This document shows, one piece after another, positions 1 through 64,000 of a DNA stretch of 64,000 nt; position 1 is the stretch's first letter, and each line of letters opens with the position of its first letter. The position numbers and the translations under genes were made by a program. The stretch comes from Billgrantia campisalis (GTDB lineage Bacteria; Pseudomonadota; Gammaproteobacteria; Pseudomonadales; Halomonadaceae), in NCBI RefSeq assembly GCF_022341425.1, contig NZ_JABFUC010000004.1, forward strand, positions 124,001 to 188,000, written 5' to 3'. A model generated the notes under the pieces. It saw only the letters and a program-made list of their open reading frames with translations. It did no database searches and was not told where the DNA came from.

Positions 1-1438
1 GGGGGCCATCCTCGCTGAAGCGCAGGATGAACTGAATGCGCGCCAACACCGACTCGGAAAGGTAGGTGTTGAAGTCGCCGAAGGAGGCGTTGAGCTCCTC
101 GCACAGCAGGCGCTGGATACGCAGGCGCAGGTCGGTGGAGAAGACATCCCGCGGCACGAACACCAGGCAGGAGTGGAAGCGCCCGGAGATGTCGGTGCGG
201 ATGAACAGGCGCACCCGGCGCCGCTCGCGAATATCGAGGATGCCCAGCGCCGTCTTGGCCAGCTCCTCGGTGTCGATCTGGAAGATATCGTCGCGGGGGT
301 AGACCTCGAGGATCTGCAGCAGCTGCTTGCCGTTGTGCCCCTTGGGATTGAAACCGGCGATATCCATCACCGCCTTGAGCTTGCGGCGCAGCAGCGGAAT
401 GTGGCGCGGCGACTCATTGTAGACGGTCGAGGTGAACAGCCCCAAAAAGCGCCGCTCCCCGATGACGCGCCCCTTGTCGTCGTAGCGGTCGATGGAGATG
501 TAGTCCGGATAGGTAGGACGGTGCACCCGGGCATGGTGGGCGCTCTTGGCAAAGGAGAGCAGCTGGGGCACCAGCACGAAGCGATTCCCCTCGACGCCGA
601 GCTCGGTGCGAATGCGCTCCTGGTAGCGCGGCTGGTCCAGGCGAAAGACCCCCAGCTCGCTGCCGGCGACCTTGGTCAGGCGGTCACCGTTGGCGTCGGA
701 TTCGATGACGTACTCGTCATAGCCCAGGAAGGTGAAGTTGTCGCGCACCAGCCACTCGAGAAAGGCGATGGCCTCCTCGTGATCCGCCGGGTCGACCTGC
801 TCGGGGCAGCACTCCTTGAGCTCGGCAATGGCGTCCTGAACGCGTTCACACATCGGCACATAGTCGTTCACCGCCGTGCGCACGTCCTCGAGCACCTCGC
901 TCAGGGCGTCCTCCAGCGTTTCCAGCACGCTGATATCCGTGTGGCGGTCGATCTCGATGGCGATCAGCGACTCGCGGGCCTGGGGAGCATCGGCCTCCCG
1001 CGGCGAGACAACCCGCTTCAGGGTGTGATCGCCCCCCCGCTCCACGGCGAGTACCGCATTGTGGATAGCATGCACGGTCAACCCGCGCCGGTTGAGCTCG
1101 ATGCGCACCGAGTCGACGAGAAAGGACATGTCCTCGTGGAGCACGGCGACGAAGGTGTGGGTCGACTGCCAGCCGTGCTCCTCGAAATCGGGATTGAAGA
1201 CACGCACCTTGGGCTCGGCCGGGTCGTGGTGCTGGATGAAATGCCAGACCGAAAGCGTGGCGCCGTAGAGGTCGTCGAGCCTGCGGTCGGCGAGGTCCTC
1301 CAGCGGTACCGTGGCATAGAAATAGCGGGCGAAAGCGTCCACGGCCTCGGCCCGCTTCTCGTCCAGGCGACTGAACAGGCGCTCCCGGAGCTGCTTGAGA
1401 ATATCCTGTCTGCCCGCTTCGATCGTTTCGTAATGCAT
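1..1438 (-). CDS. gdhB: NAD-specific glutamate dehydrogenase, N-terminal part (runs off window)
   Basis: N-terminal 479 codons of a very large NAD-dependent glutamate dehydrogenase (family usually about 1,600 residues), which deaminates glutamate to 2-oxoglutarate and ammonia in the cytoplasm. The frame stays open from an ATG at 1436-1438 (MHYETIEAGRQDILKQL) to the window edge. The translation has the family's N-terminal regulatory features, such as FVAVLHEDMSFLVDSVRIEL, a mid segment FLEWLVRDNFTFLGYDEYV, and NESPRHIPLLRRKL. The catalytic dehydrogenase core lies beyond base 1 and cannot be checked. The 237 bases upstream of the start hold no gene and presumably carry the promoter. The long plus-strand frame over this gene is a shadow. 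The family call is secure; the symbol is by analogy. Confidence 0.93.
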   Translation of the reverse strand, partial: MHYETIEAGRQDILKQLRERLFSRLDEKRAEAVDAFARYFYATVPLEDLADRRLDDLYGATLSVWHFIQHHDPAEPKVRVFNPDFEEHGWQSTHTFVAVLHEDMSFLVDSVRIELNRRGLTVHAIHNAVLAVERGGDHTLKRVVSPREADAPQARESLIAIEIDRHTDISVLETLEDALSEVLEDVRTAVNDYVPMCERVQDAIAELKECCPEQVDPADHEEAIAFLEWLVRDNFTFLGYDEYVIESDANGDRLTKVAGSELGVFRLDQPRYQERIRTELGVEGNRFVLVPQLLSFAKSAHHARVHRPTYPDYISIDRYDDKGRVIGERRFLGLFTSTVYNESPRHIPLLRRKLKAVMDIAGFNPKGHNGKQLLQILEVYPRDDIFQIDTEELAKTALGILDIRERRRVRLFIRTDISGRFHSCLVFVPRDVFSTDLRLRIQRLLCEELNASFGDFNTYLSESVLARIQFILRFSEDGP

Positions 1439-1675
1439 CCCTACACCTCGGCTGCCTGGGGCCGACGCTTGCGGCCCTGGGAAAAAGTCAGCGCGGCCAT
1501 GTGGCCGCCTGATGTCAGCTTACTGCAGCCCCGATCCTCACCCTATCGACTTGCCAGCCTTCTCATGGAGCATGTCGCTTCCGCATCATGGTCTGCGGCC
1601 GCGGGCCTTGACTTTGCCGGCATAAGGCCGATTCCGACGGTTTGCGCTGCCTTTCCGGGGGAAGCGGGGAGCCGC

Positions 1676-2785
1676 TTAGTCGGCTCGCCGCTCCAGCAGC
1701 ACGCCGCACTCGCAGTGGTGCGTCCAGGGAAACTGGTCGAACAGGGCGAAGCGCGTCACCTCATGGGTCCGACAGAGTATCTCCAGGTTGCCCGCCAAGG
1801 TGTCGGGGTTGCATGAAATATAGACGATACGGCGATACTCGCTCAGTTGACGGCAGCTCGATTCGTCGAGACCGGCCCTTGGCGGGTCGACCAGCACGGT
1901 GGAAAAGTCGTGATCGCCAAGCGCCATCTCCGCCACCCGGCGACCGCCCTTGTCGCCCTTCAGCGCAGCGGCAAACTCTTCGGCGGACATCCGCGCCACC
2001 CGCACGTTGTCGATGCCGTTGGCCGCCAGGTTCTCTCGGGCGCTGGCCACCGAGGTGCGCGAGATCTCGGTGGCCAGCACGCGGCGAAAGTTCTCGGCGA
2101 GCGCGACGGTGAAGTTGCCGTTGCCGCAGTAGAGCTCCACCAAGTCGCCGCCCTGGCTGTGACGCGTCACCTCCCGGGCCCAGGCCAGCATGGCGCGGCA
2201 GATCTCGGCATTGGGCTGGGTGAAGCTGTTCTCCACCTGCTGGTAGCGAAACTCGCGCCCCTCCACCTCGAGCCGCTCCCACACATGATCACGCTCGAGC
2301 ACCAGGCGCTGCTTGCGCGAACGGCCGATGATCATGATACCCAGGCGCGCCTGGAGCTCGCGGGCCGCGACTTCCCAGGCGTCGTCCAGCGGTCGGTGGT
2401 AGATCAGCGTCACCAGCGTCTCGCCCGACAGGGTGGTGAGAAACTCGACCTGAAACAGCCGGCGCCGCAGCACCTGGCTCTCGAGCAGCGCCTCGCGCAG
2501 GCGCGGCATCAGCTCATTGATCGCCCGGCTCGCCACGGGATACTGGTCCAGGCGAATGACGTGCTTGCGCTTGGGGTCCTCGGGGTCGACCTCGAACATC
2601 GCATAGAAGAGGTCGTCCCCTTCATGCCAGACACGGAACTCGCAGCGCTGGCGGTAGTGGGTCGCAGGCGAGGCGAAGACCTCAAGCGGCGGCGGCGCGA
2701 AGCGCGCAAACTGCTGGATCATTCGCTCGCGCTTGGCGGCGAGCTGCTGGTCATATCGGCCGGGTTCGACAACGGGAAGGGACAC
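1676..2785 (-). CDS. trmA: tRNA (uracil-54-C5)-methyltransferase TrmA
   Basis: SAM-dependent enzyme that makes 5-methyluridine (ribothymidine) at position 54 of the tRNA T-loop. At 369 residues it matches E. coli TrmA (366). Visible motifs in order are the N-terminal QRCEFRVWHEGDDLFYAMF stretch, the SAM-binding ELYCGNGNFTVALAENF, DPPRAGLDESS, the catalytic cysteine in ISCNPDTLAGNLEIL, and the C-terminal HHCECGVLLERR with the family glutamate. It lies 39 bases downstream of murI on the same strand, so the two are probably co-transcribed. It has no iron-sulfur cysteine cluster of the RlmD kind, which favours TrmA over RlmC/RlmD. Confidence 0.96.
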   Translation of the reverse strand: MSLPVVEPGRYDQQLAAKRERMIQQFARFAPPPLEVFASPATHYRQRCEFRVWHEGDDLFYAMFEVDPEDPKRKHVIRLDQYPVASRAINELMPRLREALLESQVLRRRLFQVEFLTTLSGETLVTLIYHRPLDDAWEVAARELQARLGIMIIGRSRKQRLVLERDHVWERLEVEGREFRYQQVENSFTQPNAEICRAMLAWAREVTRHSQGGDLVELYCGNGNFTVALAENFRRVLATEISRTSVASARENLAANGIDNVRVARMSAEEFAAALKGDKGGRRVAEMALGDHDFSTVLVDPPRAGLDESSCRQLSEYRRIVYISCNPDTLAGNLEILCRTHEVTRFALFDQFPWTHHCECGVLLERRAD

Positions 2786-2824
2786 GGCATCTCCTGTCGT
2801 GTGCGGTGCAGGGGAAATCGGAAA

Positions 2825-3601
2825 TCAGCCGACGGCCAGCAGGCCCGGCTCATCGAAGGCATAGTGGGACAGCGCCCGGGCCAGGCGGGCATCGGGGGCG
2901 GTGGCGAAGCTCGGGTCGCGGCCCTGGCTCGGCGGTGGGTCGACCGCCAGCCGGGCGGCCCGCCGGGCGATGGCCTCGCCGGAGTCGACCAGGGTCACCG
3001 GGCGCGGCGCCGCCTCGGCGATCTGGGTGCGCAGCAGGGGAAAATGGGTGCAGCCGAGCACCACGGTATCCAGGTCCGGGGCGTCCCAGAGCGGCGCCGT
3101 GGCCTCGCGAATGATCGCGCGGTCCGGGGGCTCGCCGACCACCAGCCGCTCGGCCTGCCCCACCAGCGCATCCGCGGCGACGCGGGTCACCCGGCAGTCG
3201 GCGGCGAACTCCTGGATCAGCCGCTCGGTGTAGGGCCTAGCCACGGTGGCGCTGGTGGCCAGCAGGCCGATATGACGGCTGCGACTCATGCGGGCGGCTG
3301 GCTTGATAGCCGGCACCGTTCCCACCACCGGCACGCTCAGCCGAGCCCGCAGGGCATCCAGCGCCAGGGTGCTGGCGGTATTACAGGCCACCACCAGCAC
3401 GCCGCAGCGGCTGGCGGCCACCGCCGCCTCGCACACCGCCAGGATACGCGCCACCAGCCAGCCATCCGGACGAATGCCATAGGGCAGCATGGCGTTGTCG
3501 CAGGCATAGACCAGCCCCACGCCGGGCAGCCGCTGGCGCAGCGGCGCCACCACCGAGAGGCCGCCAACGCCGGAGTCGAAGATCAGTATCGGGCCGGGCA
3601 T
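2825..3601 (-). CDS. murI: Glutamate racemase
   Basis: Cofactor-independent racemase that supplies D-glutamate for peptidoglycan. The 258-residue product begins with IFDSGVGGLSV. The two catalytic cysteines sit in VVACNTASTLALDALR and VVLGCTHFPLL. The length is typical. The YACDNAMLPYG segment corresponds to the usual Y.(G/A)D....PYG motif. It is first in a two-gene minus-strand unit with trmA. A hemerythrin-like gene lies 98 bases upstream in the same orientation. Confidence 0.96.
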   Translation of the reverse strand: MPGPILIFDSGVGGLSVVAPLRQRLPGVGLVYACDNAMLPYGIRPDGWLVARILAVCEAAVAASRCGVLVVACNTASTLALDALRARLSVPVVGTVPAIKPAARMSRSRHIGLLATSATVARPYTERLIQEFAADCRVTRVAADALVGQAERLVVGEPPDRAIIREATAPLWDAPDLDTVVLGCTHFPLLRTQIAEAAPRPVTLVDSGEAIARRAARLAVDPPPSQGRDPSFATAPDARLARALSHYAFDEPGLLAVG

Positions 3602-3699
3602 GGCAAATGGACGGTCATGCAGGGTCGCTCCGCGGCAGTGAGCCGCCCATTCTACCAGCTACGCCGGCAACGGAAACACGCCGATGACCACCGCGCCCG

Positions 3700-4251
3700 T
3701 CAGGTGGCGGGCACGGGCGCCTCTCTCAGTTCGGCATAGAGCTCGGGGTAGGCCTCCTGCAGGCGCTCCAGCGCCGCTGTGGCCCCGTCGGGCAGAGCCT
3801 CGGCCAGACGCTCGAGGTCCTGATCGTCGAAGTGTTCGCGAATCAGCGGGAAGAGCAGCTCACGCTCATCGCGCAGGTAGGCGCGATGGGCATCCAGATA
3901 GGCCTTCAGATCCTCGGCAAAGCGGTCCATGGGAACCACCGCATCCATGAGGATCATGTCGAGGTCGTTGGACAGCCGCTTGAGCCGAGTGCGCAGCGCC
4001 TGGTAGTCGTTGCCGAGGCGCTCGGTGAGATCATTGCTCTCGGGCGCCAGGGTCTGCAGGCGCTCGGTACAGATCCGTTCCAGAGGAACGGTGAAGCCCT
4101 CCATATAGTCAAGGATATAGTCGACCACCTCCCGAACCAGTTGAAAGTTGGGGCGATCGCCGGCCGCCAGCGCCTTCTGCTTGAGCTGAAGGACGTGCAA
4201 CATGCGCGCCATGTTGGCATGATCCCGACGCAGTTGGGTCAGCATGGGCAT
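3700..4251 (-). CDS. Hemerythrin-like four-helix protein with most iron ligands missing
   Basis: A 183-residue, helix-rich cytoplasmic protein. The N-terminus (LRRDHANMARMLHVL) and the C-terminal helix (AHRAYLRDERELLFPLI) match bacterial hemerythrin HHE-domain proteins of about this length. These retain a histidine at about residue 11, a histidine at about 122 and a glutamate at about 129. The central HHPxE segment, expected near residues 54-58, reads TVPLER, with both histidines lost. The EH motif of the third helix reads NDY. A normal di-iron site therefore looks unlikely. The start has a strong GAGGAGG ribosome-binding site 7 bases upstream. The gene diverges from rarA. Its function is unknown; it may be a structural or sensory derivative. 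Confidence 0.75.
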   Translation of the reverse strand: MPMLTQLRRDHANMARMLHVLQLKQKALAAGDRPNFQLVREVVDYILDYMEGFTVPLERICTERLQTLAPESNDLTERLGNDYQALRTRLKRLSNDLDMILMDAVVPMDRFAEDLKAYLDAHRAYLRDERELLFPLIREHFDDQDLERLAEALPDGATAALERLQEAYPELYAELREAPVPAT

Positions 4252-4477
4252 GTCGAAGCCTCCTCATTCCATCGGATGGGCGAGCGTATAGTGGTTGGAT
4301 ACGCGCCACGGTTACGGGTTCATTGTGACACCTTCAGCTGCCGGCGTCGTACCCGGCTCCGGTGCTGTTACACCCTAGCGCCTATGGAGCGACACCGCAC
4401 ATCGCCCAAGGTCGTATTGCCATCAAGAGCCTAACCTGATTTGACCACCCCGACACCACCGCTGCAAGGAGATCATG

Positions 4478-5818
4478 ATGGACCTGTTCGGTGAGGCGCG
4501 CCGCGACGCGGCCCCCCTGGCCTACCGGATGCGCCCCCGCCGCCTGGATGACTATGTGGGCCAGCAGGCGCTGGTGGGGCCCGGCAAACCCCTGCGCCGG
4601 ATGGTCGAGACCGGCACCGTCCGCTCGATGATCCTGTGGGGGCCGCCGGGGGTGGGCAAGACCACCCTGGCCGAGATCCTGGCAACGGAGTCCGGCTCCC
4701 GCCTGGAGCGGTTGTCGGCGGTGATGGCCGGGGTCAAGGACATCCGTGAGGCGGCGGCCCGGGCGGGCGTCGCCCGCGACCAGGGCCAGGCGACCCTGAT
4801 GTTTCTCGACGAGATCCACCGGCTCAACAAGAGCCAGCAGGACGCCCTGCTGCCCCACGTGGAGTCGGGACTGCTGACGCTGATCGGCGCCACCACCGAG
4901 AACCCCTCCTTCGAGGTCAACTCGGCGCTGCTCTCCCGGGCCCCGGTCCATGTGCTCGCCCCCCTCTCCGAGCAGGAACTGATCCAGGTGATGCGCCAGG
5001 CGCTGACGGACGGCGAGCGCGGGCTGGGGGCACGACGCATCGCCGTGACGGAGGAACTGCTCGAGCGCATGGCCCACGCCGCGGCGGGAGACGCCCGTCG
5101 TGCCCTGGGCCTGCTGGAGAACGCCTGCGATTTCACCGTCGCCGAGGATGGCGGCGAGCGCCTGCCGCCGGAAGCCCTGGAGGCCGCCCTGAGCCACCGG
5201 ACCAGCGCCTTCGACAAGCAGGGGGACTACTACTACGACCTGCTCTCGGCGATTCACAAGTCGGTGCGCTCCTCGCGTCCCGACGCCGCCCTGCTCTACA
5301 TCGCCCGTTTCGTGCAGGGCGGCGGCGACCCGCTGGACGTGGTGCGACGGCTGGCGGCGATCGCCTCGGAAGACGTCGGCAACGCCGACCCGCGCGCCCT
5401 GCCGCTGGTGATGGCCGCCTGGGAGGCCTACCGACGCCTGGGGGATTATGAGGGCCAGCGCGCCATCGCCCATGCGGCGATCCACCTGGCCGTGGCGCCC
5501 AAGAGCAACGCCGTGGAACGTGCCTGGAAGGCGGCCCAGGCCTATGTGGCGGCCCAGCCGAGCGTGGAAGTGCCCACTTACCTGCGCAATGCGCCAACCA
5601 AGCTGATGGCCTCGCTGGGCCATGGCCAGGGCTATCGCTATGCCCACAGCGAACCCCACGGCTACCCGGCCGGCAGCGACCATGACTGCTGGCCGGACGG
5701 CCTGCCGCGGGCCAGCTTCTACGAGCCCAGCGACCATGGCCAGGAGAAACGCTATGGCCAGATGATGGCCTGGCGGGCCCAGCTCGACGCCGAGGCGGAT
5801 GGGGACGGCGACGCCTAG
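4478..5818 (+). CDS. rarA: Replication-associated recombination protein A (RarA/MgsA AAA+ ATPase)
   Basis: Clamp-loader-like AAA+ ATPase acting at stalled replication forks. The product has 446 residues, with Walker A GPPGVGKTTLAEIL, Walker B FLDEIHRLNKSQQDAL, sensor 1 GATTENPSFE, the sensor 2/lid arginine GDARRALGLLE, and the family's C-terminal tetramerisation region (YLRNAPTKLM). Two in-frame ATGs occur in tandem. The second (4478) lies 6 bases after AAGGAG and gives MDLF, as in Pseudomonas homologues, so it was chosen. It is followed convergently by lolA, consistent with the conserved rarA-lolA-ftsK block. Confidence 0.96.
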   Translation: MDLFGEARRDAAPLAYRMRPRRLDDYVGQQALVGPGKPLRRMVETGTVRSMILWGPPGVGKTTLAEILATESGSRLERLSAVMAGVKDIREAAARAGVARDQGQATLMFLDEIHRLNKSQQDALLPHVESGLLTLIGATTENPSFEVNSALLSRAPVHVLAPLSEQELIQVMRQALTDGERGLGARRIAVTEELLERMAHAAAGDARRALGLLENACDFTVAEDGGERLPPEALEAALSHRTSAFDKQGDYYYDLLSAIHKSVRSSRPDAALLYIARFVQGGGDPLDVVRRLAAIASEDVGNADPRALPLVMAAWEAYRRLGDYEGQRAIAHAAIHLAVAPKSNAVERAWKAAQAYVAAQPSVEVPTYLRNAPTKLMASLGHGQGYRYAHSEPHGYPAGSDHDCWPDGLPRASFYEPSDHGQEKRYGQMMAWRAQLDAEADGDGDA

Positions 5819-5863
5819 GGGTGAGGGGCGAGGGGCGAGGAACCTTGCTCCTGGCCGAAGGCC

Positions 5864-6493
5864 TTAATGCGTATCGCGAATCACATCGGTGCCCTCGGGA
5901 ATCTCGAAGGCGAAGCGACTGTCGTCGATGAACGCGTTCATCTGCACGTCGCGAAACTCGATGGCGGTGCGCTGGCCGGTGCTGTCGGTCATCATCAACA
6001 CGCTGAGACGTTCGCCGCGGAAGGTCATCTCCAGCTCCTCGAAGAGGGTGTCGGCGGCCTTCGGCACCAGGGTGAAGGTCTCGGCGCTGCCCTGCTGGCG
6101 GCGCGACACCGCATAGCTGTCGGTCAAGTCGCCGACGCTGCCGGACAGCAGCAGGGCCGGCGTATGGGTGACGCGATGGTCCAGCGCCTGCACGGTGACC
6201 TGCTCCAGGTCGGGGTCGTAGAGATAGACGTCAGCGCCGTCGGACACGACCACCTGCTGGTAGGGAGCAGCGACTTCCCAGCGGAACTTGCCCGGCCGCG
6301 ACAGCCACATCTGGCCGCTGGCCTCCTGCAGGCGCTCGCCGCTGCCGTCGAGGATCCGCTGGGCGAAGTTCGCCTCGTAGGTCTGCAGCGGCTCGAGCAT
6401 GCGGGTCAGGCGCTCGGCACCGTCGCTGGCCAGGGCGGTCACCGGCAGCAGGGCTGACACGGCAAGGGCGGCAAGGGTCTTCTTTACTGTCAT
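5864..6493 (-). CDS. lolA: Outer-membrane lipoprotein carrier protein LolA
   Basis: Periplasmic chaperone that accepts lipoproteins from LolCDE and delivers them to LolB. The 209-residue precursor has a signal peptide (MTVKKTLAALAVSALLPVTALA) cleaved before SDGAERL. The mature part shows LolA features, including NFAQRILDGSGERLQEASG, the W-S-R-P-G-K-F-R-W segment and VYLYDPDLEQVTV. The ATG at 6493 was chosen over an upstream in-frame ATG because GGGAG lies at a good distance and the signal peptide then starts correctly. It lies 112 bases downstream of ftsK in the same orientation. Confidence 0.96.
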   Translation of the reverse strand: MTVKKTLAALAVSALLPVTALASDGAERLTRMLEPLQTYEANFAQRILDGSGERLQEASGQMWLSRPGKFRWEVAAPYQQVVVSDGADVYLYDPDLEQVTVQALDHRVTHTPALLLSGSVGDLTDSYAVSRRQQGSAETFTLVPKAADTLFEELEMTFRGERLSVLMMTDSTGQRTAIEFRDVQMNAFIDDSRFAFEIPEGTDVIRDTH

Positions 6494-6605
6494 GGGGTCA
6501 TACTCCCTGAACGGGTCCAATGTGGCGTCCTGTCACTCTGACCGGGCCGGCAGCGGGGCGTTGCATGACCGCCGGCGCTTTCATCGTTGCTGCACGGTTG
6601 GTCAC

Positions 6606-9881
<3,276 letters not shown>

Positions 9882-9949
9882 CCAGAAATCGTCTCAGCCG
9901 CCCATCATACCGGGCCAGGCAGCCCCGGCACAGAGCCCATTCCGACCGC

Positions 9950-9978
9950 TTGAGCCCCGCCATCGTCGGCGTCAGAAT
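9950..9978 (+). promoter_or_regulatory. Likely sigma-70 promoter of aat
   Basis: TTGAGC at 9950-9955 and CAGAAT at 9973-9978 are separated by 17 bases, each matching four of six consensus positions. The site lies 24 bases upstream of the aat start and its ribosome-binding site (GGAG). Prediction by eye only. Confidence 0.45.
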
Positions 9979-10001
9979 AGGGACTTTTCTGGAGCCTCCG
10001 C

Positions 10002-10730
10002 ATGCTGCCCTGGCTACCCGAACACCCGGTGCGCTTCCCGCCCGTCTCGCAGGCACTGCGGGACCCCGATGGCCTGCTGGCCGCCGGCGGCGACCTGACG
10101 CCGGCGTGGCTGTTGGCCGCCTATCGGCGCGGCATCTTCCCCTGGTACAGCGACGACCAGCCGATCCTGTGGTGGAGCCCTGACCCGCGCATGGTACTGC
10201 TGCCCGACGAGCTGCACGTCAGCCGCAGCCTGGCCAAGCGGCTGCGCAACGCTGGCTTCGCGGCCACCTTCAATCGCGCCTTCGGGACGGTCGTCGACGC
10301 CTGCGCCGCGCCGCGGGCCGGCCAGCCCGGCACCTGGATCACCCCGGCGATGCGTCACGCCTATGTCGCCCTGCACGAACTCGGCTTCGCCCGCTCGGTG
10401 GAAGTGTGGCGGGAGGAGCAGCTGGTAGGTGGCCTCTACGGCGTGGCCATGGGGGGCGCCTTTTTCGGCGAGTCGATGTTCTCCAGCGCCCGCGACGCTT
10501 CCAAGGTCGCGCTGGTCCACCTGGTGCGCGCCATGCAGGCCGGCAATGGCCGGTTGATCGACTGCCAGATGCACACCCGCCACCTGGCCAGCCTGGGCGC
10601 TCGGGACATCGCCCGCAGCGACTTCATCAACTATCTTGAAGGATGTCTGACGACCACCACGCTGCGGCACGCTGGCCATCCGCTCCCCGACTGGCCGCTC
10701 CCCGCAGAGGCAGCCGTGGACGCGCCATGA
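10002..10730 (+). CDS. aat: Leucyl/phenylalanyl-tRNA--protein transferase
   Basis: Adds Leu or Phe from charged tRNA to proteins with N-terminal Lys or Arg, making N-degrons for ClpS-ClpAP. The 242-residue product carries the family signature near the N-terminus (RDPDGLLAAGGDLTPAWLLAAY, split here as DPDGLLAAGGDLTP and LLAAYRRGIFPWY). It also has WWSPDPRMVL, the central GGLYGVAMGGAFFGESMFS and the C-terminal LIDCQMHTRHLASLGA. GGAG precedes the ATG by 7 bases. It is followed 43 bases later by bpt, the second transferase of the same pathway. Confidence 0.97.
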   Translation: MLPWLPEHPVRFPPVSQALRDPDGLLAAGGDLTPAWLLAAYRRGIFPWYSDDQPILWWSPDPRMVLLPDELHVSRSLAKRLRNAGFAATFNRAFGTVVDACAAPRAGQPGTWITPAMRHAYVALHELGFARSVEVWREEQLVGGLYGVAMGGAFFGESMFSSARDASKVALVHLVRAMQAGNGRLIDCQMHTRHLASLGARDIARSDFINYLEGCLTTTTLRHAGHPLPDWPLPAEAAVDAP

Positions 10731-10773
10731 TCGGCAACCGCTCAAACCACAACCGACCAGGAGGCGGACGCCC

Positions 10774-11511
10774 GTGAGTAGCAATACGCCTCATCAGCCG
10801 GTCAGGGACCTGCGTTTCTTTCTGACCGTGCCCCATGCCTGCAGCTATCTGGAAGGACGCGAGGCCACGACCCTGTTTCTCGACCCCCAGGAATCCCACG
10901 GCCAAGGGGTCTATGATGCCCTGGCGCTGCTCGGCTTCCGGCGCAGCGGCCGGCATCTCTACCGCCCGCACTGCGAGGGCTGCAGCGCCTGTCTCTCGGT
11001 ACGCCTGCCGGTGGCCGACTTCACGCCAAGCCGCGTCCAGCGGCGCGTGGCCAGGCGCAACGCCGACCTGCGTCTGATCGAGCGCCCCGCGCTGTTCGAC
11101 CCGGAACACTACGCCCTGTACGACCGCTATATCCGCACTCGGCACGTCGACGGCGACATGTATCCGCCGAGCCATGAGCAGTACCGCACCTTCCTGACCC
11201 TGGACGAACCCTACTCGCGGCTGATGGAGTTCCGCCTGGGCGAACGGCTGCTGGCAGTCGCCGCCTTCGACCGGCTGGAACACGGCCTCTCGGCGATCTA
11301 CACCTTCTTCGACCCGGCCCCCGAGTGGAACCGACGCTCATTGGGCACCTTCGCCGTGCTCTGCCTGGTGGAGCAGGCGCGCCGGCTGGGCCTGCCCCAC
11401 GTCTACCTGGGCTACTGGATCCGGGAGTGTCGCAAGATGGCCTACAAGGAGAATTTCCAACCGCTGGAGATTCTCGACGGGCGACACTGGCGGCGCTCCA
11501 TCCCGCTGTGA
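10774..11511 (+). CDS. bpt: Aspartate/glutamate leucyltransferase (Bpt, Ate family)
   Basis: Arginyl-transferase-family protein (245 residues). Bacterial members such as Vibrio Bpt attach leucine to N-terminal Asp or Glu, producing substrates for ClpS. The start is a GTG preceded by GGAGG. Motifs seen are FLTVPHACSYL, the cysteine-containing YRPHCEGCSACLSVRLPV, RTRHVDGDMYPPS, SAIYTFFDP and YLGYWIRECRKMAYKENFQP. The context (aat upstream, infA-clpA-clpS downstream) supports a role in the N-degron pathway. Leucyl rather than arginyl transfer is inferred from known bacterial members. Confidence 0.95.
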   Translation: MSSNTPHQPVRDLRFFLTVPHACSYLEGREATTLFLDPQESHGQGVYDALALLGFRRSGRHLYRPHCEGCSACLSVRLPVADFTPSRVQRRVARRNADLRLIERPALFDPEHYALYDRYIRTRHVDGDMYPPSHEQYRTFLTLDEPYSRLMEFRLGERLLAVAAFDRLEHGLSAIYTFFDPAPEWNRRSLGTFAVLCLVEQARRLGLPHVYLGYWIRECRKMAYKENFQPLEILDGRHWRRSIPL

Positions 11512-11690
11512 TCCCCTCGATGAACCACGCTGGACACCCGGGACGCAAGGGCATCTTTGCCTTGGAGCCCCGCTTGCGGCACAATACCGCGCTATCCTGT
11601 TGGCATGGGCCCTGTACCGGCGATTGGCGCGCTGGACACCCCTGCTAGACAAGCCCGGAACATTGTCATCATCAGCGAGGAACCGCCTAT

Positions 11691-11909
11691 ATGGCACGCG
11701 AAGACCATATCGAAATGGAAGGCGTGGTCGTCGACACCCTTCCCAACACCACCTTCCGCGTCGAGCTGGAAAACGGCCACGTGGTCACGGCCCATATCTC
11801 GGGCAAGATGCGCAAGAACTACATCCGCATTCTTACCGGCGACAAGGTCAAGGTCGAACTGACCCCCTACGACCTGACCAAGGGCCGTATCGTCTACCGC
11901 TCGCGCTGA
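11691..11909 (+). CDS. infA: Translation initiation factor IF-1
   Basis: A 72-residue S1/OB-fold protein that binds the 30S A site during initiation. The sequence is essentially canonical: [38 protein letters not shown], then [13 protein letters not shown]. The length equals E. coli IF-1. It is convergent with clpA. The 179-base leader after bpt probably carries its own promoter; TTGGCG at 11624 with TAGACA 16 bases on is a weak candidate. Confidence 0.99.
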
Positions 11910-11971
11910 GCCGCCCTCCCCGGCCGGCGCTTGACGCCCCCTCTGACATTTCGCAGCGGCACACAAGACAA

Positions 11972-11993
11972 CGCCCCGTCGTTCGACAGGGCG
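11972..11993. terminator. Possible terminator between infA and clpA
   Basis: CGCCCCGTCG and CGACAGGGCG form a hairpin with one mismatch and a 2-base loop between the two convergent genes. No U-tract follows on either strand, so the call is tentative. Confidence 0.3.
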
Positions 11994-12026
11994 CTGTGGG
12001 TCGTGCCTTGCCAGCCATACGCCGCT

Positions 12027-14300
12027 TTAGGGCTCGGCCAGCTCCACTTCGGTCGAGAGGTGCAGCTCGCCCTCCTCCACGGTGACGTGTACCACCCCGC
12101 CATGCTCGGAGAGCTCGCCGAACAGGATCAGTTCGGCCAGCGGCTTCTTGAGCCGGTCCTGGATCAGCCGCGCCATGGGACGCGCGCCCATGTCCGGGTC
12201 GTAGCCCTTCTCGGCCAGCCAGTCCCGCGCCGCCATGTCCACGTCCAGTTGGACCCGCTTCTCGTCGAGCTGCGCCTGAAGCTCCACCAGGAACTTGTCG
12301 ACGACGCTGCGCACCACCGCGGTGGGCAGGGAGTGGAACTGGATGATCCCGTCCAGGCGGTTGCGGAACTCCGGCGAGAAGGTCTTGCGAATCACCTCCA
12401 TGGCATCGGTGGAGTGATCCTGGGTCTGGAAGCCGATGGAGCGACGCGCCTGCTGTTCGGCACCGGCGTTGGAGGTCATGATCACGATCACGTGACGGAA
12501 GTCCGCCTCCCGGCCGTTGTTGTCGGTCAGGCGACCGTGGTCCATCACCTGCAGCAGCAGGTTGAAGACTTCCGGATGGGCCTTCTCCACCTCATCGAGC
12601 AGCAGCACACAGTGGGGCTGCTTGGTGATCGCCTCGGTGAGCAGCCCGCCCTGGTCGTAGCCGACATAGCCCGGCGGGGCACCGATCAGCCGCGATACCG
12701 TGTGGCGCTCCATGTACTCGGACATGTCGAAGCGCACCAGCTCGATGCCCATGATCCGCGCCAGTTGGCGGGCCACCTCGGTCTTGCCCACCCCGGTGGG
12801 CCCGGCGAACAGGAAGCTGCCCACCGGCTTGTCCGGCGACTTGAGCCCCGCCCGTGACAGCTTGATCGCTGCCGACAGGCTGTCGATGGCTTCATCCTGA
12901 CCGAACACCAGCATCTTGAGGTCGCGATCGAGGTTCTCGAGCAGCTTGCGGTCGGAGCTGGAGACGCTCTTCGGCGGAATCCGCGCAATGGAGGCCACCA
13001 CCGCCTCGACCTGATCGATGTCGATGGTCTCGACCCGCACCTCCGGCGGCAGCAGCCGCTGGTGAGCACCGGCCTCGTCGATCACGTCGATAGCCTTGTC
13101 CGGCAGGTGGCGATCGTTGATGTAGCGATCGGCCAGCCGGGCGGCACTCTCCAGGGCGCCGTCGGTGTACTTGAGGCGGTGATGCTCCTCGAAGCGCGAG
13201 CGCAGCCCCTTGAGGATACGGATGGTGTCCTCCACCGAGGGCGCCATGACATCAACCTTCTGGAAGCGGCGCGCCAGCGCCCGGTCCTTCTCGAAGATGC
13301 CGCGGAACTCCTGGAAGGTGGTGGAACCGATGCAGCGCAGTTCACCGGAGGAGAGCAGCGGCTTGAGCAGGTTGGAGGCATCCATGACGCCACCGGAGGC
13401 CGCCCCGGCGCCGATCACCGTGTGGATCTCGTCGATGAAGAGGACCGCATTGGGCTGCTTCTTGAGCTCGGCGAGCAGGCTCTTCAAGCGCTTCTCGAAA
13501 TCGCCGCGATACTTGGTGCCGGCCAGCAGCGCGCCCATGTCCAGGGCGTAGACCACAGCGTCGCTGATTACCTCGGGCACGTCCTCTTCGACGACGCGCT
13601 TGGCCAGCCCCTCGGCGATGGCGGTCTTGCCCACCCCCGCCTCGCCGACCAGCAGCGGGTTGTTCTTGCGCCGCCGGGCCAGGATCTGGATGACGCGTTC
13701 GAGCTCGTGCTCGCGGCCGATCAGCGGATCGATCTTGCCCAGCCGCGCCTGCTCGTTGAGGTTGGTGGCATAGCCGGTGAGCGGGTTGGCGCTGGATTCG
13801 CCGCCGCCCTCTTCGGCCTCCTCGGACTCGGAGGGTGACGCCGAGGGCGCCTGGCCGTGGCCGGACACCTTGGAGATGCCGTGGGCGATGTAGTTGACGG
13901 CATCGACACGCGCCACGTTCTGCTGCTTGAGGAAGTAGACCGCCTGGCTCTCCTGTTCGGAGAAGATCGCCACCAGCACGTTGGCCCCGGTCACTTCGCT
14001 CTTGCCCGAGGACTGCACATGGAACACAGCCCGCTGCAGGACGCGCTGGAAGCCCAGGGTCGGCTGGGTTTCCCGGTCGCCCTGATCCTCGGGAATCAAC
14101 GGTGTGGTGGAGTTGATGAAATCCTGCAGGTCGGACCGCAGCTTGTCGAGGTTGGCCCCACAGGCCCGCAGCACATCCGCTGCAGAGGCATTGTCCAGCA
14201 GCGCCAGCAGCAGGTGCTCCACGGTCATGAACTCGTGGCGCTTGGAGCGGGCCACGGTAAACGCCGTGTTCAGGGTCAGTTCAAGTTCTTTGCTCAGCAT
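12027..14300 (-). CDS. clpA: ATP-dependent Clp protease ATP-binding subunit ClpA
   Basis: Hexameric AAA+ unfoldase that feeds substrates to ClpP. The product has 757 residues (E. coli 758). It has an N-terminal double Clp-N domain ([17 protein letters not shown]), a first AAA module with Walker [17 protein letters not shown] and Walker [15 protein letters not shown], and a second AAA module with [17 protein letters not shown] and [15 protein letters not shown]. The usual acidic/serine-rich insertion ([14 protein letters not shown]) is present. The start at 14300 follows AAGGGG; an upstream in-frame ATG at 14345 adds 15 unlikely residues. clpS lies 140 bases upstream on the same strand. Confidence 0.98.
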
Positions 14301-14440
14301 GGCAGTCCCCTTCTCGCCGCTTAGGGCTTGCGTCGGATCTTTCAAGGTCCGGCATCATCAACATCGGGCACAATCGCCGCCGTTGCAAGTCTGGTCCTCA
14401 ACGACTGCCATTCAGATCCCGTCTCGACAACCACCGGGAG

Positions 14441-14782
14441 TCAGTCCGCCGCTTCGATGTCACACAGCAGCGGGTGCTGACACTCTCTCGCATATTGATT
14501 GACCTGATGGCTTTTGGTTTCCGCAATATCGCGGGTAAAGACGCCACAGGTCGCCTTGCCCTGGGTATGCACCGTCAGCATGACCTGAACGGCGGTCTCG
14601 CTGTCCATGTGGAAGAAGGTCTGCAACACCTCCACCACGAACTCCATGGGCGTGAAATCGTCGTTATGCAGCACCACCTTGTACATCGGTGGACGAGCCA
14701 ACTCAGGCTCCGACGACTGTACGGCCAGGTCGCCGTCGTCCTCTTCCTCCGGTTGCCGCGGCCGGGTCATGCCGGCGATCAC
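14441..14782 (-). CDS. clpS: ClpAP adaptor protein ClpS
   Basis: Adaptor that binds N-degrons and delivers them to ClpA. The core [20 protein letters not shown] has the NDD-(F/Y)-TPM motif, followed by [19 protein letters not shown]. The length is about 113 residues, normal for the family. The start is uncertain. GTG at 14782 has GGAGAG 5 bases upstream and gives [10 protein letters not shown], whereas ATG at 14770 would have that site 17 bases away. GTG was therefore chosen. Frames opening further upstream to 15010 overlap the icd terminator and are not credible. Confidence 0.94.
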
Positions 14783-14921
14783 GCCAACTCTCCACCGCCC
14801 GCCGGGTACGTCTCTCTTGAACATAAAAGCCACACACCATCTCGACAAGCCGGCTGTGCTTAGGCGCCTAGACTCAGGTTGGACGCCGCCAGGCCGGCAG
14901 GGTTCATGGTCAACACGCAAA

Positions 14922-14952
14922 GGGCCCCCGCCCGCCATGCGGACGAGGGCCC
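14922..14952 (-). terminator. Rho-independent terminator of icd
   Basis: On the minus strand, a 14-base arm starting GGGCCCTCG pairs with one ending GGGGGCCC around a 3-base loop, mostly G-C with wobbles. TTT follows, 19 bases after the icd stop codon. Confidence 0.6.
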
Positions 14953-14970
14953 CGGGCAGCGCCGGACCGC

Positions 14971-16227
<1,257 letters not shown>

Positions 16228-16265
16228 TGAGAACTCCCCTGTCTGGTCTGTTCAGTGGAGCGCGG

Positions 16266-16274
16266 AGTATAGCA
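16266..16274 (-). promoter_or_regulatory. Extended -10 promoter element of icd
   Basis: The minus strand reads TGCTATACT, an extended -10 (TGn plus a five-of-six TATAAT match), about 39 bases upstream of the icd start. No good -35 was found, as is common for extended -10 promoters. Confidence 0.45.
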
Positions 16275-16345
16275 TTCAGCACGACAATCGGAGTAGGCTT
16301 GCCCCAATATTTGTCGACAATCTATGGTAGCAAGACTTTCGTCGA

Positions 16346-16999
16346 ATGAGCTTCCTCTACCTGCTGCACAAGCCCTACCGCATGCTCTCCCAGTTCACCG
16401 ATCGCCCGGCCGAGGCTGACGGGGCGGGTGACGGTGAACGGCGCGCCACCCTGGCCGACGTCATCGACGTGCCCGGCATCTACGCCGCCGGCCGCCTCGA
16501 CTACGACTCCGAGGGGCTATTGCTGCTCACCGATGACGGCGCGCTGATCCATCGCATCAGCGACCCGCGCCACAAGCAGCCCAAGACCTACCGGGTGCTG
16601 GTGGAGGGCACGCCCAGCGACGCCGCCCTGGAGTCGCTGCGCCGTGGCGTCGAGCTGAAGGACGGCCTCACCCGCCCGGCCAAGGTGCGCCGCCTCGAGG
16701 CGAGCGGCCTGCCCGAGCGTGACCCACCCCTGGACCCCAGGCGCCATCCGGTGACCACCTGGCTGGAGCTCACCCTCAGCGAGGGACGCAACCGCCAGGT
16801 CAGGCGGATGACCGCCCATGTCGGCCACCCCACCCTGCGCCTGGTGCGGGTCGCCATCGGCCCCTGGCGACTCGACGGCCTGGCTCCCGGGCAGTGGCGC
16901 CGGGAGACCCTGCACGCCCCGTCCCCCTCGCCCCGCGGCAAGCCCGGCAAACCCCGCGCGCCGCGCCGCAAACCGGCCGCCCGGGGAGGCAAGCGATGA
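16346..16999 (+). CDS. rluE: 23S rRNA pseudouridine synthase RluE
   Basis: RsuA-family pseudouridine synthase; E. coli RluE modifies U2457 of 23S rRNA and is also 217 residues long. The catalytic aspartate lies in YAAGRLDYDSEGLLLLTDDG. The later motifs are KQPKTYRVLVEG and SEGRNRQVRRMTAHVGHPTLRL. A basic, proline-rich tail follows (GKPGKPRAPRRKPAARGGKR). No S4 domain is visible, as expected for RluE. Its stop overlaps the nudJ start (ATGA). No obvious ribosome-binding site precedes the ATG. Confidence 0.94.
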   Translation: MSFLYLLHKPYRMLSQFTDRPAEADGAGDGERRATLADVIDVPGIYAAGRLDYDSEGLLLLTDDGALIHRISDPRHKQPKTYRVLVEGTPSDAALESLRRGVELKDGLTRPAKVRRLEASGLPERDPPLDPRRHPVTTWLELTLSEGRNRQVRRMTAHVGHPTLRLVRVAIGPWRLDGLAPGQWRRETLHAPSPSPRGKPGKPRAPRRKPAARGGKR

Positions 17000-17445
17000 G
17001 CCGCTGGACGCCTCGTGTCACCGTCGCCAGCGTGATCGAGCGCGCCGGGGCCTTCCTGACGGTGGAGGAGGACCGTGGCGGCCCCGAAACGCTGTTCAAC
17101 CAGCCCGCCGGCCACCTGGAGCCCGGCGAGCGCATCCAGGACGCCGCCCTGCGCGAGCTGCGCGAGGAGACCGCCTGGCGAGCCGGCCTGTCCCACTACC
17201 TGGGCCTGTACGTGTATTCCGCCCCGAGCGGCATCACCTTCCACAGCCACGGCTTCTACGGCATGGCCCTGGCCCACCTGGGCAGCCCGCTCGACCCGGC
17301 GATCCAGGCCGTGCACTGGCTCACCCTGGAGGAACTCGAGGGACTGGAGCGCGCGGGGCGCCTGAGAAGCCCGCTGGTACTGCGCCGCATCCGCGACGCC
17401 CAGGCCGGGCGCTTCTACCCCATGGACACGATCCACGAGGGATAG
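16996..17445 (+). CDS. nudJ: Nudix hydrolase, NudJ-type phosphatase
   Basis: Nudix protein of 149 residues. E. coli NudJ hydrolyses nucleoside tri- and diphosphates and thiamine pyrophosphate. The Nudix box reads GHLEPGERIQDAALRELREET with all key positions present. MSRWTPRVTVASVIER opens the protein and FHSHGFYGMALAH follows. The start at 16996 overlaps the rluE stop by four bases; longer frames intrude into rluE. In E. coli and Pseudomonas the next gene is mnmA, but here an efflux locus on the other strand follows after 18 bases. Confidence 0.93.
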   Translation: MSRWTPRVTVASVIERAGAFLTVEEDRGGPETLFNQPAGHLEPGERIQDAALRELREETAWRAGLSHYLGLYVYSAPSGITFHSHGFYGMALAHLGSPLDPAIQAVHWLTLEELEGLERAGRLRSPLVLRRIRDAQAGRFYPMDTIHEG

Positions 17446-17463
17446 CGGCAAGGGCGGCTACGC

Positions 17464-20463
17464 TTACCATTTCATGACCAGCCGATAGAGCGCCGGGATC
17501 ACCAGTAGGGTCAGCAGAGTCGAGGCGAGAAGCCCTGAGATGATCGCCCAGGCCATCGGCGGCCACAGCGTCGACTGCGTCAGGGTCAGGGGTACCAGGC
17601 CGGCAACGGTGGTGGCGGTGGTGAGCAGCACCGGCCGAGTGCGCCGAACGACCGCCCCGACGACCGCATCATTCAGCGGCATGCCCTGCCTGCGATTGGT
17701 ATTCATCAGGTCGATCAGCACGATGGCATTGTTGACCACGATCCCCACCAGGGCGACGACGCCCAGCATGGCGGTGAAGCCGAACGGCTGCCCGGTCAGC
17801 CACAGGCCGGGGATCACGCCGATGGCCGCCAGCGGCACGGTGGTCAATACGATGCCCAGCTGGCGGAAGGAGTTGAACTGCGCCAGCAGGAAGACGACCA
17901 GCAGCAGGATGCCGAACGGCAGGGTCTGGAACAGCGCCGTATTGGCATCCCCCGCCGACTCGGCCGCCCCACCCACCGCGTAGGTCACGCCCTCGGGTAG
18001 CTCGAGTCCGGACAGGCGCGGCTCGAGCCTGTCCAGCACACTGGCATAGGTCTGGCCATCCGCCACCTCGGCCAGCACGGTGGTCATGCGGCGCAAGCCG
18101 TAATGCTGGATCACTGCCGGCTGCCAGGTCGTACGCAAGGCGGCGACCTCGCCGAGCGGCACCGAGTCGCCGCTGTTCGCCGTCAGGCGCAGCCCTTCGA
18201 GGGCGGAAAGCGGGAAGCGCTCGCCCTCCGGCGAGCGAATCAGCAGCGCCGCGGGTTCGCGCTCGGCGCGCCAGGTACTCACCTCGATGCCGCGGCTGGC
18301 ACCCGCCACCGCCATGGCGACCTCCCGCCGCGACAGGCCGAACTCGCCGGCACGGGCATCGTCCACTTCCAGCCGCAGCGTGGGCAGCCCTTCGCCCAGG
18401 GTATGGCGCGCATCCCGCGCGCCCTCGGTGTCGCGCACCAGCGCCAGGATGCGTTCGGTGCCTTCGGCGAGCCGGCTGCGCTCTTCGGCGAAGACGCGGA
18501 TCTCCACGGGGGCCGTGACGGGCGGCCCCTGCCCTAGCCGTCGCGCTACCACATCGGCCTGTGGCAGCCGCTCCGGGGTAACGGCCCGCACCCAGGCCAT
18601 CAGAGGAGCCAGATCGTCGGCATGCTCCGCCTCGACCACCAGCCGCGCCAGGTGCGCCTGACGCGGCTGCTCGACCAGGTTGTAATAGAACCGCGGACCG
18701 CTGAAGCCGGCAAAGAGGTGGACAGCGGTCACCGCAGGCTGCTCACGCAGGTCCGCGGCCAGAGCGCTCGCCTCATGGGCGGTGTAATCGAGGTGTGTAC
18801 CTTCGGCGAAGTGCAGGTCGATGACCAGCTGGTTGCGGTCGGTATCGGGAAAGAAGTCATGGTTGAGCAGTGGCACCATGGCCAGCGCTCCCACCAGCAG
18901 GACCACGGCACCGGCGAGTATGCTCCCGGGCCAGTGCACGGCGAAGCGCCCGATCCGCCTGCCGGCGCCTGACAGGCTGCGCCGCCGTGAGCCGCCGGGC
19001 TTGAGAATGGCGGCGGCGAAAACGGGGGTGACGAAGACGGCATAGAGATAGCTGACCACCAGGGTCAGCATCACCATCACTGGAATCGCCCGGGTGAAGT
19101 CGGCGGTATTGCCGCTGGAGAGCAGCAGCGGTACGAAGGCGGCCAGGGTGGTACCAGTTGCCGCCAGCAGCGGCGCGGCGAGCTCCCGTACCGAACGCGA
19201 CACGGCCTCCGCCGCCGAGAGCCCCTGGTCGCGATGCCACTGCAGGTTCTCCACCATGACGATGGCGTTGTCCACCAGCATACCCAGCGCAATCACCATG
19301 CCGGCCACGGCGATCTGGTGCAGGATGCCGCCCCCCATGGCATAGATGGCCAGGGCCGAGAAGGTCACCAGCGGCACGATCAGCATCACCGCGAACCCCA
19401 GCCTCAGGCCCATGGTCAGGAACAGCAGGACGCCGAGAATGGAAATGCCCAGTAGCAGCGAGAAGCCGAGTTCGGCCAGGCGCTGCTCCACCCAGCGGGG
19501 TTGATAGAACATCTCCTGGATCTGCAGCGGCGCATAGGCGGGACGCACCTCGTCGAGCAGGCTACGGAGGGATTCGCCGAAACGGACCGCATTGACCCGT
19601 TCGTTGGAAAGAATGATCCCCAGTGCCACGGCAGGCTCACCGTCATGCCAGATGCGCTCGGTGGCGGGCTCCCGTGGCGACAGGCGCACATCGGCCAGCT
19701 CGCCCAACGGAATGACGTCGCCACGCCGCGTACGAATCGGCGTCATGGCCAGATCCTCGAGGCTGCCGAACTCCGTCACAGGGTCGAGTACCACCGAGCG
19801 GCCGCCGCTGGAGAGGTTCCCTCCCGCGGCAGTCAGGTTGCGGGCGGCCAGTTGATCGCCCAGTGCCCGGGCATCGAGCCCGGTCAGCTCCGCCAGTGCA
19901 TCGTCCCAACTGACGGTGACCTGCTGCCCGGGGTCGGCGAGCAGATCGATGCGCGCAACCTCCTTGAGCCGGAACAGATCCCGCCTCAGCCGCTCGGCCG
20001 CCTCGCGCAACTCAAGCAGATCACTGGAGCCGGTCACCGACAGCACGATGCCATGGGCGTCGGAGTCCCGGTCGCTGATCTCGGCCTCCCCCACCCCGCT
20101 GGGAAACTTTCGCGAGGCCCGATTCACTGCAATACGGATCTGCTCCCAGGCGGCGTCGGTGTCATAGACATGCTCGTGCATCTCGATGTTGACATGCGCC
20201 ACCCCCAGCCGCGCCGTGCCGATGAGTTCGTTGACCTCCTCGACCTGGGCCAGCTCCTCCTCCAGCGCATTGAGTACCAGACGCTCGACCTGCTCCGGCT
20301 CCGCGCCGGGATAGGGCACCAGCACCTGGCCGAAGCGGTAGGGAAAGAAGGGATCCTCCTGACGATCCATGGTCAGCCAGGCGGCCAGCCCGATCAGCGC
20401 CAGCAGCGCCGTCACGGTCAACACCAGGCGCTTGACGTGCAACGTCGCGTGCAGCCACTTCAT
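17464..20463 (-). CDS. RND-family efflux permease
   Basis: Inner-membrane resistance-nodulation-division transporter of 999 residues, with two halves each holding one N-terminal helix, a large periplasmic loop and a helix bundle. The TM4 motif is GMLVDNAIVMVEN (Asp398, Asn399); AcrB has two aspartates here. The TM10 motif is GIVVNNAIVLIDLMN, with asparagine at the position of AcrB Lys940. The periplasmic loops are recognisable (YPGAEPEQVERLV) but short. The start codon overlaps the stop of the fusion-protein gene upstream (ATGA). The substrate is unknown. No outer-membrane channel gene is nearby, so a TolC-like protein must come from elsewhere. It ends 18 bases from the convergent nudJ. Confidence 0.93.
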   Translation of the reverse strand: MKWLHATLHVKRLVLTVTALLALIGLAAWLTMDRQEDPFFPYRFGQVLVPYPGAEPEQVERLVLNALEEELAQVEEVNELIGTARLGVAHVNIEMHEHVYDTDAAWEQIRIAVNRASRKFPSGVGEAEISDRDSDAHGIVLSVTGSSDLLELREAAERLRRDLFRLKEVARIDLLADPGQQVTVSWDDALAELTGLDARALGDQLAARNLTAAGGNLSSGGRSVVLDPVTEFGSLEDLAMTPIRTRRGDVIPLGELADVRLSPREPATERIWHDGEPAVALGIILSNERVNAVRFGESLRSLLDEVRPAYAPLQIQEMFYQPRWVEQRLAELGFSLLLGISILGVLLFLTMGLRLGFAVMLIVPLVTFSALAIYAMGGGILHQIAVAGMVIALGMLVDNAIVMVENLQWHRDQGLSAAEAVSRSVRELAAPLLAATGTTLAAFVPLLLSSGNTADFTRAIPVMVMLTLVVSYLYAVFVTPVFAAAILKPGGSRRRSLSGAGRRIGRFAVHWPGSILAGAVVLLVGALAMVPLLNHDFFPDTDRNQLVIDLHFAEGTHLDYTAHEASALAADLREQPAVTAVHLFAGFSGPRFYYNLVEQPRQAHLARLVVEAEHADDLAPLMAWVRAVTPERLPQADVVARRLGQGPPVTAPVEIRVFAEERSRLAEGTERILALVRDTEGARDARHTLGEGLPTLRLEVDDARAGEFGLSRREVAMAVAGASRGIEVSTWRAEREPAALLIRSPEGERFPLSALEGLRLTANSGDSVPLGEVAALRTTWQPAVIQHYGLRRMTTVLAEVADGQTYASVLDRLEPRLSGLELPEGVTYAVGGAAESAGDANTALFQTLPFGILLLVVFLLAQFNSFRQLGIVLTTVPLAAIGVIPGLWLTGQPFGFTAMLGVVALVGIVVNNAIVLIDLMNTNRRQGMPLNDAVVGAVVRRTRPVLLTTATTVAGLVPLTLTQSTLWPPMAWAIISGLLASTLLTLLVIPALYRLVMKW

Positions 20464-21542
20464 GGCAATACCCGCACGCTATCGCCCTGCTGAAGGCGCC
20501 CCTGGCCCGCCACCACCACCCGGTCGCCGGCAGAGAGCGGAGCCGAGACGGTCACCCAGCCGTTCTCCAGCCGGCCCGGCGCCACCGGAACCCGCCGCAC
20601 GGTCTCGTCATCCGTGAGCGCCAGCACATAGGGCGCATGCCCCCCGGGGTCCTGCACCGCCGCGAGCGGCACCTGCAGCGATGGCGTCATGGGCACGGAG
20701 AGGTATACCTGCACCGACTCCCCGGGGGACAGTCTCGAAGTCGAATCGAGTGCGACCACCACTGGCACCAGCGCCGTATCGGCTCTCCCCACACTGCTGA
20801 TCCGCCCCGGGAAACGGCCTTCCTGCAGTACCGGCGATACCTGAGTCTCCATCCCTGGGGCCAACCGGGCACCGAGCATCACAGGGACGCGAATCGCCAC
20901 TTCCACGCCATCGACACCGGACAGCGCCAGCACCGGCTCGCCGGCAGCCACGAAGTCACCCGGTTCCACGAACAGATCGGCCACGTCGGCCGCGAAGGGA
21001 GCCTGCAGCGTCATCTCGTCGACCTGGGCCCGGGCATCGGCCCGGGAGGCCATCGCCTGCTCCCTGGCCTGGACGGTGGCCTCCCGTTCCGACACCAGCC
21101 GATCCAGCTCCTCCTGGGCAACCAGGTTCCGTTCGCGCAGCGCCCGGGCCCGCTCCACATCCCTGCCCAGCCTGGCGAGATGGGCATCGAGTTCCCTCAC
21201 CCGCCCCTCGGCTCCGGCCAGGGCAGGCTCCAGGGCGGGGTTATGCAGGCGAGCCAGGGGCTCGCCCTCCTCGACGCGCTGACCGCGCGCCACGAGCCGT
21301 TCACTGAGCACCCCGGCATGCAGGAAAGCCGGCGACACCCGCTCCCTCGCGCGCACGACACCGGGGAAGCGCGGTCGCTCTTCGGCGGCGCTGTGCCGCA
21401 CCTGGCTGACGCGCACGGCGGCCCGGGCATCGACCGCTGGATTTGCCGCCTGGCTGTTGGCCGGCGCCCTGTCGCAGCCTCCCAGCAGCGCCAACAGCCC
21501 CAGCACTGCCATCGCCAGGCTCACTTTTCGACGGTGCCTCAT
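20460..21542 (-). CDS. Efflux RND periplasmic adaptor (membrane fusion lipoprotein)
   Basis: HlyD/AcrA-type periplasmic adaptor of 360 residues. A lipoprotein signal peptide is visible (LGLLALLGGCDRA, cysteine at about 23). A lipoyl-like half follows (GVLSERLVARGQRVEEGEPL), then a coiled-coil hairpin (roughly residues 110-170, rich in Arg/Glu/Ala), the second lipoyl half (LQAPFAADVADLFVEPGDFV) and beta-barrel/proximal domains. It is translationally coupled to the RND gene. The start has AGAGGG 7 bases upstream, and the same ribosome-binding block occurs again 16 bases further up. Confidence 0.93.
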   Translation of the reverse strand: MRHRRKVSLAMAVLGLLALLGGCDRAPANSQAANPAVDARAAVRVSQVRHSAAEERPRFPGVVRARERVSPAFLHAGVLSERLVARGQRVEEGEPLARLHNPALEPALAGAEGRVRELDAHLARLGRDVERARALRERNLVAQEELDRLVSEREATVQAREQAMASRADARAQVDEMTLQAPFAADVADLFVEPGDFVAAGEPVLALSGVDGVEVAIRVPVMLGARLAPGMETQVSPVLQEGRFPGRISSVGRADTALVPVVVALDSTSRLSPGESVQVYLSVPMTPSLQVPLAAVQDPGGHAPYVLALTDDETVRRVPVAPGRLENGWVTVSAPLSAGDRVVVAGQGRLQQGDSVRVLP

Positions 21543-21573
21543 CTTGTGACCCTCTAATCTTGCGACCCTCTAA
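21541..21573. repeat. 16-bp tandem duplication of the adaptor gene's translation-start block
   Basis: ATCTTG(T/C)GACCCTCTA occurs twice at 16-bp spacing. On the minus strand each unit reads TAGAGGGTC(A/G)CAAGAT. The downstream copy continues into the real ATG, while the upstream copy reads ATT at that place. It looks like a local duplication of Shine-Dalgarno plus start region. Confidence 0.8.
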
Positions 21574-21575
21574 CA

Positions 21576-21595
21576 AACTGGCCGACCAGTCAGTT
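21576..21595. promoter_or_regulatory. TetR operator candidate upstream of the adaptor-RND genes
   Basis: AACTGGCCGACCAGTCAGTT is a near-palindrome between the tetR stop and the adaptor start. It matches the site upstream of tetR (22233-22252) at about 16 of 20 positions, beginning with identical AACTGGCCG. Two related sites flanking a TetR gene strongly suggest its operators. Confidence 0.7.
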
Positions 21596-21609
21596 ATTGG
21601 CGAAAAAAA

Positions 21610-22215
21610 TCACTCCCGGGGCACGACGCCCTCCATGAAGATCTTCAGGAAATCGGTCAGGAACTCCTCGTCGCTGCCCATGCCCGGCCAGTGTTCGTGA
21701 TGGCACTCGGCCTCGAACCACTGGGTGCAGGCCATGACGAAGGTCGCCACGATGTGGGTCGGATTGACGTCGGCTCGCAGCAGACCGCGCTGCTGCGCCT
21801 GTCGCACCCTTTCGGCTCCTGCCCCCATCAGTTGGGCATCCATGTCGCCGCAGCTGGTGTCACCCTCCAGGTGTGTCCAGGCGAAGAGCCGTACGGCCTT
21901 CGGGTTGGCCTTCAGGTAGTGGAAGTAGGCTTCCACGGAAGCCCGCAGCAGCCCGGCATCGGGCTCCCCGGCCTCTTCGAGCATCGCCATCTGGGCACTG
22001 AAGTAGTGCCCAAAGGCGTGTTCCTTGACCGCTTCCCAGAGCCTCTCCTTGCTGCCGAAGTGGTGGTGGATCAGGCTCTTCGTCACTCCGGCGGCAGTCG
22101 CCAGCTGGCTCATGGTCACGCTGGAGAAACCCCGCTCCACGAACAGGTCCGTTGCCGCCTCCATGATGCGCAGCCGGGTCTGTTCGGGATCTCGTGTCGT
22201 CGCTGGTTTTTTCAT
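21610..22215 (-). CDS. TetR-family transcriptional regulator of the RND locus
   Basis: A 201-residue TetR repressor. The DNA-binding domain reads RIMEAATDLFVERGFSSVTM followed by the helix-turn-helix SQLATAAGVTKSLIHHHFGSKERLWEAV. The C-terminal ligand domain is divergent and ends with CTQWFEAECHHEHWPGM. It is the first gene of the tetR-adaptor-RND array on the minus strand, with 67 bases before the adaptor. An operator-like palindrome lies 18 bases upstream of its start and a second before the adaptor, so it probably represses itself and the pump until a ligand binds. Confidence 0.93.
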   Translation of the reverse strand: MKKPATTRDPEQTRLRIMEAATDLFVERGFSSVTMSQLATAAGVTKSLIHHHFGSKERLWEAVKEHAFGHYFSAQMAMLEEAGEPDAGLLRASVEAYFHYLKANPKAVRLFAWTHLEGDTSCGDMDAQLMGAGAERVRQAQQRGLLRADVNPTHIVATFVMACTQWFEAECHHEHWPGMGSDEEFLTDFLKIFMEGVVPRE

Positions 22216-22232
22216 GCTGGCAATTTAGTGCT

Positions 22233-22252
22233 AACTGGCCGGCCGGTCAATA
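22233..22252. promoter_or_regulatory. TetR operator candidate upstream of tetR
   Basis: AACTGGCCGGCCGGTCAATA contains the perfect palindrome TGGCCGGCCG with flanking near-symmetry. It shares its first nine bases and most of the rest with the site at 21576-21595. It sits between tetR and the divergent mnmA promoter. Confidence 0.7.
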
Positions 22253-22317
22253 CGCTTTACGTCCTTGTCGCTGCCGCCCGTGGCGGTCGATGGTCGAAGC
22301 CTCCCGGCAAGATAAGG

Positions 22318-22323
22318 TATAAT
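22318..22323 (+). promoter_or_regulatory. -10 box of mnmA
   Basis: A perfect TATAAT lies 38 bases upstream of the mnmA ATG. No convincing -35 is present at 16-18 bases, so the upstream half of the promoter is undefined. Confidence 0.5.
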
Positions 22324-22361
22324 CCCCGCCCATTTGCGACCCACTCAATCCGAGAGCACCC

Positions 22362-23488
22362 ATGACCGCCACCCCAGGCAAGGTGATCGTCGGCATGTCC
22401 GGCGGCGTCGACTCCTCCGTCTCCGCCCTGCTGCTGCTGGAGCAGGGCTTCGATGTCGAGGGCCTGTTCATGAAGAACTGGGACGAGGACGATGGCACCG
22501 AGTACTGCACCGCCAAGGCCGACCTGGCCGACGCCCAGGCCGTGTGCGAGAAGCTCGGCATCAAGCTGCATACCGCCAATTTCGCCGCCGAGTACTGGGA
22601 CAACGTCTTCGAGCACTTCCTGGCCGAGTACCAGGCAGGGCGTACGCCCAATCCGGACATCCTTTGCAACCGCGAGATCAAGTTCAAGGTGTTCCTGGAG
22701 TACGCCGAGATGCTCGGTGCCGAGAAGATCGCCACCGGGCACTATGTGCGCCAGGGCGAGGCGCTCGGGCGCCTCGACGGCGAGACCCGCCCGCGGCTGC
22801 TCAAGGGCCGCGATGCCAACAAGGACCAGAGCTACTTCCTGCACGCCGTGCCCGAGGCCGCCATCGCCCGCACCCTCTTCCCGGTGGGCGAACTGGAAAA
22901 ATCCGAGGTGCGGGCCATCGCCGAGCGCCACGATCTGATCACCGCCCGCAAGAAGGATTCCACCGGCATCTGCTTTATCGGCGAGCGGCGCTTCCGCGAT
23001 TTCCTGCAGCAGTACCTGCCGGCCCAGCCGGGGGTGATCGAGACCCCGGACGGCGAAGTGATCGGCGAACATATGGGGCTGATGTACTACACCCTGGGCC
23101 AGCGCCAGGGGCTCGGCATCGGCGGCCTGCCCAACCACTCCGAGGCGCCCTGGTACGTGGCCGCCAAGGACCTCGAGCGCAACGTGCTGATCGCCGTGCA
23201 GGGCAAGCACCACCCGCTGCTGTATACCGACAGCCTGGCCACCGAGGCCATGGATTGGGTGGCCGGCGAACCGCCCACCACTGAAGGCCGCCTGACGGCC
23301 AAGACCCGCTATCGCCAGTCTGACGTGCCCTGCACGGTTAACACACGGGAGGATGGCGGCGTGGAGGTGGTGTTCGATGAGCCCCAGCGCGCCGTCACCC
23401 CCGGCCAGTCGCTGGTGCTCTACGATGGCGAGATCTGCCTCGGCGGCGGAGTGATTCGCGACACCTGGAATGCCAAGGAGTGCGCCGC

Positions 23489-23492
<4 letters not shown>
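22362..23492 (+). CDS. mnmA: tRNA-specific 2-thiouridylase MnmA
   Basis: Forms 2-thiouridine at wobble position 34 of Lys, Glu and Gln tRNAs, with sulfur from the TusE relay. The 376-residue product has the PP-loop [15 protein letters not shown], the nucleophilic cysteine in [13 protein letters not shown] and the persulfide cysteine in [16 protein letters not shown]. The length is normal. It is coupled to hflD by an ATGA overlap. In relatives it follows nudJ directly; here the efflux locus intervenes and the gene has its own TATAAT. Confidence 0.97.
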
Positions 23493-25550
<2,058 letters not shown>

Positions 25551-25579
25551 GCTGGAAGCTGCCAGTATGGTAAGCGGCG

Positions 25580-25674
25580 CCGGGGACAGAGCGTAGCGGA
25601 GGTCCTTCGCCATGGATGGCGAAGGTAGCGCCCAGGGAGGGGTTCACAGCGCCTCCGCGAAGCTCTGTCGCCGG
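25580..25674. repeat. 95-bp palindromic intergenic element
   Basis: Outer arms CCGGGGACAGAGC and GCTCTGTCGCCGG pair with one mismatch. Inside them GCGGAGG (25596-25602) pairs with CCTCCGC (25652-25658). A second stem, CCTTCGCCAT/ATGGCGAAGG with a 2-base spacer (25604-25625), lies within. The whole could fold as a long branched hairpin. It resembles mobile intergenic repeats of the REP/MITE kind. It has no coding potential of its own and merely extends the roxA frame upstream by chance. Confidence 0.7.
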
Positions 25675-25687
25675 AACAGCCGCGACT

Positions 25688-25720
25688 CGAAGCCACGACG
25701 CGAAGCCGCAGCGCGAAGCC
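25688..25720. repeat. Three CGAAGCC repeats at 13-bp spacing
   Basis: CGAAGCC starts at 25688, 25701 and 25714, each copy separated by a related 6-base spacer (acgacg, gcagcg). It directly follows the palindromic element and precedes roxA. Confidence 0.6.
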
Positions 25721-25747
25721 TTAACAGTCCGAAACGAAATGGTGCCC

Positions 25748-26923
25748 ATGTCTCCCGATACTCCCCTCACCCTACTCGGGGGCCTGACCGCCGCCGAGTT
25801 CCTGCGCGACGTCTGGCAGCGCCGGCCGCTGCTGATCCGCGGCGCCTTCCCGGACTTCGAGAGCCCGCTGGACCCCGACGAGCTGGCCGGACTCGCCTGC
25901 GAGGAGGGCGTCGAGGCCCGCCTGGTGGAGGAGCACGGCAAGGACGGCCCCTGGCAGGTGCGCCACGGCCCCTTCGACGAGCGCACCTTCGCCAAGCTGC
26001 CCGAACGGGACTGGACCCTGCTGGTGCAGGCCGTGGACCACTATGTGCCCGAGGTGGCCGAGCTGCTCGAGCACTTCGCCTTCCTGCCCCGCTGGCGCCT
26101 CGACGACATCATGATCAGCTACGCCCCGCCCGGCGGCAGCGTCGGCCCCCACGTCGACCAGTACGACGTCTTCCTGCTGCAGGGCAGCGGCACGCGGCGC
26201 TGGCAGCTGGGCGGCAAGGTCGCCGACGACGCCCCGATCATCCCCGGCATCGACCTGCGTATCCTCGAGCGTTTCGAGGTCGAAGGCGACGACGACTGGG
26301 TACTCGAACCGGGCGATATGCTCTACCTGCCCCCCGGCTGGGCCCACCACGGCGTCAGCCAGTCCGACGACTGCCTGACCCTCTCGGTGGGCTTTCGCGC
26401 CCCCTCCGCCGACGAGGCGATCACCTCCTTTGCCGACTACCTGGGCGAGCAGCTGCCGGCATCGAAGCGCTATGCCGACGCCGGCATGGCCCCGCCGGCC
26501 GACCCCGGCGAGCTCGACGACGCCGCCGTGGCACGGATGCGCGCGCTGATCCTCGAGACCCTCGACGACCCCGCCCAGCTGGCCCAGTGGTTCGGCCGGG
26601 TGATGACCCAGCCCAAGTATGTCGACCAGCTGGTGCCAAGCGAGACGCCCACCGAGCCCGACGCGCTTGTCGCTGAACTACAGGACGGCGCCGAACTGAT
26701 CAGAACGCCCGGTTCACGCTTCGCCTGGCGGGCCCTCGATGCCCAGCGGGCGACGCTGTTCGTCGACGGCGACGGCGTCGAGTGCCCCCTGCCGCTGGCG
26801 CAACTCGTGGCCTCGGACGCGCCACTCGATGCCGAGCTGCTGGCCCACGAGGGCGCCGCCGAACGGCTCGCCATGCTGCTCGACGCCGGCAGCCTGGCCT
26901 GGGATGAAGAGTTTGATGAGTAG
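25748..26923 (+). CDS. roxA: 50S ribosomal protein L16 arginine 3-hydroxylase (RoxA/YcfD-like JmjC oxygenase)
   Basis: Fe(II)/2-oxoglutarate oxygenase of 391 residues. The E. coli homologue YcfD hydroxylates an arginine of ribosomal protein L16. The JmjC cupin shows the iron triad HVDQYDVF (H and D) and WAHHGVS (distal H), with PGDMLYLPPGWAHHG. The N-terminus LRDVWQRRPLLIRGAFPDF is typical. A C-terminal winged-helix region follows. The ATG at 25748 was chosen; earlier in-frame starts lie in the palindromic repeat. Neither site has a clear Shine-Dalgarno. The purB-roxA-GNAT order is as in Pseudomonas. Confidence 0.9.
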   Translation: MSPDTPLTLLGGLTAAEFLRDVWQRRPLLIRGAFPDFESPLDPDELAGLACEEGVEARLVEEHGKDGPWQVRHGPFDERTFAKLPERDWTLLVQAVDHYVPEVAELLEHFAFLPRWRLDDIMISYAPPGGSVGPHVDQYDVFLLQGSGTRRWQLGGKVADDAPIIPGIDLRILERFEVEGDDDWVLEPGDMLYLPPGWAHHGVSQSDDCLTLSVGFRAPSADEAITSFADYLGEQLPASKRYADAGMAPPADPGELDDAAVARMRALILETLDDPAQLAQWFGRVMTQPKYVDQLVPSETPTEPDALVAELQDGAELIRTPGSRFAWRALDAQRATLFVDGDGVECPLPLAQLVASDAPLDAELLAHEGAAERLAMLLDAGSLAWDEEFDE

Positions 26924-26936
26924 CGAGAGGCGAGAG

Positions 26937-27371
26937 ATGACAAAAACCGAACTGGAGATTCTTGAGGGGAGCTGGACCGAACTCGGCGATATCGCCACCG
27001 AGATCCGCCGGGTCGTCTTTATCGAGGAGCAACGAGTGCCGCTGGAGGAGGAGTGGGACGGCCGCGACGACGCCTGCACCCATTTCCTGGCGCTCCTCGA
27101 CGGCCGGCCGGTGGGCACCGCCCGGCTGCTGCCCGATGCCCATATCGGCCGCGTCGCGGTGCTGGCCGAGGCACGCGGCCACGGCATCGGCGCGGCGCTG
27201 ATGCGGGCCGCCATCGAGGCGGCCCGCCGCCACGGGCACGACGCCGTGGAGCTCGCCGCCCAGACCCATGCCCTGGTCTTCTACGAGCGCCTGGGCTTCC
27301 AGGCCTTCGGCGAGGCGTTTCTCGACGCCGGCATTGTGCATCGCAACATGCGACTTCTCCTAACCCACTAA
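26937..27371 (+). CDS. GNAT-family N-acetyltransferase
   Basis: A 144-residue single-domain GCN5-related acetyltransferase resembling ElaA/YjcF-type members (RRVVFIEEQRVPLEEEWDGRD). Acetyl-CoA-binding motif A reads RVAVLAEARGHGIGAALM, and motif B is LAAQTHALVFYERLGFQAFG. It begins 13 bases after the roxA stop with GAGAGGCGAG ahead, so it is probably co-transcribed with roxA. The substrate is unknown. Confidence 0.9.
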   Translation: MTKTELEILEGSWTELGDIATEIRRVVFIEEQRVPLEEEWDGRDDACTHFLALLDGRPVGTARLLPDAHIGRVAVLAEARGHGIGAALMRAAIEAARRHGHDAVELAAQTHALVFYERLGFQAFGEAFLDAGIVHRNMRLLLTH

Positions 27372-27763
27372 CCCCGCTCGAGTTCCCATCTTCCAACGAA
27401 AATCGACTACAGAATCATACCCCGCCACGATGACTCTGTAGTCGAGCTACAACTCTTTCTCCCCCCAAGTGTCAATTGTTGAAGCCCATGGCCATGGGGC
27501 ATAGTGGACACAAGACGAGATTAAAACGATCGTTCGGTGATCTGCAGGACACGACACACAGCGAACGTTTTGATATCGACACTGGTTCGACCAAGGCCGT
27601 AGAGACTTCCTCGCCGCAGTGGTTGAATCTGGTATCACTTCGCAGGCGCAGCATGAACGGCGAGACGCCCGACAATGCCGCAGGCGACCGACAGGCCAGC
27701 AGTGCGCCGCAAGCGCGGCGGTCCAAGGCTGACGACTACACCTCTGATCGGAAGGATGGTTCC
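27372..27763. other. 392-base intergenic region upstream of aceA
   Basis: No credible gene is seen. It holds a 16-base inverted repeat (27403-27445). It also has a nested symmetry of AAAACG and CGTTCG (27523-27536) with CGAACGTTTT (27562-27571). The aceA ribosome-binding site closes it. The aceA frame happens to be open back to 27476, but the composition there is unlike protein and long-type isocitrate lyases start at MSYKDD. The region is probably the promoter, an operator and a long leader. Confidence 0.6.
27403..27445. repeat. 16-bp inverted repeat downstream of the GNAT gene
   Basis: TCGACTACAGAATCAT and ATGACTCTGTAGTCGA pair with one A-C mismatch around an 11-base loop. It lies 31 bases after the GNAT stop. 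No clean U-tract follows, so it may be a terminator, an RNA 3'-end stabiliser or an operator. Confidence 0.6.
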
Positions 27764-29359
27764 ATGTCATACAAAGACGATATCAAGGCACTGGCTCAAC
27801 TGCGTGAAGCCCAGCAGGGCAAGTGGGCCGACATCAGCCCCGAGAACGCCGCCCGCTTGCGTGCCCAGAACCGCTTCAAGACCGGCCTGGACATCGCCAA
27901 GTACACCGCCAAGATCATGCGTAACGACATGGCCGCCTATGACGCCGACACTGCCCAGTACACCCAGTCGCTGGGCTGCTGGCACGGCTTCATCGGCCAG
28001 CAGAAGATGATCTCCATCAAGAAGCACTTCGGCAACACCAAGCGCCGCTACCTCTACCTCTCCGGCTGGATGGTCGCCGCCCTGCGCTCCGAGTTCGGCC
28101 CGCTGCCCGACCAGTCCATGCACGAGAAGACCACCGTGCCGAGCCTGATCGAGGAGCTCTACACCTTCCTGCGTCAGGCCGACGCCTGGGAACTGAACCA
28201 CCTGTTCCGCGACCTGGAAGAGGCCCAGAAGGCGGGTGACACGGCCAAGGCGGAAGAACTGATCGCCAAGATCGACAACCACGAGACCCATGTGGTGCCG
28301 ATCATCGCCGACATCGACGCCGGTTTCGGCAACGCCGAGGCCACCTACCTGCTGGCCAAGAAGATGATCGAAGCCGGCGCCTGCTGCATCCAGATCGAGA
28401 ACCAGGTTTCCGACGAGAAGCAGTGCGGCCACCAGGACGGCAAGGTTACCGTGCCCCACGAGGACTTCCTGGCCAAAATCAACGCCGTGCGCTATGCCTT
28501 CCTGGAGCTGGGCGTTGACGATGGCGTCATCGTCGCCCGCACCGACTCCCTGGGCGCCGGCCTGACCCAGAAGATCGCCGTGACCAACGAGCCGGGCGAC
28601 CTGGGCGACCAGTACAACAGCTTCCTCGACGGCGACGAGATCGATAGCGCCTCCGACATCGACAACGGCGACGTGGTGATCAAGCAGAACGGCAAGCTGG
28701 TCAAGGTCAAGCGCCTGGCTTCCGGCCTCTACCAGTTCAAGCCGGGCACCGGCGAGGACCGCGTGGTGCTGGACTGCATCACCAGCCTGCAGAACGGCGC
28801 CGACCTGCTGTGGATCGAGACCGAGAAGCCCCACGTCGGTCAGATCGCCGCCATGGTCAACCGCATCCGCGAGGTCTGCCCGGACGCCAAGCTGGTCTAC
28901 AACAACTCACCCTCCTTCAACTGGACCCTGAATTTCCGCCAGCAGGTGTTCGATGCCTGGGAGGCCGAAGGCAAGGATGTCTCCGCCTACGACCGCGCCA
29001 GCCTGATGAGCGCCGAGTACGACGACACCGAGCTTGGCAAGCTGGCCGACGAGTGGACCCGTAACTTCCAGCGCGACGCCGCTCGTGAAGCCGGCATCTT
29101 CCACCACCTCATCACCCTGCCGACCTACCACACCGCGGCCCTGTCCACCGACAACCTGGCCAAGGGCTACTTCGGCGACGAGGGCATGCTGGCCTACGTG
29201 GCGGGCGTGCAGCGCCGCGAGATCCGCGAGGGCATCGCCACCGTCAAGCACCAGGACATGGCCGGCTCCAACATCGGCGACGACCACAAGGAGTTCTTCC
29301 ACGGCGAAGCGGCACTCAAGGCCGGCGGCAAGGACAACACCATGAATCAGTTTGGCTGA
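27764..29359 (+). CDS. aceA: Isocitrate lyase (long Pseudomonas-type)
   Basis: Glyoxylate-shunt enzyme that cleaves isocitrate to succinate and glyoxylate, needed for growth on acetate or fatty acids. The chosen start (MSYKDDIKALAQL) follows GGAAGGA and gives 531 residues, the size of the Pseudomonas subfamily. The catalytic cysteine loop reads EKQCGHQDGK (Cys221), matching this subfamily rather than the KKCGH of E. coli. VVPIIADIDAGFGNAEATYL provides the metal site and VYNNSPSFNWTLNF the substrate site. A strong terminator follows. No malate synthase gene is adjacent. Confidence 0.97.
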   Translation: MSYKDDIKALAQLREAQQGKWADISPENAARLRAQNRFKTGLDIAKYTAKIMRNDMAAYDADTAQYTQSLGCWHGFIGQQKMISIKKHFGNTKRRYLYLSGWMVAALRSEFGPLPDQSMHEKTTVPSLIEELYTFLRQADAWELNHLFRDLEEAQKAGDTAKAEELIAKIDNHETHVVPIIADIDAGFGNAEATYLLAKKMIEAGACCIQIENQVSDEKQCGHQDGKVTVPHEDFLAKINAVRYAFLELGVDDGVIVARTDSLGAGLTQKIAVTNEPGDLGDQYNSFLDGDEIDSASDIDNGDVVIKQNGKLVKVKRLASGLYQFKPGTGEDRVVLDCITSLQNGADLLWIETEKPHVGQIAAMVNRIREVCPDAKLVYNNSPSFNWTLNFRQQVFDAWEAEGKDVSAYDRASLMSAEYDDTELGKLADEWTRNFQRDAAREAGIFHHLITLPTYHTAALSTDNLAKGYFGDEGMLAYVAGVQRREIREGIATVKHQDMAGSNIGDDHKEFFHGEAALKAGGKDNTMNQFG

Positions 29360-29391
29360 TATGGCGTAGCGGTAAAACGACTGGAACCCTT

Positions 29392-29417
29392 GGGGAGGCG
29401 CAAGCCTCCCCTTTTTT
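29392..29417 (+). terminator. Rho-independent terminator of aceA
   Basis: GGGGAGGC, loop GCAA, GCCTCCCC, then six T residues: a textbook intrinsic terminator 33 bases after the aceA stop. Confidence 0.95.
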
Positions 29418-29517
29418 GTGTCGGGTCAGCTTGCACATTGTTTGTCGGCTTGAGCGCTACACTGGGGGCACCCAAACGCCGCAGGCTGGTCAAACGCTAC
29501 ATGACTGGTTAAGCTGA

Positions 29518-29546
29518 TTTACAAACAGCGTTCCGTAATGTGATAC
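29518..29546 (+). promoter_or_regulatory. Weak promoter candidate for the glycine-zipper lipoprotein
   Basis: TTTACA (five of six to the -35 consensus) is followed after 17 bases by TGATAC, a poor -10. Placement is reasonable but the -10 match is weak. Confidence 0.3.
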
Positions 29547-29575
29547 CGATGCCTCCCGCATGAGGGAAGCATCGG
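29546..29575 (+). other. 5'-leader hairpin just before the lipoprotein ribosome-binding site
   Basis: CCGATGCCTCCC and GGGAAGCATCGG fold with one mismatch and the 6-base loop gcatga, ending 10 bases before AGGAGG. There is no U-tract, so it is not a terminator; it might stabilise the mRNA or affect translation. Confidence 0.5.
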
Positions 29576-29597
29576 CCCCGTGATCCAGGAGGTTTTC

Positions 29598-30065
29598 ATG
29601 AAGCGTCTTCTTCCCGTGCTGGCCGTTGGCTTGCTCACCCTGGCCGGCTGTGCCAACACCGCCCCCTTGGGCGGCGATGTCTACCGCAGCAGCCAGGCCC
29701 AGACCGGCCAACAGGTCACCTTCGGCACCATCACGGCCCTGCGCCAGGTCCAGATCCAGGCCGACAGTCGCCTGGGCGGTGCCATCGGCACCGGCGGCGG
29801 CGCGGTGATCGGCGGCCTGCTGGGCAGTCAGGTGGGCGGTGGCTCGGGTCGCCAGCTGGCCACCGCCGCCGGCGTCATTGGTGGCGCCGTGGCCGGCAGT
29901 GCCATCGAGGAGTCCGCCAACCGCGTGCGCGCCTGGGAGATGGAGATTCGCCGCGACGACGGCCAGAACATCGTGGTGGTCCAGAAGGCCGACCGCCAGT
30001 TCCAGACTGGCCAGCGGGTGCGCATGATCGGCAGCGGCGCCAGCCTCACCGTGGCCCCCTACTGA
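29598..30065 (+). CDS. Glycine-zipper outer-membrane lipoprotein (SlyB-like)
   Basis: A 155-residue lipoprotein precursor. MKRLLPVLAVGLLTLAGC has lipobox LAGC and is followed by Ala-Asn rather than Asp, favouring outer-membrane sorting. A glycine-zipper region (about residues 63-100, GGAIGTGGGAVIGGLLGSQV) probably forms a membrane hairpin. The C-terminal beta-rich domain ends RVRMIGSGASLTV, as in SlyB/PcpY. The start at 29598 has AGGAGG 6-8 bases upstream; an earlier in-frame ATG does not. Monocistronic, ending at a bidirectional terminator. Confidence 0.88.
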   Translation: MKRLLPVLAVGLLTLAGCANTAPLGGDVYRSSQAQTGQQVTFGTITALRQVQIQADSRLGGAIGTGGGAVIGGLLGSQVGGGSGRQLATAAGVIGGAVAGSAIEESANRVRAWEMEIRRDDGQNIVVVQKADRQFQTGQRVRMIGSGASLTVAPY

Positions 30066-30104
30066 GCGCTGGAGCCTGACACGCAGCCAGAAACCAGCTA
30101 GACA

Positions 30105-30139
30105 TCAAGAGGCCCGCGGCATTGCCGCGGGCCTCTTGA
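30105..30139. terminator. Bidirectional terminator between convergent genes
   Basis: TCAAGAGGCCCGCGGCA pairs perfectly with TGCCGCGGGCCTCTTGA across a minimal loop. It lies between the lipoprotein gene and the convergent small membrane-protein gene. Confidence 0.8.
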
Positions 30140-30190
30140 TTGTTGCCGGAACTGGTTGTCGCCGGAACCGGCCTGAGCTCGCGAAGCGGC

Positions 30191-30475
30191 TCAGTGGAAG
30201 TTGGCCCGATCCATCGCCCAGCCGGCCAGCTTCTTGCCAACCAGCGCGACGATGCCGATCAGAATCACGGTCAGCAGGATGTCGACAGGCCGCACCAGGG
30301 TGGTGGCACCCAGCACGCCCAGCGCCAGACTCCATACCAGCCGGTTGTCGCCGTGGGACTTCATCACCGCCGGCAGCATCTTGTCGACGCCGCGACTGAC
30401 ACTGCTCTCCCAGCGGCTATAGCAGAAGAACACGATTGCGGCGAAAGCGATCAGCCAAAGCACAATCTCGATCAT
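30191..30475 (-). CDS. Small membrane protein of unknown function
   Basis: A 94-residue protein with an N-terminal hydrophobic helix (IVLWLIAFAAIVFFCY) and a C-terminal hydrophobic pair (LVWSLALGVLGATTLV and DILLTVILIGIVALVG). A charged central loop lies between them. ATG at 30475 is preceded by GGAGAG at 5 bases; the in-frame ATG 12 bases earlier has no such site. I do not recognise a family. It is monocistronic, between two plus-strand genes. Confidence 0.75.
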   Translation of the reverse strand: MIEIVLWLIAFAAIVFFCYSRWESSVSRGVDKMLPAVMKSHGDNRLVWSLALGVLGATTLVRPVDILLTVILIGIVALVGKKLAGWAMDRANFH

Positions 30476-30687
30476 GGGACTCTCCATGGAAGGGTTGAGG
30501 GAAGCAACGCAAGAAAACGAATCACGCTAGGGTAGCCGCAGGCCACCGGTGGCGCAACCGCGCCAAAAGGCGTGAATATCTCTCAGGACCAGCCGCGGAT
30601 ATCCTGAAAATTGTCGCATCCCCCTGACAGGCCCCGGGGCGGCACGTTACCATGTTTTCTTACATGCACTCACCGAAAGGTTTATCA

Positions 30688-31170
30688 ATGCAGATTGCGC
30701 AGAATTCCGTTGTCGCGTTCCACTACACCCTGACCAACGACGCAGGTGAAGTGCTGGACAGCTCGGAAGGCCGCCAGCCGCTGACCTACCTCCACGGCGC
30801 CGGCAACATCATTCCGGGCCTCGAAAAAGAGCTCGAGGGCCACGAAGCGGGCGAGAAACTCAATATCGCCGTGTCACCGGAAGAAGGCTACGGCGAAGTG
30901 CAGGCCCAGCTGGTACAGCAAGTGCCGCGCGATGCCTTCCAGGGCGTCGAGTCCGTGGAGCCGGGCATGCAGTTCCAGGCCCAGACCCAGGGCGGCCCGC
31001 TGATGGTCACCGTGACCCAGGTCGAAGGCGATACCGTCACCGTCGACGGCAACCATCCGCTGGCCGGCCAGAAGCTCAACTTCGACGTCGAGATCGCCGA
31101 GGTGCGCGAAGCCAGCCAGGAAGAGATCGAGCACGGCCACGTGCACGGTGAAGGCGGCGTCGAGCACTGA
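30688..31170 (+). CDS. FKBP-type peptidyl-prolyl isomerase, SlyD-like
   Basis: A 160-residue cytoplasmic prolyl isomerase/chaperone. The FKBP part has VVAFHYTLTNDAGEVLDSS and LTYLHGAGNIIPGLEKELEG. The inserted chaperone flap is present (roughly residues 70-130), with NHPLAGQKLNFDVEI closing the fold. The C-terminus EEIEHGHVHGEGGVEH is a short histidine-rich tail, much shorter than the metal-binding tail of E. coli SlyD. The ATG at 30688 follows AAAGG; an upstream in-frame start lies in poorly coding sequence. An intrinsic terminator follows. Confidence 0.92.
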   Translation: MQIAQNSVVAFHYTLTNDAGEVLDSSEGRQPLTYLHGAGNIIPGLEKELEGHEAGEKLNIAVSPEEGYGEVQAQLVQQVPRDAFQGVESVEPGMQFQAQTQGGPLMVTVTQVEGDTVTVDGNHPLAGQKLNFDVEIAEVREASQEEIEHGHVHGEGGVEH

Positions 31171-31216
31171 GCCGGCGGCACCCGGCACTGAGACGCCAGC
31201 GCCACCGCACACCGAA

Positions 31217-31242
31217 GGGGCAGCCATCAGGCTGCCCCTTTT
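31217..31242 (+). terminator. Rho-independent terminator of the SlyD-like gene
   Basis: GGGGCAGCC, loop ATCA, GGCTGCCCC, then TTTT, located 47 bases after the stop codon and just before the convergent oxidoreductase gene ends. Confidence 0.9.
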
Positions 31243-31263
31243 GCTTGCGCTTGCCCGCTCGAC

Positions 31264-33477
31264 TCAGCTCCGGGCTGTCGACTCCTGCGGCCGACTTCGG
31301 CGCTGTCGCCGCCCCCGACGGCGCCAGGCAAAGTAGTGCGCCAGCCAGCCCAGCACACGCTCCGGCTTGTGGGCATTCTTCCAGACGCCGGCAGTGGCCT
31401 TCACCGCCTCGGACCAGGTCGGGTAGGGATGCACGGTACCCAGCAGCTTGTTGAGGCCGATACCGTGGGTCATGGCCAGGGTGAACTCGGCCAGCATCTC
31501 ACCGGCACCGTGGCCGACGATGGTGGCGCCCAGGATGCGGTCCTTGCCGGGCACCGTCAGCACCTTGACGAAACCCTCGGTCTGCCCGTCGGCAATCGCC
31601 CGGTCGAGCTCGGCCAGGGCATAGCGGGTCACTTCGTAGTCGACGCCTCGCTCCCTTGCCTCGCGCTCATTGAGTCCCACCCGGGCTACCTCCGGGTCGC
31701 AGTAGGTCACCGCCGGCAGCGCCCGATAGCTCACCCGGAAGCGCTTGAGCTCGCCGAACAGGGCGTTGACCGTGGCGTGCCAGGCCTGGTGGGCGCTGGC
31801 GTGGGTCAGCTGGAAGGGGCCGGCCACGTCGCCGCAGGCCCAGACATTGGGCAGCACACTCTGCAGCGTCTCGTCCACCGCCAGGGTGCCATCGTCGCGG
31901 GTCTCGACGCCCAGCGCCTCCAGCCCCATGCCCGAGACATTGGCCTGGCGCCCCACCGCCACCAGCAGGCGGTCGAACGCCAGTCGCTCCTCCGCGGGCT
32001 CACCGCCGGGGCCAGGCCGCTCCACCACCAGTTCACCGGCCCCACCCGCGCCGGCCTCGACCCGCAGCGCACGGGTGCCCAGCCACAGCGACAGCCCCTC
32101 GGCTTCCAGGCCGCTCCGCAGCGCTTCGGCCGCCTCCTCGTCTTCTCTGGGCAGCAGCTGGGCGCTGCGCTGCACCAGGCTGACCCGGCTACCCAGACGG
32201 GCGAAACTCTGTCCCAGCTCGCAGCCGATGGGGCCGCCTCCCAGCACCACCAGGCGCTCGGGGAGGCTATCGAGCCGCCACAGGTTGTCCGAGGTCAGCA
32301 CCTCGATATCGTCAAGTCCCGGGAGGTCGGGCACACGGGGACGCGCCCCGCTGGCGATGATCACATGGCGGGTAGTGAGCACACGCTCACCCTGCTCTCC
32401 GGTGACACGCACCCGCCAAGGATCCTCGAGGCGGGCCTCCCCGGCGACCACCTCCACCCCCAGGCCTTCGTAACGCTCGCGGCTGTCGTGGGGCTCCACC
32501 TGGCGGATGGCGCCGTGCACGTGGCCCATCACCGCGGCGAAGTCGATCACCGGCTCGCCGGCCTGCACGCCGTAGCGCGATGCCCGACGCACCTCGCTGG
32601 CGGCGCGGGCGGCGCGGATCAACGCCTTGGAGGGCACGCAGCCCGTATTGAGACAGTCCCCCCCCAGCCGGTCGCGCTCGACCAGCGCGACCTTCGCCTT
32701 CACGGCCGCGGCGATATAGCTGGCCACCAGCCCCGCCGAGCCGCCGCCGATCACCACGATGTCATGCTCGAAGGCGTCGGGTCGCGCATAGCGCTGGGCC
32801 AACCGACGGCGTTTGGCCAGCGCCACCCCCGCCCGCGCCAGCCAGGGAAACAGCCCGATCAGTACGAAGGAGCCGATCAACCCCGGCGAGAGAATCCCGG
32901 AGAGCGACTCCAGGTTGCCCAGTTCGCGACCGGCGTTCACGAACACCGCGGTGCCGGGCAGCATCCCCACCTGGCTGACCCAGTAGAAGGTCCACAGGCG
33001 CATGCGCGTCAGGCCCAGCACCAGGTTGATGACGAAGAACGGAAACAGCGGAATCAGCCGCATGGTAAAAAGGTAGAAGGCGCCTTCCCGCCGGATGCCG
33101 GCATTGATCCGCTCGAGCTGGGGAGCGAAACGCCGCTCCAGCGGCCCGCGCGCCAGGGTACGGGCAATCAGCGCGGCCAGGGTGGCCCCCAGGGTGCTGG
33201 CGAAGGAGATGATCACCAGGCCCCAGCCCAGCCCGAACAGCGCGCCGCCCAGCACCGTCATCAGGGTGGCACCGGGCAGCGAGAGCGCCGCCATCACCAC
33301 GTAGATGGCGAAGAAGCCGCCGATCACCGTGACCGGTTCCTCGGACAGCCAGGCCTGGAAACTGGCCTGCTCCGCCTTGAGGTTGTCCAGGGTCAGCGCC
33401 TGGTCGGCGCCGCTGAGGAAGAAAACCGCTACCGCCAGGGCAATGATCGCCGCCAGCATCAAACGTCGCTTGTTCAC
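31264..33477 (-). CDS. TVP38/TMEM64 membrane domain fused to a pyridine nucleotide-disulfide oxidoreductase
   Basis: A 737-residue two-part protein. Residues about 1-230 form a VTT/DedA-like membrane domain (LSLPGATLMTVLGGALFG, RLIPLFPFFVINLVLGL, VSQVGMLPGTAVFV). Residues about 235-700 are a flavoprotein of the mercuric reductase/lipoamide dehydrogenase class. That part has FAD motif IVVIGGGSAGLVAS, redox pair GGDCLNTGCVPSKAL, NAD motif VVLGGGPIGCELG, FAD motif 2 NVWACGDVAG and catalytic HPYPTWSEAV. A basic tail ends it. The GTG at 33477 has AAGGGAG 8 bases upstream; a GTG three codons earlier abuts that site. No mercury-specific cysteines are seen at the C-terminus, so it is not MerA. The substrate is unknown. 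It is divergent from msrA. Confidence 0.9.
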   Translation of the reverse strand: MNKRRLMLAAIIALAVAVFFLSGADQALTLDNLKAEQASFQAWLSEEPVTVIGGFFAIYVVMAALSLPGATLMTVLGGALFGLGWGLVIISFASTLGATLAALIARTLARGPLERRFAPQLERINAGIRREGAFYLFTMRLIPLFPFFVINLVLGLTRMRLWTFYWVSQVGMLPGTAVFVNAGRELGNLESLSGILSPGLIGSFVLIGLFPWLARAGVALAKRRRLAQRYARPDAFEHDIVVIGGGSAGLVASYIAAAVKAKVALVERDRLGGDCLNTGCVPSKALIRAARAASEVRRASRYGVQAGEPVIDFAAVMGHVHGAIRQVEPHDSRERYEGLGVEVVAGEARLEDPWRVRVTGEQGERVLTTRHVIIASGARPRVPDLPGLDDIEVLTSDNLWRLDSLPERLVVLGGGPIGCELGQSFARLGSRVSLVQRSAQLLPREDEEAAEALRSGLEAEGLSLWLGTRALRVEAGAGGAGELVVERPGPGGEPAEERLAFDRLLVAVGRQANVSGMGLEALGVETRDDGTLAVDETLQSVLPNVWACGDVAGPFQLTHASAHQAWHATVNALFGELKRFRVSYRALPAVTYCDPEVARVGLNEREARERGVDYEVTRYALAELDRAIADGQTEGFVKVLTVPGKDRILGATIVGHGAGEMLAEFTLAMTHGIGLNKLLGTVHPYPTWSEAVKATAGVWKNAHKPERVLGWLAHYFAWRRRGRRQRRSRPQESTARS

Positions 33478-33556
33478 CAGATACACTCCCTTGTTGGGCG
33501 CCGTGTCTTGGGCGCCCGGTCGTTAAGGTCCCCTTGCGTCGGCTCCCTGCTACAAT

Positions 33557-33599
33557 CCTTACAGCAGTCACCTTACAGCACTGCCCTGACATTACAGCC
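33557..33599. repeat. Three TTACAGC direct repeats in the divergent oxidoreductase/msrA spacer
   Basis: CCTTACAGCA occurs at 33557-33566 and 33571-33580 (14-bp period), with TTACAGC again at 33593-33599. Placed between two divergent genes, they could bind a shared regulator. Confidence 0.5.
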
Positions 33600-33707
33600 C
33601 TGGCGGGGCGGCGAACCGCCGTTTTCCGCGAGCCGCCGCCCGGTGCAGGGGAACCCCTGCCGCTTGGCCCCATCCAAGCTATCCCCCCTGAACCATGAGG
33701 AGTGCCC

Positions 33708-34319
33708 ATGTTACGGTCATCCTGGCGCATCGGCCTGCTGCTCTCGCTGGGGCTGACGGCTACCGCCGCGGCAGACGATATCGACGCCCCCGCCCAGGCC
33801 ATCTTCGGCGGCGGCTGCTTCTGGTGCGTCGAGGAGGCCTTCGATCGGGTCCCCGGCGTGATGGCCACCACCTCCGGCTTTAGCGGCGGGCACCTGGAGA
33901 ACCCCAGCTACAATCAGGTCGTGGCGGGCGGCACCGGGCACGCCGAGGTGGTCAAGGTGGAGTACGACCCCGAGCGAGTCGACTATGCGACGCTGCTCCA
34001 CGTCTTCTGGCGCAATATCGACCCCTTCGCGGTGAATCGCCAGTTCTGCGACGCCGGCGAGGCCTATCGCAGCGCGATCTTCTACACCAGCGACGACGAA
34101 CGCGCCCTGGCCGAAGCGACACGCGATGCCCATGCCGAGCGCTTCGAACGCGATATCGCCACCGAGATCAGCCCCTTCGAGGCCTTCTACCCGGCCGAGG
34201 AGTACCACCAGGACTACTACCGCAAGAATCCCGTGCGCTACCAGTACTACAAGGCGGCCTGCGGCCGCGAGCGGCGACTGGAAGAGGTGTGGGGCGACGA
34301 GGCCGGCGGGCTGGACTAG
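33708..34319 (+). CDS. msrA: Periplasmic peptide-methionine (S)-S-oxide reductase MsrA
   Basis: Repairs methionine-S-sulfoxide. The 203-residue precursor has a signal peptide (SSWRIGLLLSLGLTATAAA), so this copy is probably exported. The catalytic motif is AIFGGGCFWCVEEAFDRVPG. Later features are GGTGHAEVVKVEYDP, the NRQFCDAGEAYRSAIF segment and the C-terminal resolving cysteine in YKAACGRERRLEEVWG. The ATG at 33708 has GAGGAG 6 bases upstream. It lies divergently next to a membrane-linked disulfide oxidoreductase. The electron donor is unknown, since periplasmic Msr enzymes need a dedicated reductant. Confidence 0.93.
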   Translation: MLRSSWRIGLLLSLGLTATAAADDIDAPAQAIFGGGCFWCVEEAFDRVPGVMATTSGFSGGHLENPSYNQVVAGGTGHAEVVKVEYDPERVDYATLLHVFWRNIDPFAVNRQFCDAGEAYRSAIFYTSDDERALAEATRDAHAERFERDIATEISPFEAFYPAEEYHQDYYRKNPVRYQYYKAACGRERRLEEVWGDEAGGLD

Positions 34320-34355
34320 TGAAACACTGATGTATTGCTGAACACGCGGCCTTCC

Positions 34356-35555
34356 CTAAGCGGTCTGCGCACGGGTCATGGACCGCTCGCCGTGCCATAG
34401 CCAGGCGGCGATGCCCAGGGTCACGCCCAGCAGCAGCCAGGAGCCCAGCGCCACCCCGGGCCAGCCGCCGCGCTGCCAGAACGGCTCCAGCCAGGCGCTG
34501 CCGAGGCTCGCCCCCAGGTAGTAGAACACCAGGTAGAGCGCCGAGGCGCTGCCCCGCGCCCGCTGGGCGTGGCGACTCACCCAGCTGGAGGCCATGGAGT
34601 GGGCGAGAAAGAAGCCGAAGGCGTTGACGGTCAGCCCGAACAGGATCCAGCCAAGCGATGCCGACAGGGTGATCAGGGTGCCCCCCATGAGGATCAGAAC
34701 CCCCAGCATCATGCACGCCGGCTGCCCTATCCGGGCGGCGAGTCGCCCGGAAATCGTCGAGCCCAGGGTGCCTCCCAGATAGGTCAGGAAGATCAACCCC
34801 AGCCAGCGGGTCCCCAGGCCGAAAGGCGCCTCGGCCAGACGGAAGGTGATGTAGCTGTACTGGTTGATGAAGATCAGGAAATTGATGCCGCCCAGCAGGT
34901 AGGCGGCCAGCAGCAGCGGATCGCGCAGGTGCCCGCCAAGGTCGGCCAGCGCCCCGCGCAGCTCGAAGCGCCGCGGCGTGAAGGCCCGGGCCTTGGGCAG
35001 CAGCTTCCAGAACAGGGCGACGCCGACCAGGGTGATCAGCCCCACGGAAAGAAAGCCCGCGCCGGCACCACCCAGCTCCCCTGCCCCGCCGCCGATTAGC
35101 CGCCCGCTGATACCGCCCAGGCTGTTCGCGCCGATATAGAGCCCCACCGCCGAGAGCAGCGCAGGACGGTCGAATTCATCCCCCATCCAGGCGATCGCCA
35201 CCGCGGGCAGCCCACCGAGCAAAAACCCCTGCACCAGGCGCAGCGCCAAGAGGCTCTCGAAGTTGGGGGCGAAGGCCAGGGCCAACGAGCAGAGCCCGGT
35301 CGCCAGCAGGGTGATACGCATGATGGCACCGCGGCCGATGGCATCCGACAGCGGCCCGAAGACCAGCAACGCGCCCGCCAGGGCCAGGGTCGACACCGAC
35401 ATGATCAGGCTCACGCCCAGGGTCGAGACTCCGTACACCTCGCGCAGCGCCGGCAGCAGCGGCTGGGGTGCATAGAGATTGATGAATACCAGAAAGGAAC
35501 CCAGGCACAAGGCCAGGGTGGCGCGCCACCAGGCGCGAGTATGTGCTTCGATCAT
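34356..35555 (-). CDS. Major facilitator superfamily transporter
   Basis: Inner-membrane secondary transporter of 399 residues with about 12 hydrophobic helices. It resembles the YnfM/arabinose-efflux-type MFS branch. Features are NLYAPQPLLPALREVYGVS near the start, the loop 2-3 motif GPLSDAIGRGAIM, and YLGGTLGSTISGRLAARIG in the second half. ATG at 35555 follows GGAGGG by 5 bases; the longer frame upstream lacks a signal. It is divergent from a LysR gene, which probably controls it. The substrate cannot be told. Confidence 0.88.
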   Translation of the reverse strand: MIEAHTRAWWRATLALCLGSFLVFINLYAPQPLLPALREVYGVSTLGVSLIMSVSTLALAGALLVFGPLSDAIGRGAIMRITLLATGLCSLALAFAPNFESLLALRLVQGFLLGGLPAVAIAWMGDEFDRPALLSAVGLYIGANSLGGISGRLIGGGAGELGGAGAGFLSVGLITLVGVALFWKLLPKARAFTPRRFELRGALADLGGHLRDPLLLAAYLLGGINFLIFINQYSYITFRLAEAPFGLGTRWLGLIFLTYLGGTLGSTISGRLAARIGQPACMMLGVLILMGGTLITLSASLGWILFGLTVNAFGFFLAHSMASSWVSRHAQRARGSASALYLVFYYLGASLGSAWLEPFWQRGGWPGVALGSWLLLGVTLGIAAWLWHGERSMTRAQTA

Positions 35556-35591
35556 GTTGCCCTCCACTTGGCAAGGCATGATCGCGCGGGC

Positions 35592-35637
35592 AGAATAATA
35601 AGCCAAACAGAATAACCAGATGACTTCCATCTATTCT
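35592..35637. promoter_or_regulatory. AGAATA half-sites in the MFS/LysR divergent spacer
   Basis: AGAATA at 35592-35597 and 35609-35614 are direct repeats 17 bp apart, and the inverted TATTCT is at 35632-35637, all within the 96-base spacer. This AT-rich cluster is the likely LysR regulator binding and promoter region. Confidence 0.45.
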
Positions 35638-35651
35638 ACTTATGGTGCGCC

Positions 35652-36539
35652 ATGTCCCTGCCGTTCGACCTGCGCACGCTGCGCGTCTTCACCACGGTGG
35701 CCGAGCGGGGCGGCTTCAGCGCCGCCGCCCGAGAGTTGCACGTGGCCCAGTCGGCGATCAGCCAGACCATTGCCAACCTGGAGCGCCGCCTGGAGCTGAC
35801 CCTCTTCCACCGTCACGAGCGACGCATCAGCCTGACCCCCGAGGGGCAGGCCCTGCTCGGGCATGCCCGCGACCTGCTGGAACGGGCCGATGCCGCTCAT
35901 CTGGCCATGCGCGAGTTGCACGGCCTGGTCAAGGGCGAGGTGCGTATCGGCATTCCCTCGATGCTTGGCTCCTACTACTTCCCGCCGCTGCTGATGGGCT
36001 TCAAGGCGCGCCACCCCGGCATTCGCCTGACCGTGGTGGAGGCTGGGGCCCGGCGGCTGCAGCGGATGATCGCCGCGGGCGAACTGGACCTGGGCGTGGT
36101 GATCGATGACGACCAGAGCCGCCAGATGGAGCGGCGGCGGCTGGTACACGAGGAGATGGTGGTCTGCGTGCCAGTGGACCACCCCTTCGCGGGACGCGAC
36201 GGGGTAAGCCCCGAGGAGTTCTTCGCCGAGCCGTTGGTGCTCTTCCAGGACGGCTATTTCCACCGGGAGTTCGTCGAGGGTCTGGCGCGCCAGACCGGAT
36301 TGGCGGCCAACGTCGCCTTCCAGTCGAACCTCATTCCGCTGACCAAGGCGATCGTTCGCCAGGGCTTCGGCATCACCACCTTTCTGCGGCGCGTGGTGGA
36401 TGAGCCGGAGCTGGCGGCGGTCTCCTTCGACCCGCCCACCTGGCTGGCGCTCTCGCTGGCCTGGGCCAAGGACGCCTACCTGTCACGGGCCGAGCGTGCC
36501 TTCGTCGACTTCGTGATCGACCACCGCCAGTCGCTGTAA
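35652..36539 (+). CDS. LysR-family transcriptional regulator
   Basis: A 295-residue regulator. The N-terminal winged helix reads LRVFTTVAERGGFSAAAREL followed by HVAQSAISQTIANLERRL. The C-terminal periplasmic-binding-like effector domain follows (GEVRIGIPSMLGSYYFPPLL). It is divergent from the MFS transporter gene, the usual arrangement for LysR autoregulation plus control of the neighbour. It ends 3 bases from the convergent NlpC/P60 gene. Confidence 0.94.
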   Translation: MSLPFDLRTLRVFTTVAERGGFSAAARELHVAQSAISQTIANLERRLELTLFHRHERRISLTPEGQALLGHARDLLERADAAHLAMRELHGLVKGEVRIGIPSMLGSYYFPPLLMGFKARHPGIRLTVVEAGARRLQRMIAAGELDLGVVIDDDQSRQMERRRLVHEEMVVCVPVDHPFAGRDGVSPEEFFAEPLVLFQDGYFHREFVEGLARQTGLAANVAFQSNLIPLTKAIVRQGFGITTFLRRVVDEPELAAVSFDPPTWLALSLAWAKDAYLSRAERAFVDFVIDHRQSL

Positions 36540-36542
36540 GCC

Positions 36543-37166
36543 CTATCCCTCGCCCACCAGCGCGACCCGCTGGGCCAGCATGGCCGGCGCCAGGGCACGG
36601 CGCGCCTGCCAGTAATGGCGTTGCCAGTAGGCGTTATCCAGGGTGGAGAGCATCACCCCCTGGGAGGTGGAGGCGTGCAGGAAGTAGCCTTCGCCGACGT
36701 AGATGCCGACATGATCATAGGGGCCGGGAGGACGGAAGAAGACCAGGTCGCCGACCTGCAGCTCGTCGCGCGATACCGCCTCGCCCTGCTGCACCTGCTC
36801 CCCGGTGGAGCGCGGCAGGTCGAGCCGGAAGGTATCGCGAAAGACGTTCTGCACCAGGGCGGAGCAGTCGATCCCCCGCTCGCCGGTGCCGCCCAGCCGA
36901 TAGGGGGTGCCCGACCAGCGCTGGTGCTGAGCCAGCAGCGCCTGGCGGATCAGCGAGGGAGGCGGACGGTGCAGGCCATTGGCCTCCACGATAGGGTTGT
37001 CCACCGGCGACATCATGGGACGCCAGGACGCCGGTAGCCCCGGCAGGGTGCGGGCGAAATAGTCGCCCGACGCCTGCAGCAAGGGTTGCGAGCTGCCGGC
37101 ACAGCCGGCCAGCAGGGCCAGCGACAAGACGATCGGGACCGCCCGGTACAATCGGTTAGCAGCCAT
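36543..37166 (-). CDS. NlpC/P60-family lipoprotein, peptidoglycan endopeptidase
   Basis: A 207-residue lipoprotein precursor (LSLALLAGCAGS, lipobox cysteine) with a C-terminal NlpC/P60 domain as in Spr/MepS. The catalytic cysteine is in RGIDCSALVQNVF, the histidine in PYDHVGIYVGEGYFLHAS, and the intervening DLVFFRPPG is typical. It probably cleaves peptidoglycan cross-links at the outer-membrane face. MAANRLYRAV at 37166 was chosen as start, with GAGG 11 bases upstream. A 14-bp inverted repeat lies about 80 bases upstream. Confidence 0.9.
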   Translation of the reverse strand: MAANRLYRAVPIVLSLALLAGCAGSSQPLLQASGDYFARTLPGLPASWRPMMSPVDNPIVEANGLHRPPPSLIRQALLAQHQRWSGTPYRLGGTGERGIDCSALVQNVFRDTFRLDLPRSTGEQVQQGEAVSRDELQVGDLVFFRPPGPYDHVGIYVGEGYFLHASTSQGVMLSTLDNAYWQRHYWQARRALAPAMLAQRVALVGEG

Positions 37167-37243
37167 CTTGGTGAGAACCTCATTCCCTGAGCCGCACTCG
37201 GCCGCGCGCAAGCAGCGCCTGCATCATCGGCCTTCAGAGGGTC

Positions 37244-37286
37244 GCTGTGGCAGTGGTGCCGGCTTGGCCCGAACCACTGCCACAGC
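37244..37286. repeat. 14-bp perfect inverted repeat upstream of the NlpC/P60 gene
   Basis: GCTGTGGCAGTGGT and ACCACTGCCACAGC are exact complements around a 15-base spacer, in the non-coding 218 bases between the DUF1266 gene's end and the NlpC start. No U-tract follows on either strand. It may be a terminator, an attenuator or an operator. Confidence 0.65.
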
Positions 37287-37384
37287 AGCCTGTCAGCGGC
37301 TAGCCGGTGGCGAAGGGCCCCATGAGGAGCCCCGTATCAGCAAACCTGCTGAATATAATTCAGATTATCCGGTGAGGCGAGTGA

Positions 37385-39844
37385 CTAATGCAGGGTGCGC
37401 GTATCCCCGGGCAGGGTATCAATATGCATCGGCGCCCAGTGGCGCGGCCGGGCACCGGGGAAATCCAGGCTCGCCCAGGGGCCAGCCAGCGGCGGGGCCC
37501 CGGACAGCCAGGCCACCAGCGCCTGGCGGAAGCCGGCCAGGAAACCTTCGCGCTCGGGGGTTTCACCCATGAAGAACGAGAAGCCGGCATACAGCCCCCG
37601 GGCATAGGCCTCCCAGCCGCCATAGTGCGCTGCCGCCAGGGCGTAGGCGCGATCCAGCACCGCGCTGAAGGCCGCGGCATCCAGCCAGCCCAGCTGACGC
37701 CCGGCGATCGCCAGGTCCACCGCTTGGGCCAGGTCCCAGGCGGTCATGTCGAGTTCGTTGCAGCCATCCTCGTTGTCGCGCACCCGCTGAAGCCGCAGCA
37801 GGTGGTTGCGATCCTCCTCGCTGCAGTCGCCGGATTCGAGGATGGCGATCTCCGCGGCGAGCCGCTGGCCGTTGAGGGTGTAGGGGGCATAGTTGACCTG
37901 GTAGTCCTGGCGATCCCCCACCTCGAGCAGGAAATCGAGGAACTCCACGAGCTCCCCCCGGCCCTGGAAACCGTAGTGGCCGTCGACCCAGTCGCGGATC
38001 GACGCCGCCTCGCGCTCGCTTTCCTGGTGGGGTTCGCTCCAGACCGGACTGTTGAGCGGTCCGACCAGCGCCATTGCGGTAAAACGCGACAGGGTGGGAC
38101 GCGGCCCGGGCTCCTGCCACTCGCCGGCCCGCCAGTCCAGCCAGTGGAAGGGGCTGCCGGGATCCTCGAGATGCCAGCGGATCTCGGTCACCAGCGGCGG
38201 ATGCTCGGCCTCGGGGAGCAGCGCCTCCCACTGGGCCCAGGCCTCCAGCAGGCGGCGCGCATCGGGATAAAAGCGGCTCAGGGTGCCACGCAGGGCGTCG
38301 GCGAGGGCCTCCAGTGCGGCGGCGTCGAAGGCCTGGCTGTCCATGGCCATCTGCAGATAGAAGGCGTACTTCTCGGCCATGTGGATGGTCGCCGCATGTC
38401 GGCTGGCGTGACGCAGCGCGGCGAGGCGTTCCCGATCAGCCTTGTCGGGGCGGCCAAAGGGGGTCTCGGCCTGGGGCAGGGCCCCGTGGGCGGCATCCGC
38501 CGCCAGCTGGTTGAGATGATGGGCCTGGGCCGGCAACCAGTAGCGGGCCAGCGACTCGACGCCCTCGTCGGCATGCAGCTCCAGGGTCTCGTCCAGATAG
38601 CGCAAGGCGTCGTCGCGTCGCTCGGGGGGCACCGGCGCCTCCGGGCCCTGGCGGGTGGCCAGTTCAGGCTCGCGTACCGAGGCCAGTGCCAGCACCCAGT
38701 GACGCGGCGAACGGCGCCACTCGGCCATGGCCAGACGCGACGCCTCGCGCTCCTCCTGGCCGAGCAGATCCTGCAGGGCCACTCGCCAGGGGCTGACCGG
38801 CGAATGCAGCAGCAGCCGCCAGTCGACCTCCAGCTCGGCGAGCCGGTTGCGCCCCTCGAAGAGACTGCGCCCGCGCTGGTAGGCGCGCACCAGCGCCAGC
38901 CAGTCGCTGTAGCGACGCTGGATCAGATCCGCGCCGTGGGTGGCAAAATCCCGTGCCTCGCCCTCGCTCAGCCATCCCGCGCAGGCGCCGGCCCAGGCCA
39001 GGTCGATCAGCCGCAGCCAGTCCCAGGCCGCCCACTCCAGCGGCTCGCCCCGTTCAAGGAAGGTCAGCATTACCTGCCCATAGGACTGATCCGGCCCCTC
39101 CAGGGCATCGAACCACGCCCGCCGAGCGGCGCCGTCGGCGTCCAGCAGCCGGGTCGCATCGAGGTCCCAGCCCTGGCGATCCCCCTGGCCGGCCAGCCAA
39201 AGCAGGCTGCACAGCAGGTCATCACGACCCTCGATCTGCCACATCTCGCGCAGCCAGACCTCCACCTCGGGCCAGTCGCCGGGCCCCGCGGGCAGCGCGA
39301 TCACCGGGGCGAAGGCGGCGCGCAGTCGCCAGGCCCGCTCACCGCTCGCCTCGGGCCACAGGTGAAGGTCATGGCGCTGCAGGGCCACCCACTCGGCGAT
39401 ACGCTCCCAGGTGACCCCTGCTTCTTCGTGCTCGAGCACGGCCAGCGCCTCGCAGGCATCGCCGAAACCATCGTCGCCGTGCACCCAGCCCACGGCACTG
39501 CGCGCATGGAGCAAAGCCTCGAGCCAGGCATCCAGGTCGCGGTAGCCGGAGGTGATTTCATCGGTCAGCCGCAGCGCCCAGTCATGCACCTGTCGCTCCG
39601 GCAGCCAGCCGGCGGCGCCGGCCAGCGCCACCAGTTCCAGCGCCGCCAGCAGGCCCGCGGGGTCTGCGCTGCCCGTCCCGAAGGCCTCGACCAGCCGCCA
39701 GCCGAGCTCGCCGCGATCGGCCACGCCCAGCGCCGCCAGCCGGTTGGCTGCCGCATCGGCTTCGACTGCCAGGGGTTCGGGCTCGAAGGCCCAGTCACAC
39801 AGCACCAGCTGCTGGGCCCACCAGGCTTTCAGGGGATCGATCAA
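37385..39844 (-). CDS. Large protein with three DUF1266-like repeats
   Basis: An 819-residue protein starting at TTG (no ATG exists for 200 codons), with GAGG upstream. Three segments share a pattern of LA.AG..(A/L)GWL, about 20 variable residues, then Y..W: about 66-120 (ALAGAAGWLPERQ...GYRDLDAW), 272-333 (DLAWAGACAGWLSEGEAR...RYSDWLAL) and 701-761 (DLAIAGRQLGWLDAAAF...HYGGWEAY). This pattern resembles the DUF1266 domain of E. coli YbeR/YbeU, whose function is unknown. The protein is acidic, tryptophan-rich, and has no signal peptide or membrane helix. It is divergent from gabT. Function unknown. Confidence 0.75.
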   Translation of the reverse strand: MIDPLKAWWAQQLVLCDWAFEPEPLAVEADAAANRLAALGVADRGELGWRLVEAFGTGSADPAGLLAALELVALAGAAGWLPERQVHDWALRLTDEITSGYRDLDAWLEALLHARSAVGWVHGDDGFGDACEALAVLEHEEAGVTWERIAEWVALQRHDLHLWPEASGERAWRLRAAFAPVIALPAGPGDWPEVEVWLREMWQIEGRDDLLCSLLWLAGQGDRQGWDLDATRLLDADGAARRAWFDALEGPDQSYGQVMLTFLERGEPLEWAAWDWLRLIDLAWAGACAGWLSEGEARDFATHGADLIQRRYSDWLALVRAYQRGRSLFEGRNRLAELEVDWRLLLHSPVSPWRVALQDLLGQEEREASRLAMAEWRRSPRHWVLALASVREPELATRQGPEAPVPPERRDDALRYLDETLELHADEGVESLARYWLPAQAHHLNQLAADAAHGALPQAETPFGRPDKADRERLAALRHASRHAATIHMAEKYAFYLQMAMDSQAFDAAALEALADALRGTLSRFYPDARRLLEAWAQWEALLPEAEHPPLVTEIRWHLEDPGSPFHWLDWRAGEWQEPGPRPTLSRFTAMALVGPLNSPVWSEPHQESEREAASIRDWVDGHYGFQGRGELVEFLDFLLEVGDRQDYQVNYAPYTLNGQRLAAEIAILESGDCSEEDRNHLLRLQRVRDNEDGCNELDMTAWDLAQAVDLAIAGRQLGWLDAAAFSAVLDRAYALAAAHYGGWEAYARGLYAGFSFFMGETPEREGFLAGFRQALVAWLSGAPPLAGPWASLDFPGARPRHWAPMHIDTLPGDTRTLH

Positions 39845-40037
39845 GGCTCACCTCGACGTTCAGCCACAGGAAAAGGGGCATGGCCCTGCCACACCCAAGG
39901 AAACGGCGCCTAGTGTAGCCGAAAGCGCCGCCCAGGCCGATGGGTCGAACCACGGCCTGGATGAATTTAGTGAACTAGAATACGTCTGTGTCGGCGGACT
40001 CTGACAGGTCGCCAATCGCTTTATTCAAGGAGATATC

Positions 40038-41336
40038 ATGAACAACGCACAGCTCAACGAACTCAAGCAGCGCTATGTCGCCAGCGGCGCGGCCAGCCCG
40101 GCCACCCAGTTTGCCGACCGCGCCGAGAACGCCCTGATCTGGGACGCCGACGGCAACCGCATCATCGACTTCGCTGGCGGTATCGGCGTGCTCAACATCG
40201 GCCATCGCCATCCCAAGGTGGTCGAGGCGGTCAAGGCCCAGCTGGACAAGCTCATGCACACCTGTCAGACGGTGATGCCCTATGAGGGCTACGTGAAGGT
40301 GGCCGAGAAGCTCAGTCAGGTCACCCCGGTGCGCGGACACGCCAAGGTGATGCTGGCCAACTCCGGCGCCGAGGCGCTGGAGAACGCGGTCAAGGTGGCC
40401 CGCGCCGCCACCGGCAAGAACAATGTTATCTGCTTCGACGGCGGCTACCACGGCCGCACCTTCATGACCATGGCCATGAACGGCAAGGTCGCCCCCTATG
40501 CCACCGACTTCGGCAGCATGCCCGGCAACGTCTTCCGCGCCCCCTACCCGGTGCCCTACCACGGGGTCAGCGAGGACGAGGCCCTGCGCGGCCTGAAGAT
40601 GGCGCTCAAGACCGATGCCAACCCCAAGGACACCGCGGCCATCGTGCTCGAGCCGGTGCTCGGCGAGGGCGGTTTCTACCCGGCGCCGGCGAGCTTTCTC
40701 AAGGCGATCCGCGAGATCTGCGACGAGCACGGCATGCTGATGATCGTCGACGAGGTGCAGTCCGGCTTCGGGCGTACCGGCAAGCTGTTCGCCATCGAGC
40801 ACAGCGGCGTGGAGCCGGACATCATCGCCATGGCCAAGAGCATGGCCGACGGCATGCCGATCTCCGCGGTGGTCGGAACCGACAAGCACATGGACGCCTC
40901 CGGCCCCAACTCGCTGGGCGGCACCTACACCGGCAGCCCCACCGCTTGTGCAGCGGCCCTGGCGGTGCTCGAGGTGTTTGAGGAAGAGGATATTCTCGGC
41001 AAGAGCCAGGCGCTGGGCGACAAGCTGGCCAAACGCTTCGCCCAGTGGCAGCAGGACTTCGACTGCGTCGACAACGGCCGCAACATGGGCGCCATGGCCG
41101 CCATCGACCTGGTGTCCGACAAGGCCAACCACACGCCGGATGCCGACCTGGCCGGCGCGCTGTGCAAGAAGGCGCGCGAGAAGGGGCTGATCCTGCTCTC
41201 CTGTGGACTCTACGGCAACACCATCCGCTTCCTGATGCCGGTGACCATCGAGGACGAGGTGCTGGAAGAGGGCCTGGCCATCGTCGAGACGTGCCTCAAG
41301 GAGCTGGTCGGCAGCAAGACCGCGGCCAGCGCCTGA
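40038..41336 (+). CDS. gabT: 4-aminobutyrate (GABA) aminotransferase
   Basis: Class III PLP aminotransferase of 432 residues that moves the amino group of GABA to 2-oxoglutarate, giving succinic semialdehyde. Features are DFAGGIGVLNIGHRHP, VMLANSGAEALENAVK, the PLP-binding IVDEVQSGFGRTG and the Schiff-base lysine in AMAKSMADGMP (Lys267), then [20 protein letters not shown] lies 5 bases before the ATG. No gabD is next to it. A related 5-aminovalerate aminotransferase (DavT) is the main alternative. TAGAAT at 39976 may be its -10. Confidence 0.88.
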   Translation: MNNAQLNELKQRYVASGAASPATQFADRAENALIWDADGNRIIDFAGGIGVLNIGHRHPKVVEAVKAQLDKLMHTCQTVMPYEGYVKVAEKLSQVTPVRGHAKVMLANSGAEALENAVKVARAATGKNNVICFDGGYHGRTFMTMAMNGKVAPYATDFGSMPGNVFRAPYPVPYHGVSEDEALRGLKMALKTDANPKDTAAIVLEPVLGEGGFYPAPASFLKAIREICDEHGMLMIVDEVQSGFGRTGKLFAIEHSGVEPDIIAMAKSMADGMPISAVVGTDKHMDASGPNSLGGTYTGSPTACAAALAVLEVFEEEDILGKSQALGDKLAKRFAQWQQDFDCVDNGRNMGAMAAIDLVSDKANHTPDADLAGALCKKAREKGLILLSCGLYGNTIRFLMPVTIEDEVLEEGLAIVETCLKELVGSKTAASA

Positions 41337-41420
41337 AGGACGAGGCTGACCGGCTGCCGTTCTACCCGGTGGCGGTGCTGGGGGTCTCCTACACCTTCTA
41401 GGCTTGGATCGTAGAACCAC

Positions 41421-41457
41421 TGCGCCTTTCACCGCCCCCCCGGCGGTGAGAGGCGCA
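41421..41457. terminator. Hairpin terminator between gabT and the GlsB-type gene
   Basis: TGCGCCTTTCACCGCC and GGCGGTGAGAGGCGCA pair with one wobble around a 5-base loop, in the spacer of two convergent genes. There is no strong T-run. Confidence 0.6.
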
Positions 41458-41492
41458 CAGCGTCGCTCAGACGATCCACCAGGGAAGCGGCG

Positions 41493-41735
41493 CTACGCTT
41501 CCCGCACCTTGCTGATCACCCACAGCAGCAGCACGGCGCCGACAATGGCGGTGACCAGGGAGCCGAGGAAGTTGCCCGCCTGCAGCCCCAGCAGGCTGAA
41601 CAAGAAGCCGCCGACCACCGCACCGACGATCCCCACCCCGATATTGCCGAACAGCCCGAAGCCGCCGCCGCGCATGATATGGCCGGCGACCCAGCCGGCC
41701 AGGCCTCCGATGATCAGCCAGGCTATCAATCCCAT
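41493..41735 (-). CDS. GlsB/YeaQ/YmgE-family stress membrane protein
   Basis: An 80-residue protein of three glycine-rich hydrophobic helices. MGLIAWLIIGGLAGWVAGHI is the family hallmark and NIGVGIVGAVVGGFLFSLLG follows. AAGGAG lies 6 bases before the start. Family members are induced by envelope or general stress in many bacteria; the biochemical role is not known. Monocistronic. Confidence 0.9.
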   Translation of the reverse strand: MGLIAWLIIGGLAGWVAGHIMRGGGFGLFGNIGVGIVGAVVGGFLFSLLGLQAGNFLGSLVTAIVGAVLLLWVISKVREA

Positions 41736-41840
41736 GGTGCGCTCCTTGTGTCGACGAAAAGGGGATCAACCCGATGGTGCCCGGCGCTCGCTCCCGGGTA
41801 AAGCCGTTTCGGGTGTCGACCAGGCACTTGGGGGCAATGC

Positions 41841-42395
41841 TTAGAAGCTGGAGCCGGGCTGGGCAAGGAACACCACCTCCTCAGGCGTCGAGTCGCGCCC
41901 GAGGATGGCGTTGCGGTGCGGGTAGCGGCCGAAGCGCAGCAGGATATCGCGGTGGCGGTGTTCGAAGCGAAGGTTCTCCTCCATGCCCGGCTGGTCGAAC
42001 AAATGCAGTGCCTCGTCATGGATGCGCAGCGACTCGCTGTGCATATAGGGCATATAGAGAAACACCCGCTGCGCCACGTCCAGCTCGCGATCGGCCCCTT
42101 GCGCCACGGCCTCCTGGGCCAGCACCAGCGCCATGGCGTCCTGGGCAAAGGCATCGGGGCTATCGCGGAAGAGATTGCGGGAGAACTGGTCGAGCACCAG
42201 AATCTCGGCGAGCCGCCCCGCGGGGGAGCCGCGCCACTGCCACAGCTCCCCCGCCGCCGCGGCGCGATGCACGTCCAGAAAACGCTCGCGGATACGGGCG
42301 TCGAGGACGGCATCCTTGCGAAACCACTGTGCTGGCTCCAGCTCCTGGAACCAGAAGTCGAGCGGCTCAGCGGCGGTCGGCAGTGTCTTGGGCAT
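41841..42395 (-). CDS. DUF924-family protein
   Basis: A 184-residue, helix-rich, TPR-like cytoplasmic protein. The family pattern is clear: PLDFWFQELEPAQWFRKDA at the start, LAEILVLDQFSRNLFRDSPD, VFLYMPYMHSESL, and the C-terminal FGRYPHRNAILGRDSTPEE. ATG at 42395 has AAGGAG 8 bases upstream, so longer frames are rejected. The function of the family is unknown. Confidence 0.92.
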   Translation of the reverse strand: MPKTLPTAAEPLDFWFQELEPAQWFRKDAVLDARIRERFLDVHRAAAAGELWQWRGSPAGRLAEILVLDQFSRNLFRDSPDAFAQDAMALVLAQEAVAQGADRELDVAQRVFLYMPYMHSESLRIHDEALHLFDQPGMEENLRFEHRHRDILLRFGRYPHRNAILGRDSTPEEVVFLAQPGSSF

Positions 42396-42502
42396 GATCC
42401 TGGCTCCTTGCAATCGCGGTCGGATACGGTCGAGCATCCTGATATCATGAGCTTAACAGCGGTTTCCCAGACCCTATAGCCCAACGCAGCGCAGGAGCCG
42501 GC

Positions 42503-42688
42503 ATGCCCCTCCAAGAACTGTTGGAAATGGCCATCTTTCTCTTCAACTTAACCGGGCTTGTCATCTGCCTCATCGGCCTGACCCTGGCCCAGCGCATGAG
42601 CCGGCGCTGGCCGGGCTACGCCCTGGCAGCCGGCGGCTTCGGGGTCGCCGCGACCCCGCTGCTCTATCAGATGCTGGCGGCCGGCTGA
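42503..42688 (+). CDS. Small hydrophobic protein upstream of ycjX
   Basis: A 61-residue protein with two predicted helices (FLFNLTGLVICLIGLTLAQ and YALAAGGFGVAATPLLYQML) joined by a basic loop (RMSRRWPG). AGGAG lies 5-6 bases before the ATG. It is read in the same direction as ycjX, 39 bases upstream, and is probably co-transcribed. No family recognised. The Shine-Dalgarno and the two-helix pattern support it being real. Confidence 0.65.
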   Translation: MPLQELLEMAIFLFNLTGLVICLIGLTLAQRMSRRWPGYALAAGGFGVAATPLLYQMLAAG

Positions 42689-42727
42689 CGCCATGCCACC
42701 CCCTCTGCCCCGCTCAGGACAAGCGCC

Positions 42728-44119
42728 ATGCGCCAGCCGCTGACCCGCGAGTTGACCAACCTGCTCGAGCGCGGTCGCGACCGCCAGCTGCGCCTGGCGG
42801 TCACCGGCCTGTCGCGCTCCGGCAAGACCGCCTTTCTCACCTCGCTGGTCAACCAGCTGCGCCACGCCGGCCTCGAGGCGCGCCTGGACCTGATGCCGGC
42901 GGCCCGCCAGGGCCGGCTGCTCGGCGCCCGCCGAGTCAGCCAACCGGACCTGGGTGTGCCGCGCTTCCCCTACGACCAGGCCATGGCCGCGCTCGACGCC
43001 GACCCGCCGCGCTGGCCGGCTCCCACTCGCGGCATCAGCGAGCTGCGCCTGTCGATCCGCTACCGCCCGGCGCGTCGCGGCCTGCTGCGCGGCGACACCG
43101 CCGAACTCGCCCTGGACCTCTTCGACTATCCCGGCGAGTGGCTGCTCGACCTGCCCCTGCTGGGCCATGACTACCCGAGCTGGAGCCGCGCCATGCTGGC
43201 CAGCGCCGGGCAACAGCGGCGCGCCCTGCTGGCCGACTGGCAGGCCGCCGCCGCCGAGCTCGACCCCGCCGCCGAGGCCGATGAAGCGAGGCTCGCCGAG
43301 GTCGCCCAGCGCTACGCCGAGAGCCTGCAGGCGGCTCGGGAAGCCGGCTTCGCCAACCTGCAGCCGGGGCGCTTCCTGCTGCCCGGCGATCTGGACGGCG
43401 CCCCGGTGCTGCAGTTCTTCCCGCTGCCGGCGATCCTCGAGGCCGATGACACCGAGCTGGCCCGGCTGCCCGCCGAGAGTGTCTACGCCACCCTGGCCGC
43501 GCGCTTTCGCCACTATCAGCAGCATATCGTCCGCCCCTTCTATCGCGACCATTTCCGCCGCTTCGACCGCCAGATCGTGCTGGTGGACGTGCTCGGCGCG
43601 CTCAATGCCGGCCCGGAACGCTTCGAGGACCTCGGTCAGGCGCTGGGCACCCTGATGCAGAGCTTCGACTACGGCAAACGCAGCCTGCTGTCACGCCTGT
43701 TTGCCCCGCGCATCGACCGCCTGGCCATCGCCGCCACCAAGGCCGATCATGTCACTCCCGAGCAGCACACCGCCCTGACCGAGCTGCTCGAGGCGCTGCT
43801 GGCCGAGCCGCTCAAGGACCTGCGCTATGCCAACGTGCCGGTCAAGGCGCTGTCGCTGGCGGCGATCCGCACCACCGAGGCTCGCGAAGTGGTGCACCAG
43901 AGCCAGCGCTCGCCGGCGCTGCGCGGCACCACCCTGGAGGGCGAGGAGGTGCTGGTGTTTCCCGGCGAGGTGCCCGCTCGCCTGCCCGAGGCCGAGTTCT
44001 GGGCCCGCCAGGGCTTCGACTTCCGTGCCTTTCGCCCCGCCCCCCGCGAGGACGGCGCCCTGCCGCATATCCGCCTGGATGCGGCCCTGGACTGGCTGAT
44101 CGGAGACAAGCTGCGATGA
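42728..44119 (+). CDS. ycjX: YcjX-family GTP-binding protein (DUF463)
   Basis: A 463-residue P-loop protein. The nucleotide-binding motif is AVTGLSRSGKTAFLTSLVNQL, followed by YRPARRGLLRGDTAELALDL and the switch-like LDLFDYPGEWLLDL. Later features are QIVLVDVLGALNAGPE and a base-specificity-like AATKADHV. In enterobacteria ycjX and ycjF lie beside the psp envelope-stress genes; here no psp gene is present. It overlaps ycjF by four bases (ATGA). The cellular function is unclear; a GTPase role in envelope stress is inferred. Confidence 0.93.
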   Translation: MRQPLTRELTNLLERGRDRQLRLAVTGLSRSGKTAFLTSLVNQLRHAGLEARLDLMPAARQGRLLGARRVSQPDLGVPRFPYDQAMAALDADPPRWPAPTRGISELRLSIRYRPARRGLLRGDTAELALDLFDYPGEWLLDLPLLGHDYPSWSRAMLASAGQQRRALLADWQAAAAELDPAAEADEARLAEVAQRYAESLQAAREAGFANLQPGRFLLPGDLDGAPVLQFFPLPAILEADDTELARLPAESVYATLAARFRHYQQHIVRPFYRDHFRRFDRQIVLVDVLGALNAGPERFEDLGQALGTLMQSFDYGKRSLLSRLFAPRIDRLAIAATKADHVTPEQHTALTELLEALLAEPLKDLRYANVPVKALSLAAIRTTEAREVVHQSQRSPALRGTTLEGEEVLVFPGEVPARLPEAEFWARQGFDFRAFRPAPREDGALPHIRLDAALDWLIGDKLR

Positions 44120-45186
44120 GCGACCCCCAGCCCCCACCCTCCCGCGACCCGCGCCCGGGGCGCCGCTTCACCCTGGAGGAGCCTGCGCCCGAGGCGCCTG
44201 GCGACACCCCGCGGCCCCGCTGTGACTTCGCCGCCGACCTGCCTACCCGACCCGTGCAGGAGGTCCCCGGTGGCGCTGCCGAGCAGGTCCTGGAAGCCGG
44301 CCTCGGCCGACCGCGCAAGCGTCGCTGGGGGCTGGTGGCCCTGCTCGGCGGCGGCCTGACACTGGGCACGGTGGAGCTGGCCCTGCGTCTGCCCGCCGCC
44401 CTCAGCGGCGGCGACTGGCTGGCCGGCGGGTGGAGCCTGCTGGGACTCGCCGCCATCGCCCTGGGCGGCGGCGCCCTGCTGCGCGAAGGCTGGCGACTGC
44501 GGCGGCTGCACCGTCACGCTCGGCTCCGCGAGCAGCTGGCCGGGCTGCCGACGACCGACCCGGGGGAGGCCTTCGCGCTGGCCGTGCGTCTCAAGCGCCA
44601 GCTGGAGCTGGACGACGACCATCCCCACTGGCAAGCCTTCCTCGCCGCGCGCCAGCCGCACCACTCGGGAGAAGACCTGCGCCTGCTGCTGGCCCACCAC
44701 CTGCTCGCCCCCCGCGACCGGGAGGCACGCCGGCTGATCTCGCGGATGTCCGGCGAGACCGCGGTGATGGTGGCGGTCAGTCCCCTGACGCTGGTCGACA
44801 TGGCGCTGGTGGCCTGGCGCAACCTGGCGATGATCGACCGCCTGTGCCGCCTCTACGGCCTGGAGCTGGGCTATGCCAGCCGCCTGCGCCTGCTGCGCAG
44901 CGTGCTCTACAACATGGCCTTCGCCGGGGCCACCGAAATGGCCAGCGAGGCGGGCATGGAGCTGCTCTCGCTCAACCTCGCCGGGCGCCTGTCGACCCGC
45001 GCCGGCCAGGGGCTCGGCATCGGCCTGCTCAGCGCCCGCCTGGGCCTGAAGACCCAGCGCCTGACCCGTCCCCTCGACTTCGAGACCGGCGATGCGCCGC
45101 GCATCGCCGACCTGCGCGGCGAACTCTGGCAGCAGCTGCGCCGCCTGGACACGAAGGAAGCCTCCCCCGAGCCACGCGATCCTTGA
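44116..45186 (+). CDS. ycjF: YcjF-family membrane protein (TIGR01620/DUF697)
   Basis: A 356-residue protein with a long proline-rich, charged N-terminus (residues 1-75). Two hydrophobic helices follow (LVALLGGGLTLGTVELAL and LLGLAAIALGGGALL). The C-terminal region contains the DUF697-type segment AVMVAVSPLTLVDMALVAWRN with GLELGYASRLRLLRSVLYNM. It is translationally coupled to ycjX, with which it is always paired. An inner-membrane partner of the YcjX GTPase is the usual interpretation. Confidence 0.92.
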   Translation: MSDPQPPPSRDPRPGRRFTLEEPAPEAPGDTPRPRCDFAADLPTRPVQEVPGGAAEQVLEAGLGRPRKRRWGLVALLGGGLTLGTVELALRLPAALSGGDWLAGGWSLLGLAAIALGGGALLREGWRLRRLHRHARLREQLAGLPTTDPGEAFALAVRLKRQLELDDDHPHWQAFLAARQPHHSGEDLRLLLAHHLLAPRDREARRLISRMSGETAVMVAVSPLTLVDMALVAWRNLAMIDRLCRLYGLELGYASRLRLLRSVLYNMAFAGATEMASEAGMELLSLNLAGRLSTRAGQGLGIGLLSARLGLKTQRLTRPLDFETGDAPRIADLRGELWQQLRRLDTKEASPEPRDP

Positions 45187-45268
45187 CGCGGGTCATGACA
45201 GCGCCTTCCCAAGGGGCTAGGCTCGAAGGAACATCAACCAACCCACATAGCGCAACAGGACAATGCCC

Positions 45269-45709
45269 ATGTTCAACTCCATCCTGGTTCCCGTCGACGG
45301 CTCCGAACACGCCCAGAAGGCGCTTTCGGTGGCCTGCCAGCTGGCCAAACAGGCCGATGCGACCCTGCATCTGCTGCACATCCCCGAGGAGCTCTCCCAC
45401 GAAACTACCCTGGTGTGGGGCATCGGGGCCATCGCCATCGAGGCCTCCCGCGAGGAGCGCAACGACGTCGGCAAGCAGGTGGTCGAGAAGGCCGCCGAGG
45501 CCGCCCGCCAGCAGGGCGCCAGCAAGGTCGAGACGGTCATCGGCCAGGGGGATCCGGCCCGCACCATCATCAGCGAGGCGCGCAAGCGCGGCGTCGACGC
45601 CATCGTCATGGGCAGCCGCGGCCTCAGCGATTTGAAGGGCTTCGTGGTGGGCAGCGTCTCCCACAAGGTCAGTCACGCCGCCAGTTGCTCGGTGATCACC
45701 GTGCGCTGA
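45269..45709 (+). CDS. Universal stress protein UspA family, copy 1
   Basis: A 146-residue single Usp domain. FNSILVPVDGSEHAQKAL starts the fold. The ATP-binding loop GSRGLSDLKGFVVGSVSHKV fits G-x2-G-x9-G-(S/T), so it is probably the nucleotide-binding type. The ATG at 45269 was preferred to one at 45263 because AGGA then lies 8 bases upstream and the product aligns with the second copy. It is paralogous to the next gene over its whole length. Confidence 0.93.
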   Translation: MFNSILVPVDGSEHAQKALSVACQLAKQADATLHLLHIPEELSHETTLVWGIGAIAIEASREERNDVGKQVVEKAAEAARQQGASKVETVIGQGDPARTIISEARKRGVDAIVMGSRGLSDLKGFVVGSVSHKVSHAASCSVITVR

Positions 45710-45723
45710 GCCGGGCCCACCTG

Positions 45724-45753
45724 CCCGGGAAGCCGGAGGGGCGGCTCCCCGGG
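45724..45753 (+). other. Hairpin between the two usp genes
   Basis: CCCGGGAAGCC and GGCTCCCCGGG pair with one mismatch around an 8-base loop in the 69-base spacer. It may be a partial terminator or RNA-stability element setting different levels of the two proteins. Confidence 0.45.
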
Positions 45754-45778
45754 CGACGCGATAGCCAGGAGGCCTGTG

Positions 45779-46252
45779 ATGTTTCAATCGATACTGGTGC
45801 CCATCGATGGCTCGCAGCACGCCAAGACGGCCCTCAGCGTGGCCTGTCGGCTGCTGTCTCAGCCACAGGGTACCCTGTGGCTGGTCCATGTGCCCGAGCC
45901 ACTCGTCTATGAGACCACCCTGGTCTGGGATATCGGGCCCGTGACCCTCGAGACGTCCCAGGAGGAGTGGGAGCGGATCGGACAGCGGGTGCTGGCCCGT
46001 GCCGCCGAGACTGCCCGAGCAGAGGGGGTCTCCCGGATCGAGACGGACATTGTCCAGGGCGAGCCTACCCGAGCGATCCTCGGCGAGGCCCGGCGTCGCG
46101 GCGCCGAGGCCATCGTCATGGGCAGCCGGGGCCTGAGCGACCTCTCCGGGATCGTGGTCGGCAGCGTCTCCCACAAGGTGGCTCACACCGCCGACTGTGC
46201 CGTGATCACGGTACGCTCAGCGCATGCCGAGGCCGACCGCGACCAAGACTAG
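45779..46252 (+). CDS. Universal stress protein UspA family, copy 2
   Basis: A 157-residue Usp domain closely similar to copy 1. It shares ILVP(V/I)DGS and the stretches YETTLVWDIGPVTLE and AIVMGSRGLSDLSGIVVGSV. It ends with an extra charged tail (SAHAEADRDQD). The ATG at 45779 has AGGAGG 6 bases upstream. The two genes are a tandem duplication in one transcript. It ends 5 bases from the convergent sugar ABC ATPase gene. Confidence 0.93.
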   Translation: MFQSILVPIDGSQHAKTALSVACRLLSQPQGTLWLVHVPEPLVYETTLVWDIGPVTLETSQEEWERIGQRVLARAAETARAEGVSRIETDIVQGEPTRAILGEARRRGAEAIVMGSRGLSDLSGIVVGSVSHKVAHTADCAVITVRSAHAEADRDQD

Positions 46253-46257
46253 GCCCC

Positions 46258-47379
46258 TCAGGCCAGACGCTGCTCGGTCTGGCTGTCGAAGAGCACCGCG
46301 CGCCCCATGTCGACGCGCAGATTCAGGCGCTCCCCGGGTACGACCGTGCACTTGGGCCCGACCCGGGCTGTCACCTCGCTATCCCCCAGCGGCAGCCGAA
46401 GCAGGATATCGGCGCCGGTGGGCTCGACCACGCTGACCCTGGCCGAAACCGGCGTGCCCTCGTCCATGCCGCCGAGTCGTGCATCCTCCTCGCTGAAGTG
46501 CTCCGGCCGCAGCCCCAGGATGACGGGACGCCCGACCTGCTCGGCCATGGCCGGGGTTTCCCTCACAGCAGGCCAGGGCAGCAGCAGCGCCTCCTCCCCC
46601 CGGGTCACGATGCGCAGGCGGTAGTCCCCTGGCCCGCCCTCCAGGGAGGCCGTGATGAAGTTCATCGACGGCGAGCCCATGAAGCCCGCCACGAAGATAT
46701 CCACCGGATCGTTATACACTTCATCGGGGGTGCCCAGCTGCAGGATATTGCCGTCGCGCATCACCGCGATGCGATCGGCCAGGGTCATGGCCTCGATCTG
46801 GTCGTGGGTGACGTAGACGATGGTGGTCCCCAGGCGCTGGTGGAGTTTCTTGATCTCGGTGCGCATGTCCACCCGCAGCTTGGCATCCAGGTTGGAGAGC
46901 GGCTCGTCGAAGAGATAGACCTTCGGCTCCCGGGCCAGGGCGCGCCCCATGGCCACCCGCTGGCGCTGCCCGCCGGAGAGCTGCGAGGGCTTGCGGTCGA
47001 GCAGGTGCGATATCTGCAGCAGGTCGGCGACCCGTTCCACGGCAGCCTCGCGCTCGGCCTTGGGCACCTTGCGCATCTCCAGGCCAAAGCTGATGTTGCC
47101 GCGCACGGTCATGCTGGGATAGAGCGCATAGGACTGGAACACCATGGCGATGTCGCGCTCGGCCGGGGTCTGCCAGGTCACGTCCTCGTCGGCGATGCGG
47201 ATCTCGCCGGAGGTGACCGGCTCCAGTCCGGCGATGGCATTCATCAGGGTCGACTTGCCACAGCCCGATGGGCCGACCAGGATCAGGAACTCGCCCGAAT
47301 CGATCGCCAGGCTGACATTCTTGAGCACGCGCTCACCGCCGAATTCCTTGCAGACGTTATGGATTTCCAGAGCTGCCAT
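46258..47379 (-). CDS. Sugar ABC transporter ATP-binding protein (MalK/UgpC type)
   Basis: A 373-residue ATPase of the CUT1 class. Walker A is [19 protein letters not shown], the Q-loop [18 protein letters not shown], the signature [16 protein letters not shown], and Walker [17 protein letters not shown]. The H-loop is [17 protein letters not shown]-terminal TOBE/OB regulatory domain follows (about 240-373, with [14 protein letters not shown]). It is last in the operon binding protein-permease-permease-ATPase and corresponds to GtsD/MalK of Pseudomonas glucose uptake. Confidence 0.94.
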
Positions 47380-47406
47380 GTCATTAACCTCTTGTTATTC
47401 AGATGC

Positions 47407-48285
47407 TCAGCCTTTTACCGAACCGGCGGTCAGGCCGCGGACGAAGTACTTGCCGGCCAGCACGTAGACGATCAGCGTGGGCAAGGCAGCAATCATGGCC
47501 GCCGCCATGTCGACGTTGTACTCGCGGGTACCGGTAGAGGTGTTGACCAGATTGTTGAGTGCCACCGTCACCGGCTGGGTATCGTGAGCCGAGAACGCCA
47601 CTCCAAACAGAAAGTCGTTCCAGATCTGGGTGAACTGCCAGATCACCGAGACCACGATGATGGGCGCCGAGACCGGCAGCAGGATGCGCCAGAAGATGCG
47701 GAAGAAGCCGGCACCGTCGAGCTTGGCCGCCGAGACCAGCTCGGTGGGCACCGCCACGTAGAAATTGCGGAAGAACAGCGTGGTGAAGGCGATGCCGAAG
47801 ATCACATGCACCAGGATCAGCCCCGCCCGGGAACTCGACAGCCCCAGCCAGCCCAGGGTCTGGGCCATGGGCAGCAGCACCACCTGGAAGGGAATGAAGC
47901 AGCCGAACAGCATCAGGGCGAAGAGCAGCTCCGAGCCCCTGAAGCGCCACTTGGTCAGGGCGTAGCCGTTGAGCGCCCCCACTACCGTGGAGATCAGCAC
48001 CGCGGGCACCACGATGGCAATGGAGTTCCAGAAGTACCCCCCCACCCCTTCGCAGCGCATGCCGGTGCAGGCCTCGCCCCAGGCCTTGATCCAGGGCTCC
48101 ACGGTGGGCGATTGGGGCAGCGACAGCAGGGTGCCGGGGCTGATCTCATGGAGCGGCTTGAACGAGGTGATCAACATGACCACCAGCGGCAGCAGGTAGA
48201 AGAGCGCGGCGAGCAGCAATACAGCATAGACCGCCGCCCGGCCCAGGCGGGCCCCAGGCGTGCGGCGCCGAATCACGTTATCCAT
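47407..48285 (-). CDS. Carbohydrate ABC transporter permease, MalG type (GtsC-like)
   Basis: A 292-residue inner-membrane permease with about six helices. The EAA coupling loop, facing the ATPase, reads ELVSAAKLDGAGFFRIFWRI with LPVSAPIIVV after it. AVYAVLLLAALFYLLPLVVML is the first helix. It overlaps the upstream permease gene by 8 bases and has GAGGAG before its ATG. The substrate is inferred from the neighbours, not from this protein. Confidence 0.92.
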   Translation of the reverse strand: MDNVIRRRTPGARLGRAAVYAVLLLAALFYLLPLVVMLITSFKPLHEISPGTLLSLPQSPTVEPWIKAWGEACTGMRCEGVGGYFWNSIAIVVPAVLISTVVGALNGYALTKWRFRGSELLFALMLFGCFIPFQVVLLPMAQTLGWLGLSSSRAGLILVHVIFGIAFTTLFFRNFYVAVPTELVSAAKLDGAGFFRIFWRILLPVSAPIIVVSVIWQFTQIWNDFLFGVAFSAHDTQPVTVALNNLVNTSTGTREYNVDMAAAMIAALPTLIVYVLAGKYFVRGLTAGSVKG

Positions 48286-49210
48286 GTTTGCGACTCCTCA
48301 GCTCGGAGTAGAGATAGGGAATCAGGATCGCCAGCACACCGCCCAACATCAGCATGGCGCTGGCGGACCCCAACCCGATCTGTGCCCGGGTGAAGGCATG
48401 GGTGTACATGAAGGTGGCCGGCAGGTCGGTGGCATAGCCGGGTCCGCCACCGGTCAGGGCCACCACCAGATCGAAGCTCTTGATGGCGATGTGCGACAGG
48501 ATCATCACCGCGCTGAACACCACCGGGCGCAGGCAGGGCAGGATCACCCGCAGATAGACACGCGGCAGGCTGGCGCCATCGAGCTGGGCGGCCTTGATGA
48601 TGCTGTCGTCGATACCGCGCAGGCCGGCCAGGAACAGCGCCATGACGAAGCCGGACGCCTGCCACACGGCGGCCAGTACCAGGGTGTAGATCGCCATGTC
48701 GGGATCAACGATCCAGTTGAAGGTGAAGCTCTCGAAGCCCCAACTGCGCACCATGGCCTGGATACCGAGCCCGGGGTTGAGCAGCCATTTCCACACCACC
48801 CCGGTGACGATGAACGACAGCGCCATGGGATAGAGATAGAGGGTTCGCAGCGCCCCCTCCTGACGGATACGCTGGTCGAGCAGGATGGCGAGCACCACCC
48901 CGATGACCAGGCAGATCGCCACGAACAGGCCGCCGAAGATCACCAGGTTGGTGGACGCGACCCACCAGCGGTCGTTGGCCATCAGCCGCGCATACTGGGC
49001 GAAGCCGACGAAGTCGTAGCTCGGCAACATCCGCGAGCTGGTCAGTGAAAGCACGAAGGTCCAGAGCATGAAGCCATAGACGAAGAACAGGGTGATGGCG
49101 ATGGAGGGCGCCAGCACCAGCCGCGGCAGCCAATCCTGCAGGTGTGCGGCAGCGGTACGCCGTGCCGCGGGGCGCGCGGGGCGCTCCTGGGCGTGGGAAA
49201 CGATGGTCAT
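48278..49210 (-). CDS. Carbohydrate ABC transporter permease, MalF type (GtsB-like)
   Basis: A 310-residue permease with about six helices (LVLAPSIAITLFFVYGFMLW first). The EAA loop is SIIKAAQLDGASLPRVYLRV. It lacks the large periplasmic insertion of E. coli MalF, as is usual for monosaccharide CUT1 systems. It lies 93 bases downstream of the binding-protein gene and overlaps the next permease. Confidence 0.92.
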   Translation of the reverse strand: MTIVSHAQERPARPAARRTAAAHLQDWLPRLVLAPSIAITLFFVYGFMLWTFVLSLTSSRMLPSYDFVGFAQYARLMANDRWWVASTNLVIFGGLFVAICLVIGVVLAILLDQRIRQEGALRTLYLYPMALSFIVTGVVWKWLLNPGLGIQAMVRSWGFESFTFNWIVDPDMAIYTLVLAAVWQASGFVMALFLAGLRGIDDSIIKAAQLDGASLPRVYLRVILPCLRPVVFSAVMILSHIAIKSFDLVVALTGGGPGYATDLPATFMYTHAFTRAQIGLGSASAMLMLGGVLAILIPYLYSELRSRKHG

Positions 49211-49303
49211 GGGAAAATACCTCGGGCGTGAACGAAAGCGTCGCCTGACAGCCGGCCGGGCTCGATGGGCATCGAGCCCGGCAGATTCCGGGAAAGCGGC
49301 GGC

Positions 49304-50641
49304 TCAGAGCGCCGCTTGCGCCGCGTTCACCATGCGCTGGGCGGCCTGCTCGGCCTCCATGTCGCGGGCATTGAAGTAGTTGGTCACGACGTCGAAGATC
49401 GCCCCCTGCACGTCGGCGCGCACGGCCATGCCGTGGGCCATGCTGGGCACCAGGCCGCCCTCGTCGGCAGTACGCTGGAAGTCCGCCAGGGACTGCCGGG
49501 CGCAGACATCGAACTCGCTCATGTCCAGGTCGGGCCGCGCGGGTATCGAGCCCTTGGCCAGGTTGAAGGCCTCCTGGAAAGTGGGCTCCAGCACCAGCCG
49601 TGCCAGGGCCTGTTGCGCCTCGTGCGCTTCGCCCTCGACGCGGAACATCGCCAGGCTGTCGATGTTGAAGGTGAAGGCGTCGACGGTACCCGGCGCGGCG
49701 GCGCAGAGATAATCCTCGCCGGCGGTAAGCTCGGCAGCGGTGAACTCGCCCTTGGCCCAGTCGCCCATCAATTGCATGGCGGCATCGCCGTTGATGACCA
49801 TGGAGGTGGCGATGTTCCAGTCACGCCCGGACATGTCGTCGTCCATCAGCCCGCGCAGGCGCTTGAAGGTCTCCAGCGCCTCGACCATCTGCTCGCTGCC
49901 CAGGGCCTCGGGATCGAGATCCACCAGGGCCCGCTGGAAGAATTCCACCCCTCCCGTCGCCAGCAGCACGGTCTCGAACACCGTGGCGTCCTGCCAGGCC
50001 TGCCCGCCGTGGGCCAGCGGAATGAAGCCCGCCTCGCGGATTGCCTCCCCGGCGACGAACAGCTCATCCAGGGTGGTGGGCATCTCGACACCGGCCTGTT
50101 CGAGCACGTCCGGGTTGGCCCATAGCCAGTTGACCCGGTGGACGTTGACCGGCACGGCCACGTACTGGCCATCGTAGCGCATGATATCGGCCACCGTTGC
50201 GGGCAGCAGCTGGTCCCACCCCTCTGCCTCGGCGACGTCGTCGAGGGTACCGAGCAGGCCCAGCTCGCCCCACTCCTGGATCTCCGGCCCCTTGATCTGG
50301 GCCGCCGAGGGCGGATTGCCGGACATGGCCCGGGACTTGAGTACCGTCATGGCCGTCTCGCCGCCACCACCGGCGACGGCGAAATCCTGCCAGCCGTACC
50401 CCTCGGCCTCCATCAGATCCTTGAGCACGTTGGCGGCCCGGGCCTCGCCACCGGAGGTCCACCAGTGCAGCACTTCCACTTCACCGGCGGCATGGGCGCT
50501 GGTCAGGGACACGGAAGCGGCCAGGGCCGTGGCCAGGGCGAGACCGGCCCTGGTGAACGGTGTCTTTTTCCAGCGGGCCTGGCTCATACGGGCTTGGTCA
50601 AAACGGCTACTGGTGCAATCGTTCGACTTGCAGGAAGGCAT
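49304..50641 (-). CDS. Sugar ABC transporter substrate-binding protein (GtsA-like, probably glucose/mannose)
   Basis: A 445-residue periplasmic binding protein. A long signal region ends [18 protein letters not shown], followed by mature [18 protein letters not shown], typical of the glucose/mannose group. Further features are [32 protein letters not shown] and [13 protein letters not shown]. The ATG at 50641 has GAGGAG 7 bases upstream. The extra 31 residues before MSQARWKK are odd for a signal peptide, so a start near 50587 is possible. The neighbouring two-component genes match the Pseudomonas gltR-gtrS-gts arrangement. Confidence 0.9.
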
Positions 50642-50763
50642 GGCGTGTCTCCTCGTGTTGTTATGGCTCCGGCGTGGCACCGGATAACGACACGCTACCC
50701 CAGGCAGCGCAACAGGAGGGGTTACCTAGTCCTGCGAAGTATTGGCATCGTATTGATGAAATA

Positions 50764-52251
50764 TTACAGCCCGGTAATATCCTGCATCCGGGGCAGCGTC
50801 ACACGCACCCGCAGCCCGCCCTCGGGGTGGTTATCAAGGCCGATATCACCACCCAGGGCGCGGGCGATATGCCGGGCGATACCCAGCCCCAGGCCGCTGC
50901 CGCCGGTATTGCGGCTGCGGGAGGGCTCGAGCCGGACGAAAGGCGAGAAAACGCGCTCGCGCTGCCCCTCGGGGATGCCCGGCCCATGATCGCGAATGGT
51001 GATCGCCAGGCGGCTGGCACCGTCTTCCAGCAATACCTCGGCTCGCCGTCCATAGAAGACGGCATTCTCCAGCAGGTTGGCCAGACAGCGCTTGAACGCC
51101 AGCGGCTTGACGGCCAGCGGTTTAGCCTGCCCCTGGATCGACACCTCCCCTCCCTGCAGGCGCAGCCCCTCTGCCAGCTCTTCGAGAACGTGGCCGGGAT
51201 CGATCTCCTCGACCGGCTCATGCAGGTCAAAGCCCTTGACCGACGCCAGCGCCCCCTTGACCAGCAGGTCGAGCTCATCGAGGGAGGCGCAGAAGCGCTC
51301 GCGCTGCAGCGGATCGTCGAGCATCTCGGCCCTCAGCCGCATACGGGTGATGGGGGTCTTGAGATCGTGTGAAATGGCCGAGAAGAGCCGCTCGCGCTCG
51401 TCGACCTGCGCCCGGATGCGCTCCTGCATGCGGTTGAAGGCCATCGCCGTGGCCATCACCTCCCTGGGGCCGCTCTCGCGCAGCGGCGGTGCATCCAGGT
51501 CGTCGCCCAGCTGACGTGCCGCCCGGGAGAGACGGGCCAGCGGCCGGGTGACGCCGCGGATGCCCAGCAGCGAGAGCCCGATCACCGTCAGCAGCACCAT
51601 CAGCCCGGCGAGCAGGCGCTCGCCGGAGAGCCAGCGATACTCATTGAACAGGTCCGCCACCGGCAGCAGGGTCGCCACGTAGAGCCAGGTGCCGGGCTCG
51701 AGCTCCAGCTGTACCACCAGGATCGGAGGAGAGAGCGGCTCCATCAGCAGGCTGTGCTGACCCCAGCGCGGCGGCAGGTCGTGCAGCAACACCTCGTTGT
51801 TGTAGACCCGCAGGGTCTCCGCCCGGGAGAACTCCACCAGCACGTCATCGATGCTGAGCTCGCGCTCAAGAATGCTGCGAAAGTTGCCGACCACCAGCGC
51901 CTTCTCCTCCCCCGAGCCGATGTCCTCGACGGGAATACGGCGCTCGTTGACGCTGACGAAGAAGCGAGTACCGCCCATGTTGCGCAACTGGTCGAGCACG
52001 ATATGGCGATACTCGAAGGGCAGCGAGCGGAAGAAGCGCATGGTCGAAGCCACGCTGTAGGCGACATTTTGCGACAGCTCGTCGAGCTGCTCAAGCTGGC
52101 TGGAGCGTACCTGGGAGGTCCAAACGGCGTAGCTGGAGAGCTGGGCGGCGAGCACACCGATGATCATGATCAGCACGAAGCGACCGCGCAGCGTCCCGGG
52201 CAGGCCACGGGCCAGGCACCGCCGCCACCGCTGCCAGCGGGTATCTCTCAC
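50764..52251 (-). CDS. Sensor histidine kinase (GtrS-like)
   Basis: A 495-residue inner-membrane kinase. TM1 is about 23-44, a periplasmic sensor domain spans about 45-210, TM2 about 212-231, then a HAMP domain. The phosphoacceptor is in FSAISHDLKTPITRMR (His295), and the ATPase domain has NLLENAVFYG, DHGPGIPEGQRERVFSPF and GGSGLGLGIARHIA. The GTG start overlaps the response-regulator stop. By position and pairing it corresponds to Pseudomonas GtrS, which senses 2-ketogluconate or 6-phosphogluconate; that ligand is an inference here. Confidence 0.92.
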   Translation of the reverse strand: MRDTRWQRWRRCLARGLPGTLRGRFVLIMIIGVLAAQLSSYAVWTSQVRSSQLEQLDELSQNVAYSVASTMRFFRSLPFEYRHIVLDQLRNMGGTRFFVSVNERRIPVEDIGSGEEKALVVGNFRSILERELSIDDVLVEFSRAETLRVYNNEVLLHDLPPRWGQHSLLMEPLSPPILVVQLELEPGTWLYVATLLPVADLFNEYRWLSGERLLAGLMVLLTVIGLSLLGIRGVTRPLARLSRAARQLGDDLDAPPLRESGPREVMATAMAFNRMQERIRAQVDERERLFSAISHDLKTPITRMRLRAEMLDDPLQRERFCASLDELDLLVKGALASVKGFDLHEPVEEIDPGHVLEELAEGLRLQGGEVSIQGQAKPLAVKPLAFKRCLANLLENAVFYGRRAEVLLEDGASRLAITIRDHGPGIPEGQRERVFSPFVRLEPSRSRNTGGSGLGLGIARHIARALGGDIGLDNHPEGGLRVRVTLPRMQDITGL

Positions 52252-52973
52252 GACAGCGCTTCGACCCGGGCGGTGAGCACATAGCCCGCCCCTCTCACGG
52301 TGCGGATCAACTGATGGTGCTGGGCATCTTCACCGAGCCGCTGGCGCAACCGGCAGACATGCACGTCGATGGAGCGATCCAGCGGCGGCGCTGGCCGCCC
52401 ACGGGTCAGTTCGAACAGGGCGTCCCGGGAGAGCACCTGTTCGGGGCGTTCGAGAAAGACCTGCAACAGCTGGAAATCGGCACCGGAGAGCGGTGTACGT
52501 AGCTCCTGTTGATCGATCAATTCCCGGGTCATGCGATCCAGACGCCAGCCGCCGAAGCTGACCAGCCGCGCGCGTGCCGGGTCCTGAGACTGCTGGTTGC
52601 CCCGCACACGACGCAGTACCGCCTTGATACGCGCCAGCAGCTCCCGGGGATTGAACGGCTTGCCGAGGTAATCGTCCGCCCCGAGCTCCAGGCCCAGAAT
52701 GCGATCGGTCTCGTCGGCGCTGGCGGTCAGCATGATGATCGGGACCTGGCTGTCCCGGCGTACGTCGCGGCAGATGGTGAAGCCGTCATCGCCGGGCAGC
52801 ATGATATCGACGATAAGCAGATCGGGGATCTCGTGAGCCAGCAGGCGATGCAGCGCCTCGGCATCCTCCGCGACCAGGGCACGGTAGCCGTGGCGACCGA
52901 GGTAGTCGGCCAGCAGTTCGCGGATCTCGGGGTCGTCGTCGACCACGATCAGGGTGGCAGGCGTCGTCGTCAT
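52248..52973 (-). CDS. OmpR-family response regulator (GltR-like)
   Basis: A 241-residue regulator. The receiver domain has the acidic pair DDD (about 12-14), phosphorylation site Asp56 in LLIVDIMLP, Thr83 in IIMLTAS and Lys105 in DYLGKPFNPREL. The C-terminal winged helix includes TPLSGADFQLLQVFLERPEQ and DVHVCRLRQRLGED, ending GAGYVL. It is translationally coupled to the kinase. It most likely controls the adjacent sugar ABC operon in the manner of GltR; direct evidence is lacking. Confidence 0.93.
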   Translation of the reverse strand: MTTTPATLIVVDDDPEIRELLADYLGRHGYRALVAEDAEALHRLLAHEIPDLLIVDIMLPGDDGFTICRDVRRDSQVPIIMLTASADETDRILGLELGADDYLGKPFNPRELLARIKAVLRRVRGNQQSQDPARARLVSFGGWRLDRMTRELIDQQELRTPLSGADFQLLQVFLERPEQVLSRDALFELTRGRPAPPLDRSIDVHVCRLRQRLGEDAQHHQLIRTVRGAGYVLTARVEALS

Positions 52974-53103
52974 CGTATTCCGATGGCAAGGGGCGGTGTC
53001 GCGGCAGCGCCCGTGATTGTTGTCGCTATCGGGCTTCGATGATGGTCAAGTGCGGTCATCCCGGCAAGCCATCTGCGACCAAGGTAGCAACCGACCACAG
53101 GCC

Positions 53104-53901
53104 TTATATTTCGAACCGTTTCCGCAGCGACGCGGCCACGCCCACCTCGGCATGGTGGCCGATACGGCGTGCGTGGGGCACGCGCCCGGGAAGGTCGGGA
53201 TGGGCATTGGCCATCACATGGGCCTCACCGGCCAGCGCCAGCATCTCGGTGTCGTTGAGGTTGTCGCCGAAGGCCAGACAGGCCTCGGGCCCGAGCCCCA
53301 GGGCATCAAGCAGCGAGGCCAGTGCAGTGCCCTTGTTGACCCCGCCGGCCATGATCTCCAGCGAGTTCACCGTCGAATAGGTCACATGCAGTCGCTCGCC
53401 GTGCTGCTCGCGAACCCGGGCCTCGAGCCCGGCCAGCCGCTGGGGCTCGCCGATATAGAGCACCTTCCCCACCCCCTCGCTGGCCAGCTCACCGGGCTCA
53501 GCGACCCGGTAGCCGAACCCGGTATGGGCATGCATGGCCAGCAGGCCCGGGTCGGGGGCATCAATCAGCCATTCGTGCTCATGGTAAAGATTGAGCCGCA
53601 CGCTGGAGGGGCGCTCCAGGGCAATCAGCTCCCGGGCCAGCTCGCTATCGAGATGGCGTGCGGCCAGCAGGTCACCTTCGGGGCCGTGCAGGTAGGCGCC
53701 GTTGGTGCTGATGATATGAATCGGCACCCTGAGCCGGTCGCGAAACGCCAGCATATCGCGGAAATGCCGTCCCGAGGCGAAGGCTAGGTGGTGCCCCCGC
53801 TCGGCCAGGGCCCGCAGGGTATCGATGGTTGCCGGATCCAGGTCGTGATCGGCCCCCAGCAGGGTGCCGTCGAGGTCGGAGACGATCAGGCGTGGGGTCA
53901 T
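53104..53901 (-). CDS. Cof-type HAD-IIB hydrolase (sugar-phosphatase-like)
   Basis: A 265-residue haloacid dehalogenase-superfamily phosphatase. Motif I is LIVSDLDGTLLGADH, motif II LAFASGRHFRDML, the motif III lysine lies in GGVNKGTALASLL, and motif IV is CLAFGDNLNDTEML. A IIB cap lies between motifs II and III. Related E. coli enzymes (YbjI, SupH, YidA) dephosphorylate sugar phosphates and flavin mononucleotide. Lying between the glucose-uptake regulator and the GlcNAc PTS operon, it might relieve sugar-phosphate stress. Confidence 0.92.
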   Translation of the reverse strand: MTPRLIVSDLDGTLLGADHDLDPATIDTLRALAERGHHLAFASGRHFRDMLAFRDRLRVPIHIISTNGAYLHGPEGDLLAARHLDSELARELIALERPSSVRLNLYHEHEWLIDAPDPGLLAMHAHTGFGYRVAEPGELASEGVGKVLYIGEPQRLAGLEARVREQHGERLHVTYSTVNSLEIMAGGVNKGTALASLLDALGLGPEACLAFGDNLNDTEMLALAGEAHVMANAHPDLPGRVPHARRIGHHAEVGVAASLRKRFEI

Positions 53902-54030
53902 GGGGCGCTCCCGGAGTCAGGGCACCCCAGCTTAACCGATTCACCCCGGGAACTCCTAGCCGCTACAAGCTAGGCAGGCTATTACAGAGAGAATCGCTAA
54001 GGGGCGCCGGGGGTCGGCGTCGAGACGACA

Positions 54031-54060
54031 GGACCGGCCCCGAGTGATCGGGGCCGGTCC
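54031..54060 (-). terminator. Strong hairpin ending the nag operon
   Basis: GGACCGGCCCCGA, loop GTGA, TCGGGGCCGGTCC: a perfect 13-bp stem 20 bases after the nagE stop. No T-run follows, so termination may be partial, or the stem may protect the 3' end. Confidence 0.6.
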
Positions 54061-54079
54061 TGGGGGCACGATGGCTAGC

Positions 54080-55789
54080 TTAGGCGTTGCCCAGCCCTCG
54101 GGCCACGGCGGCGGCCCGTTCGCCCAGCAGCACATGGATCACGCCCTGCTCCAGGCGCTGTACCGCCCGGGCACCGAGGTCGCTCAGGGCCGCCTCGTCC
54201 AGGGCCTCGGTATCGGCCAGCTCCAGGCGCAGCCGGGTGGCGGCCACCGCGGTGGCGCTGCGCAGATTGGCCGCGCCCCCCAGGGCCCGGTGCCAGGCCT
54301 GGCGCGCCTGGGGATCGAGAGCCTCGGCCGGCTCGCCGGACGACTCGGACGCCGGCACCTTCGCGGACGCGGCAGCGGGCACCGTGCCCTCGGCGGCCAT
54401 GGCGGCGCGGATCTCATCCGCCACCCCATCCGCGATCGGGCCCAGGATCACCTGCAGGCCACCGCCCTGGAGGCGCAGGATACCCCGGGAGCCCAGCGCC
54501 TTGAGGGCCGCCTCATCGATAACCTCGGGGTTCTCCAGCACCAGGCGCAGCCGGGTGGTGCAGGCACCGACGCTGGCGAGGTTGCCCGCCCCGCCCAGGG
54601 CGGTGACGAAGGCCGGACCACGCTCGCCGGCGGCGGCCTGGGTCGCGGCGGGTGCCGCGCTCTCCGGTTCGCGGCCCGGGGTGGGCAGGTCGAAGCGCAG
54701 GATGGCCCAGCGGAACACCGTGTAGTAGAGGGCGAAGTAGGCCAAACCCACCGGCAGCATCAGCCAGCCATTGGTGGAGAGGCCATAGGAGAGCGCGAAG
54801 TCGAAGGCGCCGGCGGAGAAGGTGAAGCCGAGCTTGACGTCGAGCCAGTGCAGCAACGCCATGGAGACACCGGTCAGCACGGCATGCAGGCCGTAGAGCA
54901 GCGGCGCCAGGAACATGAAGGTGAACTCGATGGGCTCGGTGACCCCGGTCAGGAAGGCGGTCAGCGCCAGGGACAGCAAGAGGCCACCCACCTGGGCACG
55001 ACGCCCCTTGGGCGCGGCGTGGTACATGGCGAGTGCCGCCGCCGGCAGGCCGAACATCATCACCGGGAAGAAGCCCGCCATGAAACGCCCCGCGGCGGGA
55101 TCGCCGGCGAAGAAGCGGTTGAGGTCGCCGCTGGCCACCACCCCGGAGGCGGCCTCGAAGCTGCCGAAGACGAACCATACGAGGCTGTTGAGCACATGGT
55201 GCAGGCCGGTGACGATCAACAGGCGATTGAGCACCCCGTAGACGAAGAGCCCCAGCTCGCCGGCGTCGATCAGCCACTGGCCGAGGGCGTCGATGCCGTG
55301 CTGGATGGGCGGCCAGACCACCCCGAAGGCGACCCCCAGAGCCACGGCGGCCAGGCCCGTGGCGATGGGCACGAAGCGCCGCCCGCCGAAGAAGGCCAGG
55401 TACTCGGGCAACTGGATCGCCTTGTAGCGGTTGTAGAGCAGCCCCGCCACGCAGCCGATGATGATGCCGGCCAGCACCCCCATATTGATCTCGGGATTGA
55501 GGGCGGTGAGCACCGCATCCAGCACCAGGTAGCCGATCACCCCGGCCAGGCCGGCGGCGCCGTTGTTGTCGTCGGCGAAGCCCACCGCCAGGCCGATGGC
55601 GAAGATCAGCGCCAGGTTGGCGAAGATCGCCTCGCCGGCACTGGCGATAAAGGCGATATCCAGCAGGTCGGGTTGGCCCAGGCGCAGCAGCAGGCCGGCG
55701 ATGGGCAGCACCGCGATGGGCAGCATCAGGGAGCGGCCGAGCCGCTGTAGTCCGCCCATCAGGCGGGGTCCCAGGGTCATGGAAGACAT
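54080..55789 (-). CDS. nagE: N-acetylglucosamine PTS permease, EIICB with an extra EIIB-like domain
   Basis: A 569-residue PTS membrane permease of the glucose/GlcNAc class. The EIIC domain (about 1-370) has MLPIAVLPIAGLLLRLGQ, NRLLIVTGLHHVLNSLVWF, TGVTEPIEFTFMF and LSTNGWLMLPVG. EIIB follows with the phosphocysteine in SVGACTTRLRLVL (Cys410). About 105 residues later a second EIIB-like domain reads TAVAATRLRLEL, with alanine (516) in place of cysteine. The EIIA domain is absent and supplied by the upstream fusion. ATG at 55789 has GAGAGG 7 bases upstream and lies one base past the nagF stop. Confidence 0.92.
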   Translation of the reverse strand: MSSMTLGPRLMGGLQRLGRSLMLPIAVLPIAGLLLRLGQPDLLDIAFIASAGEAIFANLALIFAIGLAVGFADDNNGAAGLAGVIGYLVLDAVLTALNPEINMGVLAGIIIGCVAGLLYNRYKAIQLPEYLAFFGGRRFVPIATGLAAVALGVAFGVVWPPIQHGIDALGQWLIDAGELGLFVYGVLNRLLIVTGLHHVLNSLVWFVFGSFEAASGVVASGDLNRFFAGDPAAGRFMAGFFPVMMFGLPAAALAMYHAAPKGRRAQVGGLLLSLALTAFLTGVTEPIEFTFMFLAPLLYGLHAVLTGVSMALLHWLDVKLGFTFSAGAFDFALSYGLSTNGWLMLPVGLAYFALYYTVFRWAILRFDLPTPGREPESAAPAATQAAAGERGPAFVTALGGAGNLASVGACTTRLRLVLENPEVIDEAALKALGSRGILRLQGGGLQVILGPIADGVADEIRAAMAAEGTVPAAASAKVPASESSGEPAEALDPQARQAWHRALGGAANLRSATAVAATRLRLELADTEALDEAALSDLGARAVQRLEQGVIHVLLGERAAAVARGLGNA

Positions 55790-55790
55790 C

Positions 55791-58394
55791 TCAGCACCTC
55801 TCGAGGGTCGTTGTCGTTGTTGTGTCGGGGGTCGCGTCGGCCCGGGCCAGCCACGCATTAAGGCGTTCGCGCACCGCGGTGGCATCGTCCAGGGTCAGCA
55901 GTTCGGGCAGCTCGGCGGCCAGGGCGGCGGCGTCCAGGCGCCGCAGGACGGCCTTCACCGCCGGCACCCGGGCCGGCTCCACGGAGAGTTCGTCGACGCC
56001 CAGCGCCACCAGCAGGGGGGCGGCCAGGGCATCGCTGGCGGCGGCACCGCACACCCCCACCGGGCAGCGCCCGGCGGCGCCGTCCACCGTGGCCTGGATC
56101 AGCCGCAGCACCGCCGGGTGCAGCACATCGGCCCGGGCGGTCAGGGCCGGGTCCTCCCGATCCATGGCCAGGGTGTACTGGGTCAGGTCGTTGGTGCCGA
56201 TGGAGAGGAAGTCCGCCTCGGCGGCAAGGCTCGCCGCACAGAGGGCGGCACTGGGCACCTCGATCATGGCCCCGAGGCGCGGCCGCGCGGCGAGGCCCAG
56301 CTCGGAGGCGATGGCCTCCAGGCGCTCGCGCACCCGGCGCAGCTCGCCGGCCTCGCTGACCATGGGCAGCATGATATGCAGGGTGTCCAGTGGCGTGACG
56401 CCGAGCAGGGCCCTGAGTTGGGTCTCCAGCAGCTCGGGGTGACTGGCCCAGAGGCGGGCGCCGCGCACGCCCAGCGCCGGGTTGGGCACCGCCGGCAGGC
56501 GCAGATAGGGGAGCTGCTTGTCGGCGCCGATATCCAGGGTGCGGATAATCACCGGCTTGCCGCCCAGGGCATCCAAGGCGGCCTGGTATTCGCCGCGCTG
56601 GGTGGCCTCGTCGGGGGCGCTATCGCGCGCCAGGAAGAGGAATTCGCTGCGCAGCAGGCCCACGCCGTCGGCGCCGACCTCCGCGGCCAGGCGGGCCTCC
56701 TCGGCGCCGCCGATATTGGCGCACACCTCGACCTCGCGACCGTCCCGGGTGATGGCCGGCCCGAAGGCCGCCGCCCGCGCCGCGTCCGCCTCGCGGCGGC
56801 GGGCCTCGATGCGCTCCGCCACCTCGGCCCGCTGGGCCTCGCTCGGCGCCGGGACCAGGCGACCGCGCTCGGCATCCAGGATGGCGCGCTCGCCCGGGGA
56901 GCCGTCGACTGCCGCCAGCAGGGCCGGCCCCAGGGCCACCAGGCAGGGGATGCCCCGGGCCCGGGCCAGGATGGCCACATGAGACGTGGTACCGCCGCCG
57001 GCCAGGCAGAGCCCGGCGGGACGTCGGGCGGCCACGGCCACCAGTTCCGAGGGAGTCAGTTCCTCGGCCACCAGCAGGGCGCCTTCGGGGATGTCGGGCA
57101 GACCGGGCTCCGCCGCGTCGCTAAGTTCCGCCATCACCCGCCGCTGCAGGTCGCGCAGGTCGGCGACCCGGGCGGCCAGCAGGGCATTGCCGGTGGCCTC
57201 GAGGCGCGCGGCCTCGGCGTCCAGGGCCTCCCGCCAGGCCTGGCCGGCGCCGCGCCCGGCGCGGATGCGTTCCTGTGCTGCCGCTAGCAGGTCCGGGTCC
57301 GCCAGCCAGGCGCCATGGGCGGCGAAGATCTCCGCCTCGGCTTCCTGGCCCTGACGCCTGGCCTGGGCCTCGGCCGCGTCCAGGGCCTCGGCGACCCGGG
57401 CCAACGCCGCGTTCAGGCGCGGCGCCTCCACGGCCTCGCCCGCGCCGTCATGGGGCACGGCGGGCAGCGGCGGCCGATAGGCGACCAGGGGGCCCAGGGC
57501 CAGGCCGGGGCTGGCCACCAGGCCGGCCAGCTCGCCCTCCCCTAATGCTTCCCCCAAGGCCTCGCCCGGCACCGCCTGGGGCGGGGGGGCGGCGTGCTCC
57601 TCGGCCTCGGGGGTGGTCAGCAGCACCTCGGCGGCGTCCAGGGCCGCCTCGGCGTTGTCGCCCCGGGCGGTAAGGCGCAGGGCCGTGCCCTGGGTGAGGC
57701 CCAGGTTCATCAGGGCGCTTAAGCTCTCGGCACTGGCGCTGGGGCTCTCGGCGCCGTCGGTTGCCGGCTCCTGCTGCAGCGTCAGACCAACGCCATGCTC
57801 CCGGGCGATGGCCCGCAGGCGCGCCGCGGGGCGGGCATGCAGGCCCGCCGCCAGGGCCAGGGTCAGGCACCGCTCGGCCAGGGGACCCGTGGCACTCTCC
57901 TCGGCCGACTCGACCCCGGCGGGGATCAGCACCAGCAGGGGATCGCCGCAGGCGACCCGCTCGCCCTCGGCGCGCGCCGAGGGCAGCAGCCGCCAGCCGG
58001 CGGCCTCGGTGATCACCAAGGGGGTGATCAGGGCACTGGCGCCCCGGGCCAGGGCATCGGCATCGAAGCGGCACAGCGGATCGCCGGCGCGCACCCGGTC
58101 GCCCACGCCCACCAGGGGTTCGATGCCCTGGCCCTGGAGCGCCACGGTATCCAAGCCCAGGTGGAGCAGCAGCTCCACCTCGGCGTCGGTTTTCAGGGTC
58201 AGGGCGTGGTGGGTGCGGGCGCACTGCACCACCTCGCCGTCGCAGGGGGCATGCAGGCACTCGCCCAGGGGATCGAGGGCGATGCCCTCCCCCAGGGCCA
58301 GGCCGGCGAAGACCGGGTCGGGCACCGCGGCGAGGGGCACCACCAGCCCCGCCACGGGGGCCAGCAGGGTCAGGGATTGGCTGGAATCGGACAT
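55791..58394 (-). CDS. nagF: PTS EIIA-HPr-enzyme I fusion for N-acetylglucosamine
   Basis: An 867-residue multiphosphoryl protein. The EIIA-Glc-type domain (about 1-160) carries VELLLHLGLDTVAL (His78). HPr (about 170-265) carries AAGLHARPAARL (His186). Enzyme I (about 285-850) carries the phosphohistidine in GGGTTSHVAILARARGIP (His472), GVGLLRSEFLF, and the catalytic cysteine in GVCGAAASD. It can therefore pass phosphate from PEP all the way to NagE without general PTS proteins. Alanine/proline-rich linkers separate the domains. It lies between the SIS deaminase and nagE in one operon. Confidence 0.94.
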   Translation of the reverse strand: MSDSSQSLTLLAPVAGLVVPLAAVPDPVFAGLALGEGIALDPLGECLHAPCDGEVVQCARTHHALTLKTDAEVELLLHLGLDTVALQGQGIEPLVGVGDRVRAGDPLCRFDADALARGASALITPLVITEAAGWRLLPSARAEGERVACGDPLLVLIPAGVESAEESATGPLAERCLTLALAAGLHARPAARLRAIAREHGVGLTLQQEPATDGAESPSASAESLSALMNLGLTQGTALRLTARGDNAEAALDAAEVLLTTPEAEEHAAPPPQAVPGEALGEALGEGELAGLVASPGLALGPLVAYRPPLPAVPHDGAGEAVEAPRLNAALARVAEALDAAEAQARRQGQEAEAEIFAAHGAWLADPDLLAAAQERIRAGRGAGQAWREALDAEAARLEATGNALLAARVADLRDLQRRVMAELSDAAEPGLPDIPEGALLVAEELTPSELVAVAARRPAGLCLAGGGTTSHVAILARARGIPCLVALGPALLAAVDGSPGERAILDAERGRLVPAPSEAQRAEVAERIEARRREADAARAAAFGPAITRDGREVEVCANIGGAEEARLAAEVGADGVGLLRSEFLFLARDSAPDEATQRGEYQAALDALGGKPVIIRTLDIGADKQLPYLRLPAVPNPALGVRGARLWASHPELLETQLRALLGVTPLDTLHIMLPMVSEAGELRRVRERLEAIASELGLAARPRLGAMIEVPSAALCAASLAAEADFLSIGTNDLTQYTLAMDREDPALTARADVLHPAVLRLIQATVDGAAGRCPVGVCGAAASDALAAPLLVALGVDELSVEPARVPAVKAVLRRLDAAALAAELPELLTLDDATAVRERLNAWLARADATPDTTTTTTLERC

Positions 58395-58423
58395 GGGAGG
58401 ACTCCCAGAATTATTGTTAGGCG

Positions 58424-59433
58424 TTACAGGGTGCAGGTGACCTTGTTGAGGTGCCGGGGGCGATCCGGGTCGCTGCCCCGGGACGCCGCCAGGCCGGCCA
58501 CCATGACGTAGAAGCTCTGGATCACCGAGAGCGGCTGCAGGGCCTCGTGGCCGGCATCCACCAGGGTCAGCTGGCGCCTCGCCACGCCCTCATCGGCGGC
58601 CAGCAGCACCCGGGCGCCGACGCCCTCGAGCCATTCGGCCAGCTCCAGCAGCCCGGCCTGCTCCGGCCCCGGGGGGGCGAACACCAGTACCGGGTAGTCG
58701 GGGCCGATCAGCGCCATGGGACCGTGGCGCACCTCGGCGCCGCTGAAGGACTCGGCCTGGATGGCGCAGGTCTCCTTGAACTTCAGCGCCGCCTCCTGGG
58801 CCACGGCGAGGCCGGCGCCGCGGCCGATCACCATCAGCTTGTCGGCGCCCGCCAGGGCCTCGATGGCCGGTGACCAGTCCATCGCCAGGGCCCGGGTCAG
58901 CCGCTCGGGCAGTTGATCCAGGGCACTGAGCAGGCCGCGATCCTCCTGCCAGTGGCCGATCAGCTGGGCCATGGCGGAGAGGCTGGCCAGGTAGCTCTTG
59001 GTGGCGGCCACGCTCTTCTCCTCCCCGGCATAGAGGGGGATCTCGGTGTCGCTGGCCGTGCCCAGGGGCGACTGGGGGGTATTGACCAGGGCCAGGGTGC
59101 GGGCCCCGGCGGCGGCCAGCGCCTGCTGGGTGGCCACCAGGTCGGGGCTCTGCCCCGACTGGGAGACCGCCAGGGCCAGCTGGCCGGTCAACCGCCAGGG
59201 GGCCTGGGCCAGGGTGGTCAGCGACGGCGGCAGCGAGGCCACCGGGATGCCGCGGCGCTTCATGCACTGGTAGGCGAAGTAGCTGGCGGCATGATCGGAA
59301 CTGCCCCGGGCCACGGTGACCGCCGCCGCGGGCTCGGCGAGGCGCAGCCGCTCGCCCAGGTCGGCGAGCAGGGCCTGGTTGCGCTGCAGTTGGCCGCGGA
59401 TGCGCTCCGGGGCGTTACGGGCTTCTTCGAGCA

Positions 59434-59443
<10 letters not shown>
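58424..59443 (-). CDS. nagB2: SIS-domain glucosamine-6-phosphate deaminase (NagB-II type)
   Basis: A 339-residue protein of two SIS domains resembling the isomerase half of GlmS. VARGSSDHAASYFAYQCMKR, LAVSQSGQSPDLVATQQ and AGEEKSVAATKSYLASL mark the first domain. VIGRGAGLAVAQEAALKFKE and SFSGAEVRHGPMALI mark the second, ending HLNKVTCTL. No glutaminase domain is present, so in this context it deaminates glucosamine-6-phosphate to fructose-6-phosphate. ATG at 59443 has AGGAG 7 bases upstream and overlaps the nagA end by 10 bases; longer frames are nagA shadow. Confidence 0.93.
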
Positions 59444-60558
<1,115 letters not shown>

Positions 60559-60566
60559 AAGGCCTC

Positions 60567-61301
60567 CTAGCGGGTCAGCTCGACCATAAAGTCGTAGTAG
60601 TCGGTGCGGCAGTAGGTGACGGTGAGCTCCGCCGGGGTGCCGTCGGCGAGATAGCCCAAACGGGTCACCTTGAGCAGCGCCTGACCCTCCGGCACCTCGG
60701 CGAGTGCGGCCAGCTCGGCGTCAGCATTGATGGCGGTGACATGCTGCAGGGCCCGGGCCACCCGCTTGCCGCTGGCCTCCAGCACCGCGTAGAGGGAGGT
60801 CTCCACCGCCCCGGGGTCGGGCAGCACCGCCGCCGGCAGGCAGCTCTCCTCCACCGCCATCACCACCCCGTCGGCCAGGCGCAGGCGCTTGAGGCGCGCC
60901 ACCCGGGCATCGGCACCCAGTCCCAGGCGCATGCCTTCCTCCACGCTGGGGTTGGCCAGGCGGCGCTCCAGCCAGTGGGAGCTGGGGGTGAAGCCGCGCT
61001 GGGTGAGCAGCTCGGTAAAGCTGGAGAGCCGCGACAGGGACTGGTTGAGTCGCGGGGTAATAAAGGTTCCGGAGCCGTGGCTGCGGCGGATCAACCCCAG
61101 CTCCGCCAGGCGATCCAGGGCCTTGCGGGCGGTGATCCGCGACACCGCCAGGCTCTCGGCCAGGTTGCGCTCCGAGGGCAGTGCCTCGCCGGCCTGCCAG
61201 GCGCCGGTCTCGATGGCCTGCTCGAGCTGACGGGCCAGCTGCTGGTAGAGGGGGGTCGCGCCCTGGGGGTCGAGGCGCAGCTGGGTAAAGCGAGGGTCCA
61301 T
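60567..61301 (-). CDS. GntR/HutC-family regulator of N-acetylglucosamine use
   Basis: A 244-residue regulator. The winged helix is PLYQQLARQLEQAIETGAW with SERNLAESLAVSRITARKAL and GLIRRSHGSGTFI. The C-terminal UTRA effector domain (about 95-240) contains LKVTRLGYLADGTPAELTV. ATG at 61301 has AGGGAGA 5 bases upstream. It is the first gene of the nag operon, and four ATACCA hexamers lie just before it, so autorepression lifted by GlcNAc-6-phosphate or glucosamine-6-phosphate is the likely logic. It is comparable to NagQ or NagR of other proteobacteria. Confidence 0.92.
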   Translation of the reverse strand: MDPRFTQLRLDPQGATPLYQQLARQLEQAIETGAWQAGEALPSERNLAESLAVSRITARKALDRLAELGLIRRSHGSGTFITPRLNQSLSRLSSFTELLTQRGFTPSSHWLERRLANPSVEEGMRLGLGADARVARLKRLRLADGVVMAVEESCLPAAVLPDPGAVETSLYAVLEASGKRVARALQHVTAINADAELAALAEVPEGQALLKVTRLGYLADGTPAELTVTYCRTDYYDFMVELTR

Positions 61302-61330
61302 GGGTCTCTCCCTGCCGGGGGGTAGTAGCA

Positions 61331-61380
61331 ATACCAATTAAATACCACTATAGACACATACTGATACCAATAAAATACCA
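61331..61380. promoter_or_regulatory. Four phased ATACCA boxes (putative NagQ/NagR operator)
   Basis: ATACCA starts at 61331, 61342, 61364 and 61375, all in one 11-bp register with the slot at 61353 empty. On the operon strand this is two copies of TGGTAT(T/C)-N4-TGGTATT-like sequence. I recall TGGTATT-N4-TGGTATT as a GlcNAc-regulon box in Xanthomonas. The DNA is AT-rich within a GC-rich genome and lies 30-79 bases upstream of the regulator start. Confidence 0.75.
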
Positions 61381-61470
61381 CTTCACTACGACCTTGGTGG
61401 AATATCAGGAGGGAGAGCGGCGCAGGCCCTTGAGAAACCAGGGCCAAAGTGAACTTCAGGGTAGCCGCGA

Positions 61471-61499
61471 TTGGCGCCACGGGCGGGAATCCGTATAGT
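61471..61499 (+). promoter_or_regulatory. Sigma-70 promoter of rnb
   Basis: TTGGCG (61471-61476) and TATAGT (61494-61499) have a 17-base spacer, with four and five consensus matches. The predicted transcript starts about 25 bases before the rnb ATG. Confidence 0.65.
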
Positions 61500-61530
61500 G
61501 GCCCTCTTATCCCGCCACACGTTCGTGACC

Positions 61531-63471
61531 ATGCTGCAGAACAATCCGCTGCTCGCCCAGCTCAAGCAAGATATCCGCAAGACCGTCCCCCGCGCCGAGG
61601 GCGTGATCAAGGCCACCGACAAGGGTTTCGGCTTCCTCGAGACCGATGACGGTCAGTCCTACTTCGTGCCGCCCCCGGCCATGAAGCAGGTGCTGCACGG
61701 CGACCGCGTCCAGGCCATCATCCACGACAACGGCGACAAGACTTCCGTGGAGCCCGATACCCTGCTGGAAGCCGGGCTTTCGCGGTTCATCGCCCGGGTC
61801 CAGAAGCGTGACGGTCGCCTGGCGGTGGTCCCCGACCACCCCTCGATCAAGAACGTGCTCAAGTCGCGGATCAAGAACAGCCTCGACGAAGCGAGCATCG
61901 GCGACGGCGACTGGGTCGTTTCGCGCCTGGTGCGCCATCCGCTCAAGGAGAACGATCGCGGCTTCTTCGCCCAGATCGATGAGCTGGTCGCCAAGACAGA
62001 CGACCCGGCCGTGCCGTGGCGGGTGACCCTGGCGCGCCACGCCCTGGAGCAGGAGTGCCCCGACGCCGGCGACGACTGGCCGCTGCGCGACGAGGGCCTC
62101 ACCCGCGAGGACCTGACCGCCGAGCCTTTCTTCACCATCGACGGCGAGAAGACCCGCGACATGGACGATGCCCTGCGCATCGAGCCGCGCGCCGAGGGTG
62201 GCTGGCGGCTGACCGTGGCCATCGCCGACCCCACCGCCTACGTCGAGGAGGGCCATGCGGCGGATCTCGAGGCACGCACCCGCGCCTTCACCGTTTACCT
62301 GCCGGGGCAGAACGTCACCATGCTGCCCGAGCAGCTGGCCGACGACCTCTGCTCGCTGTGGGAGGGCCGGGACCGTCCGGTGCTGGCCTGCACCCTGGAG
62401 GTCGAGGCCGACGGCAGCCTGGGCGACTACCGCTTCTTTGCCGCCACCGCGCGGTCTCACGCCAAGCTGGCCTACGATCGCGTCTCCGACTGGCTCGAGG
62501 GCCAGGGCGACTGGGCCCCCGAGGCGGCCATCGGCGAGCAGCTCAAGGCCCTGCGCGACCTCACCGAGGCGCGCAGCGCCTGGCGCGCCGAGCACGCCCT
62601 GGTGTTCAAGGACCGTCCCGACTACGTCTTCGACCTGGACGACGCCGGCAACGTGCTGGATATCCGCACCGAGGAGCGGCGCATCGCCAACCGCATGATC
62701 GAGGAGTCGATGATCGCCGCCAACGCCTGCTGCGCCGACCTGCTGGCGGAGAAGGTCGGGCACGGCATCTTCAATGTCCACCGCGCCTTCGAGCCGGAAA
62801 AGGCCGAGGCCGCCCACGAGTTCCTCACCGCCCAAGAGGTCGAGGTCGAACTCGAGGCGCTCTCCGAGCTGCCCCGCTACAAGGAGCTCAAGCGCGCCCT
62901 GGAGAGCCGCGACGACGCCTGGCTGGATGCCCGCCTGCGCCGTTTCCAGGGCTTCACCAGCATGTCGGCGAAGCCCGGCCCCCACTTCGGCCTGGGGCTG
63001 GCCGCCTACGCCACCTGGACCTCGCCGATCCGCAAGTACGGCGACATGGTCAACCATCGCCTGATCAAGCGTGTGCTCAAGGGCGAACAGGCGCCCGCCG
63101 AGGCGAGCCAGCAGCTCACCGAGCAGCTCACCGAGCGTCGCCGCCTCAACCGCATGGCCGAGCGCGACGTCAAGGACTGGCTCTATGTGCGCTACCTGAC
63201 CGGCGCGGCACAGAAGCAGGAAACCTTCGACGCGGAGATCATCGCCATCAACCGCGGCGGCATGCGGGTGCGCCTGACCGCCAATGGCGCCACCGCCTTC
63301 ATCCCCGCGCCGATGATCCACAATGACCGCGACAAGGTGGCCATCGACGACAAGGAGGGGCGCATCCAGGTGGAAGGCGAGGAGCGCTTCAAGCTGGGCG
63401 ACCCGATTCGCGTGGCCCTGATCGAGGCCCGCGAAGCGACCCGCTCGCTGGTGGCCCGCCCCGCCCACTGA
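61531..63471 (+). CDS. rnb: Exoribonuclease II
   Basis: Processive 3'-to-5' exoribonuclease of 646 residues (E. coli 644). The N-terminus MLQNNPLLAQLKQDIRKT and cold-shock-like domain (GVIKATDKGFGFLETDDGQ) match Rnb. The RNB catalytic domain has the aspartate cluster in IDGEKTRDMDDALRIE and LPEQLADDLCSLWEGRDR. The C-terminal S1 domain is present (about 560-640). SMSAKPGPHFGLGLAAYATW and TSPIRKYGDMVNHRLIKR are also typical. ATG at 61531 was chosen by homology; the frame opens 20 codons earlier inside the promoter. A hairpin terminator follows. Confidence 0.96.
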   Translation: MLQNNPLLAQLKQDIRKTVPRAEGVIKATDKGFGFLETDDGQSYFVPPPAMKQVLHGDRVQAIIHDNGDKTSVEPDTLLEAGLSRFIARVQKRDGRLAVVPDHPSIKNVLKSRIKNSLDEASIGDGDWVVSRLVRHPLKENDRGFFAQIDELVAKTDDPAVPWRVTLARHALEQECPDAGDDWPLRDEGLTREDLTAEPFFTIDGEKTRDMDDALRIEPRAEGGWRLTVAIADPTAYVEEGHAADLEARTRAFTVYLPGQNVTMLPEQLADDLCSLWEGRDRPVLACTLEVEADGSLGDYRFFAATARSHAKLAYDRVSDWLEGQGDWAPEAAIGEQLKALRDLTEARSAWRAEHALVFKDRPDYVFDLDDAGNVLDIRTEERRIANRMIEESMIAANACCADLLAEKVGHGIFNVHRAFEPEKAEAAHEFLTAQEVEVELEALSELPRYKELKRALESRDDAWLDARLRRFQGFTSMSAKPGPHFGLGLAAYATWTSPIRKYGDMVNHRLIKRVLKGEQAPAEASQQLTEQLTERRRLNRMAERDVKDWLYVRYLTGAAQKQETFDAEIIAINRGGMRVRLTANGATAFIPAPMIHNDRDKVAIDDKEGRIQVEGEERFKLGDPIRVALIEAREATRSLVARPAH

Positions 63472-63492
63472 CGGGCGGCGGCATGGCGACAA

Positions 63493-63520
63493 CCAACGGC
63501 GACCCGAGGGTCGCCGTTGG
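63493..63520 (+). terminator. Hairpin terminator of rnb
   Basis: CCAACGGCGACCC and GGGTCGCCGTTGG form a perfect 13-bp stem with a 2-base spacer, followed by CGTTTC, 21 bases after the rnb stop. The T-run is short. Confidence 0.7.
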
Positions 63521-63662
63521 CGTTTCAGGCCCGGTGATCTGTGCGTTGGCAGGCGGGCTCGCCACACGCAGGCGACTGTGCCATCGTTGAGCGGTATCGC
63601 AACCATCGGGACACAAGCGCCAGCATCGGCGCCATCGGGAGCATCGCAGGGGACGCAAGGAA

Positions 63663-64000
63663 ATGGCCAAACGCTTGGGGCTTCGCGGCAAATCCACCCT
63701 GACGCTGCTGCTGGCCTGCCTGATCGCCCTGATCCCGGCCCTGCTGATCGGCTGGCAGGCCGTCGAAGAGGTCCGACGCCACTTCGCCAGCGCCTACGCC
63801 GAACAATATACCCTGCTGCAGATGCAGCGCATCGTCGCCCCCGTCTCCCGCGAACTGGCCCTCTCGCGTCGCTTCGCAGGCTCTGTGGTGACCCGCGAGT
63901 GGCTGCGCGACCCTGCGGATCCGCAGCGCCGCGAACGCTTCATGACCGAGGCGGAAGGCTACCGCCAGCAGTTCGGCAGCAACGCCTACTTCGTAATCGA
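63663..64000 (+). CDS. Membrane sensor protein, N-terminal part (runs off window)
   Basis: The first 112 codons of a gene continuing beyond the window. After MAKRLGLRGKST a hydrophobic helix (LTLLLACLIALIPALLIGWQ) is followed by a periplasmic-looking region (EEVRRHFASAYAEQYTLLQM, then LALSRRFAGSVVTREWLRDP). This pattern fits an extracytoplasmic Cache-type sensor domain as in diguanylate cyclases or histidine kinases. The output domain is not in the window, so the class cannot be assigned. AAGGA lies very close to the ATG. Confidence 0.75.
   Translation, partial: MAKRLGLRGKSTLTLLLACLIALIPALLIGWQAVEEVRRHFASAYAEQYTLLQMQRIVAPVSRELALSRRFAGSVVTREWLRDPADPQRRERFMTEAEGYRQQFGSNAYFVI

Follow-up and report, generated by a model that had tools for sequence, protein, structure and literature searches.

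The GlcNAc-type PTS permease NagE of Billgrantia campisalis carries, behind its catalytic EIIB domain (B1), a second EIIB domain (B2) that has no cysteine. B2 is kept in many relatives, and in almost all of them the gene of a fused phosphoryl donor (EIIA-HPr-EI) adjoins; this distribution suggests a docking module rather than junk. Hence, we propose that B2 may be an old, folded, non-catalytic EIIB copy that acts as a dock for this donor, a reading to which we give about an even chance. All positions refer to the window, i.e. the whole stretch of 64,000 nucleotides that was analysed (Table 1).

Table 1. Location of nagE, its domains and key residues, and the genes upstream of it, numbered from the first nucleotide of the window.
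Feature	Position	Strand	Basis
nagE, GlcNAc-type PTS permease, EIIC-EIIB-EIIB, 569 aa	54080..55789 (start 55789, stop included)	-	TIGR01998
EIIC domain, ~residues 12-375	54665..55756	-	PF02378 at 19-307; helical in model
B1, catalytic EIIB, ~residues 390-466	54392..54622	-	PF00367 at 394-425; secondary structure
Cys410 codon, phosphocysteine of B1	54560..54562	-	Cys in 170/170 aligned rows, window included
B1-B2 linker, residues 467-492, fast-evolving, low model confidence	54314..54391	-	dN/dS; predicted structure
B2, cysteine-less EIIB, residues 493-567	54089..54313	-	PF00367 match; predicted fold; Cys count
Val515-Ala516 codons, two candidates for the lost cysteine position	54242..54247	-	Motif spacing; alignments
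Arg519-Leu-Arg521 of B2, equivalent to Arg413/Arg415 of B1	54227..54235	-	Spacing-11 copies: R519 83/83, R521 82/83
His552 of B2 (B1 counterpart Gln446)	54134..54136	-	His in 121/129 B2 copies, Gln in 8/129
Fused EIIA-HPr-EI phosphoryl donor, 867 aa	55791..58394	-	Pfam domains; directly upstream of nagE
EIIA domain of the donor, sole PF00358 match in the genome	58002..58370	-	PF00358; aligned to E. coli EIIA-Glc
GntR-like regulator	60567-61337	same as nagE	Named by eye from sequence
nagA	59434-60558	same as nagE	Named by eye from sequence
SIS-domain deaminase-like gene	ends 58424	same as nagE	Named by eye from sequence

NagE scored 633.6 bits against TIGR01998 (GlcNAc PTS IIBC), above the curated cut-off of 553.2, and Pfam recovered PTS_EIIC together with two separate PTS_EIIB stretches. 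A search of the whole genome with the protein (E <=0.001) gave one match. The gene is the last of a same-strand run (GntR-like regulator, nagA, SIS-domain gene, EIIA-HPr-EI donor, nagE), in which a single base separates the stop of the donor from the start of nagE; this operon of nagR-, nagA- and SIS-domain-like genes (named by eye) would be consistent with the transport of GlcNAc by NagE. An alignment of the donor's EIIA domain with E. coli EIIA-Glc showed (counted by eye) that it keeps the two histidines and two aspartates known as active-site and interface residues.

The original prediction, that the second EIIB of NagE is devoid of the phosphocysteine, was confirmed: the protein has cysteines at residues 113 and 410 only and none within residues 487-569, which makes a phosphocysteine in B2 impossible, whatever the alignment. 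The placement of Ala516 at the cysteine position, also claimed there, stood only in part. The B1 motif GACTTRLRL, which holds Cys410, has its copy 106 residues further as AVAATRLRL, where Ala516 lies three residues before Arg519, as Cys410 does before Arg413; thus, Ala516 occupies the cysteine position only if the motifs are anchored on the arginine. The Asn-to-Arg spacing is 11 in B2 (N508-R519), whereas the first EIIB has 10 in all 170 aligned rows; the B2 motif is hence one residue longer than that of B1. Val515 is the residue that falls opposite the cysteine both in the domain alignment and in a profile alignment to PDB 3bp8, which makes Ala516 or Ala517 the insertion.

That the rest of the fold is kept was borne out by structure prediction. 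PF00367 matched B2 alone at 30.4 bits (cut-off 27) and 23 of 25 B2 copies at E <=0.01, a threshold at which B2 matched no other Pfam family. The isolated domain was modelled (from an alignment of 25 B2 copies) with a mean pLDDT of 95.5, and in the model of full-length NagE (from 74 sequences, i.e. 73 of 77 candidate rows plus the window) the blocks of B2 reached pLDDT values of 88 to 97. The predicted domain superposed on E. coli EIIB-Glc (3bp8) with a Z of 14.2 and an rmsd of 1.2 for 73 of 75 residues, and the range over 3bp8, 3bp3 and 1o2f was narrow (Z 13.6 to 14.2, rmsd 1.1 to 1.2, 73 residues). B2 is confidently predicted to retain the EIIB fold. A chance or frameshift artefact was ruled out, as the frame is open and homologous and the domain is present in 129 of 170 rows.

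Relatives were gathered through whole-genome searches across the family, order, class and phylum, and through one scan of named genomes, from which the best 80 of at least 585 relatives were kept. Within the family, 49 of 121 genomes (the window's own included) had a NagE match at E <=1e-60, and loci were taken from 30 of these 49. The alignment comprised 170 rows after the removal of identical proteins (window included), a sample that leans to B2 carriers because the query itself carries B2. A readable B2 was found in 129 rows, none in 40, and in one further row (locus L070) the domain was cut by the contig end. The cysteine is gone from B2 in 121 of the 129 copies when its position is anchored on the arginine (three residues before it, R-3), and in 115 when it is anchored on the asparagine, since to the eight copies with Cys at R-3 are added six of the 83 with spacing 11 (L032, L033, L040, L174, L176, L178) that have Cys at R-4, the N-anchored position.

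Two types of B2 were distinguished by the Asn-to-Arg spacing. In the named-genome set, the spacing-11 type belongs mainly to Halomonadaceae, Burkholderiaceae and Chromobacteriaceae, and the spacing-10 type mostly to Alphaproteobacteria. The residue at R-3 is Ala in 82 and Ser in one of the 83 spacing-11 rows; the 45 spacing-10 rows have Ala (11), Cys (8), Arg (7), Leu (5), Val (4), Asn (3), His (3), and Gly, Lys, Ser and Tyr (one each), and L090, which lacks the Asn anchor, has Arg. Caulobacter and Pseudovibrio are among the alpha-type copies with the cysteine kept in B2. By eye, spacing 11 and Ala were also read in four plasmid copies of the PtsG type, of which two belong to the alphaproteobacterium Azospirillum. 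Altogether, the pseudo-EIIB was found in three proteobacterial classes (alpha, beta and gamma) and once outside them, on a Gemmatimonadota plasmid, and the record names ('subunit IIBC') do not reveal the extra domain. In a tree of EIIC plus B1 (102 rows below 90% identity) all the spacing-10 rows and L090 form one group of 38 (100*), inside which 18 changes of the residue at R-3 were counted over 37 rows; Cys versus not-Cys in B2 changes 6 times over the 78 rows with B2. The tree of the EIIB domain (77 columns) has one starred branch only.

The beta/gamma (spacing-11) copies combine the one-residue insertion and the alanine with invariant G504, G505, N508, R519 and H552. In 36 non-redundant beta/gamma NagE-type rows (from which the PtsG-type L032, L175, L176 and L178 were left out) seven positions, G504, G505, N508, A516, R519, R521 and H552, are identical in 36 of 36. 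The Ala516 codons of the 83 spacing-11 copies are mixed (GCG 39, GCC 33, GCA 6, GCT 4; Ser once), which indicates that the codon often changed silently and the residue was almost never replaced, and the adjacent residue 517 varies freely. The conservation of the alanine in relatives, proposed as a check on the original prediction, is thus borne out for this type, whereas in the spacing-10 copies the position is labile; Ala516 as a universally conserved residue was rejected. His552 is present in all 83 spacing-11 copies, and its B1 counterpart is Gln in 169 of 170 rows, with one truncated row as the exception.

Rates of evolution were compared in 38 family sequences (280 pairs with an overall dS of 0.15 to 0.8). 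The median dN/dS, calculated with each segment's own dS, was 0.129 for EIIC, 0.166 for B1 and 0.362 for B2, and 0.532 and 0.713 for the linkers before B1 and B2, respectively; with the overall dS of the pair, the values were 0.107, 0.181 and 0.544 for the domains, and 0.878 and 1.063 for the linkers. By own dS, none of the 280 pairs exceeded 1 in B2, and 69 of 280 did so in the linker before it. B2 is under purifying selection in the beta/gamma-type family sequences, and it evolves two to three times as fast as B1.

The alpha-type rows have a labile motif and eroded copies, and only six of their B2 positions are conserved at >=90% (A502, G504, G505, N508, R519 and A559). In the Neisseriaceae bacterium JH1-16 (L084) the motif half of B2 was lost, the segment around the His552 equivalent was kept, and the donor gene adjoins. 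The B2 of Pseudovibrio (L098, 3998-5656) has its cysteine intact and is 67% identical to its own B1. This protein groups (99*) with Azospirillum NagE proteins that have neither B2 nor donor, and has an EIIA-to-EI donor itself; judging from these sequences, that its B2 was re-made by a fresh duplication is a fair reading, and gene conversion is another.

These data bear on whether B2 is a largely functionless leftover of a tandem duplication that is in decay. The dN/dS of B2 above that of B1, the 18 letter changes in the alpha-type motif and the half-deleted copy of L084 are what such decay would produce; however, no pair of B2 sequences has a dN/dS above 1, seven positions are fixed in the beta/gamma NagE-type rows, the domain persists in most of the (albeit B2-biased) sample, and the Pseudovibrio copy, located beside an EIIA-to-EI donor, resembles a fresh one, so we consider a remnant improbable. 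Random degradation in relatives, which had been named, together with a truncation without effect, as grounds for abandoning the idea of a functional domain, was absent from the beta/gamma-type and was partly seen in the alpha-type and in L084.

The presence of B2 follows that of the fused donor gene. An EI domain lies directly upstream, in the same orientation, in 127 of 129 genes with B2 versus one of 40 without it; the one exception among the latter is L084 with its half-deleted B2, and the truncated row L070, set aside from this comparison, has EI upstream as well. The two B2 genes without an adjoining EI are both from Aquitalea (L053, with only 1,062 bases available upstream, and L069). 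EIIA and EI share one open frame in 69 of the best 80 named-genome loci (L084 included), and HPr scored above threshold in 38 of these 69. As for the rest, L046 has EIIA and EI split over two frames, seven loci (L070, L081, L089, L096, L103, L109, L114) have a partial EI near the contig end, and no EI was found at L053, L056 and L069. Loci with short flanks showed the EI end only; for four of them, longer or similar stretches (L179-L184) contained EIIA plus EI in six of six. The Paludibacterium locus (L056), which has no B2, shows a regulator-nagA-SIS-nagE run without a donor gene, and donors are present elsewhere in this genome and in the other six genomes searched.

A further check made use of 15 plasmid loci, hand-picked from 47 records to span organisms, in which B2 was judged by eye. 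All 15 agreed with the rule that a second EIIB goes together with a fused donor within 4 kb in either orientation, and 12 of 15 with the stricter first rule (EI upstream in the same orientation), the exceptions being L194 (a separate EI upstream, no B2) and L195 and L197 (B2 with a divergent donor). Both features were found in eight loci (three of Novosphingobium, two PtsG-type of Azospirillum, and those of Gemmatirosa, Caballeronia and Paraburkholderia), B2 being much eroded in two from Novosphingobium (L192, L200). Neither was found in seven: three Azospirillum NagE loci, Haliovirga (separate HPr, EI and EIIA genes upstream, no B2), Cetobacterium, Deinococcus (EIIA fused to the permease, HPr and EI separate) and Tsukamurella (split domains).

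The genus Azospirillum has permeases of both kinds. Its NagE proteins (L190, L191, L201) have one EIIB and no adjoining donor gene; in other species of the genus, the PtsG-type permeases (L195, L197) have a second EIIB, and a fused donor gene adjoins in divergent orientation. Such a set of related permeases that differ in B2 would be suited to direct comparison.

We stress that the number of evolutionary events behind the association is small. On a tree of 116 rows (L203 left out, the plasmid rows given their states by hand) there were 5 changes of B2 and 6 of the donor, and in four independent pairs on starred branches the two changed in the same direction in 3.4 of 4 on average, and in the opposite direction in 0.1. 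The 4-5 independent switches of B2 are too few for the association with the donor to reach statistical significance (the sign test gave a median p of 0.25, with values of 0.125 to 0.625), for which at least six pairs would be needed. Moreover, adjoining genes do not prove contact between their proteins, and it is from the predicted fold, the kept rim residues and a presence that tracks a fused trans-acting donor, as opposed to a cis-fused EIIA or separate components, that we infer a docking of the donor by B2.

Dead enzyme copies under selection are usually scaffolds or regulators. B2 might serve as a spacer or as a module for structure or oligomerisation, stabilising the cytoplasmic end of NagE without touching the donor, as a separate domain, predicted to be well folded and set on a fast-evolving linker, would allow. 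We regard this as unlikely, since former active-site positions (R519, R521) and their neighbours (N508, H552) are conserved, and from a bare spacer one would not expect a distribution that follows the architecture of the donor. The conserved rim would also suit a regulatory or sensing domain, which would tune uptake through binding that depends on the phosphorylation state (to a regulator, EIIA or some other protein), in the manner of EIIB-Glc and Mlc; the predicted B2 fold does match EIIB as found in complex with Mlc (3bp8, Z 14.2), but 3bp8 is just one among the available EIIB structures, the regulator of the operon is GntR-like and not Mlc-like (by eye), and regulation does not predict a link to the fused donor, so that we rate this role as quite unlikely. 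Among the roles offered in the original prediction (regulating the permease, holding EIIA in place, sensing the phosphorylation state), nothing found spoke for the first or the last in particular, and the holding of EIIA, or of the donor that contains it, is favoured indirectly by the donor association, the conserved former active-site residues and the precedent of FruA.

That B2 is still phosphorylated, on His552 in place of the lost cysteine, and serves as a side reservoir or relay appears highly improbable: although His predominates here in B2 (121 of 129 copies) and Gln in B1 (169 of 170 rows), and the B2 arginines are kept, seven of the eight Cys-keeping alpha-type copies also have this His, which consequently did not arrive with the loss of the cysteine, and the PtsG-type plasmid copies seem to have Asp there (by eye). 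A His552 acceptor gained upon cysteine loss is therefore unsupported.

In the PTS, the phosphate of PEP travels via EI, HPr and EIIA to the cysteine of EIIB, and from there to the sugar. We pair the donor with NagE because of the single EIIA in the genome and the gene order. In this pairing, the fused EIIA-HPr-EI protein would phosphorylate Cys410 of B1, from which the phosphate would move to GlcNAc in EIIC. With B2 as a donor dock, this domain would accept no phosphate on cysteine and would provide a second EIIB-like contact surface, formed by the rim of the old active site (N508, R519, R521, H552), by which the large trans-acting donor may be tethered or oriented. B2 would stand where the enterobacterial NagE has its covalently fused EIIA, and we infer that its contact with the donor raises transfer or affinity. 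If B2 does dock the donor, this would explain how a large trans-acting donor offsets the missing cis-fused EIIA. The EIIB-Glc residues that touch EIIA were looked for without result.

The closest precedent is FruA of the fructose PTS. In E. coli FruA the extra IIB copy lies on the opposite side of the permease from the B2 of NagE, and the same arrangement was found in the FruA-like frame of the genome studied here. Published accounts describe duplicated IIB domains in cognate FruA transporters, both required for full activity in E. coli (PMC2405797), and an extra IIB that takes no part in phosphoryl transfer, yet is needed for full activity (PMC2405797, PMC6872149). FruA (E. coli, Pseudomonas) resembles NagE in its second IIB copy, and would also do so in having a multidomain donor (FruB) if the adjacent EIIA-HPr-EI protein serves NagE; it differs in that its IIB is of the Fru family (PF02302), whereas B2 belongs to the Glc family and matches PF00367 only. 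Thus NagE has the second copy in the same polypeptide that typifies FruA, and not the Fru-family sequence; a search of the genome with PF02302 returned the FruA-like frame only. This FruA-like protein (L189, G000:C45:85500-91200, frame 2663-4894) has two PTS_IIB domains, the first with Cys in a changed motif (CPSGMATT vs CPTGVAHT). As its first IIB keeps the cysteine, it seems that in the FruA family this residue may be kept or lost, as in the alpha-type NagE.

The enterobacterial NagE (EIIC-EIIB-EIIA, of relatives that are presumably Enterobacteriaceae) has homologous EIIC and B1 domains and falls under the same model (TIGR01998), but carries a C-terminal fused EIIA where the NagE of the window has B2. 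E. coli EIICB-Glc (PtsG; PDB 3bp3, 3bp8, 1o2f) has an EIIB fold equal to that predicted for B2; it differs in having one EIIB, with the phosphocysteine, and a separate EIIA-Glc, B2 being without Cys and having the longer motif. NagE of Ralstonia eutropha H16, known here by description, is paired (nagF-nagE) with a fused EI-HPr-EIIA donor, as is the NagE of the window, and the part of the account available describes it as EIIBC and leaves a second EIIB unmentioned (PMC3222305). Among the open-access matches listed (mostly titles) there was no account of the existence, spread, residue pattern or donor link of B2 in the Glc/GlcNAc family, and it may be that the EIIB duplication in this family was reported earlier in a subscription journal. 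A non-phosphorylated extra IIB is already known for FruA, and, among the open-access matches listed, the Glc/GlcNAc-family case is apparently a new variant.

We tentatively extend the dock to a general PTS rule, which is possible and which we would not yet lean on: permeases served by a one-protein EIIA-HPr-EI donor may retain an additional EIIB, in most cases without the cysteine, for docking, in both the Glc/GlcNAc and the Fru families, the pseudo-domain being kept, lost or re-made (Pseudovibrio) together with the fused donor.

An open frame of 568 aa (window 54044-55750, + strand) runs antisense to nearly all of nagE and is probably a by-product of the high GC content. Downstream of nagE (48278-52973 and 53104-53901, - strand) Pfam identified a HAD-type hydrolase (Hydrolase_3); the sequences of further genes there resemble, by eye, those of a response regulator, a histidine kinase and components of a sugar ABC transporter.
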